Assembly (NCBI RefSeq): GCF_000425125.1
Contig: NZ_AULE01000023.1
Location: forward strand, 372,001 to 436,000
Length of the DNA: 64,000 bases
DNA from: Paenibacillus taiwanensis DSM 18679
GTDB lineage: Bacteria; Bacillota; Bacilli; Paenibacillales; Paenibacillaceae
Reading direction: 5' to 3'
Part shown: piece after piece, positions 1-64,000 of the stretch
How the letters are laid out: every line of letters starts with the position of its first letter
Position numbering within the stretch: the first letter of the stretch is position 1
Position numbers and translations under genes: made by a program
Notes under the pieces: generated by a model
The model's input: only the letters and a program-made list of their open reading frames with translations
Told to the model about the DNA's origin: nothing
Databases searched by the model: none

Positions 1-134
1 ACCGGCTTCAACAGCAGGCACCAGAAACAGATATTGCTGATCCTTATGGTGGTTCATTGGAGCAGTATGTGCAGACGGCAGAAGATATTAAAGCATCGTT
101 GTACCTTTTGCTGGACAAGCTCATAAAAAAATAA
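1..134 (+). CDS. ywlE: Low-molecular-weight protein-tyrosine/arginine phosphatase, C-terminal end only (YwlE-like)
   Basis: The window opens inside a reading frame (first full codon at 3) that ends with TAA at 132-134. The 43 visible residues contain DIADPYGGSLEQY, which matches the conserved DPFGG region near the end of low-molecular-weight tyrosine phosphatases; the Asp of this DP motif is the general acid of the family. The Bacillus subtilis member YwlE removes phosphate from protein arginine residues and lies directly before rpiB, as here. The catalytic Cys loop lies outside the window, so arginine versus tyrosine specificity cannot be judged. Family assignment rests on the short motif plus gene order. 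Confidence 0.8.
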   Translation, partial: RLQQQAPETDIADPYGGSLEQYVQTAEDIKASLYLLLDKLIKK

Positions 135-135
135 A

Positions 136-164
136 TTGCGTTTGTTTTCGTAATGCGTTATGAT
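136..164 (+). promoter_or_regulatory. Sigma-A promoter of the ZTP riboswitch transcript
   Basis: TTGCGT at 136-141 and TATGAT at 159-164 are separated by exactly 17 bases, directly after the ywlE stop. Transcription would begin near 171, a few bases before the riboswitch fold, so the riboswitch unit is probably separate from the upstream gene. Confidence 0.65.
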
Positions 165-177
165 TTGGCTAACTAAC

Positions 178-255
178 ACGGGTTCGATGTAACTGGCGAC
201 AAGAGTGGATGAAACCACGATGGAGCATCGAACGATACGGCCGGTCGCCTGGGCA
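178..255 (+). promoter_or_regulatory. ZTP (pfl) riboswitch aptamer
   Basis: The segment carries the conserved parts of the ZMP/ZTP-sensing pfl motif in order. A first stem is formed by GTTCGATG (182-189) and CATCGAAC (226-233). The internal-loop motif ACTGGCG (192-198), a small hairpin with arms GTGG and CCAC, and GGAGC follow. Last comes the hallmark CGCCTGGGCA (246-255), whose CGCC can pair with GGCG to make the pseudoknot. These RNAs sense ZTP/ZMP, which builds up when 10-formyl-tetrahydrofolate is short, and typically switch on folate one-carbon and purine genes. Downstream lie rpiB, ywlG and glyA; glyA is a classic target. A terminator follows immediately, so ligand binding would be expected to prevent termination. 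Confidence 0.85.
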
Positions 256-258
256 GAG

Positions 259-297
259 GAGCAAAGTATGTTTTCGAACATACTTGTGCTCTTTTTT
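259..297 (+). terminator. Riboswitch expression-platform terminator
   Basis: A long hairpin with 5' arm from 259 and 3' arm ending at 291, loop TTCG, one bulge, is followed by a run of T at 292-297. It starts three bases after the aptamer, the usual layout of a transcription-terminating ZTP riboswitch. Confidence 0.85.
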
Positions 298-507
298 GTT
301 ATCCTACAACCAAAGATGTAACACCTTTCCTCTGAAAATTAGTTATAATAGAGGTGTCTAACAAGCCTTTTTCCGTGCGCACGTGTGCCTGTTCATGATA
401 AGGAATAGGAGGTAGGACAGCCCATAGGGCTTGACTGATCCAATCCTTTGATTTGGGTATAATAGGATGCAGGTGTGCACGACTAATGATACAGGAGGAA
501 ACAACAG
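298..507 (+). other. Leader between riboswitch terminator and rpiB
   Basis: About 210 bases with no convincing gene. Two TATAAT boxes (344-349 and 458-463) could be minus-10 elements of internal promoters. The second has TTGACT upstream but 21 bases away, which is too far for a good sigma-A promoter. The rpiB ribosome site AGGAGG lies at 493-498. Confidence 0.4.
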
Positions 508-966
508 ATGAAGATTGCAATTGGCGCCGATCATGCCGGCGTGAATCTGAAGCAGGATATCATTGCGGTGATTGAGCAGCTTGGACATGAAGTGGTGGAC
601 TTAGGATGCGACTGTTCCACTTCCGTAGATTATCCGGATTATGCGTTGCCCGTAGCTGAAATGGTGGCGAAGCAGGAAGCGGATCGTGGGGTGCTTATTT
701 GCGGGACTGGGATCGGTATGTCGATTGCAGCCAATAAAGTACGGGGCGTTCGCTGTGCATTAGTTCACGACTTGTTCTCTGCGAAAGCAACTCGGGAACA
801 CAATGACACAAACGTAATTGCTCTTGGAGAACGTGTGATAGGTCCTGGACTAGCACAAGAAATCGTTCGCACTTGGCTTTCGACAGATTTCAGCCAAGGT
901 GAGCGTCATATTGGCCGTCTTCGCAAGGTCGAGCTGATTGAGCAAACCTATCATTCCACTCCTTAG
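508..966 (+). CDS. rpiB: Ribose-5-phosphate isomerase B
   Basis: A 152-residue protein of the RpiB/LacAB family. It interconverts ribose 5-phosphate and ribulose 5-phosphate in the pentose phosphate pathway and so feeds PRPP and nucleotide synthesis in the cytoplasm. Visible hallmarks are GADHAG with His9 near the start, the catalytic loop VLICGTGIGMSIAANK with Cys65, and EHND further on. Length is normal for the family. AGGAGG lies nine bases before the ATG. It is the first gene of rpiB-ywlG-glyA and lies downstream of the ZTP riboswitch, which would tie ribose-phosphate supply to folate/purine state. Confidence 0.95.
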   Translation: MKIAIGADHAGVNLKQDIIAVIEQLGHEVVDLGCDCSTSVDYPDYALPVAEMVAKQEADRGVLICGTGIGMSIAANKVRGVRCALVHDLFSAKATREHNDTNVIALGERVIGPGLAQEIVRTWLSTDFSQGERHIGRLRKVELIEQTYHSTP

Positions 967-981
967 AATGGAGGAAGAGTG

Positions 982-1572
982 ATGACGAAACCAGATTATA
1001 TTCGGCAGATTCATGCAGAAGCAGAGGCTGCGGCTCACGCGTTAGCAGATGCAGCCCAGTTGTCACCAGGCCAGTTAGTCATTATCGGATGCAGCACAAG
1101 CGAAGTAATCGGACAACGGATCGGCACTTCAGGAACGATAGAGCTTGCCACTGCGTTGTATGCAGGTATTGAACTGCTAAGAACGAAGTACGGCGCCCAA
1201 TTGGCTTTTCAATGCTGTGAGCATCTGAATAGAGCCCTTGTTGTGGAGCGGACGACCTGTGAGCGTTTGCGGCTTGATGAAGTTAATGCCGTTCCCGTAC
1301 CAAAGGCAGGGGGATCAATGGCTGCGATAGCTTATACAAGCTTTGCCCAACCTTGTCTGGTAGAGACGATATCCGCAGATGCGGGTATTGATATTGGAGA
1401 AACTTTAATTGGTATGCATTTGAAGCGGGTAGCTGTTCCGCTACGTACTTCCGTTAAATCCATTGGAGCAGCGAGAGTAACAATGGCGATGACACGTCCT
1501 AAGCTAATTGGCGGGGAACGTGCCGTATACCGCTTACCGGACACAAATTCACTACAGTTGTCTTGTGAATAA
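982..1572 (+). CDS. ywlG: TIGR01440/UPF0340 family protein (YwlG)
   Basis: A 196-residue soluble protein of the UPF0340 (TIGR01440) family, whose biochemical role is not established. The family signature is visible: LVIIGCSTSEVIGQRIGT near residues 33-50, a FQCCEHLNRALVVE stretch and GGSMAA. The ATG at 982 is preferred over the GTG at 979 because GGAGG (970-974) is then seven bases away. It lies 15 bases after rpiB and about 70 bases before glyA, the same neighbourhood as B. subtilis ywlG, so it probably shares their transcript. Confidence 0.88.
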   Translation: MTKPDYIRQIHAEAEAAAHALADAAQLSPGQLVIIGCSTSEVIGQRIGTSGTIELATALYAGIELLRTKYGAQLAFQCCEHLNRALVVERTTCERLRLDEVNAVPVPKAGGSMAAIAYTSFAQPCLVETISADAGIDIGETLIGMHLKRVAVPLRTSVKSIGAARVTMAMTRPKLIGGERAVYRLPDTNSLQLSCE

Positions 1573-1645
1573 CAAGTTCTGTTGCAGCCTTTACGCCTAT
1601 GCGTTGCATGTATAAGGTAAATTATATTTGGGAGGGTTTGAACTT

Positions 1646-2896
1646 ATGGTTGAACAATTGAGACAGCAAGATCCAGCCGTATTGGAAGCTATGAACTTGG
1701 AGCTTCAACGTCAACGCCACAACATTGAGCTTATCGCATCAGAGAATATTGTTAGTGAAGCAGTAATTGAAGCGATGGGTACGGTATTGACGAATAAATA
1801 CGCAGAGGGTTATCCAGGACGCCGTTATTATGGCGGCTGTGAGCATGTAGATATTGTAGAAGATATCGCACGCGATCGCGCAAAAGAGCTGTTTGGCGCT
1901 GAGCATGTAAACGTTCAGCCGCATTCCGGTGCTCAAGCCAACATGGCTGTATATTTGGCAGCTCTGCAACCGGGTGATACTGTTCTTGGTATGAACCTGG
2001 CACATGGCGGTCATCTTACGCACGGCAGCCCTGTTAATGCGTCTGGTTTGCTGTACAACTTTGTAGCCTATGGTGTGAACGAAGAAACATTCCGTATCGA
2101 CTACGATGATGTTCGCAAAGCCGCGTTCAAACATCGCCCTAAGATGATCGTGGCAGGAGCTAGCGCATATCCGCGTATCATCGATTTTGAGAAGCTTGCT
2201 GCTATCGCTAATGATGTAGGCGCCTTGTTTATGGTAGACATGGCTCACATTGCAGGACTCGTAGCTGCTGGTTTACATCCAAATCCAGTACCTCATGCAC
2301 ACTTTGTAACGACAACAACACATAAGACGCTTCGTGGTCCACGTGGCGGAATGATTTTGTGTCGTAAGTCATGGGCGCAGGCAATTGACAAAGCGGTATT
2401 CCCAGGTACGCAAGGGGGACCGTTGATGCATGTTATCGCATCCAAAGCAGTAGCGCTAGGTGAAGCACTTCAGCCTTCCTTTAAGACTTATGCGGAGCAA
2501 GTGGTCAAGAATGCGCAAGTGTTGGCTGAATCTCTCGTGGCCCAAGGATTAAACCTTGTGTCCGGTGGTACAGACAATCACTTGATGCTTATTGATACTC
2601 GCAACATTAACATTACAGGTAAAGATGCCGAGAAAGTATTGGATTCAGTAGGTATTACTGTAAACAAAAACGCAATTCCATTTGATCCTACAAGCCCGTT
2701 TGTAACAAGCGGCATTCGAATTGGTACGCCTGCGGCGACTTCTCGTGGTATGGATGAGTCCGCTATGACGAAGATTGGTGAGATTATCGCTTTGACGCTC
2801 AGAAATCCGACCGATGAGGCTGTATTAAGTGAAGCACGCGAAATGGTGCGAGCTTTGACGGATCAATATCCATTGTACCCAGAACTGAAATATTAA
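1646..2896 (+). CDS. glyA: Serine hydroxymethyltransferase
   Basis: A 416-residue PLP enzyme that converts serine and tetrahydrofolate to glycine and 5,10-methylene-tetrahydrofolate, the main source of one-carbon units for purine, thymidylate and methionine synthesis. Seen in the sequence: [11 protein letters not shown] at the N-terminus, [15 protein letters not shown], the PLP loop with [14 protein letters not shown] (Lys227 forms the Schiff base), and FPGTQGGPL. Start ATG 1646 follows GGGAGGG at 1630-1636; an in-frame TTG at 1628 lies ahead of that site and is rejected. It is the last gene before a terminator and the most likely reason for the upstream ZTP riboswitch. Confidence 0.97.
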
Positions 2897-2915
2897 TCGA
2901 TTGTATATAATTAAG

Positions 2916-2960
2916 GGCTGAACCCATTGCCATACACAAGGCGGTGGGTCAGCCTGTTTT
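2916..2960 (+). terminator. Rho-independent terminator after glyA
   Basis: Arms GGCTGAACCCA (from 2916) and TGGGTCAGCC (ending 2954) form a GC-rich stem followed by TGTTTT. It closes the rpiB-ywlG-glyA unit. Confidence 0.85.
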
Positions 2961-3057
2961 ACTATGTTTGGGAGAGTTTATTTGGTCGTTTGCTATCCTA
3001 TTTGACGTTTATATGTAAATCAATAGTGTTGGACCAAATGTGTGGGGGAATCAAAAA

Positions 3058-4212
3058 ATGGGATATGTAGTATTAGTTCTCGTTGTAGGGGCTGTGTTAG
3101 TTATAGTTCTCTTGGGAGGGCAAAGGGGCAGTAGGAACAGACACGATATAGCGAGACATCGAGGTAATGCTCGTTCTGCAAGGCTGCGCAGTCGTCATAT
3201 TGTATTTACGGGGCGTGCGCCGGAACATCTAGGCACCAGTGAGGGAGACCCTGTCTATCCATTAGTGCTTCAGTATGAACGGAGTTGGCACTCTACATAT
3301 GAGGAGAGATTAAAACAAAGAGTACTTGCTGACAATACGAGTATGACCGACGAGGAGTACAGTTGGCGTAAGTTAGAATTAGATCGTTATTTTATCGTTT
3401 GCGCCATACTCAAGGAAGTCCCGATGTTTAGTCGTAAAATAGATGATTTGTGGCATGATATGCTAATGTTTACCGCCGATTATGACCAATGGTCAGCGCG
3501 TTATATCGGTGTTAAGATTCACCATCAGCCTACGCTAGAAATGAAACCAACGCCTGGTTTACGGGCTTGGTTTGATTGGGTGTATAGTCAATTGTTTGAG
3601 CCCGAGCCTTACACGCGTTTGTTATGGGGGCCATTTTTCCGTCACCCGCTTGAACCGAAACTTTTGGAGCAGTTGGCCGAGGGTACGGAAGATGAGCTGT
3701 TGAATCATGTGTTCCGCCGAGATACAGCTGAACGTTACCCCGAGATTTTAGGCGTGATTCGGTTCTTAATGCAACGTGCAAAGGATCAACTTGTACAAGC
3801 CAAAGGAATGACCAAAGTTCCTCGTATGGATCAGATTAAGGTACGCTCAAGTTCAGACTCAGGCTTATTTTATGGAGATTCAAATGAGGTGCAGTGTTCG
3901 TCCAATACGAATTATGATCACTTATGGTATTGCACTTCATTTCTGCTGTTGGTAGGTTCATATACGTCCTATGATCACTATCAAGAGGTGGCGGCTGCGA
4001 TAGACAATAGCGAGCGTATGGACAATACTATTATAACAGAGGATGTGTCGGCAAGAGATCAGCGGCATCATTCAAATTGCTCAAGTTATGGGTGCAGCAG
4101 CAACGATAGTAGCAGTGATAATAGGAGTGATAATCATAGCTCTAATTGCAGCTCTTCAGATAGTGGAGGCAGCTCTTCCTCTTGCGGCGCAGGATGTGGC
4201 TCTTCGGACTAA
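3058..4212 (+). CDS. Unrecognised membrane-anchored protein with WH...HH motif and Cys/Ser-rich tail
   Basis: A 384-residue protein I cannot name. Residues 2-18 form one hydrophobic segment, followed by an Arg-rich stretch, so it is probably anchored with most of the chain on one side. The central part has IDDLWHDMLMFTADY (Trp132-His133) and IHHQP (His155-His156). This resembles, from memory, a D-x-x-WH...FT-x-x-Y...HH-x-P pattern in poorly characterised glycine-rich-domain proteins of plants and bacteria, and may bind metal. Residues 337-384 are almost only Ser, Asn, Asp, Gly and Cys, ending in SCGAGCGSSD. The ATG at 3058 is chosen because GGGGGA (3044-3049) precedes it; a GTG at 3040 is in frame but lacks a site. 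It stands alone between two units. Function unknown. Confidence 0.75.
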   Translation: MGYVVLVLVVGAVLVIVLLGGQRGSRNRHDIARHRGNARSARLRSRHIVFTGRAPEHLGTSEGDPVYPLVLQYERSWHSTYEERLKQRVLADNTSMTDEEYSWRKLELDRYFIVCAILKEVPMFSRKIDDLWHDMLMFTADYDQWSARYIGVKIHHQPTLEMKPTPGLRAWFDWVYSQLFEPEPYTRLLWGPFFRHPLEPKLLEQLAEGTEDELLNHVFRRDTAERYPEILGVIRFLMQRAKDQLVQAKGMTKVPRMDQIKVRSSSDSGLFYGDSNEVQCSSNTNYDHLWYCTSFLLLVGSYTSYDHYQEVAAAIDNSERMDNTIITEDVSARDQRHHSNCSSYGCSSNDSSSDNRSDNHSSNCSSSDSGGSSSSCGAGCGSSD

Positions 4213-4398
4213 TAGTTCCATTGGGCTAGATGCATCGGCGTGCTGATTAGTTCTTTTGTATGGACATGTATAAGCAGTCACAGGTTTGCTTACAAATATA
4301 TGGTACAGGTGCAGGGGTATAAGTGTTGACGAAGTGTGAACAACACGGGGTGCAGCTTGCTTAAAGCGAAGCGATCATGTGCAGTTCCTGCCGATGAA

Positions 4399-4407
4399 TG
4401 TTATAAT
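4399..4407 (+). promoter_or_regulatory. Extended minus-10 promoter of upp
   Basis: TGTTATAAT (TG at 4399-4400, TATAAT at 4402-4407) is a full extended minus-10 element about 65 bases before the upp ribosome site. No good minus-35 box is seen at 17 bases, which extended minus-10 promoters tolerate. The rest of 4213-4474 holds no gene I can support. Confidence 0.5.
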
Positions 4408-4474
4408 AGAGCCTGTTTGTACGAATCAAATGATCAGTCATCAATGAGAGTAAATAGCGGAGGGACACAATTGT

Positions 4475-5104
4475 ATGGGCAAATTAGTCATTTGCGATCA
4501 TCCTTTAATTCAACACAAAGTCACTTTAATCCGAGACAAGCGCACGAATACGAAAGATTTTCGCGAGCTAGTGGACGAAGTGGCAACACTTATGGCGTAC
4601 GAGATTACACGTGAACTCAAACTGGAGACAATCACGGTAGAGACGCCTGTAGCTACGACAGAATGTAAAGTTATATCTGGACGGATGCTTGGACTGATTC
4701 CGATTCTTCGTGCTGGTCTAGGTATGGTGGAAGGTGTCGTTAAGCTGATTCCAGGTGCCAAAATCGGGCATGTCGGTTTGTTCCGTGACCCGGAAACGTT
4801 AAAGCCAGTCGAGTATTATACGAAGCTGCCTACCGATGTTCAAGAGCGTCAACTTATTGTCATTGATCCGATGCTGGCCACGGGGGGCTCAGCGATTGCA
4901 GCTATTGATGTTTTGAAGAAACGCCAATGCACTCAAATCAAGTTGATGTGTCTGATTGCAGCACCTGAAGGGGTGAAGGCGGTGCAGGAAGCACATCCTG
5001 ATGTTGATATTTACTTAGCTGCATTGGATGAGCGTTTGGATGACCACGGTTACATAGTACCAGGTCTTGGAGATGCAGGGGATCGATTGTTTGGTACGAA
5101 ATAA
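4475..5104 (+). CDS. upp: Uracil phosphoribosyltransferase
   Basis: A 209-residue cytoplasmic salvage enzyme that makes UMP from uracil and PRPP. Diagnostic features are the N-terminal [28 protein letters not shown], the PRPP-binding loop [10 protein letters not shown] and the uracil-binding C-terminus with [13 protein letters not shown]. Length is exactly that of Firmicute Upp. The ATG follows GGAGGG at 4459-4464. As in B. subtilis it sits between glyA and the atp genes. Confidence 0.97.
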
Positions 5105-5119
5105 TAATTAGAGTATGTA

Positions 5120-5153
5120 CAGCCTGGCTGCCGTAAACACGGCAGCCAGGCTG
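5120..5153 (+). terminator. Strong hairpin after upp without T-tract
   Basis: A perfect 15-base-pair stem with arms starting CAGCCTGGCTGCCGT and loop AAAC begins 15 bases after the upp stop. No T-run follows, so it may act as an mRNA stabiliser, processing site or weak terminator rather than a standard intrinsic terminator. Confidence 0.5.
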
Positions 5154-5185
5154 GCATAGACTACCATTTGATGGAGGATTTACAC

Positions 5186-6346
5186 ATGCGTAAAGTAAAA
5201 GTGATGACGATTTTTGGCGTCCGACCAGAGGCGATTAAGATGGCTCCACTCATTTTGGAGCTGCAAAAGCACCCGGATCAGATCGAATCGGTGGTATGTG
5301 TGACTGCTCAACATCGCCAAATGTTGGATCAGGTATTGGAAGTGTTTGACATCAAGCCTGATTATGACTTGGATATTATGCAGCAACGTCAATCGTTAAA
5401 TGATATCACGATTCGAGTGCTGCAAGGGTTGCAACCTGTTCTTGAAGAAGCAAAGCCAGATATCGTATTAGTGCATGGTGACACGCTTACAACGTTTCTG
5501 GCGAGCTATGCAGCGTTTATGCAGCAGATTCAAGTGGGGCATGTAGAAGCTGGCCTACGAACATGGAATAAGCAGTCTCCTTTCCCAGAGGAAATGAATC
5601 GCCAGCTTACAGGTGTTATTGCTGATTTACATTTTTCACCTACCGAATGGTCGGCGAACAACTTAAGACAAGAAAACAAAAAAGATTCATCGATATATGT
5701 CACAGGCAACACCGTAACGGATGTGTTTCAATATACAGTACGTTCCGATTATCAACATGAAGTATTAGACTGGGCGCAAGGGAAACGCCTGATTCTTATG
5801 ACGGCACATCGTCGTGAATCGCAAGGCGAGCCTCACCGGAATATTTTCCGCGCTGTTCGCCGCATAGCGGACGAGTTCGAAGATGTAGCGATTGTGTATC
5901 CGGTGCACCCAAGCCCAGCTGTACGCGAACCGGCTCACGAGATGTTAGGGAACCATCCTCGCATTAAGCTGATTGAACCGCTTGATGTTGTGGACTTGCA
6001 TAACTTTTACCCACATACTCATCTCATATTGACCGATTCAGGCGGACTTCAGGAGGAAGCACCGTCTTTTGGCATACCTGTGCTTGTGCTTCGTGAAACT
6101 ACCGAACGACCGGAAGGCATCGAGGCGGGAACGTTAGAATTGGTAGGTACCGAAGAAGCTCAAGTGTATGAACGTACAAAGGCACTGTTGCAGGATGAAT
6201 CAACGTATGCTCGTATGAGCAAAGCGGCTAATCCTTATGGTGATGGCAAAGCGTCAGAACGTATTGTCAGTGCGATTCTTCATAGTTTTGGCTTGAAAAC
6301 GGAACGTCCTGATTCATTTCACACAACGTTCACAAATGAGACTTAA
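5186..6346 (+). CDS. mnaA: UDP-N-acetylglucosamine 2-epimerase (non-hydrolysing)
   Basis: A 386-residue cytoplasmic GT-B-fold enzyme that interconverts UDP-GlcNAc and UDP-ManNAc, the ManNAc donor for teichoic acid linkage units and secondary cell wall polymers. Visible motifs: FGVRPEAIKMAPL at the N-terminus, HGDTLTTF, HVEAGLRT, TAHRRE and DSGGLQEEAPSFGIPVLVLR with the UDP-binding residues. The ATG at 5186 has GGAGGA (5173-5178) eight bases away; the in-frame ATG at 5171 precedes that site. In this genome it would supply TagA and the polymer that holds the SLH proteins encoded downstream. A perfect inverted repeat TACAGTG-A-CACTGTA lies 30 bases after the stop. Confidence 0.95.
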   Translation: MRKVKVMTIFGVRPEAIKMAPLILELQKHPDQIESVVCVTAQHRQMLDQVLEVFDIKPDYDLDIMQQRQSLNDITIRVLQGLQPVLEEAKPDIVLVHGDTLTTFLASYAAFMQQIQVGHVEAGLRTWNKQSPFPEEMNRQLTGVIADLHFSPTEWSANNLRQENKKDSSIYVTGNTVTDVFQYTVRSDYQHEVLDWAQGKRLILMTAHRRESQGEPHRNIFRAVRRIADEFEDVAIVYPVHPSPAVREPAHEMLGNHPRIKLIEPLDVVDLHNFYPHTHLILTDSGGLQEEAPSFGIPVLVLRETTERPEGIEAGTLELVGTEEAQVYERTKALLQDESTYARMSKAANPYGDGKASERIVSAILHSFGLKTERPDSFHTTFTNET

Positions 6347-6467
6347 AACACCTTCTAGCCTTGATATTCCACAGCATACAGTGACACTGTACGGTTTGTG
6401 TGAAGTCCAACAGTAGCGGATTCGTGAAAGATTGACTTCCATCACCAAAATCTAACAAATTATTGAA

Positions 6468-6496
6468 TTGACAATTTTGTGAGGGTTTCTTACAAT
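6468..6496 (+). promoter_or_regulatory. Sigma-A promoter of the atp operon
   Basis: Consensus TTGACA (6468-6473), 17 bases, TACAAT (6491-6496). Start of transcription would be near 6503, giving a very short leader before atpZ. Confidence 0.85.
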
Positions 6497-6522
6497 GAAT
6501 TGGGATTAAAAGGGTGATGGAC

Positions 6523-6765
6523 ATGGTTAAACCGTCAAAACCGCGAGGTAAAAGGACTCCTTGGTCAGCAGTCGGCTTAGTGAGTGCGATTGGTGTCGAT
6601 ATTTCGTTGTGTACGGTTGGAGGCTATTATCTTGGCTCCTGGTTGAAAGATCAACTAGGGGGATCTGATTTGTGGGTGGCATCAGGTGTGCTGCTCGGGG
6701 TACTAACAGGTATTCTGAGTATCATCATACTTATTAATAAAGTTATGGGGGAAGCGGATGGATGA
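6523..6765 (+). CDS. atpZ: AtpZ/AtpI-family ATP synthase accessory protein
   Basis: An 80-residue protein with a basic N-terminus followed by two membrane segments (about residues 18-38 and 48-70) with GYYLGSWL between them, the pattern of the AtpZ/AtpI family. Such proteins help assembly or ion supply of the F1Fo ATP synthase but are not part of the catalytic core. It is the first gene of the operon. ATG 6523 has AAAGGG (6509-6514) eight bases away; a GTG (6514) and an ATG (6517) in frame lie too close to that site. It overlaps the next gene by eight bases. Confidence 0.85.
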   Translation: MVKPSKPRGKRTPWSAVGLVSAIGVDISLCTVGGYYLGSWLKDQLGGSDLWVASGVLLGVLTGILSIIILINKVMGEADG

Positions 6766-7132
6766 AATTACAACCCACCTGAAAGTATTGTTAAGAGTGA
6801 CGTTGTTGTTTTTAGCCGCTTGCTTCATGGTTTGGGCGTTCGTCCCGTCATTCCGCAGCATAACGCTTGGTCTTATTTTGGGATCAAGTGCTAGCTATAT
6901 AAATGCTGCCTTACTATCAATGAAGATGCGTAAGTTTTCAGAATTGATGGAAGGTGGTACAGTGAAGAGAATGAGTTTGGGCTTTGCTTCTCGTGCAGCA
7001 ATGGCGGTATTAGTCGTCATTATTGCTTTGCGGGTGCCAGGCATTAATCTTTATTCAGCGGTAGCGGGTTTGTTTTTAGCGCAGTTTGCTTTGTTATTTA
7101 TCGGGGCGGCTGTCTTGCGTAGACAAAAGTGA
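6758..7132 (+). CDS. atpI: ATP synthase subunit I
   Basis: A 124-residue integral membrane protein with four predicted hydrophobic segments, of the AtpI family found at the head of Firmicute atp operons. It is thought to act as a chaperone for c-ring assembly. The start overlaps the end of atpZ, implying translational coupling. The sequence is little conserved, so the call rests on size, topology and position. Confidence 0.85.
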   Translation: MDEITTHLKVLLRVTLLFLAACFMVWAFVPSFRSITLGLILGSSASYINAALLSMKMRKFSELMEGGTVKRMSLGFASRAAMAVLVVIIALRVPGINLYSAVAGLFLAQFALLFIGAAVLRRQK

Positions 7133-7160
7133 CGTTTCGTCTGAGAAAGGGGTGAGAAAC

Positions 7161-7952
7161 ATGCATGAATCACCAATTATTAATTTGGGCGGATTTCATC
7201 TCGACCTTTCTGTAGTTTTAATGCTCTTCGTTAGTTCTCTGATTGTATTTGTACTCGCTATTGTGGCGACACGTAATCTATCTGTTGAGAACCCGGGGAA
7301 ACTACAGAACTTTATGGAATGGGTCGTGGAGTTCGTTCAGGGGCTGATCTCCAGTACAATGGATTGGAAGAAAGGCAAAGCGTTTGTGTCACTTGGTATG
7401 ACCTTGATCTTATTCATTTTCGTCAGCAACTTGCTAGGGCTGCCCTTCTCGGTGGTAACCGAACATCATCACGCAGACGCGAAAGTGTTTGGACAGGTTA
7501 TTGAAGCGACAAGCACCGCTCACTTCAGCCAACTAGAAGCAGAAGGCAAAGAAGCGCACGCAGAACTTCTCTGGTGGAAATCCCCAACAGCTGATGCGTC
7601 TGTAACGATGGGACTGGCAATTATTATCTTCATCCTTTGCCATTACCTTGGGTTGGTGAAGAATACAAAAGGATACTTCAAGCACTATGTGCAGCCTTAT
7701 GTCATCTTCCTGCCGATCAACTTGATTGAGACTCTAGCTAAGCCTCTAACGCACGGTATGCGTCTATACGCAAACATCTATGCGGGCGAAGTATTGATAA
7801 CTGTACTTCTTGGAGCTGGCTTCTGGGGTATTCCAGGATTGGTAGCATGGCAAGGCTTCAGTATATTCATTGGAGCAATCCAAGCATTCGTATTTACGAT
7901 TCTGACGATGGTATACATCGGCCAGATGATCGAAACGCACGACGAACATTAA
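7161..7952 (+). CDS. atpB: ATP synthase Fo subunit a
   Basis: A 263-residue membrane protein forming the proton half-channels next to the c-ring. The signature LTHGMRLYANIYAGE carries the essential Arg201, and the last helix has FVFTILTMVYIGQMIE. ATG 7161 is preceded by AAAGGGGTGAG; an upstream in-frame ATG at 7086 lies inside atpI without a ribosome site. Length is slightly above B. subtilis subunit a because of a His/Ala/Glu-rich loop (about residues 100-145). Confidence 0.96.
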   Translation: MHESPIINLGGFHLDLSVVLMLFVSSLIVFVLAIVATRNLSVENPGKLQNFMEWVVEFVQGLISSTMDWKKGKAFVSLGMTLILFIFVSNLLGLPFSVVTEHHHADAKVFGQVIEATSTAHFSQLEAEGKEAHAELLWWKSPTADASVTMGLAIIIFILCHYLGLVKNTKGYFKHYVQPYVIFLPINLIETLAKPLTHGMRLYANIYAGEVLITVLLGAGFWGIPGLVAWQGFSIFIGAIQAFVFTILTMVYIGQMIETHDEH

Positions 7953-8002
7953 CTATCAATTATGCTTACGTGTAGTAGATAACCGTAAAGCTGATTGCAT
8001 AA

Positions 8003-8269
<267 letters not shown>

Positions 8270-8290
8270 TAATTACAGGTATGGACATTG

Positions 8291-8325
8291 GCGGGGAAGG
8301 CTACGGCCATCCGCGCCTTCCTTTT
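8291..8325 (+). terminator. Hairpin between atpE and atpF
   Basis: Arms GCGG (8291-8294) and GGAAGGC (8295-8301) can pair with CCGC (8311-8314) and GCCTTCC (8315-8321), alternatives of one stem-loop, followed by TTTT at 8322-8325. It lies in the 134-base gap after the gene for subunit c, which is needed in about tenfold excess. A partial terminator or 3' stability element for atpE is likely. Confidence 0.55.
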
Positions 8326-8403
8326 ACATGGAGTATGACACGTAACGTGATGATTTTATAAGTCAGACCCAAGTTTACACGCTTCAGAAAGGAGTGACTT
8401 GAT

Positions 8404-8889
8404 TTGAGCATTCTTTGGGAAAATATTGTGATCTCGATGGTCGCATTCCTTATCCTATTTCTTTTGCTGTCCAAGTATGCTTTCGGACCGTTGTTCACCG
8501 TCATGGAAAAACGACGTGAACTGGTGAAGCAGCAACTGGATGAAGCTGCGAACAGCCGCACTCAAGCGCAGGCATTCGTAGACGAGCAGAAACAAGCTTT
8601 GGCTGCTGCACGCAAAGACGCTTACGACATTATTGACCAAGCGAAACAAACTAGTGTTCGTCAAGCCGACGATATTATCGCGCAAGCTAAAAACGAAACC
8701 ATTCGTTTGAAAGAAGAAGCAGCACGCGATATCGTAAGCGAGAAGAACAAAGCGGTTGAAGCGCTTCGTAATGAAGTGAGCAGCATGTCTGTAGCAATCG
8801 CTTCCAAGATTTTGGAGAAACAAGTGGATGAGAAAGACCAATCTCAATTGGTTGACCAATACCTGAAAGAGGTAGGGGGCAAACAATAA
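8404..8889 (+). CDS. atpF: ATP synthase Fo subunit b
   Basis: A 161-residue peripheral-stalk protein: one N-terminal membrane helix (about residues 7-24) followed by a long charged coiled coil rich in Ala, Lys and Glu that contacts subunit delta. The start is TTG at 8404, with AAAGGAG (8389-8395) eight bases before. Its stop overlaps the atpH start by one base (TAATG), so the two are translationally coupled. Confidence 0.95.
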   Translation: MSILWENIVISMVAFLILFLLLSKYAFGPLFTVMEKRRELVKQQLDEAANSRTQAQAFVDEQKQALAAARKDAYDIIDQAKQTSVRQADDIIAQAKNETIRLKEEAARDIVSEKNKAVEALRNEVSSMSVAIASKILEKQVDEKDQSQLVDQYLKEVGGKQ

Positions 8890-9437
8890 TGAGCCAGGAT
8901 ACAGTAGTTGCTAAACGTTATGCGAAGGCTCTGTTTCAATTGGCTTTGGAGCAACAATCCGTTTCTGAAAGGGAGCAACAGCTTAAATATGTCGTGCAGG
9001 CTATTGCGTCCAGTCATGAACTGGAATTGCTGCTTACGACACCGAACATAGATGTAAAGGGCAAAAAGGAAGTGTTAAACAGCGCATTTCAAGGACATGT
9101 GTCCGAAAATGTAGTTAACACGATTCAATTGCTCGTTGAGCGCGGACGCATCAACATATTGGGTGATGTGTTAGCAAGTTATGTCCATATTGCTGGTGAG
9201 GCGCTAGGCACTGCGGATGCAATTGTGACGTCAGCAGTTGCGCTTAGCGAATCGGAGAAGCAGGATGTAGCTGCATCTTTTGGTCGCAAAGTGAACAGAA
9301 CGATTCGTGTACACAATGTGGTTGACCCGTCGATTATCGGCGGTATTCAGGTTCGCATTGGTGATCGTTTATTTGATGGAAGCTTGTCAGGCAAGCTTGA
9401 TCGTATGGAGAAGGCCTTAAAGTCCGATGCACGGTAA
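8889..9437 (+). CDS. atpH: ATP synthase F1 subunit delta
   Basis: A 182-residue soluble protein linking the b stalk to the top of F1. Family features are the N-terminal AKRYAKALFQLA, the LLVERGR segment and the C-terminal DPSIIGGIQVRIGDRLFDGS. The length is standard. The ATG overlaps the atpF stop. Confidence 0.96.
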   Translation: MSQDTVVAKRYAKALFQLALEQQSVSEREQQLKYVVQAIASSHELELLLTTPNIDVKGKKEVLNSAFQGHVSENVVNTIQLLVERGRINILGDVLASYVHIAGEALGTADAIVTSAVALSESEKQDVAASFGRKVNRTIRVHNVVDPSIIGGIQVRIGDRLFDGSLSGKLDRMEKALKSDAR

Positions 9438-9466
9438 CATATACAGTACGGTATAGAATGGGGTGA

Positions 9467-10987
<1,521 letters not shown>

Positions 10988-11098
10988 TGATGTATAGATA
11001 GTGGGCCGGGTACGTGATAAGCGTCCCGGCGCACAACGTTCAAGAGCGAAGAAGTTTGCTTTGCCTCACGCAAAGCGTACAAGGCAGGTGAAACGTTA

Positions 11099-11971
11099 AT
11101 GGCTAAAGGGATGCGCGATATTAAACGCCAGATCAAGAGCATTCAAAGTACAAAGCAAATTACTAAGGCGATGGAGATGGTGGCGGCTGCGAAGCTGCGC
11201 CGTGCAGAAGAGCAAGCGCAAGCGGCTCGTCCATATGCGGATAAGCTCAAAGAGGTTGTTGCCAGCATCGCTTCAGGTACAAAAGGTATTACTCATCCGA
11301 TGCTCGTCAAGCGTCCAGTGAAGAAAACGGGTTACCTTGTCATTACCTCAGACCGCGGTCTTGCAGGTGGTTACAATGCCAACGTTCTTCGTATGGTCAC
11401 GCAGACGATTCGTGAACGTCATCGTTCCAACGATGAGTTTGTATTGTTTGTAATCGGACGCAAAGGCCGTGATTATTTCCGTCGTCGGGGATTACCGATC
11501 GTAGCGGAAGTGACAGAAGTGCCGGATGCGCCAACATTTGCGGATGTTAAGACGATTGCTTATAAGGCAGTTAAATATTTCGAAGAAGAGCAATATGACG
11601 AATTGAACTTGTTCTACAATCAATTTGTTAATGCCCTCACGCAAGTGCCAACGGAGAAACGTTTGCTTCCGTTGGAAGACGATGGGACTGACACTCATAC
11701 GCATGCGCCTACTGCTGCATATGAATTTGAGCCGTCTCCTGAAGTCGTATTGGAGCATTTATTGCCGAAATACGCAGAGACACTTATATTCAGTGCTGTA
11801 TTGGATGCAAAGGCGAGTGAATTTGGGGCTAAAATGACGGCAATGGGAAGTGCGACGAAGAATGCATCCGATATGATATCGGGGCTGACTTTGACATACA
11901 ACCGTGCACGTCAAGCTGCCATTACGCAAGAAATTTCGGAGATCGTAGCAGGGGCTAACGCTCAAGGCTAA
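11099..11971 (+). CDS. atpG: ATP synthase F1 subunit gamma
   Basis: A 290-residue central rotor shaft. The paired N- and C-terminal coiled-coil helices are seen: MRDIKRQIKSIQSTKQITKA at the start, and SATKNASDMISGL...RQAAITQEISEIV at the end. ITSDRGLAGGYN marks the globular part. The 111-base gap after atpA holds a GC-rich hairpin (about 11005-11033) and the ribosome site AAGGCAGGTGA. Confidence 0.97.
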   Translation: MAKGMRDIKRQIKSIQSTKQITKAMEMVAAAKLRRAEEQAQAARPYADKLKEVVASIASGTKGITHPMLVKRPVKKTGYLVITSDRGLAGGYNANVLRMVTQTIRERHRSNDEFVLFVIGRKGRDYFRRRGLPIVAEVTEVPDAPTFADVKTIAYKAVKYFEEEQYDELNLFYNQFVNALTQVPTEKRLLPLEDDGTDTHTHAPTAAYEFEPSPEVVLEHLLPKYAETLIFSAVLDAKASEFGAKMTAMGSATKNASDMISGLTLTYNRARQAAITQEISEIVAGANAQG

Positions 11972-12003
11972 TTCGGATATAGTGGATGTTTTCAGTAGGA
12001 TGA

Positions 12004-13458
<1,455 letters not shown>

Positions 13459-13524
13459 AGCGGCTTGACGTGATACGGTCTGCTTTATCGTTAGGATAAG
13501 CAGAACGGAAGGAGGGAACCGCAG

Positions 13525-13938
13525 TTGAGTACCTTTTTATTGGAAATTGTCACGCCTGAGCGCAAAGTATTTGCGCAAGAGGTGGACATGGTCAGCGTTA
13601 AGGGCGTTGAAGGGGATCTCGGCATCTTGGCAGGTCATATTCCGATGGTCACGCCGCTTGATATTGCACCAATGAAGATCAAGTTCGGTGGTCAAGAGCA
13701 TTGGATCGCTGTTCATGGTGGATTTGTGGAAGTACGCAAAGACAAAGTGGTTGTCCTTGCGGAAAGTGCAGAATTGCCAGAGAACATTGACGTTGAGCGT
13801 GCGAAAGCAGCGAAGGCCCGTGCTGAGCAGCGTATTGCTATGGCAGAACGAAGCAAGCAGGATCACGTTGATTTCCGTCGTGCTGAAGTGTCGCTCCATC
13901 GTGCTATAACACGGATTAAAGTATCGGAACGAGGTTAA
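13525..13938 (+). CDS. atpC: ATP synthase F1 subunit epsilon
   Basis: A 137-residue subunit with an N-terminal beta-sandwich (EGDLGILAGHIPMVTPL) and two C-terminal helices that can inhibit ATP hydrolysis. The start is TTG at 13525 with AAGGAGGG ten bases before. It is the last gene of the operon, followed 20 bases later by a terminator. Confidence 0.96.
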   Translation: MSTFLLEIVTPERKVFAQEVDMVSVKGVEGDLGILAGHIPMVTPLDIAPMKIKFGGQEHWIAVHGGFVEVRKDKVVVLAESAELPENIDVERAKAAKARAEQRIAMAERSKQDHVDFRRAEVSLHRAITRIKVSERG

Positions 13939-13957
13939 GAGGTTCCTTAAATAGAAG

Positions 13958-14003
13958 CAGGCTATCCCGGATAGGTTATAGATCCTTGGGATAGCCTGTT
14001 TTT
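13958..14003 (+). terminator. Terminator of the atp operon
   Basis: CAGGCTATCCC (13958-13968) pairs with GGGATAGCCTG (13988-13998), followed by TTTTT. It also separates the operon from the convergent nox gene. Confidence 0.92.
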
Positions 14004-14050
14004 GTATTACTAATTTTATTTTGTAAAAGTGCTGTCTTGTGTCGTGTAAG

Positions 14051-15385
14051 TTAAGTGTTCCAGGTTTGCAACGCTACCGCATTTAAATAGTTCCACGGTT
14101 TGTTGAAATGCGGCTGGAAGAAGAAATCTACGACGGCAAGCTCATCCACCGTCATACGATTCTGAATACAGACCGACATCGTGTTAATTGCAGCGGTTAG
14201 ATCAATGGTAGAGCTAAGCTGCGCCCCTACAATTCGGCGCGAGCCTTGCTCAAATACCAGTTTTAACTTTAATGGCTCTGTTGTAGGCATAAACTCTGGG
14301 CGATAATGGTCTTCCAATAGGCTCGTTTCCACAACTAGCCCTTGTTGTATGGCTGCATCTTCTGTAAGCCCTGTAGTGGCAATATGGTGCTCATAAATTT
14401 TAATGCCGGATGTACCCTGCGTTCCAAGAGAGCGAATTCTAGGCGTCATCAGATTACATGCAGCTATAGTACCCATCCGTACCGCATTGGTTGCTAAGGG
14501 GATATAAGCTGGTTGCTCAGTCGGATTATATTGAACAGCAGTGCAATCACCCGCTGCAAAGACATCAGGATGGCTAGTACGCATGTACTCATCAACGATA
14601 ATAGCTCCATTATCGAGCATATCTAATTTGCCGCGCATAAACGCTGTATTGGGTTGGAAGCCGATGCACAAAATAACGAGATCAGCAGCGTATTCCCCTT
14701 TGTCTGTAACTACACTGCTTACGGTACCGTTAGTACCATTGAATCGGTGAACAGTTTCACCAAGAGCTAACACAACACCGCGATCTGCAAAAGATTTCTC
14801 TACAGGTGCTGTAAATTCCACATCCAAATATTTGGCCATAATGCGATCTGTCATATCAATTAGCGTAACATGCTTTCCACTTTCCTCGAATGCTTCAACA
14901 AGCTCAATTCCAATATAACCAGCCCCAATGACTACAATATTGGTAGCTTCTTTTGCTTTGTGAATGATCGTTTGCGAATGATGATAATTTTTGCAAAGCA
15001 ATATATTGCTGAACTCAGCACCTTCAAATCGGGGAACGATCGGCCATGAGCCAGTTGTAATAATTAATTTGTCGAACGTATCTTCAATGACGTCTCCATT
15101 ATCAAGATTGCGGGCAGTCAACGTATGAGCGTCCAGATCAAGCGCCGTGACGTCATGCTTCATATGTGTGGTCACCCCAAGCTGACGAAGTGCCTCGGGA
15201 GAAGAGTAGAACAATTTATCCGCATCAGGAACGACCCCGCCTACATTTAAAGCAATGCCACAAGATAAAAACGATATATTATCGTTACGTTCATAAACCG
15301 TGATAACAGCATCGGGGTAACGTTTAGCAGCTTGTACGATAGCGGCTGTTCCAGCATGTGTACATCCAATAACGGCAATTTTCAT
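14051..15385 (-). CDS. nox: NADH oxidase / CoA-disulfide reductase-family flavoprotein
   Basis: A 444-residue FAD- and NAD(P)H-dependent class of the disulfide reductase superfamily. The N-terminal FAD site is atypical (IGCTHAGTAAI). FLSCGIAL carries the redox-active Cys42 typical of water-forming NADH oxidases and CoA-disulfide reductases. The NADH fold follows (VVIGAGYIGIELVEAFEESG), then the FAD motif DVFAAGDC and a C-terminal dimerisation domain. The best guess is a Nox that reduces oxygen to water while regenerating NAD+; CoA-disulfide reductase is the alternative. AGGAGG precedes the start. It is a single minus-strand gene with a rich regulatory region (see 15446-15546). Confidence 0.88.
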   Translation of the reverse strand: MKIAVIGCTHAGTAAIVQAAKRYPDAVITVYERNDNISFLSCGIALNVGGVVPDADKLFYSSPEALRQLGVTTHMKHDVTALDLDAHTLTARNLDNGDVIEDTFDKLIITTGSWPIVPRFEGAEFSNILLCKNYHHSQTIIHKAKEATNIVVIGAGYIGIELVEAFEESGKHVTLIDMTDRIMAKYLDVEFTAPVEKSFADRGVVLALGETVHRFNGTNGTVSSVVTDKGEYAADLVILCIGFQPNTAFMRGKLDMLDNGAIIVDEYMRTSHPDVFAAGDCTAVQYNPTEQPAYIPLATNAVRMGTIAACNLMTPRIRSLGTQGTSGIKIYEHHIATTGLTEDAAIQQGLVVETSLLEDHYRPEFMPTTEPLKLKLVFEQGSRRIVGAQLSSTIDLTAAINTMSVCIQNRMTVDELAVVDFFFQPHFNKPWNYLNAVALQTWNT

Positions 15386-15445
15386 CTAAATAACCTCCTA
15401 AGGGTAAGTGCATGGGATGTGGGCAATTAAATTTAACATAGTGAA

Positions 15446-15546
15446 AGTGAAAACATTCACTACATATGTCAAAAAGGAAAGCAATCATGTGATGTATATC
15501 ACAATGTGCTTGAACTTTATTATATGCATTGTGAAAAAAATTGCAA
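15446..15546 (-). promoter_or_regulatory. nox promoter with candidate Rex, FNR and third palindromic operator
   Basis: On the minus strand TTGCAA (15546-15541), 16 bases, TATAAT (15524-15519) make a sigma-A promoter. Inside it, 15529-15546 read from the plus strand is TTGTGAAAAAAATTGCAA, with one perfect half of the Rex consensus TTGTGAA...TTCACAA. At 15488-15503 lies TGTGATGTATATCACA, a perfect TGTGA-N6-TCACA FNR/CRP-type box. At 15446-15461 lies the perfect palindrome AGTGAA-AACA-TTCACT. If transcription instead started near 15454 (TATGTA as minus-10), the FNR box would sit at about -41.5, an activating position. Control by oxygen and/or NADH is inferred. Confidence 0.6.
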
Positions 15547-15648
15547 GTAGTAAATAAAAATTTTAATTAATTGTATTTTGCGTAAGGACTAAATTTGGTT
15601 TATGATCACCACAAATAAATGAGCATAATAATTTGCAGCTATGGCATC

Positions 15649-15685
15649 AAAAAAACCGGAGAAGCTGCTGCTCCGTCCGGTCTTT
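15649..15685 (-). terminator. Terminator of the SDR gene
   Basis: Read on the minus strand, ACCGGA and TCCGGT arms, with inner GGAG/CTCC pairing, are followed by seven T. The stem lies just after the SDR stop, so it ends that gene before the nox promoter. Confidence 0.7.
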
Positions 15686-15696
15686 TACCTGCTTGT

Positions 15697-16350
15697 CTAC
15701 GGTCTAATGATGACTTCTGCTTCGTTTTTCTGCTGATGCATACGGTAGAAAGCCTCGCCAATCACATCGGGGCTAAAGGCAGTACCTGGTTGTACGAATC
15801 CGCTAATTGTAAGTGTACCTGCATAAAGGCCATAGTTCTTCAACTCGTCATGCAAACTTAAAGCGAGATTACGAATACTGGACTTACCAACGCCTAGTGA
15901 AGCAAGTGTAGCGGTTGGGTGAATGGCTTGACCACCACCTGTAAATAAAATGGAGCCTGTACCGCGTGTACGCATGCCAGAGAGCACACACTGAGCAGCG
16001 GTAAGGGCGCCTATTACATTTACTTGCAGGTCAGCAAGCATGTCGCTAGGAGCTACTTCAGAAGGATAGCCTGGCGTATGAGCTGATGCGTTGTATATGA
16101 GTACGTCAGGCACTCCGTACTGCTGCTCCAACTCATTTAAAGTATTTCGTAGAGAGGTTTCGTCTCCGGCATAAGCAACGGTTCCTTCGGCAGTTACATT
16201 TTGTTCAATTAGTGCTTGTTTCATAGCTTCGAGTAGTGATTCCTCGCGTGTAATCAGAAGCGGCAAATAGCCGCGCTTGCCAAAAGTCTTGGCGATTCCT
16301 AGTCCGATACCGCAGCCTGCGCCGACGATCCAAATCATCGGTTGTTTCAT
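15697..16350 (-). CDS. Short-chain dehydrogenase/reductase-like protein with altered active site
   Basis: A 217-residue Rossmann-fold protein of the SDR superfamily. The nucleotide-binding GAGCGIGLGIA (about residues 10-20) and the structural LIYNASA (NAG-like) motif are present. The classical catalytic Tyr-x-x-x-Lys is replaced by LGVGK, so the Tyr is missing while the Lys is kept. It may therefore have an unusual mechanism, only bind nucleotide, or be non-catalytic. The substrate cannot be told. AAGGGGATG precedes the ATG. It is transcribed alone, convergently to nothing and divergently from the candidate small RNA. Confidence 0.82.
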   Translation of the reverse strand: MKQPMIWIVGAGCGIGLGIAKTFGKRGYLPLLITREESLLEAMKQALIEQNVTAEGTVAYAGDETSLRNTLNELEQQYGVPDVLIYNASAHTPGYPSEVAPSDMLADLQVNVIGALTAAQCVLSGMRTRGTGSILFTGGGQAIHPTATLASLGVGKSSIRNLALSLHDELKNYGLYAGTLTISGFVQPGTAFSPDVIGEAFYRMHQQKNEAEVIIRP

Positions 16351-16391
16351 GGTATGTCATCCCCTTATCGTCATAGATCCGATGTCATTTT

Positions 16392-16421
16392 ATTTTAAAC
16401 GATAGAAAGGCAAGGTTTCAA
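16392..16421 (-). promoter_or_regulatory. Likely sigma-A promoter of the SDR gene
   Basis: Minus strand TTGAAA (16421-16416), 18 bases, TAAAAT (16397-16392), about 40 bases before the SDR start codon. Confidence 0.45.
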
Positions 16422-16485
16422 AGGTAAAGTTAACAATGAGAAATGAGAATATGTGGGGTTCTGTTAAATAACTATTTTGAAATAC

Positions 16486-16545
16486 TTGACACCGTTATTA
16501 ATTTCACGTTATACTGATCTCAGTTAATATTGATAATCATTCTCA
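16486..16545 (+). promoter_or_regulatory. Sigma-A promoter overlapped downstream by a Fur box
   Basis: TTGACA (16486-16491), 18 bases, TATACT (16510-16515). TGATAAT-C-ATTCTCA at 16531-16545 matches the 7-1-7 Fur inverted repeat TGATAAT-N-ATTATCA with one mismatch. It covers about +10 to +24 of the expected transcript, where bound Fur would block transcription in iron-replete cells. Confidence 0.75.
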
Positions 16546-16695
16546 TATCTGAGTGGAGAGTTGTTATCACATTGGCTACGTTCTCGCAGACGTTCTTCTT
16601 GGTGAATGACGTATTGCAGTAGGTTGGTTGTAAGGTAGTTAGTTTCCTCATCCTCCATGTTTTTTGCCGCGGTCGGTTCCGCGGCTCTTTTTTTT
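16522..16695 (+). ncRNA. Candidate Fur-repressed small RNA (FsrA/RyhB-type)
   Basis: A transcription unit of about 175 bases bounded by a good promoter, a Fur box and a textbook terminator, with no convincing gene. Near its 3' side is a C-rich single-strand candidate, TTCCTCATCCTCCATG (16644-16659), whose TCCTCCAT is complementary to a Shine-Dalgarno plus start codon region. B. subtilis FsrA, a Fur-controlled RNA that blocks translation of iron-using proteins, also acts through C-rich segments. Two very short TTG-started frames (14 and 16 codons, near 16561 and 16573) exist, so a dual peptide/RNA function is possible but weakly supported. The call rests on signals, not on sequence similarity to a known RNA. 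Confidence 0.65.
16666..16695 (+). terminator. Terminator of the candidate Fur-regulated RNA
   Basis: GCCGCGG (16666-16672) pairs perfectly with CCGCGGC (16679-16685), loop TCGGTT, followed by TCTTTTTTTT. Confidence 0.92.
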
Positions 16696-16837
16696 GCCTA
16701 ATATAAGTGTGTATTATATTTATGTCACACAATGTTCATAAATGGATTGTCTCAAGGTGGGCATGTGATCATACCTATTAAAGGAAAACATTGTATTTAA
16801 AAATTGTCGAAAACGTATAAATACTATAGCTTTTACG

Positions 16838-16866
16838 TAGACGATATTGGCAGGTTTTGTTATAAT
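16838..16866 (+). promoter_or_regulatory. Promoter of the nuo operon
   Basis: TAGACG (16838-16843), 17 bases, TATAAT (16861-16866) with TGT directly before it, making an extended minus-10. About 70 bases lie between this and nuoA. The remaining 16696-16837 holds nothing I can assign. Confidence 0.65.
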
Positions 16867-16936
16867 TGTGTCGGGTTTATTACGAGTTAACTGCTGTACA
16901 GTCAAATAATATCGCTGCACGACGGAGGGGGATGTC

Positions 16937-17305
16937 ATGGATTACATCAACAATTACGTCATCGTGGCCATTTTTGTCGCACTTGGTATTTTGCTGCCGG
17001 TAGTTGCGCTCGCAGTAGGGCGACTATTAAGGCCGCACAAGCCGACAGAAATGAAGAAGACCACTTATGAAAGCGGTAACGAACCAGTGGGTGTGGGACA
17101 AGTACGGTTTAATATCCGGTATTACTTGTTTGCGCTCATGTTTGTCATTTTTGATGTCGAAACCGTTTTCTTGTACCCGTGGGCAGTTGCTTACAAGCAG
17201 CTGGGGTTGTTTGCTTTAGTTGAAATGCTTATCTTTGTCGGGTTGCTGCTTGTTGGTCTCATCTACGCCTGGAAAAAGAAGGTGCTCAAATGGAATTCGC
17301 TTTAG
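16937..17305 (+). CDS. nuoA: NADH-quinone oxidoreductase subunit A
   Basis: A 122-residue membrane subunit of respiratory complex I with three hydrophobic segments. The conserved loop [10 protein letters not shown] (about residues 43-52) and the [15 protein letters not shown] stretch are diagnostic of NuoA/NdhC. First gene of the operon; GGAGGGGG precedes the ATG. Its end overlaps nuoB by 16 bases. Confidence 0.96.
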
Positions 17306-17808
17306 AATCAATTACCCCCGAAGAACAACGGGAGCTAGAACGTAACGTGTTTTTTGGTACGTTGGAGCAGTTGAAGGCATGGGCACGCAGCAATTCGTTG
17401 TGGCCGCTTACGTTTGGTCTGGCGTGCTGTGCGATTGAAATGATGGGAACTGGGGCGTCACATTATGACTTGGACCGATTTGGCGTCATATTTCGGACTT
17501 CACCTCGACAGTCAGACTGCATGATTGTTGCAGGAACAGTAACGAAAAAGATGGCTCCGCTGCTGCGGCGTTTGTATGATCAGATGCCTGAGCCCAAGTG
17601 GGTGATAGCAATGGGGTCTTGTGCAACAGCCGGTGGTCCTTATGTAAAGTCTTACGCTGTAGTTAAGGGAGTGGATCAGGTAGTGCCAGTCGATGTGTAT
17701 ATACCTGGCTGTCCGCCAAATCCTGCGGCACTGATCTATGGCATTAATAAACTACAAGAGAAGATCCGCTATGAGGCTAAGACTGGGAAGCGGGTGTCTA
17801 ACCGATGA
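17290..17808 (+). CDS. nuoB: NADH-quinone oxidoreductase subunit B (N2 iron-sulfur cluster)
   Basis: A 172-residue peripheral-arm subunit that holds the terminal 4Fe-4S cluster N2, which passes electrons to quinone. The four ligands are visible: adjacent Cys46-Cys47 in LACCAIEMM, Cys111 in GSCATAGG and Cys141 in PGCPPNP. The length is normal. It overlaps nuoA and nuoC at its two ends. Confidence 0.97.
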
Positions 17809-18869
17809 GTGAGGATAACCAACCAACGAATAGAGAGAAGCCATTACTTGAGCCAGACCAAGAGCCGAAGGGACCTGCTCAAGCAGTAGAGGGTGAATTG
17901 GAAGCTTCTACTGACAATACGGCTGATGACAGGAATAACGTGGGCGAGAGCGCAGCAAATGAACAGATGGAAGTGAAGCAAAGCGAGATGCAGGAAGTCG
18001 GAGTGAAGCCGACTGACGATAAGGGCGATGCGCCAGCGGATAACGCGCAGGAGAAAGCTGCGGAGGCAGAGGTGCAGCCGGTGGAGCGCAAGGGCGATGC
18101 GCCAGCGGATAGCGCGCAGGAGAAAGCTGCGGAGGCAGAGGCGCAGCCAGCGGAGCACAAGGGCGAAGCGCCAACGGAAGCGGCGGCAGACAAGCCGGCC
18201 CGCAAGCCGCTGACGGAGGAAGAGAGGGCTGCACGCGCTAAGGCGGCAGCAGAAGCAAAAGCAGCGCGAGCCACAGCGGCTGAAGGCGGCACAGTGGGCG
18301 ATTCCGCAGCGGAGCCTGCTGCAGCAACACGGCCAGCGCGAGCGCCACGAGCGCCGAAGGAGGAGGAGCCAGAACAGCCAAAGGTGCCTTCTCCAAAGCA
18401 ACCTGTGCTGGATAGACTTGTGGAGCAGCTTCGAGCTGACATCGCTCCGGATGCGGTAGAGGCATCTATTATCAATGAAACGGATGGTCATATGCCAACC
18501 GTCACAATTAAAGCGGAGCACTGGTACCAGACGGCACAGTGGCTGCGGCATAATCCGGAGTGGGCTTGCGATTATTTACGGAATTTATCAGGAGTTGATC
18601 AAGAGAGCTATTTAGCTGTCGTGTACCACCTTATTAGTTTAAAGACTCGCATGGAGGTGGCAGTCCACGTGAAGACAGACCGTGAGCAGCCGTCTATCGC
18701 CTCCGTAACCCCGATATGGCCTACTGCGGATTGGAACGAGCGCGAAACCTATGATTTGTTTGGTATAGCGTTTCCAGGACATCCGAACTTAAGGCGAATT
18801 ATGATGTCGGATGACTGGGTAGGTCATCCGCTTCGCAAAGACTACGAGCAGCTTGATTCGGAGGTGTGA
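17805..18869 (+). CDS. nuoC: NADH-quinone oxidoreductase subunit C with long repeat-containing N-terminal extension
   Basis: A 354-residue protein whose C-terminal 150 residues (from about 201, VLDRLVEQL) form the 30-kDa subunit domain, with the signature [21 protein letters not shown]. The first 200 residues are an unusual hydrophilic tail rich in Ala, Glu, Lys and Pro, with two 23-residue repeats and a partial third, and a run like [21 protein letters not shown]. Typical NuoC has about 150-200 residues in total. The tail is continuous with the domain, without stop or frameshift, and starts at an ATG overlapping the nuoB stop by four bases. It is probably disordered or helical; its role is unknown. 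Confidence 0.93.
18021..18180 (+). repeat. 69-base tandem repeat inside nuoC
   Basis: Two near-identical 69-base units (18021-18089 and 18090-18158), differing at a few positions, followed by a partial third copy from 18159. Each encodes 23 residues beginning KGDAPAD and containing EKAAEAE. The unit length is a multiple of three, so copy-number change would keep the frame. Confidence 0.9.
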
Positions 18870-18874
18870 TGCCT

Positions 18875-19975
18875 ATGATACGGACAGAAGAACTGCTCTT
18901 AAACGTAGGCCCCCAGCATCCTAGCACACATGGCGTATTTCGCATCGTCGTCAAACTTGACGGTGAAGTCATTACCGAAGCAACTCCCGTAATGGGCTAC
19001 TTGCACCGCGGTACTGAGAAGCTGGCGGAAAGCTTAAATTACACACAAATTATTCCCTACACAGATCGAATGGATTATGTATCGGCGATGACCAATAATT
19101 ATGTGTTGGTGCACGCTGTTGAGAAGATGATGAACATTGAAGTGCCAGAACGTGCCGAGTTCCTTCGTTTAATTGTGATGGAACTTCAACGTGTAGCCAG
19201 TCACCTTGTATGGTGGGGAACATATTTGCTGGACATCGGCGCGATGAGCCCATTCCTGTATGCTTTCCGAGATCGCGAGATTATTATTGATCTTTTTAAC
19301 GAGATCAGCGGCGCACGCTTGACGTACAACTATATGCGTGTAGGCGGTGTAAAGTGGGATGCTCCATCCGGATGGATAGATAAAGTACGTGACTTTATCC
19401 CCTATATGCGCAAACGAATGGATGAATATGACCGTCTCGTCAGTGGCAACGAAATCTTTCTGGCCCGCATTAAAGGGGTCGGTCAATATGATGCAGACAC
19501 GGCTATCGCCTATGGCTTGAGCGGAGCTAATCTGCGTTGCACAGGTGTGGACTGGGATTTGCGTAAGACAGAACCTTATAGCCTCTACGACCGCTTCGAG
19601 TTTGATGTACCGCTCGGACAGAAGGGGGACTGCTACGACAGATATTTGATCCGCTTGCAGGAAATTCACGAGAGCTTGAGAATTTTGGAGCAAGCTGTCG
19701 CACAATTCCCGTCTGGCGGGGATACGATGGGCAAAGTGCCACGCGTCATTAGACCGCCAGCCGGTGAAGTATATGCACGTATCGAATCTCCACGTGGTGA
19801 GATTGGCTGCTACATTATATCGAAAGGGAAAGCGGAGCCCTACCGCTTAAAATTCCGCAGGCCCTCATTTGTAAATCTTCAAATATTACCTAAATTGCTC
19901 GTTGGCGAAACGATGACTAACCTGATCACTATATTAGGTGGCGTCGATATCGTCGTCGGGGAGGTGGATTGCTAG
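18875..19975 (+). CDS. nuoD: NADH-quinone oxidoreductase subunit D
   Basis: A 366-residue 49-kDa-type subunit, related to the large subunit of NiFe hydrogenases, that forms the quinone site with NuoB. Motifs: NVGPQHPSTHGVFR at the start, GYLHRGTEKL, YTDRMDYVS and the C-terminal LGGVDIVVGEVD. Start choice is between ATG 18869 and ATG 18875; GGAGG at 18860-18864 is four and ten bases away. I prefer 18875 (MIRTEELLLN) because the first overlaps the nuoC stop very closely. Confidence 0.96.
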   Translation: MIRTEELLLNVGPQHPSTHGVFRIVVKLDGEVITEATPVMGYLHRGTEKLAESLNYTQIIPYTDRMDYVSAMTNNYVLVHAVEKMMNIEVPERAEFLRLIVMELQRVASHLVWWGTYLLDIGAMSPFLYAFRDREIIIDLFNEISGARLTYNYMRVGGVKWDAPSGWIDKVRDFIPYMRKRMDEYDRLVSGNEIFLARIKGVGQYDADTAIAYGLSGANLRCTGVDWDLRKTEPYSLYDRFEFDVPLGQKGDCYDRYLIRLQEIHESLRILEQAVAQFPSGGDTMGKVPRVIRPPAGEVYARIESPRGEIGCYIISKGKAEPYRLKFRRPSFVNLQILPKLLVGETMTNLITILGGVDIVVGEVDC

Positions 19976-20985
19976 TGCAAGAGCTAATTCAGCAATCTTT
20001 TACGTGGCAGAATGGGCTCGTATTTTTCGGATGGGGAGTTGTTTTCCTGTTTGTTGTGCTCGGTTTTGTTACGTATGCGATATATTTTGAACGAAAAGTT
20101 ATTGGCTGGATGCAGCTGCGGCATGGCCCTACACGAGTAGGTCCGCTTGGATTGTTGCAGACGGTAGCCGATATCCTCAAGCTTCTGCTCAAAGAAGATA
20201 CAATTCCTAAAAAAGCGGATCGTGCGCTTTTTATACTTGCTCCAGTCCTTGTATATGTGCCGTCCTTTGCGGTGCTTGCTACGATTCCTTATACACAATC
20301 ATTAGGTTTTGCCGATCTCAACGTTGGTCTGCTTTATTATGCGGCCTTGTCCAGTATTTCTACAATTGGTGTTGTATTGGGCGGTTGGGCGTCTAACAAC
20401 AAATATTCATTGCTAGGTGGCATGCGGTCGGCGGCACAAATGATCAGTTATGAGATTCCACTGGTCATGTCGGTGGTGGGCGTTATTATGCTAAATGGAA
20501 GCTTAAGCTTGCGTACGATTGTAGGGGGACAAGGGAACAATTTTTGGGAGTGGAACTTCCTTCCTCAAATCATCGGTTTTGTTATCTTTATGATTGCGGC
20601 GGTGTCCGAGCTGAACCGAACGCCTTTTGACTTGCCGGAAGCAGAGTCAGAACTGGTTGCTGGATACCATGTGGAATACAGTGGCTTCCGCTTTGCGTTT
20701 TTTATGCTCGCCGAGTATGTATACGTTTTTGCGATTTCGGCGTTAACGACAGTATTATTTTTAGGCGGTTGGCACCCACCGCTTGCGGTTCTTGATTTCA
20801 TCCCAGGCTTGTTATGGTTTGTACTTAAATTTTCCTTCTGCGTATTCTTCTTGTTCTGGCTGCGTGCGACGATGCCACGTATCCGTGTCGATCAACTGAT
20901 GAGTTTCGGCTGGAAGGTGCTGCTGCCGCTTGCGATACTTAATATTTTCTTGACTGCGGCTTATATCGAGATATTTAACAAATAA
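19975..20985 (+). CDS. nuoH: NADH-quinone oxidoreductase subunit H
   Basis: A 336-residue membrane subunit with about eight helices that connects the quinone chamber to the proton pumps. Visible are ERKVIGWMQLRHGPTRVGP, the acidic loop SELNRTPFDLPEAESELVAG and LRATMPRIRVDQLM. The GTG at 19975 overlaps the nuoD TAG by one base and has GGAGGTGG ahead; an in-frame TTG at 19969 lies too near that site. Confidence 0.96.
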   Translation: MQELIQQSFTWQNGLVFFGWGVVFLFVVLGFVTYAIYFERKVIGWMQLRHGPTRVGPLGLLQTVADILKLLLKEDTIPKKADRALFILAPVLVYVPSFAVLATIPYTQSLGFADLNVGLLYYAALSSISTIGVVLGGWASNNKYSLLGGMRSAAQMISYEIPLVMSVVGVIMLNGSLSLRTIVGGQGNNFWEWNFLPQIIGFVIFMIAAVSELNRTPFDLPEAESELVAGYHVEYSGFRFAFFMLAEYVYVFAISALTTVLFLGGWHPPLAVLDFIPGLLWFVLKFSFCVFFLFWLRATMPRIRVDQLMSFGWKVLLPLAILNIFLTAAYIEIFNK

Positions 20986-21001
20986 GCAAGGGGTGAAAAC
21001 C

Positions 21002-21454
21002 GTGAAAGGATTGCTTAAAGGTCTTGGTGTCACATTTAAGGCGATGACATCCAAAAAGATCACCTACGCCTATCCAGACGTTCCTTTGCAAATGCCGGAT
21101 CGGTTCCGCGGGATTCAGCATTTTGACCCGGATAAATGTATTGTATGTAATGCGTGTGCCCGCGTCTGTCCAACCGAATGTATTACATTGACAGGCAAGC
21201 CCAACCCGGATCCTGACAAAAAGGGGAAGGTCATCGACACGTATGATATTAACTTTGAGATTTGTATCCTTTGTGATCTGTGCACAGAAGTGTGCCCAAC
21301 CGAAGCGATCGTGATGACCAACAACTTTGAACTGGCAACTTACAGCCGCGACGATTTGTACAAGGATCGGGATTGGCTAAATGGCAACAACAGTCTGATC
21401 CGGCAGGACAATATCTCAATGCTGCCAAAAGGAGGGGCAAAGAAAGATGTTTAA
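21002..21454 (+). CDS. nuoI: NADH-quinone oxidoreductase subunit I (two 4Fe-4S clusters)
   Basis: A 150-residue ferredoxin-like subunit of the peripheral arm. Two complete cluster motifs are visible, CIVCNACARVCPTECI and CILCDLCTEVCPTEAI. The start is GTG 21002, seven bases after AAGGGGTG; an in-frame GTG at 20993 falls within that site. It overlaps nuoJ by eight bases. Confidence 0.96.
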   Translation: MKGLLKGLGVTFKAMTSKKITYAYPDVPLQMPDRFRGIQHFDPDKCIVCNACARVCPTECITLTGKPNPDPDKKGKVIDTYDINFEICILCDLCTEVCPTEAIVMTNNFELATYSRDDLYKDRDWLNGNNSLIRQDNISMLPKGGAKKDV

Positions 21455-22082
21455 CTTTTCAATGGAGCTTAATGGTCAGACCATAGCTTTCTTTGCCTTG
21501 GCAGTATGTGTAATCACGGGTGCTGTGTTAATGCTGAACTTTACAAAAGTTGTACATATGGTCGTATCGCTTGCTTTTTCCTTCGTAGGTTTGGCTGGTA
21601 TCTATGTGCTGCTAGAAGCTGAGTTTGTAGCATTTGTGCAGGTACTCGTCTATGCGGGTGCGATCTCAATTCTCATGATCTTTGGCATTATGATGACACG
21701 ACATGATAAGCAAGACGAGGTGATCATGAAGCCTTGGAAGGAAGCGCTGGCAGCCATAGGCTGTTTGGCGCTGTTCGGCGTGCTGTTCTTCGCGATTCGA
21801 GGAACGCAGTTTCCGACACCTGCCGACAAGCCTCTGTCCGAGGACAACACGCTTGCGCTCGGCAAGCTGCTGTTTACAGAGCATGTTATTCCGTTTGAAT
21901 TGTTGTCTGTATTGTTGACAGTAGCGTTTATTGGTGCAATCGTACTGGCAAAAAATGACGATCCGACTTCGATTAATCCGTCTTCTGCACTGACAGATCA
22001 GTCCTCCGTGTCTGCTTCTGAACCATTATCATCAGGCTTGCAACAGCTGCAAGAGCCCCCTAAAGGAGGCAATCCGACATGA
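21447..22082 (+). CDS. nuoJ: NADH-quinone oxidoreductase subunit J
   Basis: A 211-residue membrane subunit with five helices; the conserved [20 protein letters not shown] stretch holds the pi-bulge helix important for pumping. The last 35 residues are a hydrophilic Ser/Pro-rich tail. It overlaps nuoI and nuoK. Confidence 0.94.
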
Positions 22083-22390
22083 GCACGATGCTGGCTTCCT
22101 TTTTAACATTGGCTGCGATTTTATTTTGTATTGGGCTATACGGTGTGTTGACTAAACGAAGTGCCGTCATTGTCCTGCTTTCTATTGAATTGATGTTAAA
22201 CGCAGTGAACTTAAACTTAGTCGCATTTTCTAAATACGGAGTCGTTCCGAGCCTTAAAGGGCAAGTGTTCTCGCTCTTTAACATCGCGATCGCCGCAGCG
22301 GAAGCTGCTGTTGGAGTTGCAATTTTGATCGCGTTGTACCGGAATCGTGGCACGGCCAACGTGGACGAATATGACGACTTACGCAGATAA
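22079..22390 (+). CDS. nuoK: NADH-quinone oxidoreductase subunit K
   Basis: A 103-residue three-helix subunit of the membrane arm. Conserved acidic residues for proton transfer are in [16 protein letters not shown] and in [12 protein letters not shown]. The start overlaps the nuoJ stop by four bases (ATGA). Confidence 0.96.
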
Positions 22391-22411
22391 CGGATTAGGA
22401 GGATACGAGAA

Positions 22412-24313
22412 ATGGAGACCGTCTTTTCGCAATACGCGTGGGCTATTCCAACTATTCCGCTGCTCGCGTTCCTCGTGTTGACGGCACTTGGACGTCAAAT
22501 AAAGGGAGCTGCCTCCCTGCTTGGCCTCTTGAGTTCGTTAGCGGCGTTAGTGCTGTCTGTTCTAGTTCTGACGGAGCGTTGGTCACCTGATGCAGAAGTG
22601 TATTCCCACAGTATAGATTGGGTCAATTTGGGGGAGGTCACACTTCGAGTAGGCTATGAACTGACTAATTTAAATGTATTGATGCTGATAGTTGTGACGA
22701 TAGTTAGTACATTAGTCAACCTTTATGCTAAAGGGTATATGGAGGGTGACGACAGACAGCACGTATTTTTTGCTTATATAGCTTTATTTACAAGCTCGAT
22801 GCTTGGCCTCGTGGTTTCACCGAATCTGCTGCAATTGTATATGTTCTGGGAATTGGTAGGGGCGTGCTCTTTCCTCCTGATCGGCTTCTGGTATGATCGC
22901 CCTGCGGCACGAGCAGCAGCCAAAAAAGCTTTTATTGTAACACGCATCGGCGATGTGGGGCTGCTTATTGCGATTTTGCTGCTCTTCTGGCAGATGCCTG
23001 ACCATTCGCTAGACTTCAGTGTCATTCAAACGGTATTCCAAAGTGGAGATTCCCTTGCACAACATGGCATTACCGCTGGTATAGCTACGTGGATCGCTTC
23101 GCTGATCTTTATAGGCGCGATGGGGAAATCGGGTCAGTTCCCCCTCCATACTTGGCTGCCTGACGCGATGGAAGGGCCAACGCCCATCTCAGCGCTAATC
23201 CATGCTGCAACGATGGTTGCCGCTGGTGTCTACTTGGTGGCGCGTACATTTTCGATTTTTCATGTGTCTCCTACGGCGATGGCTATCGTAGCAGGGATAG
23301 GTGGTTTTACAGCTATATTTGCCGCAACGATTGGGCTTGCACAGCGAGATATTAAACGAATATTGGCTTATTCAACAGTTAGCCAGTTAGGGTATATGAT
23401 GATGGCGTTAGGACTAGGCGCTGTTACAGCAGGTGTGTTTCATCTGTTTACACATGCGTTCTTTAAGGCACTTTTGTTCCTTGGCGCGGGCAGTGTGATA
23501 CATGCGGTACATACGCAGGATATATTCCAGATGGGCGGGCTTGGCCGTAAAATGAAAGTAACGACGTGGACGTTTGCAATCGGTGCTATGGCGCTTTCCG
23601 GCATTCCGCCATTTTCAGGCTTCTGGTCCAAGGACGCTATTTTGGCAGCCGCATGGGAGCAAGATCATAAGCTGCTGTTTGTAATTGGTGTGCTGGCGGC
23701 ATTTTTTACGGCGTTTTATATGGCACGGTTGTTCTTTGTGGCCTTTACTGGCAAGCCAGCAGATGACCAGATTTATCAACAAGCGCACGAATCCCCGTCG
23801 TCAATGACGATTCCATTGGTTGTGTTAGCGGTGCTGGCCCTTATTGCGGGCTTTGTCTACACGCCATTTAATGGCCAATTTGGTATTTGGCTGACTGGAG
23901 AGCCCGCTGAGGATCATGCGAATGTGCTTGTTATGATCATTTCGGTAGCGGCAGGTGTGTGTGGTGTGCTGCTCGGTTATGTGTTATACCGACCTGGTCA
24001 ATCCCAACGCGTTGATAAGCTTGAGCAGGCAGCAGCACCGTTGTTTCGTGTGCTGGAGCGCAAATATTACATCGATGAATTGTACAACTGGTTAATTGTC
24101 CGTCCATTACGTGTTATAGGGAAAGGATTGGACATAATCGATCGCTATGTGGTGGATGGCCTGGTTCGCTTTATTTCCGCATTTGTAGATGGATGGGGTA
24201 GAACCTCTACACGAGTCCAAAACGGACAGTTGCAAACCTATGGTATCGTGTCCTTGTTTGGTTTCGTAGCGTTGGTCTTGCTGATGCTAGCGCTAGGAAG
24301 GGGGTTCTGGTAA
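22412..24313 (+). CDS. nuoL: NADH-quinone oxidoreductase subunit L
   Basis: A 633-residue antiporter-like pump subunit with about 16 helices and the long lateral helix at the C-terminus. Features include MFWELVGACSFLLIGFWYDR, GAMGKSGQFPLHTWLPDAME, PTPISALIHAATMVAAGVYL and LAYSTVSQLGYMM. AGGAGG precedes the ATG. It ends one base into nuoM. Confidence 0.96.
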   Translation: METVFSQYAWAIPTIPLLAFLVLTALGRQIKGAASLLGLLSSLAALVLSVLVLTERWSPDAEVYSHSIDWVNLGEVTLRVGYELTNLNVLMLIVVTIVSTLVNLYAKGYMEGDDRQHVFFAYIALFTSSMLGLVVSPNLLQLYMFWELVGACSFLLIGFWYDRPAARAAAKKAFIVTRIGDVGLLIAILLLFWQMPDHSLDFSVIQTVFQSGDSLAQHGITAGIATWIASLIFIGAMGKSGQFPLHTWLPDAMEGPTPISALIHAATMVAAGVYLVARTFSIFHVSPTAMAIVAGIGGFTAIFAATIGLAQRDIKRILAYSTVSQLGYMMMALGLGAVTAGVFHLFTHAFFKALLFLGAGSVIHAVHTQDIFQMGGLGRKMKVTTWTFAIGAMALSGIPPFSGFWSKDAILAAAWEQDHKLLFVIGVLAAFFTAFYMARLFFVAFTGKPADDQIYQQAHESPSSMTIPLVVLAVLALIAGFVYTPFNGQFGIWLTGEPAEDHANVLVMIISVAAGVCGVLLGYVLYRPGQSQRVDKLEQAAAPLFRVLERKYYIDELYNWLIVRPLRVIGKGLDIIDRYVVDGLVRFISAFVDGWGRTSTRVQNGQLQTYGIVSLFGFVALVLLMLALGRGFW

Positions 24314-25923
24314 TGGTCGGTCAGATAAGTTCAATTCCGTGGTTGTCGTTGTTGACATTCTCCCCGCTGCTTGGCGTGCTTATCCTGTTACTTATTCCGA
24401 AGGAGCGGGTATTTGCAATTCGGACAATAGGTATTGTGACAACCTTTATCTCCCTCATTATCGCAGTTGTTATATATGCGGGATATGATGCATCCAAGCA
24501 GGGGAACACCTTGTTAGAAAAGTTCGACTGGATTTCCATACCACTAAATCTGGATGTGGCAAAAGGCATTCAGTCATGGACATTAGACATTCCATACCAT
24601 TTGGCTTTGGACGGACTGTCACTGCCGCTTGTAGTTATGACGACAATTGTGGCTGCGATGTCAGCTTTGGCTTCAGTATCTATTCGTAAACGTCAGAAAA
24701 CATATTTTATTTTGTTATTGCTGTTGGAAGTAGGTATGCTTGGTGTCTTTATGGCACGTGACTTATTTTTGTTTTTCGCCTTTTTTGAATGGACATTGGT
24801 TCCGACCTTTTTCTTAATCGGGATATGGGGCTTAGCTAATCGAGAGCGGGCAGCCAACCATTTTCTGCTATATAACGGACTCGGTTCAGCGCTGATGTTT
24901 GTTGCTTTTGCTATTTTGGTTGCAACAGCTGGTTTTGATCAGATTACGGACACAAGCGGCGCAGTCAAGTTTGTGTACAGCGGTGATCTTTATACGATCG
25001 TAAATCATTTACAATCATCAGGGGCTGCTGCTAACCTGGGTCACAGTCCGTTCTTCTTGTCTGAAGGCTGGCGAATGGGTACGTTTGTGCTGTTGTTGAT
25101 AGCTTTTGGCATTAAGCTGCCCCTTTTCCCTTTCCATACTTGGATGCTGAAAGTACATGCGGAAGCACCGACTCCTGTTGTGATGCTTCATTCAGGTGTT
25201 CTGCTTAAAATGGGAGCCTACGGTCTTATTCAGTTCGGTATGGTGCTGCTACCACAGCAGTTGGCAGATTGGGCAACGGTGTTAGCTGTCCTTGGTATTA
25301 TTAATATTTTATATGGTGCGATTTTGGCTTTTGTCCAAACTGAATTTAGACTAGTGTTAGCCTATTCAAGTATTAGCCATATGGGATTTGTGTTGTTCGG
25401 GATTGCGGCGATGAATGAAATCGGGCTGCAAGGCGCTGTCATGCAAATGGTATCACACGGATTTATTTCCGCTTTGTTTTTCTTGCTTGTAGGCAGTTTG
25501 AGCGAGCGTACTGGAACTACGCGCCTCGACGAGCTTGGCGGCCTGGCCAAGCGGATTCCGTTTATTAGCGCTCTATTACTGATTGCAGGTTTAGCTTCTT
25601 TAGGACTCCCCGGATTATCGGGATTTCCAGCCGAGTTATTTTCATTGCTTGGCTTGTACGGCAATTTGCCGTGGGCTGCAACCATTGGCGCATTTGGTGT
25701 GATTCTCAGTGCTGTGTACGTATTGCGCGGAGTATTAGCTATTACATTCGGGCCAATAGCTGCGCATCATCAACAGCTGAAAGACGCACGCCTGGTCGAG
25801 GCTGTTCCGGCTATCGTATTAACAGCTTGCATCGTACTGATTGGTCTGTTCCCGTCTTTGGTGACAGCGCCTGTTGAGTATGGTGTCAGTCACATTATCG
25901 ATATGTTCAAGGTAGGGGGCTAA
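24313..25923 (+). CDS. nuoM: NADH-quinone oxidoreductase subunit M
   Basis: A 536-residue antiporter-like pump subunit with about 14 helices. FFAFFEWTLVPTFFLIGIWG carries the conserved pumping Glu, followed by FGIKLPLFPFHTWMLKVHAE and LAYSSISHMGFV. The ATG overlaps the last base of the nuoL stop. Confidence 0.96.
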   Translation: MVGQISSIPWLSLLTFSPLLGVLILLLIPKERVFAIRTIGIVTTFISLIIAVVIYAGYDASKQGNTLLEKFDWISIPLNLDVAKGIQSWTLDIPYHLALDGLSLPLVVMTTIVAAMSALASVSIRKRQKTYFILLLLLEVGMLGVFMARDLFLFFAFFEWTLVPTFFLIGIWGLANRERAANHFLLYNGLGSALMFVAFAILVATAGFDQITDTSGAVKFVYSGDLYTIVNHLQSSGAAANLGHSPFFLSEGWRMGTFVLLLIAFGIKLPLFPFHTWMLKVHAEAPTPVVMLHSGVLLKMGAYGLIQFGMVLLPQQLADWATVLAVLGIINILYGAILAFVQTEFRLVLAYSSISHMGFVLFGIAAMNEIGLQGAVMQMVSHGFISALFFLLVGSLSERTGTTRLDELGGLAKRIPFISALLLIAGLASLGLPGLSGFPAELFSLLGLYGNLPWAATIGAFGVILSAVYVLRGVLAITFGPIAAHHQQLKDARLVEAVPAIVLTACIVLIGLFPSLVTAPVEYGVSHIIDMFKVGG

Positions 25924-25927
25924 TCGT

Positions 25928-27508
25928 ATGGATACTATAACCGTTCAACCCTTACAATGGAGCGAGCTTTCTGCCCTAGCACCGGAACTGACGCTTGTTA
26001 TTGCAGCAGTTCTCATCTCCCTGATCGACCTGCTGCTCCCTAAGCGTATCCATCGAGAATGGATAGGAATTTTGTCGCTGGCAAGTGTGCTGTTCTCTCT
26101 CTACTTTGTAGTGTCGACATTGGCAGATCGATATACACAAGCCGTCGGTGGCGAAGCAGTAGGAGCATTACAGCTGCTGAATCAGAGTTACCGGGTGGAT
26201 GATTTTGCTTTGCTGCTAAAGGTTTTATTTCTAGTTGGCACCGCATTTGTTATTTTGATCAGTATGGGAAGTATGAAGGATGATGAGCTTCCGCATCGCG
26301 GCGAATATTATTATTTGCTTCTTCCAGCGGCGCTCGGCGGCATGATGATGGCATCGTCTGGCGACTTGATTACGTTGTATGTGGGACTTGAGCTTTTAAG
26401 TATTACTTCCTATATTTTAGTTGGTATGAAAAAGAACGACCGGAGGTCCACAGAAGGTGCATTTAAATATGCAGTGCTTGGAAGTGTTGCCTCTGCCTTT
26501 ATATTGTATGGTATGTCGTTTTTGTATGGCATGAGCGGCAGCACCAACCTGATTGATATTGCACAGTCACTTACTACTCATGTTGCTGCCTTCCAACCGT
26601 TAATATACGTTAGTTTCTTACTGCTTATCGTGGGACTTGGATTTAAAATTGCAGCGGCTCCGTTCCATGCGTGGTCTCCTGACGTCTATCAAGGGGCGCC
26701 AACGCCAATTACAGCCTTTCTAGCTGTTGTGGCAAAAGGAGCGAGCCTTGCCGTTGTGTTCCGGATCATATTTAATGTATTTTTCGGACTGGGAGCTGAG
26801 TCGGACACAGAAGGACAGCGTGTATTCTCTATATACAATGATGTTACGATTATGCTGCTGGCGATTGCCGCGTTATCTATGGTGGTAGGAACAACGATGG
26901 CTTTAAGACAAAAGAATGTGAAACGACTTTTGGCGCTGTCGGGAATTGCAAACGCAGGTTATCTGCTCGTTCCTATAGGATTAAACATCCTTGGAAATAC
27001 GATAAACGCCTCGGTTTTTAATGCATTCTGGTATTATCTTGCGGCCTACTTATTTACAACGATAGGTGCATTTGCTGTACTGATGGTGGTCAGCCGCGTA
27101 GTTGGCCATGAGGAGCTAAAAGGCTTTGCCGGTTTGTACCATCGTTCACCGTGGCTAGCTGTCGCTATGACTGTTTTTGTCCTTTCGTTGGCAGGTATTC
27201 CGATTACAGCAGGGTTTTTCGGAAAGCTCTACATTATTGTTGGAGCAGTGGCTGCACATTCAATATGGATTGCGATTGTTATGATGCTGACTAGTGTAAT
27301 CTCGTTCTACTTTTACTTCGGGTTTATTCGCCAAATGTATATGAGGCATGGTCAGGAGGGGAAAATAACGGTTCTTGCTCCTCAAGGATCTGTTATTGCT
27401 ATATGCGTACTGTTTGTCTTGGGCTTCGGCTTATTTCCAAATGAAGTGATGGGTTGGCTGAACACGCTGTTCTCTATTCCCGGTGATTTGTTCACCTTAA
27501 CACCATAG
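25928..27508 (+). CDS. nuoN: NADH-quinone oxidoreductase subunit N
   Basis: A 526-residue third antiporter-like pump subunit with about 14 helices. Seen are LYVGLELLSITSYILVGMKK with the conserved Glu, FKIAAAPFHAWSPDVYQGAP and the later FFGKLYII. It is the last gene of an 11-gene operon nuoABCDHIJKLMN. The diaphorase genes nuoE, nuoF and nuoG are absent, so the electron donor is not defined by this locus. Confidence 0.96.
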   Translation: MDTITVQPLQWSELSALAPELTLVIAAVLISLIDLLLPKRIHREWIGILSLASVLFSLYFVVSTLADRYTQAVGGEAVGALQLLNQSYRVDDFALLLKVLFLVGTAFVILISMGSMKDDELPHRGEYYYLLLPAALGGMMMASSGDLITLYVGLELLSITSYILVGMKKNDRRSTEGAFKYAVLGSVASAFILYGMSFLYGMSGSTNLIDIAQSLTTHVAAFQPLIYVSFLLLIVGLGFKIAAAPFHAWSPDVYQGAPTPITAFLAVVAKGASLAVVFRIIFNVFFGLGAESDTEGQRVFSIYNDVTIMLLAIAALSMVVGTTMALRQKNVKRLLALSGIANAGYLLVPIGLNILGNTINASVFNAFWYYLAAYLFTTIGAFAVLMVVSRVVGHEELKGFAGLYHRSPWLAVAMTVFVLSLAGIPITAGFFGKLYIIVGAVAAHSIWIAIVMMLTSVISFYFYFGFIRQMYMRHGQEGKITVLAPQGSVIAICVLFVLGFGLFPNEVMGWLNTLFSIPGDLFTLTP

Positions 27509-27700
27509 GGTTAAATGGCTTTATTTGCAGCTACTTAACAGCTCCGTGCTCATCTTAGGCACTACATGCCAGATTGTTGGAATTGCTGCTGAAGAAATGT
27601 ACTCTTCGGACGATGCCCTATCCGTTAGGATTTAGGTACGCCCAATAATAGGTTTTCGCTAGATCGGGAGCATCTTGACAGGGGAGTATGTTATAATGAT

Positions 27701-27743
27701 ACCGGCTTGGGTTCGCTGTTAGGCAGCGGCCCGGCCGGTTTTC
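27701..27743 (+). terminator. Terminator-like hairpin between nuo operon and protease gene
   Basis: ACCGGC (27701-27706), GGG and CGCTG pair in order with CAGCG, CCC and GCCGGT (27734-27739), followed by TTTTC. It lies 190 bases after nuoN. A TGTTATAAT box (27689-27697) directly precedes it, so the hairpin could also begin a short terminated leader. The remaining 27509-27861 holds no gene I can support. Confidence 0.6.
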
Positions 27744-27861
27744 TATTGTATGTGCACCATCAACTGAGCGAGACCGTGTAAGTGCGAATAGATTAAATTC
27801 AAATTGACATGCAGGTTTAAGCAGGATCACCTGACAACCATTGATACTGGAAGTGAAAGTC

Positions 27862-30714
27862 ATGAACACACGATGGCGTCGAATCATCGTTATGCTCTTT
27901 GTGGTCACATTAACTTGGACGACCTTAATAAGCTGTGGTGCTGTAAGTCCACAGTATACTGAAGTTCCCATAAACTCTGCGCATCCTTTGCTTGGGGTTA
28001 ACGGAAAAGAAACAAGTGAGAACGCAGTGCCAGAATCGACATCTTGGATCGTCAAATGGAAGGAACCCGGCGTATACGATGAAGCTATTGTGCAGGACAG
28101 CATCATCCTAAGCACTCAGGAACGATTGGGTATTACGGTTATGAAACCATCTATTCATGTCGAGGTAAAAGATTGGCTGAAACGATTCAAACACAATAAA
28201 CGGGTTGAATATATAGAGCCGAATCATCGTGTTAAGTCGTTGTCTGGTGCGGTAGTGCCCAACGATCCTAGCTTTCCACAGCAGCATTATTTAAAGCAGA
28301 TCGGTGCTGACGTTGCTTGGTCACAGGTTAATAAAAGTTCTGGTATTACGATTGCTTTAGTGGATACAGGTGTAGACATGGATCATCCCGACCTTAAAGC
28401 GAATTTAATTCCGGGCGTCAACTTACTGGAGCCAGGGCTGCCTAAGGATGACAATGGACACGGCACCAATGTAGCAGGTGTTGTGGCTGCGATCGGCAAT
28501 AATGGCAAAGGGACGGCTGGCATTACATGGTCAGCGAAGATTTTGCCGATTAAGGCTCTTGATTCGCGTGGATATGGAGATGAGGATAAGTTAGGTGCGG
28601 GTATTTTATACGCGGTAGATCACGGGGCAAAGATCGTTGTGATGTCTGTCGGACTATACCGATATTCGAAATATATGCAGGACATCGTTCAATATGCGGA
28701 GGACAAGGGTGTACTGCTTGTGGCCGCAACGGGGAATGATGGCACGAGATATCAGGAGAAGGTTGAAGTCAAATACCCAGCAGCCTATGCGAGTGTGTTG
28801 GCGACTGGGGGCAGTACACCACAACTAACCGTTGAGCCGCGTTCTAATACAGGTCCAGAGATCGATATTGTAGCTCCTTGGCATGTGTATACGACTGCAC
28901 TAGGCGGCGGATACAAAAATGCGGAAGGAACTTCGATGGCAGCGCCACAAGTAGCGGGCGTAGCTGCCCTGCTATGGAGCAAATATCCACACTTGAAGCC
29001 TTATCAAATTCGGGAACATTTGCGTATGACTGCACAAGATATTGTTGCCAAAGGCTGGGATAACAATAGTGGCTACGGGATGGTACGCGCGGATAAAGCG
29101 TTGTTGACCGCTCCTAAGCCAGAAGGATACATTATCCATCAAGCAAGGAATAAAGCACGTGCGTTTCCCATAGATACGATGAATACAGGTTATGTAGCAG
29201 ATGGAAAGGTTGGTAACTGGTATCGTGTGGAGGTGCCTTATGACGGGACGCTCGACTTGAAGTATCAACGTATTGCGGGAAATAGCCCAATACAAGTCGT
29301 TCATTATGTAGGAGCTAGCCAAGAGGGGAAACGATATAGTCCTGTTGGAGCGGATCCTATTTCTCTGTCTGTCAAAAAAGGTGTGCATTACATTCGATTG
29401 AGCGCTGCACAGGCGACTAAGTCCAATCCGGCAACGTACAAGCTAGCTTCTCGTTTCCGCATTGCAGCAGATCCATTTGAACCAAACGATAAGCAGTATG
29501 AAGCTTACGCTTTGCCTGCCCGCAAACAGCAGGTTACGGGAACATTTAGCCATACAGGGGACAAAGACTGGTTTGAAGTACAAATTCCATCCAGAGGAAC
29601 GTTAACAATTAAAGTTACGACGGATACAGTGAGAATTGACCCGATGGTGGAAGTGGCCGGACCAGACAATTATGTGCATATTATGGATGATAATACGGAA
29701 GGGCAGGCGGAAATGTCGGTTTTATCCGACTTGAAACCAGGCAAATATTATATTCGTATTCAAAATGCAGTCACCGCAAAGGCAGAACCTGTCGCAGGTC
29801 AATATACAATGCATCTGGACTTTTTGACGCAGTATACGGACCCGAATGAACCTAATGATAAAATGTATGAGGCAGTTACGATAACACCAAATACGAATTA
29901 TACAGGTGTGTTTCATTCGCATAGCGACAAAGATTGGTTCCAGCTTCAATTGGAAGAGCAGGCATATATTAATTTTGAGCTTCAACGTATTCCGAGCAAC
30001 CGAACTGTAGAAATGAGCGTCTTTAATAAGGAGCAAAAGCTGCTTCTATCAGGACGTAACCGCAAGGGCGAATCTAAGCTTGAGGCGGGCATAAAGCTTG
30101 AAAAAGGTTCCTACTACATTCGGTTAACCGCTAATGAGAAATTTGATACCAACTATTATACGCTGCGTGCATCCAAGTTGGCGTTGGTTGCAGGGATGCG
30201 TGATGTCAAGGGGCACTGGGCACAAGAGGCGATCGTGGGGGCAATTAAGAAGGGTTGGATTAAAGGGTATGCAGATGCCCAATTTGCCCCTAATCGATTG
30301 ATCACTAGGGCAGAGGCTGCTACTGTTATTGCAAATGCATTTAAATTAAAGAGCAGCGCGGCAAATCTGCCTGTGTTTACAGATGTGCCGCAGTCGCATT
30401 GGGCGTACTCGGCGGTGTCCAGAGTTGCGCAAGCGCATATCGCAGCTGGTTACGAGACAGGTAGATTTGCGCCAGCTAAAGAGGTCACCCGTGCCGAGAC
30501 AGCGGTGATGATAGGCAACGCCCTTCATCTTATTGCTCGAATGCCGGCTGAGCAACCTTTTGTGGATGTGCCGCTTAATCATTGGGCAGCACCGATGCTG
30601 GCGGAATTAAAAAAGCAGCAATTGATTAAAGGGTATGCAGATGGCTCTTTTGCCCCAAATCGATCGACAACAAGAGCGGAGTTTGTATCGATGCTGTTTT
30701 CCGTTGCTGGATAG
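27862..30714 (+). CDS. Exported subtilisin-family (S8) serine protease with PPC-like and three SLH domains
   Basis: A 950-residue surface protease. A hydrophobic signal segment (residues 8-25) ends at LISC, a possible lipobox. An inhibitor-like propeptide is followed by the S8 domain with Asp168 (LVDTGVD), His200 (NGHGTNVAG), oxyanion Asn292 (ATGNDG) and Ser358 (EGTSMAAPQ). Two or three beta-rich units starting with DPFEPNDK and DPNEPNDK resemble PPC domains. Residues from about 778 hold three SLH repeats with ITRAE, VTRAE and TTRAE, the motif that binds pyruvylated wall polymer. ATG 27862 has GGAAGTGA ahead; the TTG at 27841 lacks a site. It probably processes proteins at the cell surface. 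Confidence 0.92.
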   Translation: MNTRWRRIIVMLFVVTLTWTTLISCGAVSPQYTEVPINSAHPLLGVNGKETSENAVPESTSWIVKWKEPGVYDEAIVQDSIILSTQERLGITVMKPSIHVEVKDWLKRFKHNKRVEYIEPNHRVKSLSGAVVPNDPSFPQQHYLKQIGADVAWSQVNKSSGITIALVDTGVDMDHPDLKANLIPGVNLLEPGLPKDDNGHGTNVAGVVAAIGNNGKGTAGITWSAKILPIKALDSRGYGDEDKLGAGILYAVDHGAKIVVMSVGLYRYSKYMQDIVQYAEDKGVLLVAATGNDGTRYQEKVEVKYPAAYASVLATGGSTPQLTVEPRSNTGPEIDIVAPWHVYTTALGGGYKNAEGTSMAAPQVAGVAALLWSKYPHLKPYQIREHLRMTAQDIVAKGWDNNSGYGMVRADKALLTAPKPEGYIIHQARNKARAFPIDTMNTGYVADGKVGNWYRVEVPYDGTLDLKYQRIAGNSPIQVVHYVGASQEGKRYSPVGADPISLSVKKGVHYIRLSAAQATKSNPATYKLASRFRIAADPFEPNDKQYEAYALPARKQQVTGTFSHTGDKDWFEVQIPSRGTLTIKVTTDTVRIDPMVEVAGPDNYVHIMDDNTEGQAEMSVLSDLKPGKYYIRIQNAVTAKAEPVAGQYTMHLDFLTQYTDPNEPNDKMYEAVTITPNTNYTGVFHSHSDKDWFQLQLEEQAYINFELQRIPSNRTVEMSVFNKEQKLLLSGRNRKGESKLEAGIKLEKGSYYIRLTANEKFDTNYYTLRASKLALVAGMRDVKGHWAQEAIVGAIKKGWIKGYADAQFAPNRLITRAEAATVIANAFKLKSSAANLPVFTDVPQSHWAYSAVSRVAQAHIAAGYETGRFAPAKEVTRAETAVMIGNALHLIARMPAEQPFVDVPLNHWAAPMLAELKKQQLIKGYADGSFAPNRSTTRAEFVSMLFSVAG

Positions 30715-30756
30715 ATTGGAAGCAGCAAAACAGTGCATGAGGAGGAGGAAGGGACG

Positions 30757-31011
30757 TTGAATGATTCATTTAACGACATATCGGCAGCGGTAGGCGTCAG
30801 TGGAATCGTACAAATGATTTTGACCTTGTGCTGTATCGCGGTAGCGTGGTGGTCTTTGCAGCATCTTAAGCTGGACTTGGTAATGCGATATCCGAAAAGT
30901 CCATCCGGCAAGATGCTGCATTTGTTGTTGGCGATTATTTTAGGCCGCGCAGTATCCCATTTCTTTATTGATTACTGGGGATGGACACAAGCTTTGAAAT
31001 ATTTATTCTAA
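30757..31011 (+). CDS. ywzB: DUF1146 family membrane protein (YwzB-like)
   Basis: An 84-residue protein with two membrane helices (about residues 10-30 and 50-72) separated by a basic loop; a DUF1146-type protein lies directly before murA in B. subtilis too. Function is not known. The start is TTG 30757 after GGAGGAGGAAGGG (30741-30753). No catalytic motif is present. Confidence 0.85.
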   Translation: MNDSFNDISAAVGVSGIVQMILTLCCIAVAWWSLQHLKLDLVMRYPKSPSGKMLHLLLAIILGRAVSHFFIDYWGWTQALKYLF

Positions 31012-31195
31012 CAGATAATAAATATTGAGGATGGTATGTACGTTGTTTGAACACACGATGCAATGGGTTATAAAAGGAAGACTGCCATTGAATTCATCGT
31101 GGTGAGTCACAATTGTCGAATAACATCGAAGGAAGATGTCAACAATGGATGATAGCCCCAAGGAAAATGTGGAATGTTGTTGTCGAAATTAACGC

Positions 31196-31225
31196 TTGTC
31201 CATCTTTGTAAAGGGATGGTATTAT
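31196..31225 (+). promoter_or_regulatory. Possible sigma-A promoter of murA
   Basis: TTGTCC (31196-31201), 18 bases, TATTAT (31220-31225), about 200 bases before the murA ribosome site. The leader 31232-31437 has in-frame codons but no better start. Nothing else can be assigned in 31012-31437. Confidence 0.4.
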
Positions 31226-31437
31226 TAAGGTCGGGTTAAGATAGCCCGTATGTATGGATGAAGAGTAACTATTATTTTTTTTGCAGAAGTATGCATGTCA
31301 AAAGTATGTATGTCCGTATCTCCAGGGAAAAGCAGTCGCTTTTACAGGAGCACATCAACATGGTGCATCAATTAAAGAAGCTTTTCTTACAGAGCAATAA
31401 TGTGATGGGGCGGAATAAAAGCGCGGAGGGAAACGTG

Positions 31438-32772
31438 ATGAGCAAATTTATCGTCCGCGGAGGCAAGCGGTTGTCGGGTACGGTTCGAGTTAGCGGTGCC
31501 AAAAATGCAGTGCTTCCGATACTCGCAGCTTCGTTATTGGGGGAAGAAGGCGTCAGCGTTATTCATGATGCGCCTCCACTCGAGGATGTAAAGACGATAC
31601 ACCAAGTGTTGGAAAAATTAGGTGCAAACCTTACATATGCCAACGAGACTGTACGTATTCAAGCAGAGCAGCTTCAATCCTTTGAAGCTAACTATGAGCT
31701 TGTACGTAAGATGAGAGCTTCTTTCCTAGTGATGGGACCTCTGCTCGCTCGTGCAGGTAAGGCGCGCATTTCCTTGCCAGGCGGATGTGCAATCGGCTCA
31801 AGACCAATCGATCAGCATTTAAAAGGCTTTGAAGCGATGGGTGCCGAAATTGGACTAGGTCAAGGTTATATTGAAGCGACAGTTAAAGGCCGATTAAAGG
31901 GCGCAAAAATTTATTTGGACGTTGCAAGTGTAGGCGCTACTGAGAATATTATGATGGCTGCCACACTAGCAGAAGGCACAACCCTAATTGAGAACGCAGC
32001 ACGTGAACCGGAAATCGTTGATTTGGCGAACTATCTGAACAAGATGGGCGCCATTGTACGTGGTGCTGGAACGGGCGTTATTCGTATCGAGGGCGTAGAA
32101 CGGATGCACGGTGCTGAGCATACTGTTATTCCTGATCGTGTTGAAGCGGGAACTTATATGGTTGCTGCTGCCATGACAGGTGGCGATGTATATGTGGAAG
32201 GTGCGATTGCAGATCATCTAGGTCCGGTTATTGCGAAGATGGAAGAGATGGGCGTGACCATTGTACCGGACGAGAATGGCATCCGTGTTATTGCGGATAA
32301 GCCGTTGAAGGCGGTTGATGTTAAGACACTGCCTTATCCAGGCTTCCCGACAGATATGCAATCTCAAATGATGGCGCTGCTGTTAGTTGCAACAGGTACG
32401 TCTGTAATTACAGAGACTGTATTTGAGAACCGTTTTATGCACGTTGATGAGTTTAACCTCATGAATGCAAACATAAAGGTGGATGGCCGTTCGGCTATTA
32501 TTCCAGGCAGTGCAAAGCTGATTGGCGCCAAAGTGTGTGCAACCGATTTGCGTGCAGGCGCTTCGCTTATTTGCGCAGGGTTAGTAGCAGAAGGTACAAC
32601 GGAAGTTGGCGGAACCCATCATATTGATCGTGGTTACGTACATCTTGCTGAGAAGTTGTCTGCGCTCGGTGCAGATATTTGGCGTGTCCACGCAGAGAAG
32701 GCCGAAGCAGCCGAATCTGTTGAAGACGTTCCAGAAGTGAAGCTGTTTAACGTACAGCCAACTTGGGCTTAA
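31438..32772 (+). CDS. murA: UDP-N-acetylglucosamine 1-carboxyvinyltransferase
   Basis: A 444-residue enzyme for the first committed step of peptidoglycan synthesis, adding enolpyruvate from PEP to UDP-GlcNAc. Visible are the N-terminal [20 protein letters not shown], the catalytic loop [16 protein letters not shown] with Cys117 (the fosfomycin-reactive residue), and [20 protein letters not shown] 31438 follows GGAGGG (31425-31430); longer in-frame versions from 31258 lack a site and family similarity. About 15 residues of charged tail exceed the usual length. As in B. subtilis it lies between ywzB and spoIID. Confidence 0.96.
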
Positions 32773-32815
32773 TCGCTTAGAGTGGAGTTACACTAACAGA
32801 AGATCAGAACAGATA

Positions 32816-32843
32816 GCCGTTTCCCTAGGGGGACGGTTTTTTT
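32816..32843 (+). terminator. Terminator after murA
   Basis: CCGT...ACGG with inner CCC/GGG pairing, followed by seven T (32837-32843). Confidence 0.85.
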
Positions 32844-33212
32844 GTGTTTGTCTCCAAGGATACTGGTTAATCAACAGCGTAAGGATATAATCACCGTGTA
32901 CAATTACGTAGCTCCTCTTACTCCTCTATTACTATACTTATTTTCATTTTATTACAGGGGGAATCTTCTTTTATTACAAACTGAAGGCATTTCTTTATTT
33001 AACGAGAGTGCGGGTGAATATGTTGCGGGTATGCTCATGTATACTGCAATCGATTCACTTGTTAATGCTCCATGTGGACAAAGAGGGGATAAGGAGGATT
33101 TAAATATAATATGTTCTCTTATTCTAGCGTTCTACCTTCTCCCACCGTTTCATAACATGAAAGTATAGCGGCAGCAGCCGTGATGATTGGACAAAATAGC
33201 TGATAGAAACAG
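32844..33212 (+). other. AT-rich gap before spoIID
   Basis: About 370 bases without a supportable gene. A 108-codon frame here has no ribosome site or family look. GAATATG (33016-33022), 13 bases, CATGTATACT (33036-33045) vaguely resembles a sigma-E promoter, which would suit spoIID, but the minus-10 fit is poor. Confidence 0.3.
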
Positions 33213-33224
33213 GAGGGAGAGTAG

Positions 33225-34415
33225 ATGGAAGGCGACCAAATTATGGAGAATGAGCGAAGCACAACGCGAGAACATTCGCAGCGTGGATCTATAAATAGAG
33301 GGCGTAGGAGGGGGCAAATGAACAAGAGGCACAATTCTCGAGGTTGGATTCACTTTGCCTTGTGGAGCAGCTTGCTTATGGCTTTTGCGCTGCTTGCACC
33401 AGTGCTGCTTGTGTCGAAAGGACATCAGCAGCAAGCAGTGCCAAGTCCGCGCGGCGGCAAGGCGGCGATATCCATCACGACAGAGCCTGCCGATACGCCG
33501 CCATATGTACGCGTGTACGTCACGGCCACGCGTAAGGTGGAGCGAGTGGGGCTGGAACGATATGTGCGCGGCGTCGTGGCTGCTGAAATGCCAGAGCGCT
33601 TTGAACTGGAAGCGCTCAAGGCACAGGCAACTGCCGCGCGCACATATATAGTGCGCCGTCTTGCGCGCGGCGATGTTGGCGGCGCGGTGGGTGGGGCCGA
33701 CGTAACAGACACCGTCGCCCACCAAGCCTATGTGCCGCTTGCGAAGCTCGCGGAACGACCAAGTGACGCGATTGCCAAGCTGAATCGCGCCGTTAACGAT
33801 ACGGCGGGGCTAGTCCTTACCTATCAGAACAAGCCTATTGAGGCTACCTTTTTTTCAACGAGCAATGGCTATACTGAGAATGTGGAAGATTACTGGAATC
33901 AGAAGCTTCCCTATTTGAGGAGTGTATCCAGTCCGTGGGACAAGAAGCTATCCCCACGGTTTATGACAACGGTTCGAATGGAAGTGAATGAATTTTTGCG
34001 GAAGCTGGGTGTCGCTGTTGATACAGTACCTGCCCTAAAGACCGCGATTTCAAATCGGGACAAGGGAGTAGGAGCCGCCGACACACTCTCTACAGCTATC
34101 GAACTGCTCTCTGTCACTAAAGGGAAACGAATCGGGGAAGTGCAGGTAGGCACGCACACCTTTTCAGGTAGACAATTTAGAGAAAAACTCGGATTAAGTT
34201 CATCGGCAATTAGCTGGAAAATGGAAAACGGCAAAATCGTACTAACAACTTATGGTTATGGCCACGGCGTTGGCATGAGTCAGTATGGCGCCCAAGGCAT
34301 GGCGCTGGAAGGGGCAAGCGCAGAGCGTATACTAACCTATTATTATCAAGGGGTTAAGCTGACTCCAGTTTCGCAGGTATTAGAGAAGATAGATACGGCT
34401 TATGCTAAACGATAG
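33225..34415 (+). CDS. spoIID: Stage II sporulation protein D (lytic transglycosylase)
   Basis: A 396-residue membrane-anchored peptidoglycan hydrolase of the mother cell that, with SpoIIP and SpoIIM, drives engulfment. A hydrophobic segment lies at about residues 45-65. The catalytic region reads VVAAEMPERFELEALKAQA with the essential Glu, and the C-terminus has GYGHGVGMSQYGAQGMA. Two in-frame starts have excellent ribosome sites: ATG 33225 (GGAGGG at 33213-33218) and ATG 33318 (AGGAGG at 33306-33311). The second matches the usual short cytoplasmic N-terminus; the first adds 31 basic residues. Either or both may be used. Confidence 0.94.
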   Translation: MEGDQIMENERSTTREHSQRGSINRGRRRGQMNKRHNSRGWIHFALWSSLLMAFALLAPVLLVSKGHQQQAVPSPRGGKAAISITTEPADTPPYVRVYVTATRKVERVGLERYVRGVVAAEMPERFELEALKAQATAARTYIVRRLARGDVGGAVGGADVTDTVAHQAYVPLAKLAERPSDAIAKLNRAVNDTAGLVLTYQNKPIEATFFSTSNGYTENVEDYWNQKLPYLRSVSSPWDKKLSPRFMTTVRMEVNEFLRKLGVAVDTVPALKTAISNRDKGVGAADTLSTAIELLSVTKGKRIGEVQVGTHTFSGRQFREKLGLSSSAISWKMENGKIVLTTYGYGHGVGMSQYGAQGMALEGASAERILTYYYQGVKLTPVSQVLEKIDTAYAKR

Positions 34416-34452
34416 CCAATAGAGATAATCTCAAAAATTAGTAATTGCTTGC

Positions 34453-34480
34453 GTATAAAAGTGAGAGTCGCGGTAACAAT
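34453..34480 (+). promoter_or_regulatory. Sigma-F (forespore) promoter of spoIIQ
   Basis: GTATA (34453-34457), 14 bases, GGTAACAAT (34472-34480) fits the sigma-F consensus minus-35 GywTA and minus-10 GgnrAnAnT. Transcription would start just before the spoIIQ ribosome site GAGGTGA. B. subtilis spoIIQ is transcribed by sigma-F. Confidence 0.7.
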
Positions 34481-34499
34481 GGTTACTGAGGTGATCACA

Positions 34500-35273
34500 A
34501 TGAGTGAACAAAACCAAAACTCTAAGGTTAACAAATCTACGACATCATCTTCGAATACGCCGAACACGCCGGAAGCTTCAAAACTAGCAGGAGCTCAAGC
34601 GGTTCCAACTTCGGGATGGAGAAAGCTGTTGTCTAAGAAGTGGGCATTCCCTGCTTTGTATGTCGCGGCAGCAGCCATTATTTTAACGTTAGTCTGGGTC
34701 TATCAGGGCTCCAACATGCAACCGCTACAGACTAGCGCCACCAAGACACAAGTAGAGACAACACAAGGTCAAGGTACGGACGCTGTAGCAGGAACACAAG
34801 AAGATGTGAAAGCTGTTGTATCCAACAATGAAACACTTGGTTGGCCAGTCGAGGATGTACAAGGTGTAGACGTCGTTATGGGATTTTTTGATGCCGCAGC
34901 TTCTAAAGAAGATCAACAACGTGCGGTAGTAGAATACAAACAGACTTTTACGCCGAACTCGGGTATTGATCTGGCGCGTAAAGACCAGCAGCCGTTTGAA
35001 GTGCTAGCTGCGATGAGTGGAACAGTTACACGAGCTGAACAGCATCCTATGATGGGCAATGTTGTAGAAATCGATCATGGCAACGGGATGAAAACCGTGT
35101 ATCAAAGTGTAGCGGAATTAAAGGTTAAAAAAGGCGACGCGGTTAAAAAAGGTGCGGTAATTGCCTCCGCGGGGCGCAGCGAAATGGAGAAGGACTTGGG
35201 TGTCCATGTTCATTTTGAAGTGTTCGAGGGAACGACTCCGGTTAATCCGACAAGCTTGCTAGCTAAAAATTAG
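34500..35273 (+). CDS. spoIIQ: Stage II sporulation protein Q (LytM/M23-like)
   Basis: A 257-residue forespore membrane protein that pairs with SpoIIIAH across the intermembrane space to make the feeding-tube channel. A Ser/Asn/Thr-rich cytoplasmic tail is followed by one membrane segment (about residues 54-73) and an M23-type domain. In that domain the first zinc-ligand position reads NSGIDLA, lacking the His of active LytM enzymes, while HVHFEVF is kept, as in catalytically inactive SpoIIQ of B. subtilis. ATG 34500 has GAGGTGA ahead; longer frames from 34449 would cover the sigma-F promoter. Confidence 0.93.
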   Translation: MSEQNQNSKVNKSTTSSSNTPNTPEASKLAGAQAVPTSGWRKLLSKKWAFPALYVAAAAIILTLVWVYQGSNMQPLQTSATKTQVETTQGQGTDAVAGTQEDVKAVVSNNETLGWPVEDVQGVDVVMGFFDAAASKEDQQRAVVEYKQTFTPNSGIDLARKDQQPFEVLAAMSGTVTRAEQHPMMGNVVEIDHGNGMKTVYQSVAELKVKKGDAVKKGAVIASAGRSEMEKDLGVHVHFEVFEGTTPVNPTSLLAKN

Positions 35274-35287
35274 TGCAGATTTCACAA

Positions 35288-35317
35288 AGGCGGGAGCATA
35301 TGCTTCCGTCTTTTTTT
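35288..35317 (+). terminator. Terminator after spoIIQ
   Basis: GGCGGGAGCA and TGCTTCCGTC arms around 35289-35310, followed by seven T. Confidence 0.85.
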
Positions 35318-35342
35318 GTTGTTGGGGTGTGGTATCTGGATT

Positions 35343-35441
35343 TCAGCTTCTAAGTATCCATATTGTGGCGTAACGTCCCCGCAAAATTGAACGGGCTTCC
35401 GATTTGTTAAGAAATAGCTCAAAGTGTTGTTCTATAAGCAT
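35343..35441 (-). CDS. Possible 32-residue small protein
   Basis: A minus-strand frame starting ATG at 35441, preceded by AAGGAGAGGACGG on that strand, encodes a 32-residue basic/hydrophobic peptide starting MLIEQHFELFLNK. Upstream on the same strand GTGACA, 17 bases, TATTTT could be a promoter. It fills a gap between spoIIQ and spoIIID. I do not recognise it; the length makes chance occurrence quite possible. Confidence 0.3.
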   Translation of the reverse strand: MLIEQHFELFLNKSEARSILRGRYATIWILRS

Positions 35442-35523
35442 ATTTCCGTCCTCTCCTTCGTTTTGCTGAATGATTTTTATGAAAATAATCGGCATGGTCA
35501 GGCTTGTCACGCTTGGTTATAAC

Positions 35524-35551
35524 GCATAAGTGGGCAGACCCCTCATATAAT
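35524..35551 (+). promoter_or_regulatory. Sigma-E (mother cell) promoter of spoIIID
   Basis: GCATAAG (35524-35530), 13 bases, CATATAAT (35544-35551) is close to the sigma-E consensus kmATATT and CATACAAT with the right spacing. spoIIID is a known sigma-E gene in B. subtilis. Confidence 0.7.
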
Positions 35552-35584
35552 GTACCAAACTAATCCGAGTAGGGAGGCGGGAAC

Positions 35585-35872
35585 GTGCACGATTACATCA
35601 AGGAACGAACCATCAAAATCGGCCGCTGCATTGTCGAAACCAAGCATACGGTTCGCACCATAGCCAAAGAGTTCGGCGTGTCGAAAAGCACGGTGCATAA
35701 AGATTTGACCGAGCGGCTTCCGGAAATTAATCCGGACCTCGCGGATCAGGTTAAGCACATTCTCGAATACCACAAATCCGTGCGTCATTTGCGTGGAGGA
35801 GAGGCCACCAAGATCAAGTACAAAAAGACGAGCACAAAAAAACGCGAGGTGCTCACTGCGGGCAAATCGTAG
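35585..35872 (+). CDS. spoIIID: Sporulation transcription regulator SpoIIID
   Basis: A 95-residue DNA-binding protein that tunes sigma-E and sigma-K gene expression in the mother cell. The helix-turn-helix TVRTIAKEFGVSKSTVHKDL is nearly identical to the B. subtilis protein, as is the basic HLRGGEATKIKYK segment. The start is GTG 35585 after GGGAGGCGG. Followed by its own promoter region and mbl, the same order as B. subtilis. Confidence 0.97.
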   Translation: MHDYIKERTIKIGRCIVETKHTVRTIAKEFGVSKSTVHKDLTERLPEINPDLADQVKHILEYHKSVRHLRGGEATKIKYKKTSTKKREVLTAGKS

Positions 35873-35944
35873 CCTTCCTCACATGCGCAAACGTTAGCCA
35901 TAAATATTCGTTCCGAGATTGTCGTATACGTTGTTAATCTTTCA

Positions 35945-35974
35945 TTGAACCGAGAGCTGGAAATGTGCTATGTT
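35945..35974 (+). promoter_or_regulatory. Promoter of mbl-flhO-flhP
   Basis: TTGAAC (35945-35950), 18 bases, TATGTT (35969-35974) with TGC before it (extended minus-10). Confidence 0.6.
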
Positions 35975-36058
35975 AAGGAATGAGTGTACATTTTGCAGGA
36001 ATTGGTCGGAATTCATCGTATTTTAGTAGAAATAATTATTGTGGAGGCTCTCGAACCT

Positions 36059-37060
36059 ATGTTTAGCAAGGATATCGGAATCGACTTGGGAACGGCGAAC
36101 GTGCTGATTCATGTGAAAGGAAAGGGGGTTGTCTTAAACGAGCCGTCAGTAGTTGCAATCGAGAGCGATTCGAAACGTGTGCTGGCGGTTGGTGAAGATG
36201 CACGTAAGATGGTAGGGCGTACCCCGGGCAACATCGTGCCAATCCGTCCGTTGAAGGACGGCGTTATCGCAGACTTCGAGATTACCGAAGCCATGCTGAG
36301 ATATTTTATTAACCACGTCGGCGGCCGCAAATGGTATTCGCACCCGCGCATCTTAATTTGCGCGCCGACTAACATTACTTCAGTTGAACAAAAAGCGATA
36401 CGACAAGCAGCGGAAAAGAGCGGCGCTAAGGAAGTCTTCCTTGAGGAAGAGCCTAAAGCAGCCGCTATTGGCGCGGGAATGGATATATTCCAGCCTAGCG
36501 GTAACATGGTTGTGGATATTGGTGGCGGAACGACTGATGTCGCAGTGCTTTCTATGGGTGATATCGTAACAGCCTCATCGATCAAAGTAGCTGGTGATAA
36601 ATTTGACGCCTCCATCATGAGATATATTAAACATAAGTACAAATTGTTAATCGGGGAACGGACTTCCGAGGATATTAAGATTAATATCGGTACTGTTCGT
36701 CCAGGCGGAGGACAGCGTGAAATGGACATCCGCGGACGTGATATGGTATCAGGACTGCCATACACGGTCACCATTACATCGAATGAGGTGCGCGAGGCGC
36801 TATGGGATCCGGTATCTTCTATAGTAGCTGCTGCCAAATCGGTGCTGGAGCGTACACCACCAGAGTTGTCTGCGGATATTATTGACCGTGGTGTTATTTT
36901 GACAGGTGGCGGTGCCATGATGGATGGCTTGGATGAGCTGATGGCAGAAGAATTGAAGGTTCCTGTTCTGATTGCTGAAGACCCAATGCATTGTGTTGTG
37001 AAGGGTACAGGAATTATGCTTGATAATTTAGATAAAGTTGTAAAGAAATCGTTCGGATAA
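36059..37060 (+). CDS. mbl: MreB-like actin homologue Mbl
   Basis: A 333-residue bacterial actin that organises side-wall peptidoglycan synthesis beneath the membrane. Actin-fold phosphate loops GIDLGTANVLIHVKGKG and DIGGGTTDVAVLS, and the adenosine motif LTGGGAMMDGLDE, are visible. The ATG at 36059 gives MFSKDIGIDLGT, the standard N-terminus; GGAGG lies eleven bases before. The position after spoIIID and before flhO identifies it as Mbl rather than MreB. Confidence 0.95.
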   Translation: MFSKDIGIDLGTANVLIHVKGKGVVLNEPSVVAIESDSKRVLAVGEDARKMVGRTPGNIVPIRPLKDGVIADFEITEAMLRYFINHVGGRKWYSHPRILICAPTNITSVEQKAIRQAAEKSGAKEVFLEEEPKAAAIGAGMDIFQPSGNMVVDIGGGTTDVAVLSMGDIVTASSIKVAGDKFDASIMRYIKHKYKLLIGERTSEDIKINIGTVRPGGGQREMDIRGRDMVSGLPYTVTITSNEVREALWDPVSSIVAAAKSVLERTPPELSADIIDRGVILTGGGAMMDGLDELMAEELKVPVLIAEDPMHCVVKGTGIMLDNLDKVVKKSFG

Positions 37061-37111
37061 GCCGATATATAGGAATAGAATCCGATATCGGGAATCCGGG
37101 AGGAACGGCAT

Positions 37112-37969
37112 ATGTTAAGAGGGTTATATACAGCCGCTTCAGGCATGTTGACGCAGCAGCGTCGCCATGACACGGTTACAAATAACATTACTAATATGAA
37201 TACACCAGGCTTTAAGGCTGTGAATAGCGTGCAGCGCTCATTTCCAGAGATGATGATTGCTCTTATGGGGAAAGATGCTGCTGCCGGACAACAAATTGGC
37301 AAGATCAATACAGGCGTATTCGGCGAAGAGAGCCGTCTTGTATTTACACAAGGGGACTTGATGCAGACGAATCAAATGGGTGACTTTGCGCTTGTATCAA
37401 ATATTCAGGTGCCAGGCGTAGCCTTTGATGCATCAGGCAAATCTATCGATGCTCAAGGAAATGTGACTTATAAGCCAGAGGCTTTCTTTACTGTGCGTGC
37501 AGGTGAAGAAGTGCGATATACACGTGATGGACATTTTCAACTGAACGAGAACAACGAGCTAATTACGGCTGACGGCTCACTCGTCATGAACCGTAATAAT
37601 ACGCCTATTGTGCTAAACAACATTAACTTGTCTGATGTTAAGGCTGATGGTACTGGTCAGTTGTTTAATGCTCGGACAGGGGCCGCGTTGGGACAAGCAT
37701 TGTCCATTACACGTATCGATAATCCTAACGATCTTGTTCGTGTTGGTGAGGGTCAATTCCGTCTGGAGGAGGGTGCACAAGCAGGTACGCCCGCTGCAAT
37801 CGGGGATGCCAGAGTGGAACAAGGGTACTTGGAGCGTTCAAATGTTGACCCTGCACAATCGATGGTTGATTTGAACATTGCTTTTCGTGCGTATGAAGCG
37901 AATCAGAAAATAATCCAATTCTACGATAAGACGTTGGACAAGACGGTAAATGAGGTAGGACGGGTCTAA
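37112..37969 (+). CDS. flhO: Flagellar hook-basal body protein FlhO (FlgG/FlgF family)
   Basis: A 285-residue rod-type protein. The N-terminal MLRGLYTAASGMLTQQRR and NNITNMNTPGFKAVN are the flagellar basal-body rod signature, and the C-terminal SMVDLNIAFRAYEANQKIIQ is the partner coiled-coil region. It would be exported by the flagellar type III system into the distal rod. It lies 51 bases after mbl, as in B. subtilis, and the same transcript is likely. Confidence 0.93.
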   Translation: MLRGLYTAASGMLTQQRRHDTVTNNITNMNTPGFKAVNSVQRSFPEMMIALMGKDAAAGQQIGKINTGVFGEESRLVFTQGDLMQTNQMGDFALVSNIQVPGVAFDASGKSIDAQGNVTYKPEAFFTVRAGEEVRYTRDGHFQLNENNELITADGSLVMNRNNTPIVLNNINLSDVKADGTGQLFNARTGAALGQALSITRIDNPNDLVRVGEGQFRLEEGAQAGTPAAIGDARVEQGYLERSNVDPAQSMVDLNIAFRAYEANQKIIQFYDKTLDKTVNEVGRV

Positions 37970-38018
37970 GACCTGTTATGCTTATTTACGCCAATTATAA
38001 GGAGGCAAGCCGTAACAT

Positions 38019-38855
38019 ATGAACAATTCTATTATTGCTGCATCGGTATCGATGAGCGGGCTGCAACGTAAATTGGACGTCATTGCTGACAACGTCGCCA
38101 ACGTGGATACACGAGGATTTAAGCGTAAGACAGCGAGCTTTGCAGATGTCCTGACGAATGCTCAACAGCAACATCGCGACTTCAAACTTCCAGGCCGAGC
38201 TACTCCGCTTGGATTTACTAATGGTTATGGTTCCATGATGACAGGTGTCGGACTTGACTTTAGCCAAGGATCTTTACTTACAACGAACGTGCCTACTGAT
38301 CTTGCGATCGAGGGTAATGGTTTGTTTGAAGTAAGAACACCTGAAGGGACAGCATTTGTGCGTGAAGGCGACTTCCACATGGTGCCTACCAATACAGGCG
38401 AAGCCCTGCTGACGACACGGACAGGAGCAGTTGTTTCTTCAGCAGACGATTCCGATATTCGTATTCGTGTGCAGGAAGGCTATCAGATGAAGATTGATGC
38501 TGCTGGTCGTGTATATGAAGTGAAGCCAAGTACGAATGAGCAGATTCTCGTGGGTACTTTAAAGCTTGTGCAAGCTATTAAGCCTGAACTGTTGCAAAAG
38601 ATTGACAATAATATGTATGTAATCCCACCAACGATGGATCGTAATACGGTCTTACAAACATTGGACTTGACGAATATCCCGCCAGATGGTAAGGTGCCAT
38701 TGACGGTGCGTCAAGGTGTGCTGGAAAGTTCGAACGTCTCGTTAGGTGATGAGATGTCCGAGTTGATACAAGCACAGCGCGCCTATCAGATGTCCGCTCG
38801 TGCATTGTCTTCGGGAGACGCGATGTGGGGACTCGCGAACAGCATGAGGGGTTAA
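38019..38855 (+). CDS. flhP: Flagellar hook-basal body protein FlhP (FlgG family)
   Basis: A 278-residue paralogue of FlhO with MNNSIIAASVSMSGLQRKLD and DNVANVDTRGFKRK at the N-terminus, and MSELIQAQRAYQMSARALSS at the C-terminus. Two tandem rod-protein genes next to mbl are a Bacillales feature. AAGGAGG precedes the ATG. Confidence 0.93.
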   Translation: MNNSIIAASVSMSGLQRKLDVIADNVANVDTRGFKRKTASFADVLTNAQQQHRDFKLPGRATPLGFTNGYGSMMTGVGLDFSQGSLLTTNVPTDLAIEGNGLFEVRTPEGTAFVREGDFHMVPTNTGEALLTTRTGAVVSSADDSDIRIRVQEGYQMKIDAAGRVYEVKPSTNEQILVGTLKLVQAIKPELLQKIDNNMYVIPPTMDRNTVLQTLDLTNIPPDGKVPLTVRQGVLESSNVSLGDEMSELIQAQRAYQMSARALSSGDAMWGLANSMRG

Positions 38856-38875
38856 GCGAAGCAGGTGATCGTGGT

Positions 38876-39184
38876 ATGAGTTATGATGAACAAGAAGCAT
38901 TTCCGAATCAACGGTTGAGTCGATCTGATCGTACTCGTTCTACGAGTACAGGAGAGCAGGCGGACGACAATCATTTGTCATCTACTAATGCTGATGGGGT
39001 GAAGACGGGGAAGAAGTCTTCCGCCATGAAGTGGGTATTTCGGTTGCTGATTACACCGATGCTCTGTATTCTTACTGCATATGCAGGTATGGTCATCGGA
39101 TTGGTGGTACTTGGCCACGGTACTGTTACTGAAGCGTTGAACTTTAGTACGTGGACACATTTGTTCCGTTTAGTATTTGGATAA
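38876..39184 (+). CDS. EpuA-like small membrane protein (annotated in databases as RNA polymerase subunit beta-type)
   Basis: A 102-residue protein with a hydrophilic Ser/Thr/Asp-rich first half and one membrane segment (about residues 55-80), ending in a STWTHLFRLVFG-like tail. This matches the EpuA family often mislabelled DNA-directed RNA polymerase subunit beta. Function unknown. ATG 38876 has AGGTGAT ahead; it follows flhP by 20 bases. Confidence 0.75.
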   Translation: MSYDEQEAFPNQRLSRSDRTRSTSTGEQADDNHLSSTNADGVKTGKKSSAMKWVFRLLITPMLCILTAYAGMVIGLVVLGHGTVTEALNFSTWTHLFRLVFG

Positions 39185-39202
39185 TTATAATAGGATTGTT
39201 GG

Positions 39203-39248
39203 GAAGCACCCACGAAACAGATTCTGTTCTGTTTTGGGTGCTTTTTTT
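39203..39248 (+). terminator. Terminator of the mbl-flhO-flhP unit
   Basis: AAGCACCCA with CGAAACAG-type inner arm pairs with TGTTTTGGGTGCTT, followed by T-run at 39242-39248. Confidence 0.9.
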
Positions 39249-39726
39249 GCGTTTATCATATGGAGGAAACTGTTTAGTATGGTATATTGAGGAGGATATT
39301 ATTTGATTTCTCCTCTTAAGGGCCCGCTGCTGTGGCAAGACGGTACTATTTTATTGCTGCTCATGTTTATCCGCTGCATTCATATTCCACTTTTAGTATG
39401 AGGTAGACTGCCTGCCCGGCTCACTTTTACACCTTCCTTTCATAAATGATGGCACATTTGGTTTATGTGTAATCATTTCAAAGTCCGATCACTGTATGTG
39501 CTGGTTTGTTGTTTTTTATTTTGAATAATGTGGTGTGCTAATAACGCTTGACGTAGAGCATTTTGCGTTTATTAGCTGAGATGAAATAGACAGAGGGCGT
39601 AGGCTGCCCGATCATTGTGTGAGCAATGATCAGGGTCATATTGTTTGGAATTCCATGTGACAATACGTCACGGTATGGAGTTATCTATATAGGTTATTTA
39701 TTTTTATAAGAAAAGAGGTCTGAAGA
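39249..39726 (+). other. Long gap before the SLH gene with two leader hairpins
   Basis: About 480 AT-rich bases without a supportable gene. Two inverted repeats occur near its end: GATCATTG...CAATGATC (39611-39632) and TCCATGTGAC...GTCACGGTATGGA (39652-39679). They may form structures in a leader of the SLH gene. The ribosome site GAGGTC lies eight bases before the next ATG. Confidence 0.4.
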
Positions 39727-40977
39727 ATGAGGAAGTATGGGTGGTTGTTGATATTCCTTGTAGCAGCATGCGGTGGTATCAGTGGTGCAATACCGTCGGC
39801 AGCCTCTGGAATAGCTGAGGTATCTAAAGTATTTGATATGCCTACGTTGCCTGAAGCAGGTCAATATCAAGATGTGTCAGCCCAACATTGGGCTAGCCCA
39901 GCAATTGTTATGGCTTCTGCCAAAGGGTACGTCAGCGGATACCCAGATGGTACGTTTAGGCCAAATAGTAAGATTACGAGGGCTGAATTTATTAAGATGA
40001 CAGCAATCGCACTCCAGTTGGAGGTGGAAGCATCTACGGGTGGGGAGTGGTATGAACCCTACGTGGAAGCGGCAAGTGATGTGAAGCTGATTGGGGATAA
40101 TAAATGGTCAGCAGGAGGATGGAATCAGCCAATGACTCGCTTGGAGATGGCGAGTACAGCTGCCAGAGCGATCGGTGAACGCACTTCGGACAACGGGAAG
40201 TGGATGTATATTGCAGCCAAAAGAGGGTTGATTACCGGCACGGACCAGAAAGGGACGCTTAGTGTAAAGGACACCACCAATCGGGCGCAGGCAGTCGCTG
40301 TTATTGAACGTATGCTTACTGTTAAAAGTGGAGGCAAGGTTACTGTTGATAAGTACGCTGTATCCAGTGCTGAATTGGCGTGGCACGGTACGAACATTTT
40401 TACGATTATGCCAGAAATATTCACGACACCGGCTAGTCAATATGCAGGCAAGACGATTGAAGAATTATGGAGAAAAGACAGAATGGTCATCGACTCTGTT
40501 GATGGGAAATATCGCGGGCAATTGGATGCGTTAGTGGCGATAGATCTCGAAGATCCACAGGACCCTAATCTGGCACTGCTCCCAGATATACATAAGTTAA
40601 AGTGGTTTAACAATGACACATCTCGTAACGATCTAATGGTGCATAAATGGAGGAAGAGTTACATTTTGTACTACAAAGGGCACGAGGTATATAACAAAGA
40701 TACGAAATTGTATGCTAGACAGAACTATGTACCTTTTTTGTTACGGGGATTTAGTTCCCCTGATATGCAAGCCTATTTTAGAGGTACTTTAAATAAACCC
40801 GCCACATTATTTGTGGACCAACTAGGTGACATACCTGCGTTTATTGTTCCTAAAAATGGATGGTTACAAAATGGTCAACTTAAAATTTCTATACATACTC
40901 CTTCATTCTCTAATTATGGATATAAGTCAAATGACTTACTTGTAGTCGATGGACCTTATGTCGATCCAAGTTTTTGA
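39727..40977 (+). CDS. Exported SLH-domain protein with unknown C-terminal half
   Basis: A 416-residue secreted protein. Signal peptide (residues 1-28, ending SAAS). A first complete SLH repeat (about 45-95) has HWASPAIVMASAKGYVSGYPDG and ITRAE; two further repeats are weaker (MTRLE, TNRAQ). Residues 220-416 form a domain I do not recognise, rich in Trp, Tyr and Asp. It probably binds the pyruvylated wall polymer. The next gene starts 26 bases later, so the two form an operon and may make a surface complex. Neither belongs to the conserved backbone order. Confidence 0.85.
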   Translation: MRKYGWLLIFLVAACGGISGAIPSAASGIAEVSKVFDMPTLPEAGQYQDVSAQHWASPAIVMASAKGYVSGYPDGTFRPNSKITRAEFIKMTAIALQLEVEASTGGEWYEPYVEAASDVKLIGDNKWSAGGWNQPMTRLEMASTAARAIGERTSDNGKWMYIAAKRGLITGTDQKGTLSVKDTTNRAQAVAVIERMLTVKSGGKVTVDKYAVSSAELAWHGTNIFTIMPEIFTTPASQYAGKTIEELWRKDRMVIDSVDGKYRGQLDALVAIDLEDPQDPNLALLPDIHKLKWFNNDTSRNDLMVHKWRKSYILYYKGHEVYNKDTKLYARQNYVPFLLRGFSSPDMQAYFRGTLNKPATLFVDQLGDIPAFIVPKNGWLQNGQLKISIHTPSFSNYGYKSNDLLVVDGPYVDPSF

Positions 40978-41003
40978 TTCTAAACATATTATAGAAGGGA
41001 TTG

Positions 41004-44000
41004 GTGATCGAAATAAAGGTATATAAATGGATATTTTTTACATTCTTATGGATGATCTTCATTGGATTTTGTATATTTTATACTTTACATTCAATGTCCG
41101 CATTAACCTCTGAGCAGACGTTCTCGGCAAAGAAAATACTATATGATGTAAATGCTATAAATATTTTGGAGGGACAGCAATCTATTTTTTCTAAAAATAA
41201 GACTCTAACAACAAAAAAACTAAACGAGGATGCGGGTGCAGGGAATAAAATTACTCGAATTGTATTTTACAAAGATAATGTCATTATAAAGACTCTAAAC
41301 GTTAACGCACAGCGATACAGCGGAGCGATTTTGTTTAATGGAGAACAGGTCCCTGTTGTCTCCAAAAAAAATGATGCTAATGGAACTTGGTTTGCTTGGC
41401 AGCGCTACGCTGCTGGTGGGCGTAACAATCATTGGTACCCAGGCATCAGTTCATACATAGCCTTGAATGGCGATCCTGAGAGTGAATCCGAAAGTCGAAG
41501 GTGCATGCCTCCTCCTGAAAAAGAAACTGTTAGCGGCCAAAGAATGGATAAATACCCTGGTTGTTATATTCAACTAATGGCAACTTATCCGAGGACTCAA
41601 GCGTTTAAAAGTTTGAAGTTTAATAGAGATTTCCCATCAACTGTAATTGAAGACAATAAGTCTATTTTAGCGAGTCTAAATCCTTGGAAAAAAGACATCA
41701 ATCCGGTTGTGGACTGGGATCAGACTGTAACTTCCCCGACGATTAGCGGGAAGAGTGACAAATCCACCCAAATTGTTGGTTTCGAAGTCAAGGACCTCAA
41801 CGGAGCGACCGTTACATTTACCCAAAAGTATGACCATGTCGGTTACAAGTACAATCTGCCTGCCACTGGGGCAGCAATGATGTTTTTCTTCGCTGCTTAT
41901 ACATATGATATTCACTCGTACACTTACCGTTATCCTGATCTTATGAAAGTATACTATACAGATGAGGACAATAGTGGATGCCCGCCCGGTCAAAATTGTA
42001 ATCCAGCAGACACTAAATGCTCAGCACCTGTACCCTCAGGTAAAGAAGTACGTGCAGAACAGATGAACCCCGCCGCAACGGGTTCCATTCAAGCGGATAA
42101 GGCCTTTGATGTATCGCTTGGGATTCCAACTTCCGAAACGCTGCGTACTAACGTGCTTGCACCACACTATTTGTTTAAGCACAAATTTGTTGAGATGATA
42201 GGAACATGTCAGACGCAGGTAGAGGTAGGTAAAACGTATGTGTTGCACTGGGATCCGGGGAAATCAGGTCCTGTAGGTCCTGACGGTCAGCCTGGCCCCA
42301 TCCTGCCCAATCCACAAACCCAAAATTATCGTTCCCGTGAGCTGATTGAAATCGAACGCAAATATAGTTATTGGGTCATAGATACTTTAGAAGTATACGA
42401 TATTGATCGCGCCGACATTCGTAACTATGCTCTGCCAGGTGAACAGGTTACTTTAATTCCACGCTCCTACGTTCCTGTAAATATCGAAACGAAGGATTAT
42501 GACACTTTTGAGGCGCATGCCTATTTACCTGATTTTAATAAAATGATTGAACTTCCTAGTCAGCATGTCAACGATGGCGGCAAGACGCCTCCGCCGGTTC
42601 CGAATGAAGTAAGTACGTTGTTTGCTCGGGAGGCCGAGCTTCGAGTACCTCAAATGCAGGTTCGTAATGATCAGCTGTTGTTAAATGGACAATTGTTGAT
42701 GAACGGAGCATGGCATATGGAGAAGACAACAATTCCGCAAGTTATTCCGCAAGCTGTGACGATTGGGCATAACGTCTTAAATCAGAGTGAGCTGCGTATC
42801 GACAGCCACAAGCCAAATGTACGGCACGCTCGAAGTGAAGGCATCATTTTTTATACTTTAAACACAGGCATACGTGCAGGATCTGATAAACAATTTACGA
42901 TTAAACAAATTAATCCGGTTACTGTGCATACCCCTACTGTTATGTATGCCTCTATTTCTGATGATAAGTCACACAATCAGAAAACAATCCCAAATGCTGC
43001 GCGGGCAGCTCTCATCTTAAATCGTCCATTTATTGTAGCACTCCCTACTACAGGCAAACATGTAAATTACCCAGGATACGGTCAACGTGATTATGCGAAG
43101 TACATTCGTGACAAACAAGTTTATTTCCCATTTGACGTCTATGCAAGCGATGGAACGTACGTGCCTAAGCATACTTGGGTTAGCATACCCGTTTCGCAAG
43201 CAACGGCGACATTTCACCTGCCTGTTTGGGTTGATGAGGGGGATTACGCTGTTTACTACCGTGCTTTCGCTGAAAATGCCTCTTTACATGCATCAAATCA
43301 ATCCTACGCCAATACAGAACTGAGTCATCATGTAGCTGTAGATACCATTGATGTTGAAGTGATCGGGCGGTTGTATGATTTTCGTATAAGTGACATTATG
43401 GATTTGAACTGGGAACAAGTTTTTCGTGTTGGGAAGGGGAGTAAAGATCATTCTGGTTTCTATTACTGGACGGGATTAAATGACTTGAATGGTGCAGTGA
43501 GAGGAAATAAGCTGCCTTATCGACTGCCAATAGCTCCAGGAAGCCATCCGGCGGCTGGCTTTCAGCGAGTGGTGGTTAAGACAGGTTATGCCTTCAAGTT
43601 TGACCTAAAAACGATAGGCAACATGTTTGGTTCGCAGGATCATGTGCGTATTAAGCCGGCTTTTTATTTCACGGATCGTAATGGGAGCAAACGCCAGCCA
43701 GTTGATGTGTATTACCATACGGACAAGAAGTTATTTGTTCGTATTGGTTCGACTGAGGATACATTACAGCGTAAAGTTACACTTAATACTAGGCTTCGCA
43801 ACGTTGCCGAGCCCTCAATCCGTAAGACAGCGGAAGCTTATTTTGACTTATTTGCATCAACAATAACAATTTCCAAGCAAGCATTTGTGCAAAAATGGCT
43901 AAAGACCTCCATTCAGGAGACACCTGTTGGGGGATATAGCCATATTCAACTCCCTTATCAATTGCGGACATTTATAGGTCCTGGCGTATCAGAAGTTCCC

Positions 44001-44381
44001 TATGCCGTAGATGCTGCACGTGCTGCTGGCTCCATTCAGCAATGGTATGGAGAATACAATGTGCCTGCCAAGCTGTATATTGTGCCGAAAGGATTTCAGC
44101 TTCAACAGCAATTTCGTTTTGATGAGCAATCACCCTTCTTTTTAAGGGATGGTTATCTAATCGTGCAATTTAATATCGACACAATTAGGAATGACAATAC
44201 GAGAGAGCCCCATCTACAATACATACATGCTCCGCTTACCAATCAGTGGAGACGCGAAGGGTTTCCTAGTCAACATCAGACACCCGAAGGGACTGTGTTC
44301 GAACTTCGTGATGGTGATGTTATATTTTATGAAGCGAATCAATCCAAACACGGTGATTATTATTCTAGCGGCACACATTAA
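41004..44381 (+). CDS. Very large exported protein of unknown function
   Basis: About 1125 residues that I cannot assign to a family. A membrane/signal segment lies at residues 8-28 (FFTFLWMIFIGFCIFYTLHS). The rest is hydrophilic and beta-like, with a Cys-containing patch (CPPGQNCNPADTKC), a short collagen-like GPVGPDGQPGP stretch and many Tyr/Trp/Pro. No SLH, LPXTG or enzyme motif is visible. GTG 41004 is chosen (AAGGG four bases away); TTG 41001 is too near. The AT-rich sequence contrasts with neighbours. It could be the partner or cargo of the SLH protein before it. Confidence 0.8.
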   Translation: MIEIKVYKWIFFTFLWMIFIGFCIFYTLHSMSALTSEQTFSAKKILYDVNAINILEGQQSIFSKNKTLTTKKLNEDAGAGNKITRIVFYKDNVIIKTLNVNAQRYSGAILFNGEQVPVVSKKNDANGTWFAWQRYAAGGRNNHWYPGISSYIALNGDPESESESRRCMPPPEKETVSGQRMDKYPGCYIQLMATYPRTQAFKSLKFNRDFPSTVIEDNKSILASLNPWKKDINPVVDWDQTVTSPTISGKSDKSTQIVGFEVKDLNGATVTFTQKYDHVGYKYNLPATGAAMMFFFAAYTYDIHSYTYRYPDLMKVYYTDEDNSGCPPGQNCNPADTKCSAPVPSGKEVRAEQMNPAATGSIQADKAFDVSLGIPTSETLRTNVLAPHYLFKHKFVEMIGTCQTQVEVGKTYVLHWDPGKSGPVGPDGQPGPILPNPQTQNYRSRELIEIERKYSYWVIDTLEVYDIDRADIRNYALPGEQVTLIPRSYVPVNIETKDYDTFEAHAYLPDFNKMIELPSQHVNDGGKTPPPVPNEVSTLFAREAELRVPQMQVRNDQLLLNGQLLMNGAWHMEKTTIPQVIPQAVTIGHNVLNQSELRIDSHKPNVRHARSEGIIFYTLNTGIRAGSDKQFTIKQINPVTVHTPTVMYASISDDKSHNQKTIPNAARAALILNRPFIVALPTTGKHVNYPGYGQRDYAKYIRDKQVYFPFDVYASDGTYVPKHTWVSIPVSQATATFHLPVWVDEGDYAVYYRAFAENASLHASNQSYANTELSHHVAVDTIDVEVIGRLYDFRISDIMDLNWEQVFRVGKGSKDHSGFYYWTGLNDLNGAVRGNKLPYRLPIAPGSHPAAGFQRVVVKTGYAFKFDLKTIGNMFGSQDHVRIKPAFYFTDRNGSKRQPVDVYYHTDKKLFVRIGSTEDTLQRKVTLNTRLRNVAEPSIRKTAEAYFDLFASTITISKQAFVQKWLKTSIQETPVGGYSHIQLPYQLRTFIGPGVSEVPYAVDAARAAGSIQQWYGEYNVPAKLYIVPKGFQLQQQFRFDEQSPFFLRDGYLIVQFNIDTIRNDNTREPHLQYIHAPLTNQWRREGFPSQHQTPEGTVFELRDGDVIFYEANQSKHGDYYSSGTH

Positions 44382-44545
44382 GGCTTCCCAACAGGCACGA
44401 ATTGGACCGTAAAGCGACAATCCAATGCCGTCGTCCCAGCAGAGGATAATATACTGGAACTACCCAGTTCCGTTTAACATTCTATTTACCTTCAACTTCC
44501 CGTCGCTCATATGTATCCATCACGGGCTCTACTCATCTGCGGCAG

Positions 44546-44574
44546 TTTTAATTTTGAATAGGGGCATGTATAAT
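44546..44574 (+). promoter_or_regulatory. Possible promoter before the CDP-alcohol phosphatidyltransferase gene
   Basis: TATAAT (44569-44574) with weak TTTTAA (44546-44551) 17 bases upstream. No clear terminator is seen between the large gene and this point. Confidence 0.4.
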
Positions 44575-44595
44575 AGGTTGGAGGAAAGATGAAAA

Positions 44596-45135
44596 ATGGG
44601 GGTTACTGGGGGTTTTGGGGTGAATGTCCCGAATGTGTTAACGGCGTTTCGTCTCGTGCTCATCCCTGTATACTTAGCTCTTTTTTTTACAGGTCAACGC
44701 TATGCAGCTTTTGGGGTATGGCTATTGGCAGGACTTACGGACATTCTTGACGGTTATATCGCGCGCAAGCGCAACCAAGTTACCTATGTGGGTATGATGC
44801 TAGACCCATTGGCAGACAAGCTAATGATGATTGCGGTTATATTATCGCTGCTCTGGTCGGGCGATTTGCCACTGTTTGCTGCAATTGCGATATTTATACG
44901 TGATGCTGGCATGATTGTGGGCTCACTTGTATTTCATTTTAGAGGCAAGAAGACCGTACCCGCCAATATGATGGGTAAACTGACAACCGTGTTATATTAT
45001 GCGGCCATCGTAAGTGTATACTTCCAATGGGAGTATGCAGTGCCTAGTTTGTGGGCAGTCATTATATTTTCCTTTATCACTTCACTGCAGTATGTGTTCC
45101 AATTTGAGCGTATTAATCGTCAGGTTGAAATGTAA
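44596..45135 (+). CDS. CDP-alcohol phosphatidyltransferase family membrane enzyme
   Basis: A 179-residue integral membrane protein with about five or six helices. The full catalytic signature DG-x2-AR-x8-G-x3-D-x3-D is present from DGYIARKRN to DPLADK. Such enzymes transfer a phosphatidyl group from CDP-diacylglycerol to an alcohol such as glycerol 3-phosphate; the exact alcohol cannot be told. N-terminal NVPNVLTAFRLVLIP resembles PgsA. GGAGGA lies ten bases before ATG 44596; a GTG at 44620 giving VNVPNVLTAFR is an alternative start. Confidence 0.88.
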   Translation: MGVTGGFGVNVPNVLTAFRLVLIPVYLALFFTGQRYAAFGVWLLAGLTDILDGYIARKRNQVTYVGMMLDPLADKLMMIAVILSLLWSGDLPLFAAIAIFIRDAGMIVGSLVFHFRGKKTVPANMMGKLTTVLYYAAIVSVYFQWEYAVPSLWAVIIFSFITSLQYVFQFERINRQVEM

Positions 45136-45181
45136 TGTGGCAGAGGGGGATCTGGATAGATCCAATACATACATAAGCAGG

Positions 45182-45224
45182 AAAAAAGAGCTTCCCGTTA
45201 CCGCTTCGTGGCTGGGGAAAGCTC
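45182..45224 (-). terminator. Minus-strand terminator-like hairpin with no matching gene
   Basis: On the minus strand GAGCTTTCCC (from 45223) pairs with GGGAAGCTC (to 45188) and is followed by six T. No minus-strand gene lies upstream of it, so it may end an antisense transcript running back from fabZ or be a relic. Confidence 0.45.
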
Positions 45225-45318
45225 CTTATCTTAACCTTCTCGCCTGCAGTCGTTGAAGGATGTAGTTATTGTTGACGTAATTTGGTGGTTTTTATTCAAT
45301 TTAGAAGGGAGAATGAAC

Positions 45319-45753
45319 ATGCAACTAAATATTGAACAAATTAAAGAAATCATTCCACATCGTTATCCATTTCTGTTGGTAGATCGAATTGATGAGGTAG
45401 TTGAAGGTCAACGTGCAGTGGGCATCAAAAATGTCACAGTTAATGAGCCGTTTTTCCAAGGACATTTTCCGTCGTATCCCGTCATGCCTGGTGTGCTTAT
45501 TATTGAAGCATTGGCTCAAGTTGGGGCGGCATGTATGTTAATGAAGGAAGAAAACAAAGGTAAGATTGGATTTTTGGCGGGAATCGATAACGCTCGTTTT
45601 CGTGGTCAAGTTGTGCCTGGAGACACGTTAACACTGGAAGTGAACATTACACGCATGAAGGGCTCTATAGGAAAAGGACAAGCAATCGCTAAAGTTGGCG
45701 ATAACGTGGTCGCTGAAGCGGAGATTATGTTCGCATTATCTAAGCCTGAATAA
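45319..45753 (+). CDS. fabZ: 3-hydroxyacyl-ACP dehydratase
   Basis: A 144-residue hot-dog-fold enzyme of type II fatty acid synthesis that dehydrates 3-hydroxyacyl-ACP. The catalytic His49 ([14 protein letters not shown]) and Glu63 (IIEALAQ) are present, with [13 protein letters not shown] at the N-terminus. ATG 45319 has AAGGGAG seven bases ahead; ATG 45313 is too close. Confidence 0.96.
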
Positions 45754-45892
45754 CGTGATGGATATACAGCATTTGGGACATTATACATGGTAATCACCTT
45801 CCAGGATAGGAAGGTTCACGATCATAATGAGTCGGGCTTATAGCGATATGACGCTATAGGCCTTCATTGTGACGGTTTGAGGAGGGACATTC

Positions 45893-47899
45893 GTGCTTCA
45901 ATCTTTAGAACAGATGAATCGACGTTTCAAAAAATGGTTATGGCTTCTAGTTATCGTCGGTTTGGTAGCATCTTTGCCAGTCGTTGTGCAGCGTGTACAG
46001 ACAGAACAGACGTCTAAAAATGTGGAATTTGTATTTGATTATCGTGATCTTGTAGACATTTCGGTATATAAGCCTAATCCGGCTGCTTATATTGATGAGC
46101 AATTAGATCGGCTAAAAGAAGCGGGCGTTCAATCGATGGCTATGTTTGAGAGCTCGCTGCAAGAGATGAAGTCAGCTCGTCGTATTGTATTGTACAATTC
46201 TAACGATGCTGCGCTGCTTCACAATAAAGTGGCTAATCCAAATGAAAATTATACGTATTTGTTATTCCAAAGCCAGGACGATGAGCGGGAACTGTCCCCG
46301 CTTATTGAGAAGACTTTTATCCAACTAGGTATCAATGTTCGCCTGTGGAAATTTGATGGTAAAAATGGTCTAGTCATCGAGACACCCGTTGAGAGTGCAT
46401 TGATGAAGTCCATGCCGCAAGATCCAATAGCTATGAAGCAGTTAAGAGACAAGGGCTTTAACATTGTCCCGCGTTTATCCGACTCGTCCTTATACAATCA
46501 GAAGCAGACGGAAGAGCTGCTTCAAATGTACGAAGCAAATGGTGTTACGCGAATTTTGTTTGACGGGGAATCTGTAAAAGGGTTTAATGATGACGTTGAG
46601 ATGAACAGCCTTACCGCATTTGCGGACTTGTTAAATAAACATGGTATCGGAATCGCAGCGATTGAAGGCTTGAAGGCTCCGCAGAAGGGCTTTAACAAGC
46701 TGGCCTTTTTAACTAAGTATAATGTGGCTCGTATCCATTCTATAGCTGAAGCGGAATCGTTTAATGACCCGAAAGTGTTGGGGGATCGGTTGGCGCTTGC
46801 CTCCAAGGACCGTAACATTCGAATGTTCTATTTAAATGCAACTGTGAAGAAGGATGTAACGAAGTCGGAGATTGTGGATTCGGTGGACAATCTTATTCGA
46901 TCCATGCAAGAACCAGGTCAAGGGTTGGCTAAAATCAAGCATGATGGTTTTGAATTTGGACAAGCTAAGCCATTCCAAGTTGAGGATGCTGGATGGCAGC
47001 GTTATGCAAAGGCAGTAGCGGTAGTTGGGGGTATTGCGTTAATTGCATTGCTCATATCTTACTTTATTCCTTATGTGATGCTACTGGTCTTTATTGTGGG
47101 GCTAGTGGGTGGGGCTGGTTTGTTTGCCTTACATTCCTCCTTGCTCGAGCAAGTGTTGGCGCTTGGGGTAGCTGTAAGTGCACCAACGATTGCAATGGTA
47201 CTTGCCATTAGAAGAATTGAAATGAGCGCGCTTGATTCAAGCTTAGGATCACGCTTAAGTCGCTCAGTGATGCTGTTTGTTCGAACCGTGTTGTTGTCAT
47301 TAATTGCGGTGCCGTATGTCATTGCATTTTTGAATAATATTACGTATAGTTTGGTACTAACGCAGTTCCGCGGCGTAAGCTTGCTTCATCTTGCACCGCT
47401 TGCGCTGACCGCTTTATATGTATTCCTGTACCGTGGTGAATCGGTATTTAAGGAAGCGAAGCGGTGGTTGATGATGCCATTTACATTGCTGTGGGTGGCA
47501 GGCTTTGGTGTTGCAGCAATAGGCGGGTACTATTACTTATCTCGAACAGGTAATGCTGGCAACGTCAGCTCGTTAGAGCAAATGTTCCGTTATTTACTTG
47601 AGAATACATTTGGTGTGCGCCCGCGTAACAAAGAGTTCTTGTTTGCGCATCCGCTGCTGCTTGTAGGTGCCTTTATTGCTTTCCGGTATCGTATCGGTCA
47701 GTTTTTGCTTATCGCAGCTGCGATGGGACAATTGTCAATGGTGGATACATTTGCGCATATTCATACGCCGGTAATGATATCGGCGATCCGCACAGGTCTT
47801 GGATTGGGTCTTGGACTTATTATTGGTGTGATCGGCATCTTAGTCTGGTACGTCATTGAAAGGTGTTGGGATGCATGGCGTCCGAAGTTAAAACAATAG
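45893..47899 (+). CDS. DUF5693 family polytopic membrane protein
   Basis: A 668-residue protein with one N-terminal membrane segment (about 17-34), a soluble outer domain to about residue 365 and then about nine membrane helices. The soluble part (RLKEAGVQSMAMFESS, MYEANGVTRILFDGE) looks like a TIM-barrel-like DUF5693 region. Function is unknown. It starts at GTG 45893 after GAGGAGGGA and overlaps csaB by 25 bases, so it is probably co-expressed with csaB and tagA and may act in wall-polymer synthesis or transfer. Confidence 0.85.
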   Translation: MLQSLEQMNRRFKKWLWLLVIVGLVASLPVVVQRVQTEQTSKNVEFVFDYRDLVDISVYKPNPAAYIDEQLDRLKEAGVQSMAMFESSLQEMKSARRIVLYNSNDAALLHNKVANPNENYTYLLFQSQDDERELSPLIEKTFIQLGINVRLWKFDGKNGLVIETPVESALMKSMPQDPIAMKQLRDKGFNIVPRLSDSSLYNQKQTEELLQMYEANGVTRILFDGESVKGFNDDVEMNSLTAFADLLNKHGIGIAAIEGLKAPQKGFNKLAFLTKYNVARIHSIAEAESFNDPKVLGDRLALASKDRNIRMFYLNATVKKDVTKSEIVDSVDNLIRSMQEPGQGLAKIKHDGFEFGQAKPFQVEDAGWQRYAKAVAVVGGIALIALLISYFIPYVMLLVFIVGLVGGAGLFALHSSLLEQVLALGVAVSAPTIAMVLAIRRIEMSALDSSLGSRLSRSVMLFVRTVLLSLIAVPYVIAFLNNITYSLVLTQFRGVSLLHLAPLALTALYVFLYRGESVFKEAKRWLMMPFTLLWVAGFGVAAIGGYYYLSRTGNAGNVSSLEQMFRYLLENTFGVRPRNKEFLFAHPLLLVGAFIAFRYRIGQFLLIAAAMGQLSMVDTFAHIHTPVMISAIRTGLGLGLGLIIGVIGILVWYVIERCWDAWRPKLKQ

Positions 47900-49002
47900 T
47901 ATTATCCGGGTATTACGGGTTTAATAATAGTGGTGACGAAGCTGTTCTGAAGTCGATACTAACGGCGCTTGAACGAGCAGGTGAGGCACAAGGGGTTCGG
48001 ATAGAACCTGTTGTGCTGTCTGGTGATCCAGCTACAACGACCAAGTTGTATGGGGTTCGTGCCGTGCATCGGATGCGACTTGGCGAGGTATGGAGTGCAA
48101 TTCGTCAATCAGATGGGCTTATTAGCGGAGGAGGGAGCTTGTTGCAGGATGCGACAAGCTCTAAGACGATTCCCTATTATATCGGCGTGATTAAGCTGGC
48201 ACAGTTGCTTCGCAAGCCTACCTTCATGTATGCTCAAGGTATCGGTCCGGTTCAACGCAAGACTTTTTATCCGTTGATTTGCCATACGTTCAAACGTGCG
48301 GCATACGTATCCGTTAGAGATACGGAATCAGCTGAGCTTTTAGTTAAGATGGGGTTATCCCGTGAGAAAATTGATGTTGTACCTGATCCTGTTATGGGAT
48401 TAAGATTGCCTGAGCAAGTGGAACAAGGTTCATCAACAGACGAATCAGGATTGCCTTACGTTGGCGTGTCTGTACGTTATTGGAATGCGGATCATACCGA
48501 TCTTGTAAAAGTGGCTGAGATGCTTAAGGTTGTGATGGAGCGCCATGCTGTACACCTTCGTTTTGTGCCGTTCCACGGTAAAGCGGATGAAGAGGCATCG
48601 CAATTTGTAATGGAACAACTGGGCGACGTAAGTCAATTGGGGAGTGCGGCAAGCATAAGTCCCGCATTTGCGTATCCATTGGACATGTTGGCTGAAGTAA
48701 GCCGATGTCAGCTTCTTATTGGAATGAGATTACATTCACTTATTTATGCGGCATCTCAGAAAGTTCCGGTGCTTGGCATATCTTATGATCCGAAGATCGA
48801 TCAGTTTTTACATCGGTTGGACGAACAAGCAATTGGCTCAACACAGAAGCTTGATCCTACAGATGCAGCAGATGAAGTATTGTCTGTATTGCATAATCTT
48901 GATGCGTGGCGTCACAACCATCATCGTGCGATCGAGCGGTTAATACAGGAAGCTGAAAGACCGGCGCAACAAGTCGTACGAATGTTGCGTCAATACAAAT
49001 AA
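47875..49002 (+). CDS. csaB: Polysaccharide pyruvyl transferase CsaB
   Basis: A 375-residue cytoplasmic enzyme that adds a pyruvate ketal from PEP to a ManNAc of the secondary cell wall polymer, creating the ligand for SLH domains. Typical features are the N-terminal LSGYYGFNNSGDEAVL, SGGGSLLQDATS, MYAQGIGPV and the C-terminal GMRLHSLIYAA. ATG 47875 (MASEVKT) has AAGGTG ahead; GTG 47863 is a longer option. It overlaps the DUF5693 gene and precedes tagA by 12 bases. Confidence 0.95.
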   Translation: MASEVKTIVLSGYYGFNNSGDEAVLKSILTALERAGEAQGVRIEPVVLSGDPATTTKLYGVRAVHRMRLGEVWSAIRQSDGLISGGGSLLQDATSSKTIPYYIGVIKLAQLLRKPTFMYAQGIGPVQRKTFYPLICHTFKRAAYVSVRDTESAELLVKMGLSREKIDVVPDPVMGLRLPEQVEQGSSTDESGLPYVGVSVRYWNADHTDLVKVAEMLKVVMERHAVHLRFVPFHGKADEEASQFVMEQLGDVSQLGSAASISPAFAYPLDMLAEVSRCQLLIGMRLHSLIYAASQKVPVLGISYDPKIDQFLHRLDEQAIGSTQKLDPTDAADEVLSVLHNLDAWRHNHHRAIERLIQEAERPAQQVVRMLRQYK

Positions 49003-49014
49003 GGTGATTATCGG

Positions 49015-49773
49015 ATGAAAGAGACAAAGCAGTATCCTTTTGTACCTATATACGGTATCCCATTCTCTAAGTTGACGATGCAGGACACAGTGGTATGGTT
49101 GACTCAAGCCATTCAAGAGCGCCGCAGCACACATGTTATCACAGCAAATCCCATCATGGTTATGGCTGCTTTGGAGAATGCTAATTTCATGAAAGTGATG
49201 AAGCAGTCTGATCTTGTCGTGCCCGATGGCACGGGTGTCGTATGGGCAGCTAATTATGTTGGTGATCCTCTGCCAGAACGTGTAACGGGATTTGATTTAC
49301 TCCATCAACTGATGACTGCTGGTCAGGAATACAGATGGCGGGTATATATGCTCGGAGCATCACCAGAAGTGATTCAAGAGGCTGCATCGAGGTTACAACA
49401 ACAATATCCAGCGATCGAGATCGTTGGGTACAGGGACGGTTATTTTGGGGCTGCGGAAGATGAGCAAGTAGTTGAGCAGATAAGTTCATTACATCCAGAC
49501 ATCCTATTTGTTGCTCGGGGCGCGGACACACAGGAGCCTTGGATCGCAAAGTACCGTGACCGCTTGAATAGTACGGTGATGATGGGAGTTGGCGGCAGCT
49601 TTGATGTGATCTCTGGCCGCTCGAAAAGAGCTCCTGAATGGGTGCAATCGATGCGAATAGAGTGGCTTTATCGACTTGTGAAAGAGCCGTCGAGATTTAC
49701 ACGAATGCTTGCTTTGCCGAAATTTGCCTTGAAAGTGATGCGTGACAAAGAAAAGGTGACCAAAATAAATTAA
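49015..49773 (+). CDS. tagA: WecB/TagA/CpsF-family N-acetylmannosaminyltransferase
   Basis: A 252-residue glycosyltransferase (GT26) that transfers ManNAc from UDP-ManNAc to GlcNAc-PP-undecaprenol. Seen: THVITANPIMVMAALEN, the catalytic VPDGTGVVWAAN with Asp, YMLGASPEV and GVGGSFDVISGRSKRAPEW. The amphipathic basic C-terminus (EWLYRLVKEPSRFTRM) suits membrane association. Last gene of DUF5693-csaB-tagA; mnaA at 5 kb would make its donor and tagO its acceptor. Confidence 0.94.
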   Translation: MKETKQYPFVPIYGIPFSKLTMQDTVVWLTQAIQERRSTHVITANPIMVMAALENANFMKVMKQSDLVVPDGTGVVWAANYVGDPLPERVTGFDLLHQLMTAGQEYRWRVYMLGASPEVIQEAASRLQQQYPAIEIVGYRDGYFGAAEDEQVVEQISSLHPDILFVARGADTQEPWIAKYRDRLNSTVMMGVGGSFDVISGRSKRAPEWVQSMRIEWLYRLVKEPSRFTRMLALPKFALKVMRDKEKVTKIN

Positions 49774-49821
49774 AATCGCGGTTTATCTTTCGATTACGCG
49801 AGTTTTCACGGTATTCTACAG

Positions 49822-49851
49822 TTGGTGTTTCCATTTTGAACGGAGTATAAT
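49822..49851 (+). promoter_or_regulatory. Promoter of tagO
   Basis: TTGGTG (49822-49827), 18 bases, TATAAT (49846-49851), 37 bases before the tagO start. Confidence 0.55.
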
Positions 49852-49888
49852 TCAATCCGGTAACACAAATGGAGGTTGAAATAATCCA

Positions 49889-51013
49889 ATGATAATCGTA
49901 TATGTACTTGGTGGACTGTTAGCGTTGCTGCTAGCCACCGGATTAACGCCGCTAGTAAAGAAACTGGCCTTTAAGGTCGGGGCTGTCGATGTACCAAATG
50001 CGCGTAAAGTGCATACGAGAATTATGCCACGTATGGGCGGTCTCGGGATTTACGGAGCATTTGTGTTGTCATTGGTCGCACTTATGTTTGTGATTCCGGA
50101 TACGTTATTTGGTTCAGTACGAGACGCTAACCTGATTAAGTCATTGCTTGCGGGTGGAACCATCATCGTCATTATAGGCGCGTTGGATGACCGCTTCGAG
50201 CTATCGGCAAAAGTAAAATTAGTTGGTCAGATTATTGCCGCGTGTGTTGTGGTATTTGGCTTTGATTTAACGGTGAACTTTGTTAATGTGCCGTTTGGTG
50301 ACCAATATTTAAATATTGATAACTGGATTGCAATTCCGCTTACGATCTTCTGGATCGTCGGTGTAACCAATGCGATTAACTTAATTGATGGCTTGGATGG
50401 GCTCGCTGCAGGCGTGTCTGGCATATCCATTGCTACATTGCTTGTGATGGCTGTTATTATGGGCAATCCTGTAGTCATCCTATTATGTGCATTGCTGCTT
50501 GGCAGCATCATCGGATTTTTGTTCTTTAATTTTCATCCGGCACGGATCTTTATGGGGGATTCGGGTTCCTTGTTCTTGGGCTTCAGCTTAGCTGTATTGT
50601 CCATGCTTGGATTTAAGCAAGTTGCTATCGTGTCCTTTATTACGCCGCTTCTTATTATTGGCGTACCGTTATCCGATACGTTCTTTGCGATTATACGCCG
50701 TTGGCTGCAAAAGAAACCGATATTCGCGCCAGACAAGGGGCATTTGCATCATTGTTTGCGTGAGCTTGGATTTAGCCATCGGAAGACAGTATTAATTATT
50801 TATGGCATAGCTTCATTCTTTGGTATTTTAGCTATTATTCAGTCTATTGCGGCATCACATGATGCGAATTGGGTAACTTTTGTTGTGATCTGTGTCATGA
50901 TAGTGTCACTACAGCTAGGGGCAGAGGTGATTGGTATCGTCAGTAAGACAAGACGTCCTATGCTGGATATGCTGCATCGATTACGCGTTAAAGCACATTC
51001 TCGTTCAGAGTAG
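49889..51013 (+). CDS. tagO: Undecaprenyl-phosphate GlcNAc-1-phosphate transferase
   Basis: A 374-residue membrane enzyme of the MraY/WecA/TagO family with about eleven helices. It starts wall-polymer synthesis by linking GlcNAc-1-phosphate to undecaprenyl phosphate. Motifs: ARKVHTRIMPRMGGLGIY, IIGALDDRFEL, TNAINLIDGLDGLAAG, NFHPARIFMGDSGSLFLGF and the C-terminal KGHLHHCLRELGFSH. Its own promoter and terminator make it monocistronic. Confidence 0.95.
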   Translation: MIIVYVLGGLLALLLATGLTPLVKKLAFKVGAVDVPNARKVHTRIMPRMGGLGIYGAFVLSLVALMFVIPDTLFGSVRDANLIKSLLAGGTIIVIIGALDDRFELSAKVKLVGQIIAACVVVFGFDLTVNFVNVPFGDQYLNIDNWIAIPLTIFWIVGVTNAINLIDGLDGLAAGVSGISIATLLVMAVIMGNPVVILLCALLLGSIIGFLFFNFHPARIFMGDSGSLFLGFSLAVLSMLGFKQVAIVSFITPLLIIGVPLSDTFFAIIRRWLQKKPIFAPDKGHLHHCLRELGFSHRKTVLIIYGIASFFGILAIIQSIAASHDANWVTFVVICVMIVSLQLGAEVIGIVSKTRRPMLDMLHRLRVKAHSRSE

Positions 51014-51038
51014 AATATTTGATAAGCTATATGGAAGA

Positions 51039-51088
51039 AGCCTTTGTATGCTTCGGGATAAGCCCGGAAAGTACAGAGGCTTTTTTTT
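51039..51088 (+). terminator. Terminator after tagO
   Basis: AAGCCTTTGTA...TACAGAGGCTT arms with inner CGGG/CCCG pairing, followed by eight T. Confidence 0.88.
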
Positions 51089-51094
51089 GTTGTG

Positions 51095-51123
51095 TTTACA
51101 GATGTAGGTGGCGAATATATAAG
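51095..51123 (+). promoter_or_regulatory. Possible sigma-A promoter of slhA
   Basis: TTTACA (51095-51100), 17 bases, TATAAG (51118-51123). Confidence 0.5.
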
Positions 51124-51162
51124 TTTTTTGTCTTGTGAAATCGAATCAATAGGAAAAATGTC

Positions 51163-51190
51163 TAAAATTATGCATCCGTTTAACCGATAA
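51163..51190 (+). promoter_or_regulatory. Candidate sigma-D (motility) promoter of slhA
   Basis: TAAAA (51163-51167), 15 bases, ACCGATAA (51183-51190) matches the sigma-D consensus TAAA-N15-GCCGATAA at all but the first minus-10 base. It lies about 45 bases before the slhA start. Confidence 0.65.
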
Positions 51191-51235
51191 GTAAAATACA
51201 AGAAACTTTTCATATTGAGGAGCGAAGGTAGAACG

Positions 51236-54200
51236 ATGGATACAAAAAGGAGGACACTAACATTGAAGAGATTGTTGTCGATGATGTTGACGCTGGCGCT
51301 TATTGTTACGATGGTGCCATTGCCTTTTAGCTCGGTTGCAGAGGCAGCGGGAGGTGCCCAGTATTTTATTTTCCCGAACGAGCAGTATGCTCCAAATAGC
51401 GCCCGTGTCACCAATAACGAGCGTGTAACGTTAGAGGGGACGTTAAATGGCGTTAACGGCAAAGATATATCGTACAGTGTATACCAGATCACGATGAGTG
51501 GAGGCCAGGAGGTTGTTGTCAACTCAAGGGAACAACAAACGGCTAACATTGTAATTAACGGATCCAGTCTCAAAATATTTAACTTGCAGCTATATCCTGG
51601 CCTCAACCGTGTAACATTCAAAGGATTCCAAGGAAATAGTGAAGTTTACGATTCTATTTACATTGAGTACCGTAACGGACCAACGATGTATGATATGTCC
51701 GTAGCTTTGGACGGATACAAATATGAACTGAAAGAAAATGAAACAACTGTAGTGTTCTCAGATGCTTCTAAGGGCAAGCCTACAGCTAACATCAGTATTA
51801 CAGGTAAAGCTCCAAATGCGGATAAAGTACAAGTTACAGTCAATGGGCGAAGTTGGTCATTTACCGTTTCGTCGAGCAATGATTGGAACTTCTTCGCTTC
51901 ACCTATTACGGTGAATAAAGGAAAGAACTTAGTTACCATTAAAGCGTTTAATGGCACCCAATCTGTAGAAACGACTCGTGAAGTAGCATTCTACAATGAT
52001 TCTGTCACTTTTTATGATGTACACATGCAGGATAACGCAGGGAACAAGGTTGACTTGAGCGGGTATCCAACTGTAAGTGCGGGTACAAATACGACGGTTT
52101 ATGGTAAAGTAATTGTTCCGATTCCACCTAACACAACTCCAACCACGCCACCAAGCGTAGGTTATAAGATTGATGGAGTTTCTGGAACAGTAAGCTCTCC
52201 GAAAATCGAGAAGATTGACAGTAAATTTATGATTATGTCTTTCGAAATTCCGAATCCGGCTATTCCGTTGGATAAACGTGTCAATATTGAACTACAGTCT
52301 ACAAACATGGCGACAACACCACCAATGTTGGAAACTTCAACAAACTTTGGTGTGCTCCTGAAGGATGGCACTAAGCCATATATTCTTGAGGGCAAATATT
52401 TGCCAAGCTACTCCAGTTCTATGTCAAGCTCTGAGGTGCTCTCGTTGACTGGTGTAAAGCTGGATGGTGCTGAGATTTTCTCCTTACCGACAGCTTTGGA
52501 ATTCTACGTAGTGAATGATCCTGGTGGAAATGAAGTTACAATTAGCAAAATTACTGACGCATTCGGCAAAGACGTTACAAGCGGCTTTGGTCTTGGCGCT
52601 CGTATCGCTTCGGATACAGTTGTTCAAAATGTAAACGGTGTTCCTACTAACCTGACAAGGCTTATATATAAGTTGGAGAAGCTGCCGACAACAGGTAAGC
52701 TAAACATCGAATTCAGTATGAACGGCGAGAGATACGCTGCGACTCTAACCCTTTTGTATGGACCATTTGTGAAATACGAAAAGGCTTATGATGGCATCAA
52801 GATTTATACGGACACTACATTGTCCCCAGACGTACGCCTTACTCAAGTTATGAATACAACTTTGGGTAATCTGGAAGGGCAAATGTTTAATATTGCTAAC
52901 GAGAATGAGATCGTGTACGGGGGTACAGGCAAAACCGTCTTCTTCTACGTGAACAATACACAAGTACAAATTGAAGAAGTTGCAGGTAAAAGTAAATTTA
53001 ATTTTGTAATTAGCGATCCTGCCGAGCAGAAGAAGGCATTTGAAGCGATGTTTAGTGGTGACAACAAAATTAAATTTGTATATCGTTCCAAAAAAGAATA
53101 TTACGAGAAAACGATCACAGTAACGTTGATTCCGACGAACTTGCCAGAAATACCGGCTAAAAACACAGATGGGATCTTCCCGTATAGTGTGATTTACCCT
53201 GAGCCTAAAGTGAATGACCCAGCTTTTGATAAAAAGGGCGGCATCTACTATACCAAAGAAGCATACATGCATGTCTATGGTACATTTGACTTTGTAGACT
53301 TAGGACACTCTGTTGGTGAAGCAACAACCAAGTTGTCCGGAATGAACGCTGATAAAACAGCGGAAGGATACAAACTTCGCATTCAATCACCAGTACTCAA
53401 AGATGACATTGTATGGTCTCTAAAAAATAACGTGACTGTAATTGGTAACAATCAGGCTCCAGTTGAGATCAGTGGACCATCTGGCGCAGTTACAGGCATT
53501 ATGGTGACGTACAATCAAGACAGCCAAACATTTAGCTTCCATTTAAAAGATGTGCAGCTTCCAATCGACGGCAGTCCGATCGTATACAACATGACTGTAT
53601 TTAATAGCGGTGAGGGTGGCCCACGTGCCACGTACCGTTTGGAAGTAGTGCCTATTAATGTACCGTTTACGATACTTAAACCTAACATTCAAAAACGTAT
53701 TCTGAACCAGAACTTTGTGGAAGTGATTATTCATTCCCCTGGTGCTGACCAAGTAACAATCAATAAGGTTAAGGCTGAGAAGTTCAAATATGATGAAGGT
53801 TATGATGGACAGCATGTGTATGACAATGCGTACAAAGCCTTTGTTACGAACCTGAAGGCGAATCGGGATACAAAGATTGAAATTGTTATTACGAGAGGCA
53901 AGGACAGCTATAAGAGTGATATTACTGTGAAATATGTCCCTACAAGCATTCCAGGGGCGCAATATATGGAGACAATGAAAAACGGTCACAAGGTGTTTGA
54001 TGGCCAGTTGTCCCTTACCCTGACTAAGGGGACTAATCTTATCCGCCGTGATTATAATGTACCAACGGAGTTTAAGACACAAGTATACACAGGTAATCAG
54101 TTCTTGTTTGCTATCGCCAATCCAACTGATGGTGTTGTTGATAGACGGGACTTTGAATATATCCCGCCTAACTATGATATGGAGATGCAGCTTTCCGAGA

Positions 54201-55222
54201 TTATTTTCTCCCGAAGCTTCTCTAATCGCTTTATAAAGTCTAGCCCTGTGTTCTGGATCGATCCAGGCTTGGCTGACGATATTCAGACCAAGAATTTGTA
54301 TGACCCAATAAGTGTGGGTAGTGATCCATACCAGCTGCCAGGAGCGCCTGTGCAAATGTTCTATAAGCGTGACCCTTCGCGCGAACTTGTACCATCCAAG
54401 GTAGGAAAGCTTACTTTGGCATATGACAAAAACTTGTCTAACGACGGCGGACGTATGGTAACTGTGTTCCGTTTTGATCCAGAGCTCCAGCAGTGGGAAA
54501 ACATTGGTGGCGTAGTGGATGAGAAGAAACATACGGTAACAGTACCATTTGATCGTTTTGGCTATTACACAGTTGGTAAGCTGGCGTATTCTTACGGGGA
54601 TGTTGTCCAGCACCCATATGCTCGTGACTTTATTGAGACGGTGTTTGCTAAAGGTGTTATGAATGCATATGAGCTTGAGAGCTACTTCGGTACTGATTTG
54701 TATGTATCGCGTGGGGAGTTTGCGCGTATGATCGTCCGTGCATTGGCGATTCCATTAAATTATCAAGGACAACGACACTTTGATGATGCCAATCTGCCTG
54801 ATGATCAGATGAATCAAATTAGCGCCAGTGCGCTTTGGGATTTCCGTTACATCGAAACGGCGGCTCGTGAGGGAATTGTAAGAGGTATTTCGCCAAGACA
54901 ATTTGGTGTTGATCTTAATATTTCACGTCAAGATGCATCTGTAATGATTGCTAAGGCTCTTAACCTGAAGTTGGATACGGACAGAGCAAAAGTCCGCAAA
55001 GAGCTGCTTAAGTACTTCCAGGACGTCGACAAAATCGACTACTATGCACAGCCTTCTGTACTAGCTATCGCGAAGAAGGGCTTTATTAGCGGCTTGCCTA
55101 TTGATTCTACTGATCCGAAGAAGGGCTACGTATTCCAACCAGAAGCTAATATGCTTCGTGGTGATGCAGCGCTAATTATGGCTCGTGTAATGATTAGTAT
55201 GAAAAAGCTGCCTAAGATGTAA
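51236..55222 (+). CDS. slhA: SLH-domain surface protein SlhA-like
   Basis: A 1328-residue exported protein (1335 if counted from an in-frame TTG at 51215). The signal peptide core LLSMMLTLALIVTMVPL ends at VAEAA. The middle is beta-rich with repeated segments of the style KVQVTVNGRSW and NLVTIKAFNG, like Ig-type cell-surface modules. The last 210 residues hold three SLH repeats, with diverged motifs VSRGE, ISRQD and LRGD. Size, C-terminal SLH trimer and neighbours (csaB, tagA, tagO, S-layer gene) agree with SlhA of Paenibacillus alvei, reported to be needed for swarming. ATG 51236 has AAGGTAG ahead; TTG 51263 with AAAGGAGG is an alternative. Confidence 0.88.
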   Translation: MDTKRRTLTLKRLLSMMLTLALIVTMVPLPFSSVAEAAGGAQYFIFPNEQYAPNSARVTNNERVTLEGTLNGVNGKDISYSVYQITMSGGQEVVVNSREQQTANIVINGSSLKIFNLQLYPGLNRVTFKGFQGNSEVYDSIYIEYRNGPTMYDMSVALDGYKYELKENETTVVFSDASKGKPTANISITGKAPNADKVQVTVNGRSWSFTVSSSNDWNFFASPITVNKGKNLVTIKAFNGTQSVETTREVAFYNDSVTFYDVHMQDNAGNKVDLSGYPTVSAGTNTTVYGKVIVPIPPNTTPTTPPSVGYKIDGVSGTVSSPKIEKIDSKFMIMSFEIPNPAIPLDKRVNIELQSTNMATTPPMLETSTNFGVLLKDGTKPYILEGKYLPSYSSSMSSSEVLSLTGVKLDGAEIFSLPTALEFYVVNDPGGNEVTISKITDAFGKDVTSGFGLGARIASDTVVQNVNGVPTNLTRLIYKLEKLPTTGKLNIEFSMNGERYAATLTLLYGPFVKYEKAYDGIKIYTDTTLSPDVRLTQVMNTTLGNLEGQMFNIANENEIVYGGTGKTVFFYVNNTQVQIEEVAGKSKFNFVISDPAEQKKAFEAMFSGDNKIKFVYRSKKEYYEKTITVTLIPTNLPEIPAKNTDGIFPYSVIYPEPKVNDPAFDKKGGIYYTKEAYMHVYGTFDFVDLGHSVGEATTKLSGMNADKTAEGYKLRIQSPVLKDDIVWSLKNNVTVIGNNQAPVEISGPSGAVTGIMVTYNQDSQTFSFHLKDVQLPIDGSPIVYNMTVFNSGEGGPRATYRLEVVPINVPFTILKPNIQKRILNQNFVEVIIHSPGADQVTINKVKAEKFKYDEGYDGQHVYDNAYKAFVTNLKANRDTKIEIVITRGKDSYKSDITVKYVPTSIPGAQYMETMKNGHKVFDGQLSLTLTKGTNLIRRDYNVPTEFKTQVYTGNQFLFAIANPTDGVVDRRDFEYIPPNYDMEMQLSEIIFSRSFSNRFIKSSPVFWIDPGLADDIQTKNLYDPISVGSDPYQLPGAPVQMFYKRDPSRELVPSKVGKLTLAYDKNLSNDGGRMVTVFRFDPELQQWENIGGVVDEKKHTVTVPFDRFGYYTVGKLAYSYGDVVQHPYARDFIETVFAKGVMNAYELESYFGTDLYVSRGEFARMIVRALAIPLNYQGQRHFDDANLPDDQMNQISASALWDFRYIETAAREGIVRGISPRQFGVDLNISRQDASVMIAKALNLKLDTDRAKVRKELLKYFQDVDKIDYYAQPSVLAIAKKGFISGLPIDSTDPKKGYVFQPEANMLRGDAALIMARVMISMKKLPKM

Positions 55223-55264
55223 GGTTGTTGACGGATTAGGCGTATTTATTGATAGGTAATTCGC

Positions 55265-55301
55265 GGGAGAGTCGATGATACTCGGCTCTCCCTCTTTCTT
55301 T
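55265..55301 (+). terminator. Terminator after slhA
   Basis: GGGAGAG (55265-55271) pairs with CTCTCCC (55286-55292), followed by TCTTTCTTT. Confidence 0.85.
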
Positions 55302-55642
55302 AATAGCTATAAGTTCTTGTCTGTCTCAATTTGGACAAATGTAAGGTAACCACATTAAAACCAGTAACCTGTATTTTTTACATCAGTTGGAAAACTTTGA
55401 TGAATGACTGAGGTGATGGATTGCAGGTATACTAGGTGACGTGGTAGGCGGAAGCGTACATAAAGTATTGCATAACCGTATATATAATGGAGATATCATG
55501 TTATACGAAAGAAAAGATGCGAAATAAAAAACATTTTTTCTCTCCGAGCGCAACTTTTTCGCAACTGGTGCGTTTAATTACATGAGATTGAAAAACAGAC
55601 GGCAAAATTCATTATTCTTCCCTGTTTTTCTCAAAAATATGC
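55302..55642 (+). other. AT-rich gap upstream of the S-layer gene
   Basis: About 340 bases with no supportable gene. A TATAAT at 55483-55488 without a proper minus-35 box could be a second promoter; S-layer genes often have several. Nothing else is assigned. Confidence 0.35.
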
Positions 55643-55671
55643 TTTACGCTAGGCATGTGCCCATGTATAAT
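55643..55671 (+). promoter_or_regulatory. Sigma-A promoter of the S-layer gene
   Basis: TTTACG (55643-55648), 17 bases, TATAAT (55666-55671). Transcription from near 55678 gives a leader of about 195 bases before the main start, typical of stable S-layer mRNAs. Confidence 0.75.
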
Positions 55672-55794
55672 GTCTAGAGTGGCATAAATATCTCTATTAT
55701 TCCCATTCGTTTACGAGTTTCTGTGACATGTCCGTGTTACAGACTTCTTTTTGAATACATTTCGCTCTACTCTGGGAAGGGGGTGAATCGGCGA

Positions 55795-55872
55795 ATGAGG
55801 GAAATGAGTTATGAATCTTCAGAGAAACACTCTCAACAACCGAAGCAATTTAGAGGAGGAGAAAAAAAGGTT
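55795..55872 (+). other. Alternative in-frame upstream start of the S-layer gene
   Basis: ATG 55795, with AAGGGGGTG (55777-55785) nine bases before, opens 26 codons that run without stop into the S-layer reading frame at 55873. The predicted N-terminal extension (MREMSYESSEKH...) is hydrophilic. Dual in-frame starts are known in the cell wall protein operon of Brevibacillus (Bacillus brevis 47). Confidence 0.55.
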
Positions 55873-58854
55873 ATGAAAAAAAGATTGGCTCTATTACTAT
55901 CCGTTGCTATGGCGTTCTCCATGTTCGCAAACGTGGCATTCGGTGCAGAAAACACACTTACAACAGCACAAAAGTACGACGAATTGGTTAAAGCAGGTGT
56001 ATTCAGCGGTTTCCCAGGTCAAACTGATCCGCAATTGAACACTTTGACTGACCGTGCACAATTCTCCAAAATCTTGGCACTTGTTGCAGGTTTGGATCAA
56101 GTAGAAGGTAACTCCTTCAAAGATCAAAACTACAGCAAACATTGGGCTAAAGGTTACATCGAAGCAGTTGTTAAAGCTGGTTACATGAACGGCGTAGGCA
56201 ACAGCAAATTCGATCTTAAAGGTAAAGTAACTGGTGAGCAAATGGCGAAATCCTTCGCATTGGCTCTTGGTTTGAAAGAAGTAGCTGACGCTCCAGCAGC
56301 TGAAGGCGTTACTAAATGGGCAACTGGTTGGGTAGCAGCTATTAAAGCAGCAGGCTTCGACTTCTCCGTAAACGGTAAATGGAATGTCCCAGCTCCACGT
56401 TCCGTATTGGTAGAAGCAGCTTATGACATCAAAGCTAAAACTGGTGTTAAAGTTGAGTCCGCAGTAGCGATCGACGAGAAAACAGTAGAAGTTACTTTCT
56501 CCGACAAAGAGAAAGAAAAAGTAACTCTTGACAAAGCTCTTGTAGAAGGTCAAGAAACAACTGTTTCCGTAACACATAAAGGCAAAAAATACGATGTTAA
56601 AGTAACTCTTAAAGCTCTTGCTGTAGATGCAAAAGTTTTGGGATTGACTAAAGTTGAAGCTAAGTTGACTCGTTCTGTTGACACTGCTAAAGCTAAGTTT
56701 GAAATCAAACGCGGCTCCACAGTATTGACTAACAAAGACGTTAAATTCTCTGACGACAAGTTGACAGCTCAAATCGAACTTTCTTCCAAAATGAGAGAGG
56801 GCGAGTACACTGTGACATTGTCTGGTGTATCTGAGAAGCCTGTAACTGCTACTTTCAAAGTAGAAGAAGAAAGAGTTGAAAAAATCGAACTCTTGAGCGA
56901 TAAAGCAGCTGTATCCAGAGACTTCGACAGCGTATCTGTTGGTTTCAAAGTATTGAACCAATATGGTGACGATATCTCTAAAACAACTCCAATCAACTGG
57001 ACTGCTAGCAAAGGTACAGTTAGTGTTGATGGCAGCATGTTGACAGTTAAAAACGTTATTGGTTCTACAACTGTTGGTAAATACATCTTGGGTGAAAAAC
57101 TCACGATTACTGGTATTGAAAGCACTAAATACCAAAAATCCCTTACTACAACTGTAACAGTTAGCGAATTCGCTGTTGTTGACAAAGTTGAATTCAAAGG
57201 ATTGTACAATGCTGACAAGAAAGAGTTGAACACTAACTCCGAGTTTGGTGACTTCTACTTGTTGTTTGAAGCATATGACCAATACGGCAACAAATTGGGT
57301 AAATCCCAATTGGAAAATGCTATTATTGCTTATACAAGCAACCCAGGTATCGCAGGTGTTGAGCAATCTGTTGCAAACGCAACATATGGCCAAACACCAC
57401 GTATCTATGACAGAGTCGGTGCTAACAATGACAGCTTAGCATTGCGCTTGGCAGCTCCATTGAGCACTCAAAAAATGAGCGGTAAAGTAACTGTAACTGT
57501 TACTGGTATGTACTCTGCTAAAACATTCACTAATGAGATTGAAGTTGCTAAAGCTTCAACTGTAGAGAAATTCACGCTTCTGAAACCAGAAAAAGTTGTT
57601 GCAACAGGCGAAACAGTTAAAATCCCTTACGTTGCATATGACCAATTTGGTAAAGAAGTTACAGCATTCAAAGATTTGGACGGTAAAATTTCCGTTCAAG
57701 GTCCTAACATTACAGTTAAATCTGACCCAATTACCAAAAAGTTCGTAATTGAGTACAAAGCTCCAGCTACAGAAACACAATACGTAGCAATCTCGTCTTA
57801 CATCGTTAGTGGCGGCGGTAACTCTGTAGTTACTTTCGATGTTAAAAAAGCAGCTACTCCTAACCAAGTAGTTAGCGTTGGAGATAAAGTATCTCTTGGT
57901 ATCGAGGGTACTCAAAAGTTGAACAAAGACAACATCAAACTTGAAGACCAATATGGCCGTGAAATGACTTTGAAAAAAGCCATCGAACTTAACTACAAAT
58001 TGGTTCTGAAAAACAACAACCCTGAGTACATTACTGCAAGTGCAACTGAAATCACAACTGAATCCGGTGAGATCGTTCTGACTGGTAAAGCTAAAGGTAG
58101 CGCAAGCTTCGAACTTGCTATCGTGAAAACTGATGGCACTGTAGTAAATAACTCTGCGTTCTCATTCAACGTAAGCGTTGTTGAAAAAGGCGCGATCAGC
58201 GAGTATGTTGTTGAAGATATCCCAACAATCGCTGACTTGACTGGAACTGGCGTTGCACAAACTGTATATGCAAATGACTACAAAGTTGGTCTGAAAGTAT
58301 ACGGTAAAACATCTGGCGGCGGAAAAGTAAACATTCCAGCTTCCCAATACAAAGTTGTTACAACAAACAGCAACCTGAAATTTGTCGATGGCAAATTGGT
58401 AGCTGACAATGTAAGCTTTGACAGCAACAAAACTGAAGCTAAAGCAAATATTGTTGTAACTATTGATGGTGCTGATAACCCAACACCTGTCACTAAAGAA
58501 GTAACAATTTCTAAAGCTAAACCAGAAGCTAAAGAAATTAAAGTTGGTGACAAAGCTGGAAACGTTGCTTCCATTGATGGTACAGCTATCACTACAACAG
58601 CAATTGCTAACGCTGGTGATCTTGCAGCTATCCTGAAAGTTAAAGACCAATATGGTGTTGAAAGAGTTTACTCCGCAGATCAATTCACAGCAGTTGTAAC
58701 ACAAATTCCAACTGGAGTAACTGTGGATAACAATGGCGGATTGGCTAACAGCGTTCTTATTAACAATGCTGTGGTTGGAAAAGAATTCCAAGTAACATTC
58801 TATGCGCTGAACAGCACTACTAGCATCACATTGAAAGTGGTTGTTGTTGCCTAA
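55873..58854 (+). CDS. spaA: S-layer protein (SpaA-like)
   Basis: A 993-residue exported protein. The signal peptide MKKRLALLLSVAMAFSMFANVAFGA is followed by three diverged SLH repeats in the first 200 residues (motifs LTDRAQ, VTGEQ and a weak third). The rest is a chain of Big/Ig-like beta domains marked by repeated DQYG or NQYG turns (QYGDDI, QYGNKLG, QYGREM, QYGVER). Codons are strongly restricted (AAA, GCT/GCA, GGT, CAA), as in the most highly expressed genes. GGAGGA lies at 55855-55860 and AAAAGG at 55866-55870. A strong terminator follows. Expected to form the two-dimensional surface lattice, attached to pyruvylated polymer. Confidence 0.92.
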   Translation: MKKRLALLLSVAMAFSMFANVAFGAENTLTTAQKYDELVKAGVFSGFPGQTDPQLNTLTDRAQFSKILALVAGLDQVEGNSFKDQNYSKHWAKGYIEAVVKAGYMNGVGNSKFDLKGKVTGEQMAKSFALALGLKEVADAPAAEGVTKWATGWVAAIKAAGFDFSVNGKWNVPAPRSVLVEAAYDIKAKTGVKVESAVAIDEKTVEVTFSDKEKEKVTLDKALVEGQETTVSVTHKGKKYDVKVTLKALAVDAKVLGLTKVEAKLTRSVDTAKAKFEIKRGSTVLTNKDVKFSDDKLTAQIELSSKMREGEYTVTLSGVSEKPVTATFKVEEERVEKIELLSDKAAVSRDFDSVSVGFKVLNQYGDDISKTTPINWTASKGTVSVDGSMLTVKNVIGSTTVGKYILGEKLTITGIESTKYQKSLTTTVTVSEFAVVDKVEFKGLYNADKKELNTNSEFGDFYLLFEAYDQYGNKLGKSQLENAIIAYTSNPGIAGVEQSVANATYGQTPRIYDRVGANNDSLALRLAAPLSTQKMSGKVTVTVTGMYSAKTFTNEIEVAKASTVEKFTLLKPEKVVATGETVKIPYVAYDQFGKEVTAFKDLDGKISVQGPNITVKSDPITKKFVIEYKAPATETQYVAISSYIVSGGGNSVVTFDVKKAATPNQVVSVGDKVSLGIEGTQKLNKDNIKLEDQYGREMTLKKAIELNYKLVLKNNNPEYITASATEITTESGEIVLTGKAKGSASFELAIVKTDGTVVNNSAFSFNVSVVEKGAISEYVVEDIPTIADLTGTGVAQTVYANDYKVGLKVYGKTSGGGKVNIPASQYKVVTTNSNLKFVDGKLVADNVSFDSNKTEAKANIVVTIDGADNPTPVTKEVTISKAKPEAKEIKVGDKAGNVASIDGTAITTTAIANAGDLAAILKVKDQYGVERVYSADQFTAVVTQIPTGVTVDNNGGLANSVLINNAVVGKEFQVTFYALNSTTSITLKVVVVA

Positions 58855-58881
58855 CAGCTAATAACTAACTGCTCTTATTGG

Positions 58882-58914
58882 AAAAGGCTTGTCACTTAGT
58901 GACAAGCCTTTTTT
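58882..58914 (+). terminator. Terminator of the S-layer gene
   Basis: AAGGCTTGTCAC and GTGACAAGCCTT form a perfect stem with a two- to four-base loop, followed by TTTTT. Confidence 0.95.
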
Positions 58915-58951
58915 ACATTTTACTAAATATATAATTGTACAAAAAAGCAAC

Positions 58952-58979
58952 TTTACACATAGTAAAAGCGTAGTATATA
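58952..58979 (+). promoter_or_regulatory. Promoter of the two-gene surface operon
   Basis: TTTACA (58952-58957), 16 bases, TATATA (58974-58979). Confidence 0.5.
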
Positions 58980-59017
58980 GAAGAGGAAATTAGAAGATGA
59001 ACAGGAGAGGATGCTCT

Positions 59018-61507
59018 TTGAATAGAAAGAAATACGTAGCCGTAGTACTATCTTTTATTATGGCTGTTAGTATGACGGGGCCATTAATGTCAAGTAAAGT
59101 AGAAGCTAGCGCTGTAAAGAGCTCAAACCCAGTATTCAAGCCGGCTGCGCTAAATAAAGTGAATCTCACATCAAAGAGTTACCTATCAGTATCAGATGTC
59201 CAATTCTATAATGTTAAGAATGACAAAGTTGTATATTACACGGTAACTATTCAGAACAATGATACTAAGTCTTTGAACCTAATGGACTATTGGTTTAACA
59301 TTAAATCCAACACTGGTGAAAAGTATCCAATCCAGTTGTTGGGGTTAGCTGAGAAGAAAGATAATTTAATTGTACCTAATACAAGCAAAACATTTAAGAT
59401 ATATACAAAAGTAAATTCTAAGCTGAATTTATACAATTTATCTCTTAATGTGATTAAATGGGATTTTTCAGTGCCAGGTTTCGAGCGTAGCATTGGGAAA
59501 GTAACCATTCCGACTACGTATTCCAATGTAACTCCTATTGGAAGCTATAAGAATATTCAAGATGGAGACAAAAAGGTACAGACGATTGCATCTTCATTAC
59601 AACTCGTGAATATTGCAGATAAGTTGGAAGCTCAGATGACTTTTTACATAAGAAATACGGGAGATACTACGCTGTTATTGAACAATTATAACTACTACTT
59701 GAAGACAAGCACAAACAAATACTATCAGCTCGAATCTGAAATTAAAGAACTTTCTATTGCTCCTGGTGAAAATAAGGCTGTGGTCTTGTATGCTAAACTT
59801 CCTCTGACAGCATCCAAGGAAAAATTCCAACTGTTTATTTCAAGTGTAGAAGGAACAGAAAATAAAGTTGAACTACCAGTTGGTTATTATGCGATGATGT
59901 TTAAGAGCAAGCTTAACTCAACAGTAGCAGCAGGAAAGCCAGGTTTAATTACAGTCCAAGGACAGTCTATTTCAACTCAAGTTAATAACACAATGGTTGA
60001 TACTAATAGTGAGTATCACAATATTACAATGACCTATAAAATGGAGAATAAAGGAAAAAATCCTGTTTCATTACCTAAAAATCAGTATCAGTTAATGACA
60101 AAGGATCAGTTGTTATATCCTTTAACAATAGCAGAGGAAGTTGCAACAGAGCTGTTGCCCAACCTGTCAAAAGAAATTGTATTAACAGCTTCTATCCCAG
60201 CGAATACTAGCTTGGATGGTTTAAAACTAGTTATAAAAAAGACAAAAGAAGAAAATAAAACTAATGACTATCTAATTGCACAATATCAAGTACCGCCGAC
60301 TAATACAACAACAGGTTCTAATAAGACTACTTATGTGAGTAAACAAGGTGTATACGAAGTTTCAATGAGCGGTGTTGAACGTCTACCTTGGGATAAAGAT
60401 GATTTGGTAAATACAAAAGTAACTATTAAAAACGTTGGAAATAAAATGCAGCCTGTGCCTTCGTTAAAGCCAACCGTTTGGTTGAATGGTGTAAAGCTAG
60501 ATGAGAAGCTTGTGCAACTTTTGGATGTGCAGGGAGAAGTTGGGTTAGAAGTTGGGAAATCAACTGAGTATATTCTGACTACAAAAGTGGCTAATGATTC
60601 TAAATTCAACAATGCTAAAATTCAGTTATCTGAAATTATTGACGGAAAACCAGTAAATAATGTTGGTTATTTCGTAGTAGCTACTCAAGATACAAAACTA
60701 CCGATAGTTAAGTCGAATGAGTACTATTTGGCAAATCAACCTGGAACAAAAGCAAGTTTAACGGCGCTTGACTCAAATACGTATATTGGTAAAAACACAA
60801 ATGTAATTAACAGCGTGTTTAGCTTCAAAAATACAGGCGATCGATACATTCAATTGCCTCAACTTAAAGCCTACTATATTACACCAGATAGCACTTATAT
60901 TCCAGCACAAGTGAATTCTGTAGAACAAGAGATTAGTCCGAATGGTCTGGCGTTGTTGTCTATAAATGCAGATGTCCCAGGCAAGTATAATTCTAAAGAT
61001 CTCAAATTGATGGTAGGTCAGGGTATTACAAATGGTAAGTATGCAACTGGTAAAGACAAGTCTGATGGTTATGTAGCAGCAAGTATTTTAGAGTTACCAA
61101 AAGAGAATAATGATAAAGTAAACCTGTTTACACCAATTGATATTAGACCATATACATTTAAAATCAACAAAATCAGTGCTAATAAATCCGGTCTAAGTAA
61201 TATTGGTGAAGTGAAGCTGGACTTTAATTATGATTTGAGCCAATACAATCCATATGAAGGCACCAACAATGTTCATAAACTAGTGTTCCAAGTAGAGTAC
61301 AACGGCAAGAAGATTGATAAAGTGTTTGAAATTAACAATGGCTCGGGTACGTTGGCATTAGGAGACAAAGTTGCAGAAACATTTATGATCAACGATATTG
61401 CATTTGATACAATTGAACATAGTGGATTTACGCTGAACATTTATGACGAGGTACAGGGGGCTCGCAAACTGCTTATTTCGCATAAGGTATATTCTTTCAC
61501 ATCGTAG
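59018..61507 (+). CDS. Exported protein with about five tandem Ig-like repeats, function unknown
   Basis: An 829-residue secreted protein (836 from ATG 58997). The signal peptide MNRKKYVAVVLSFIMAVSM ends near VEASA. At least five related segments follow, each with an ITV/VTI-type strand and an NxG or NND turn: YYTVTIQNNDTKSLNL, MTFYIRNTGDTTLLL, MTYKMENKGKNPVSLP, TKVTIKNVGNKMQPVP and SVFSFKNTGDRYIQLP. These suggest beta-sandwich domains of the DUF4352/Ig kind. No SLH or enzyme motif is visible. TTG 59018 is favoured by AGGAGAGG seven bases before; ATG 58997 has only GAGG. It is followed at nine bases by another exported protein. Confidence 0.82.
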   Translation: MNRKKYVAVVLSFIMAVSMTGPLMSSKVEASAVKSSNPVFKPAALNKVNLTSKSYLSVSDVQFYNVKNDKVVYYTVTIQNNDTKSLNLMDYWFNIKSNTGEKYPIQLLGLAEKKDNLIVPNTSKTFKIYTKVNSKLNLYNLSLNVIKWDFSVPGFERSIGKVTIPTTYSNVTPIGSYKNIQDGDKKVQTIASSLQLVNIADKLEAQMTFYIRNTGDTTLLLNNYNYYLKTSTNKYYQLESEIKELSIAPGENKAVVLYAKLPLTASKEKFQLFISSVEGTENKVELPVGYYAMMFKSKLNSTVAAGKPGLITVQGQSISTQVNNTMVDTNSEYHNITMTYKMENKGKNPVSLPKNQYQLMTKDQLLYPLTIAEEVATELLPNLSKEIVLTASIPANTSLDGLKLVIKKTKEENKTNDYLIAQYQVPPTNTTTGSNKTTYVSKQGVYEVSMSGVERLPWDKDDLVNTKVTIKNVGNKMQPVPSLKPTVWLNGVKLDEKLVQLLDVQGEVGLEVGKSTEYILTTKVANDSKFNNAKIQLSEIIDGKPVNNVGYFVVATQDTKLPIVKSNEYYLANQPGTKASLTALDSNTYIGKNTNVINSVFSFKNTGDRYIQLPQLKAYYITPDSTYIPAQVNSVEQEISPNGLALLSINADVPGKYNSKDLKLMVGQGITNGKYATGKDKSDGYVAASILELPKENNDKVNLFTPIDIRPYTFKINKISANKSGLSNIGEVKLDFNYDLSQYNPYEGTNNVHKLVFQVEYNGKKIDKVFEINNGSGTLALGDKVAETFMINDIAFDTIEHSGFTLNIYDEVQGARKLLISHKVYSFTS

Positions 61508-61516
61508 GAGGTGCGT

Positions 61517-62017
61517 ATGAGTAAGAATATAAAATGGGTAACTCTAATTGCATTTTCAATTGTTATTGTTGGAAGTTTGGTAATTCAAATGTCCGGAATT
61601 TTAAGTGCTGAACCAGGCGATTCCCAAGATCCTTTGGTGACTAAGAGTTATGTTGACGAACAGATTGCGAAGCTCAACGGTGGAAATGAGAATGGAACAG
61701 GCAGTAACACAGACAATGGCAGTTCTTCGAGTAATGAGCTAAAGATCGTTACGATTAAGCCAGGACAGCAGTTGATAGCAAAGGCCGGTGCAGAATTTGT
61801 GATCCGTGCGGGCAAGGCAGAAATCTTCAGCTCAGATGCAAGTGGTGTATCAGATTTAACGGATGGTAAAGATCTCACCAAGGGCATGGACGCGCCAAGC
61901 AATCACTTGCTTATGTTTCCGCGTGACGGACGTGGCATTGCTGCTAAGGATACGCCTAAGAACAGTGTAGTTGTTACGGTTCGAGGTGGTTATGAAGTTC
62001 AAACCGTCAAAGAGTAA
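61517..62017 (+). CDS. Small exported or membrane-anchored protein, function unknown
   Basis: A 166-residue protein with an N-terminal membrane/signal segment (residues 7-27). After it comes YVDEQIAKLNGG, a short helix like those before many Gram-positive surface domains, then a Gly/Asn/Ser linker (about 48-72) and a compact beta-rich domain with IKPGQQLIAKAGAEFVIRAG. It may stay anchored by its uncleaved helix. GGAGGTG overlaps the stop of the preceding gene, so the two are an operon. I do not recognise the family by name. Confidence 0.78.
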   Translation: MSKNIKWVTLIAFSIVIVGSLVIQMSGILSAEPGDSQDPLVTKSYVDEQIAKLNGGNENGTGSNTDNGSSSSNELKIVTIKPGQQLIAKAGAEFVIRAGKAEIFSSDASGVSDLTDGKDLTKGMDAPSNHLLMFPRDGRGIAAKDTPKNSVVVTVRGGYEVQTVKE

Positions 62018-62115
62018 TTCTTTAGTGGGATTCATCTTGTAACATGGACATGTCGTTATGATGAGATGAATCGGCTAGAATTATTCCTAACATAATTACC
62101 TAAACGCAAAGGAGG

Positions 62116-62143
62116 GCGGCCAAATGGCCGCTTCTTCTTTTTT
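62116..62143 (+). terminator. Terminator of the surface operon
   Basis: GCGGCC-AAAT-GGCCGC followed by TTCTTCTTTTTT. Confidence 0.9.
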
Positions 62144-62319
62144 ACAACCATCACATTATTTCCTTCGGGTGCTCAAACCTCTAAAGTACATACTAAGATT
62201 ACATCATTAACTGTGCTGTACATGCTCATGATCAGAAGCGATTTCCTTAGATGACGGGAAATGAGCTTGGGTGATTACAGAACAACTCATTAAAATGTAG
62301 TAATCAAGGAGGAAATAAG

Positions 62320-62604
62320 ATGTCCAGAAATAAATTAGTACCTGCAAGCAAAGCTGCTTTGTATCAAATGAAGTATGAAATTGCAGCAGAATTAGGATTA
62401 CCTGTAACATATAAAAGTAGTCCTTCAGGTTACGGGGATACGGAGTTTGGAACGGAATTTGGGGAGCTATCACACTCATCATCTTATACGGGTGGTCGTG
62501 AAAATTGGGGGCATCTTTCTTCAAGAGATGCTGGTTCAATTGGTGGAGAGATCACAAAACGGTTAATTTCACAAGCCGAACAATCTGTCGGCTCTCTCAT
62601 TTAA
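62320..62604 (+). CDS. Alpha/beta-type small acid-soluble spore protein with insert
   Basis: A 94-residue spore protein that would coat and protect DNA in the dormant spore. The first family signature KYEIAAELGL, which includes the GPR protease cleavage site, and the second, DAGSIGGEITKRLI, are both present. Between them lies a Gly/Ser/Glu-rich insert of about 25-30 extra residues with TEFGTEFGELS, making the protein longer than the usual 60-72 residues. AAGGAGG precedes the ATG. No clear sigma-G promoter was found in 62144-62319, which holds no other gene. Confidence 0.88.
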   Translation: MSRNKLVPASKAALYQMKYEIAAELGLPVTYKSSPSGYGDTEFGTEFGELSHSSSYTGGRENWGHLSSRDAGSIGGEITKRLISQAEQSVGSLI

Positions 62605-62645
62605 TTGTAAAGAAAAATTAGGAAAAACTATTTTCATATCTTTCA

Positions 62646-62674
62646 TTGACATGCACCGACAAATACCGTAATAT
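62646..62674 (+). promoter_or_regulatory. Sigma-A promoter of metK
   Basis: TTGACA (62646-62651), 17 bases, TAATAT (62669-62674). Transcription would start near 62681. Confidence 0.8.
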
Positions 62675-62697
62675 GTTTTCTCGAAGGCTGGTATAAC

Positions 62698-62755
62698 AAC
62701 CTTTTCCAAAATGGGAAAGGTTCGTTTTTTGTCTAGGCTTTCCATTATGGAAAGC
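62698..62755 (+). promoter_or_regulatory. metK leader: metK leader with terminator and overlapping alternative hairpin
   Basis: AACCTTTTCC (62698-62707) pairs with GGGAAAGGTT (62713-62722), followed by CGTTTTTT, an intrinsic terminator inside the metK leader. A second hairpin GCTTTCC...GGAAAGC (62737-62755) follows. GGAAAG of the first can instead pair with CTTTCC of the second, so the two are potentially exclusive. The leader lacks the long fold of the SAM-I (S-box) riboswitch common before Bacillus metK. Confidence 0.6.
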
Positions 62756-62785
62756 TCACATTATTTGTATGGGGGGTTGAGTCCA

Positions 62786-63988
62786 ATGTCTATTAAAGGA
62801 CGCCACTTGTTCACTTCCGAATCCGTTACTGAAGGACATCCAGATAAGATCTGTGACCAGATTTCAGATGCGGTATTGGACGCCTTTCTGGCAAATGACC
62901 CGAATGCTCGGGTTGCGTGCGAAGTTTCCGTTGCTACAGGCCTTGTGCTTGTTATCGGTGAAATTAGCACCTCAGCCGATTATGTTGATATTCCATCCAT
63001 CGTTCGTAACACGATTAAAGATATCGGGTATACACGTGCGAAATATGGATTCGACTATAACACATGTGCAGTGTTGACATCGTTAAACGAGCAGTCTCCT
63101 GACATTGCTCAAGGTGTTAATGAAGGTATTGAGACACGTACGGAAGAAGACGTTAAAAATGAGAAGGAAAATATCGGAGCTGGTGACCAAGGGTTGATGT
63201 TTGGATTTGCATCCAACGAGACGCCTGAATTAATGCCTTTACCAATTGCTCTTTCTCACCGTATTTCCCGCCGATTGGCAGAAGTTCGTAAAAACGGAAC
63301 TTTGAACTATCTTCGTCCTGATGGCAAAACACAAGTGACGATTGAATATAACGAAGGCAAACCTGTTCGTGTAGATACGATCGTTGTATCCACGCAGCAT
63401 GCTGAGGATGCTACGCTAGCTCAGATTCAGAACGATATCCAAGAACACGTAATTAAACCGGTTGTACCTGCTGAATGGCTGGATGAGAATACGAAGTATT
63501 TCATCAATCCAACAGGACGTTTCGTTATCGGTGGACCGCAAGGTGATGCTGGTCTTACAGGTCGTAAGATCATCGTAGATACGTATGGCGGCTATGCCCG
63601 TCATGGCGGTGGAGCTTTCTCTGGTAAAGATCCAACGAAGGTAGACCGCTCTGCTGCATATGCGGCACGTTACGTAGCGAAAAATATCGTTGCAGCCGGA
63701 TTGGCTGACAAATGTGAAATCCAATTGGCTTACGCTATTGGTGTTGCGCGTCCAGTATCTGTAAACGTGGACACGTATGGAACAGGTAAAGTAGCTGAAG
63801 AGAAGCTGGAAGAGCTGATTGAACAGAACTTCGACCTGCGTCCAGCTGGAATCATCAAGATGCTGGATCTTCGTCGTCCAATCTACAAACAGACAGCAGC
63901 TTATGGACACTTTGGCCGTACAGATATTGACCTTCCTTGGGAACGTGTTGATAAAGCGGAAGTGCTTCGTGCAGGTGCTGGATTGTAA
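62786..63988 (+). CDS. metK: S-adenosylmethionine synthetase
   Basis: A 400-residue enzyme that makes S-adenosylmethionine from methionine and ATP. Visible are [20 protein letters not shown] at the N-terminus, [12 protein letters not shown] and the P-loop-like [16 protein letters not shown]. Length matches the family. ATG 62786 ([12 protein letters not shown]) follows a GGGGGGTTGAG site; longer frames would translate the leader hairpins. Complete within the window. Confidence 0.97.
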
Positions 63989-64000
63989 TAACCGCAATCA

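Follow-up and report, generated by a model that had tools for sequence, protein, structure and literature searches.

A candidate Fur-repressed small RNA with predicted pairing to aconitase and leuC mRNAs in a Paenibacillus-type genus

The closest described counterparts of the locus analyzed here are small RNAs (sRNAs) that act on iron enzymes. FsrA of Bacillus subtilis (RF02273) is an 84-nt, Fur-controlled RNA whose single-stranded, C-rich stretch has been proposed to base-pair with ribosome sites, and citB (aconitase) and leuCD or leuABCD are among its reported targets (PMC7430163, PMC12871923). IsrR of Staphylococcus aureus is described as genus-restricted and Fur-repressed, with two Fur boxes, a Rho-independent terminator, and several single-stranded C-rich regions that are used differently by different iron-enzyme mRNAs (PMC9410917). 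PrrF of Pseudomonas and RyhB are likewise reported as sRNAs that lower iron-enzyme mRNAs (PMC9410917, PMC12871923). For Paenibacillus, an RNA-seq study of P. riograndensis describes 27 small RNAs, only three of which have a known function (PMC5670726). A literature search of titles and the starts of abstracts, with most subscription journals outside its range, returned no iron-responsive Paenibacillus sRNA.

The window, which is the whole 64,000-nt stretch of DNA that we analyzed (genome G000, contig 4), probably encodes a Fur-repressed, trans-acting sRNA of about 174 nt that pairs with the start regions of iron-sulfur mRNAs, segment R1 with acnA and segment R3 with leuC, and thereby spares iron. 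When iron is plentiful, Fur on an operator over the transcription start would block the sRNA; when iron is scarce, the sRNA would be transcribed and would end at its own terminator, as its sequence suggests. By computed complementarity, R1 would pair with the translation-start region of acnA (aconitase) and R3 with that of leuC (isopropylmalate isomerase), and such pairing could block ribosome binding and save iron. As an anti-Shine-Dalgarno segment, R3 is likely to have further targets. The features of the locus are as follows.

16486..16515, + strand: sRNA promoter, TTGACA - 18 nt - TATACT, 11 of 12 consensus matches
16522..16695, + strand: predicted sRNA, about 174 nt; model match of 158.5 bits, the window sequence itself being among the model-building sequences
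16531..16545, + strand: Fur-type operator of 7-1-7 form, TGATAATCATTCTCA, part of a 24-nt block at 16522-16545
16593..16603, + strand: R1, TTCTTCTTGGT, predicted acnA-pairing segment
16617..16631, + strand: R2, CAGTAGGTTGGTTGT, conserved and GU-rich
16643..16656, + strand: R3, TTTCCTCATCCTCC, anti-Shine-Dalgarno, predicted leuC-pairing segment
16666..16695, + strand: intrinsic terminator, 7-bp all-G-C stem GCCGCGG/CCGCGGC, 6-nt loop, 8-T run
16838..16866, + strand: nuoA promoter-like block TAGACG-17-TATAAT, separate from the sRNA
16937..17305, + strand: nuoA, complex I chain 3 (PF00507), downstream neighbor of the sRNA

Six nucleotides after TATACT begins AGTTAATATTGATAATCATTCTCA, which contains the 7-1-7 Fur-type operator with one mismatch; the transcript would start near AGUUAAUAUUG, a placement given by the constant 6-nt gap between the -10 box and AGTTAA. 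R1 lies partly within the loop of a predicted middle hairpin, TCCTCCAT is found at positions 16651-16658, and the terminator stem is followed by TC and eight T (16688-16695). The predicted minimum free energy is -47.9 kcal/mol (z = -2.65), a value as low as which was obtained for 2 of 200 shuffles. The sRNA promoter was the best of nine promoter-like sites between positions 15000 and 18500, where 5.3 were expected from shuffles. Single elements such as the promoter and the Fur box are indecisive alone, and it is conservation that marks the RNA as more than chance.

Conservation was assessed in 19 genomes of the same genus, the window's own (G000) included. A full copy is present in 13 of them, a shortened remnant in one (G009), and none in five, and a 170-position model, in the building of which all 13 full copies were used, matches the RNA in 14 of the 19. 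The full copies range from 155 to 201 nt in length. In every one of the 13, the gap between TTGAC[AG]-17/18-TATA[AC]T and AGTTAA is exactly 6 nt, and invariance extends to 23 of the 24 columns at the transcript start, operator included, and to TTCCTCATCCTCC. The conserved parts are the operator and RNA start, R1 to R3, and the terminator stem, the last with compensatory changes: 98% of cells are paired across the 13 copies, with both-side changes in five of eight pairs, against 29-57% paired when partners were slid by one to three columns. None of 500 shuffles reached the observed cells paired, double-changed cells, or covariation score, and 27 of 500 reached the number of pairs with double changes; further pair types were reached in 439 of 500, so that measure lends no support. 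The promoter and the perfect GC stem with eight T (seven G-C pairs) that a sequence-only reading of the window had proposed are both present, and the promoter arrangement is kept in all full copies. In the consensus fold, part of R2 pairs with part of R3, and the mean unpaired probability of R1 to R3 (0.24-0.77) is similar to that of the whole RNA (0.38-0.47); both points count against the target pairing.

Among the 394 genomes of the family Paenibacillaceae that were searched, the sRNA was seen in this one genus only; the family-wide model search of the 375 genomes outside the genus used stricter filters. Ten of those 375 gave matches with E values of 0.001-0.01 (L125-L134) and were rejected, since the Fur box in them is not followed by any R3-like segment; a two-mismatch R3-like stretch does occur in L134, about 180 nt before the Fur box, and another in L133, elsewhere. 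When 26 Bacillota nuo loci (L031-L056, of 80) were searched with the model, two matches were obtained (E values of 0.26 and 0.49), neither of which was accepted as a relative. Two-mismatch R3-like stretches lie upstream at L043 and L047, which are not the two loci matched by the model, and L044 offered just 696 bases before nuoB. The host appears to belong to the Paenibacillaceae: NuoB at the window locus is up to 92% identical to NuoB of named Paenibacillus species.

By the Rfam model the Paenibacillus RNA is not FsrA, it is not PrrF, and it reached no Rfam cut-off. FsrA had no match in the window at the gathering score, nor at the sRNA site at E values of 10 or less. Across the genus, the FsrA model RF02273 exceeded its cut-off in none of 19 genomes and gave weaker matches in eight (best E value, 0.018); in a control set, it exceeded the cut-off in 1 of 14 genomes. 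PrrF, which is under Fur control, scored 19.4 bits at the site (RF00444; gathering score of 90), and RyhB was not among the eight matches there at E values of 10 or less. Those eight, which include snoZ122, STnc480, and PrrF, had a best E value of 0.36 and were rejected as chance. At the gathering score, the window has no Rfam match besides a ZMP/ZTP riboswitch (RF01750) at positions 179-261 on the + strand, at 58.6 bits against a gathering score of 39. The RNA resembles FsrA in the Fur-type control of a Gram-positive sRNA, in ribosome-site pairing, and in having aconitase and leuC as predicted targets, but its full copies are far from the 84 nt of FsrA and, unlike for FsrA, sdhC is no outstanding partner. 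By description, it is also like IsrR in being genus-restricted and in having several segments and its own terminator, whereas the window holds one Fur box and IsrR has two.

The near-perfect Fur box that had been placed inside the transcript from sequence alone is indeed there, one base different from TGATAATNATTATCA and unchanged in all 13 full copies, in each of which it stands at a fixed distance from the -10 box. Taken by itself, the box in the window is not significant, since one Fur-like 15-mer at two or fewer mismatches was found where 0.64 was expected and 48 of 100 shuffles held at least one. Fur-type 15-mers elsewhere in the genus were located from BLAST matches, and of 14 regions taken, 13 contain a Fur-type motif (L343, taken at a wrong position, gave none). 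Seven of these 13 precede iron-related gene types, and the rest precede regulators, other genes, or nothing clear. The motif stands before flavodoxin-type genes at L341, L346, and L349, which cover a flavodoxin gene (PF00258) in G000 itself and flavodoxin-type genes in G018 and G013; before binding-protein genes at L342, L348, and L352, the one in G016 belonging to PF01497; and, at L344 in G003, before the gene of an ABC ATPase. It lies near regulator or other genes at L345, L350, L353, and L354 and before nothing clear at L347 and L351. Pfam names were assigned for the L341, L352, and L344 proteins only, and one L346 protein had no family. The recurrence of the motif before iron-type genes supports its reading as the Fur operator of this genus, and we infer that Fur binds at the operator and that the sRNA responds to iron.

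Three candidate targets were read across the genus: acnA and sdhC in all 19 genomes and leuC in 18. They were chosen from the FsrA target list, acnA being taken as the counterpart of citB. The acnA ribosome sites of all 19 genomes were read directly. All 13 full-copy genomes have AACCA[A/T]G[A/G]AGGAGG there, with AACCA invariant beside the ribosome site, and 15 of the 16 columns further upstream (-28 to -13, counted from GGAGGT) stand at an identity of 0.38-0.69. The other six, G009 and the five that are sRNA-less, have AAT[C/T/A]TAGA[A/G]GGAGG at acnA, and AACCA is absent. Of 30 genomes sampled from a different genus of the family, none has the whole acnA motif. Exact matches to it outside acnA occur at L257, L239, L246, and G010:C28:172960. 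In G017 and G018, R1 CCUUCUUCUUGGUU is complementary to acnA AACCAAGAAGGAGG over 16 and 14 contiguous pairs, respectively, with one G-U, and the energies for G016 and G013 equal those of G017 and G018. The pairing is interrupted in G004, G000, and G005; R1 differs in G002 and G010, and the acnA pairing is poor there. The boundaries of R1 were set after its match to acnA had been noticed.

Duplex energies were ranked as the best of R1 to R3 against sampled gene starts of the same genome (387 in G017, 332 in G018, 298 in G004, and 358 in G000) or, for G005 and G002, against a pooled background of 1,369 genes; background gene starts came from a crude open reading frame (ORF) picker, and some are wrong, e.g., one within nuoC. 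By this measure acnA ranked 1/388 in G017, 5/333 in G018, 3/299 in G004, and 76/359 in G000 (21/359 with R1 alone), and 268/1,370 and 670/1,370 in G005 and G002. With R1 shuffled, an energy as good for acnA arose in 0 of 500 trials for G017, G018, and G004 and in 8, 22, and 78 of 500 for G000, G005, and G002, respectively. Combined by Fisher's method, p was 2e-4 over six lineages treated as independent, which they are not, so that the value overstates the case.

R3 would pair with leuC from the Shine-Dalgarno sequence to the start codon, most strongly in G017 (-26.2), G004, G002, and G005. leuC ranked 1/388 in G017, 74/333 in G018, 3/299 in G004, and 65/359 in G000 (39/359 with R3 alone), and 23/1,370 and 33/1,370 in G005 and G002. 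Its energy was reached by shuffled R3 in 0, 1, 2, and 3 of 500 trials for G017, G002, G004, and G005, respectively, and in 22 and 47 of 500 for G000 and G018 (Fisher p = 2e-5, again overstated by treating the six lineages as independent). The third candidate, sdhC, a known FsrA target, was not outstanding as a partner (Fisher p, 0.31 over six lineages). Apart from any pairing, many sdhC loci (L264-L282), with or without the sRNA, share a promoter/leader stretch that looks markedly conserved, TTGACGCTTTCGACA...TAAAATGAGG...TTACCAAAATCTACTGG, and that may hold a separate control element. A leuA-like gene start (L385, G000:C2:500001-520000), by its look that of a 2-isopropylmalate synthase, was the second-best R3 partner among the 358 sampled G000 genes, at -21.3.

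From these computed pairings, acnA and leuC look like targets, mainly in relatives, with pairing weaker in the window's own genome; the case appears strong in some lineages and modest in G000. The segment complementary to ribosome sites noted in the sequence-only reading overlaps R3, an anti-Shine-Dalgarno segment with a conserved CCUCC, and R1 and R3 are predicted to pair with the acnA and leuC sites. The comparative evidence likewise supports that reading's view of a Fur-controlled sRNA of the iron-sparing type, for which expression and Fur binding are predicted.

It is conceivable, though in our judgment unlikely, that a real Fur-regulated sRNA has other main targets, such as mRNAs of complex I or of iron uptake, or works in another way, for example as a sponge for a protein or an RNA; the match to acnA and leuC would then be largely a Shine-Dalgarno coincidence. 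Any CCUCC-rich RNA pairs with ribosome sites, unrelated genes also score well with R3, and R2 is conserved without an assigned target. Ribosome sites of the form GGAGGATG occur at 97 places in the window's genome. Among 30 loci listed in a genus-wide search for the 14-nt complement of R3, nine are the sRNA itself; of the remaining 21, 14 fall within long open frames, and the set revealed no target in common. In G000, nuoA, a nuo-cluster gene that we take to be nuoM, and the leuA-like gene outscore acnA and leuC: nuoA ranked 17/359, in a sample containing nuoA itself, and the nuoM-like gene took third place in that sample. Shuffling R1 gave an energy as good for nuoA in just 6 of 500 trials for G000 and 8 of 500 for G004. 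Against such a coincidence, the acnA pairing runs past the Shine-Dalgarno sequence into an invariant element that is missing where the full RNA is missing, and acnA and leuC, two of the three genes on the FsrA list, each outscore all 387 sampled G017 genes. Pairing of R3 with nuoA was no better than that of shuffled R3, 144-253 of 500 being as good. Complex I as a target, which had been suggested from the sequence, is thus weakly supported: its standing in G000 favors the idea, but nuoA ranked 21/388, 64/333, and 86/299 in three other genomes, the R3 control does not back it, and its Fisher p of 0.033 over six lineages treated as independent is an overstatement.

A quite different role, which we consider very unlikely, would be that of a 5' leader or attenuator of the nuo operon, with terminator read-through expressing complex I according to iron. 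In all full-copy genomes but one (12 of 13), the sRNA does lie upstream of nuoA, in the same direction and no more than about 600 nt away. However, a separate -35/-10 block precedes nuoA in each of the seven genomes in which this was examined, namely the window's own, G016, and the five that are sRNA-less; in G016 the sRNA and nuoA are 2.9 kb apart; nothing in the consensus fold competes with the terminator; and the terminator stem is maintained by compensatory changes. All 19 genomes carry nuoA. Where the sRNA is missing altogether, its upstream region extends from a gene resembling the ATP-synthase epsilon gene of the window, with the TAGACG...TATAAT block kept. Given this separate promoter-like block and the gap in G016, adjacency to nuoA is no evidence of functional linkage, and the significance that had been attached to a position directly upstream of complex I falls away. 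Further into the nuo cluster, the ORF at window positions 17805-18869 (+), presumably NuoC from its sequence and place, has an apparent long alanine/glutamate-rich N-terminal extension with near-repeats before the conserved part.

The least probable reading, that of a Fur-controlled RNA encoding a small protein or having a dual function, or of an antisense-strand ORF starting at ATGGAGGATGAGGAA, can point to open frames in single genomes (30 amino acids [aa] on the + strand and 44 aa on the - strand in the window's genome), but indels not in threes break the frames, the plus-strand peptides vary from lineage to lineage, the minus-strand frame ranges from 44 down to 9 aa (44, 44, 23, 40, 15, 15, 26, 15, 15, 9, 9, 9, and 9 aa across the full copies) and has ACG instead of ATG in four of them, and the promoter common to all 13 copies stands on the + strand. 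No reading frame is conserved on either strand in the full copies, where frames change both length and register between lineages, in agreement with the absence of a convincing ORF noted from the sequence, and codon-like substitutions were not seen in place of the conserved CCUCC. The sRNA thus appears to be an independent, non-coding transcription unit with its own terminator.

The distribution of the sRNA can be set against the history of acnA. In an acnA DNA tree with three genomes of another genus as the outgroup, the five sRNA-less genomes and G009 form one clade (support, 100/100), which is nested among the sRNA carriers, where it groups with G013 and G018 (99/99). In G009 (genome size, 3.8 Mb), the shortened copy (L124, positions 660-860) keeps promoter-like sequence, R3, and the terminator; its Fur box is degraded, and R1 and R2 were not seen on reading by eye. 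The acnA of G009 is without the R1-matching element, like that of the other five members of the clade. The simplest reading places the loss of R1 and of the acnA element on the stem leading to these six genomes. Since G009 is itself nested among those that are sRNA-less (fork, 100/99), the remnant would then have disappeared at least twice among the others. As far as co-loss is concerned, the link between R1 and acnA rests on a single stem event of the tree.

We put at about even the chances of a broader evolutionary account, in which one Paenibacillus-type genus evolved this iron-sparing sRNA on its own, with an origin separate from those of FsrA, IsrR, and RyhB, and with R1 serving for aconitase and R3 for leuC. 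In one clade, R1 and the acnA element would then have decayed jointly; one species would keep a shortened copy lacking R1, the others would keep no RNA, and the genus would show in nature how such a regulon is taken apart. If the iron-sparing reading is true, a further bacterial lineage possesses an RNA of this type that no Rfam family matches at its cut-off, and enzymes of the FsrA list (aconitase and isopropylmalate isomerase) have been targeted again, which would amount to the repeated evolution of one regulatory solution. The natural contrast within the genus (13 full copies, 1 remnant, and 5 genomes without the RNA; n = 19), together with the matching change at the acnA site, makes target coevolution directly testable.

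A different kind of element was seen at the acnA loci of another genus (L311-L340), where 12 of 15 upstream regions examined have a full or partial TTTCAN...NTGAAAC-like palindrome just before the ribosome site, which suggests a repressor site at acnA in that genus.
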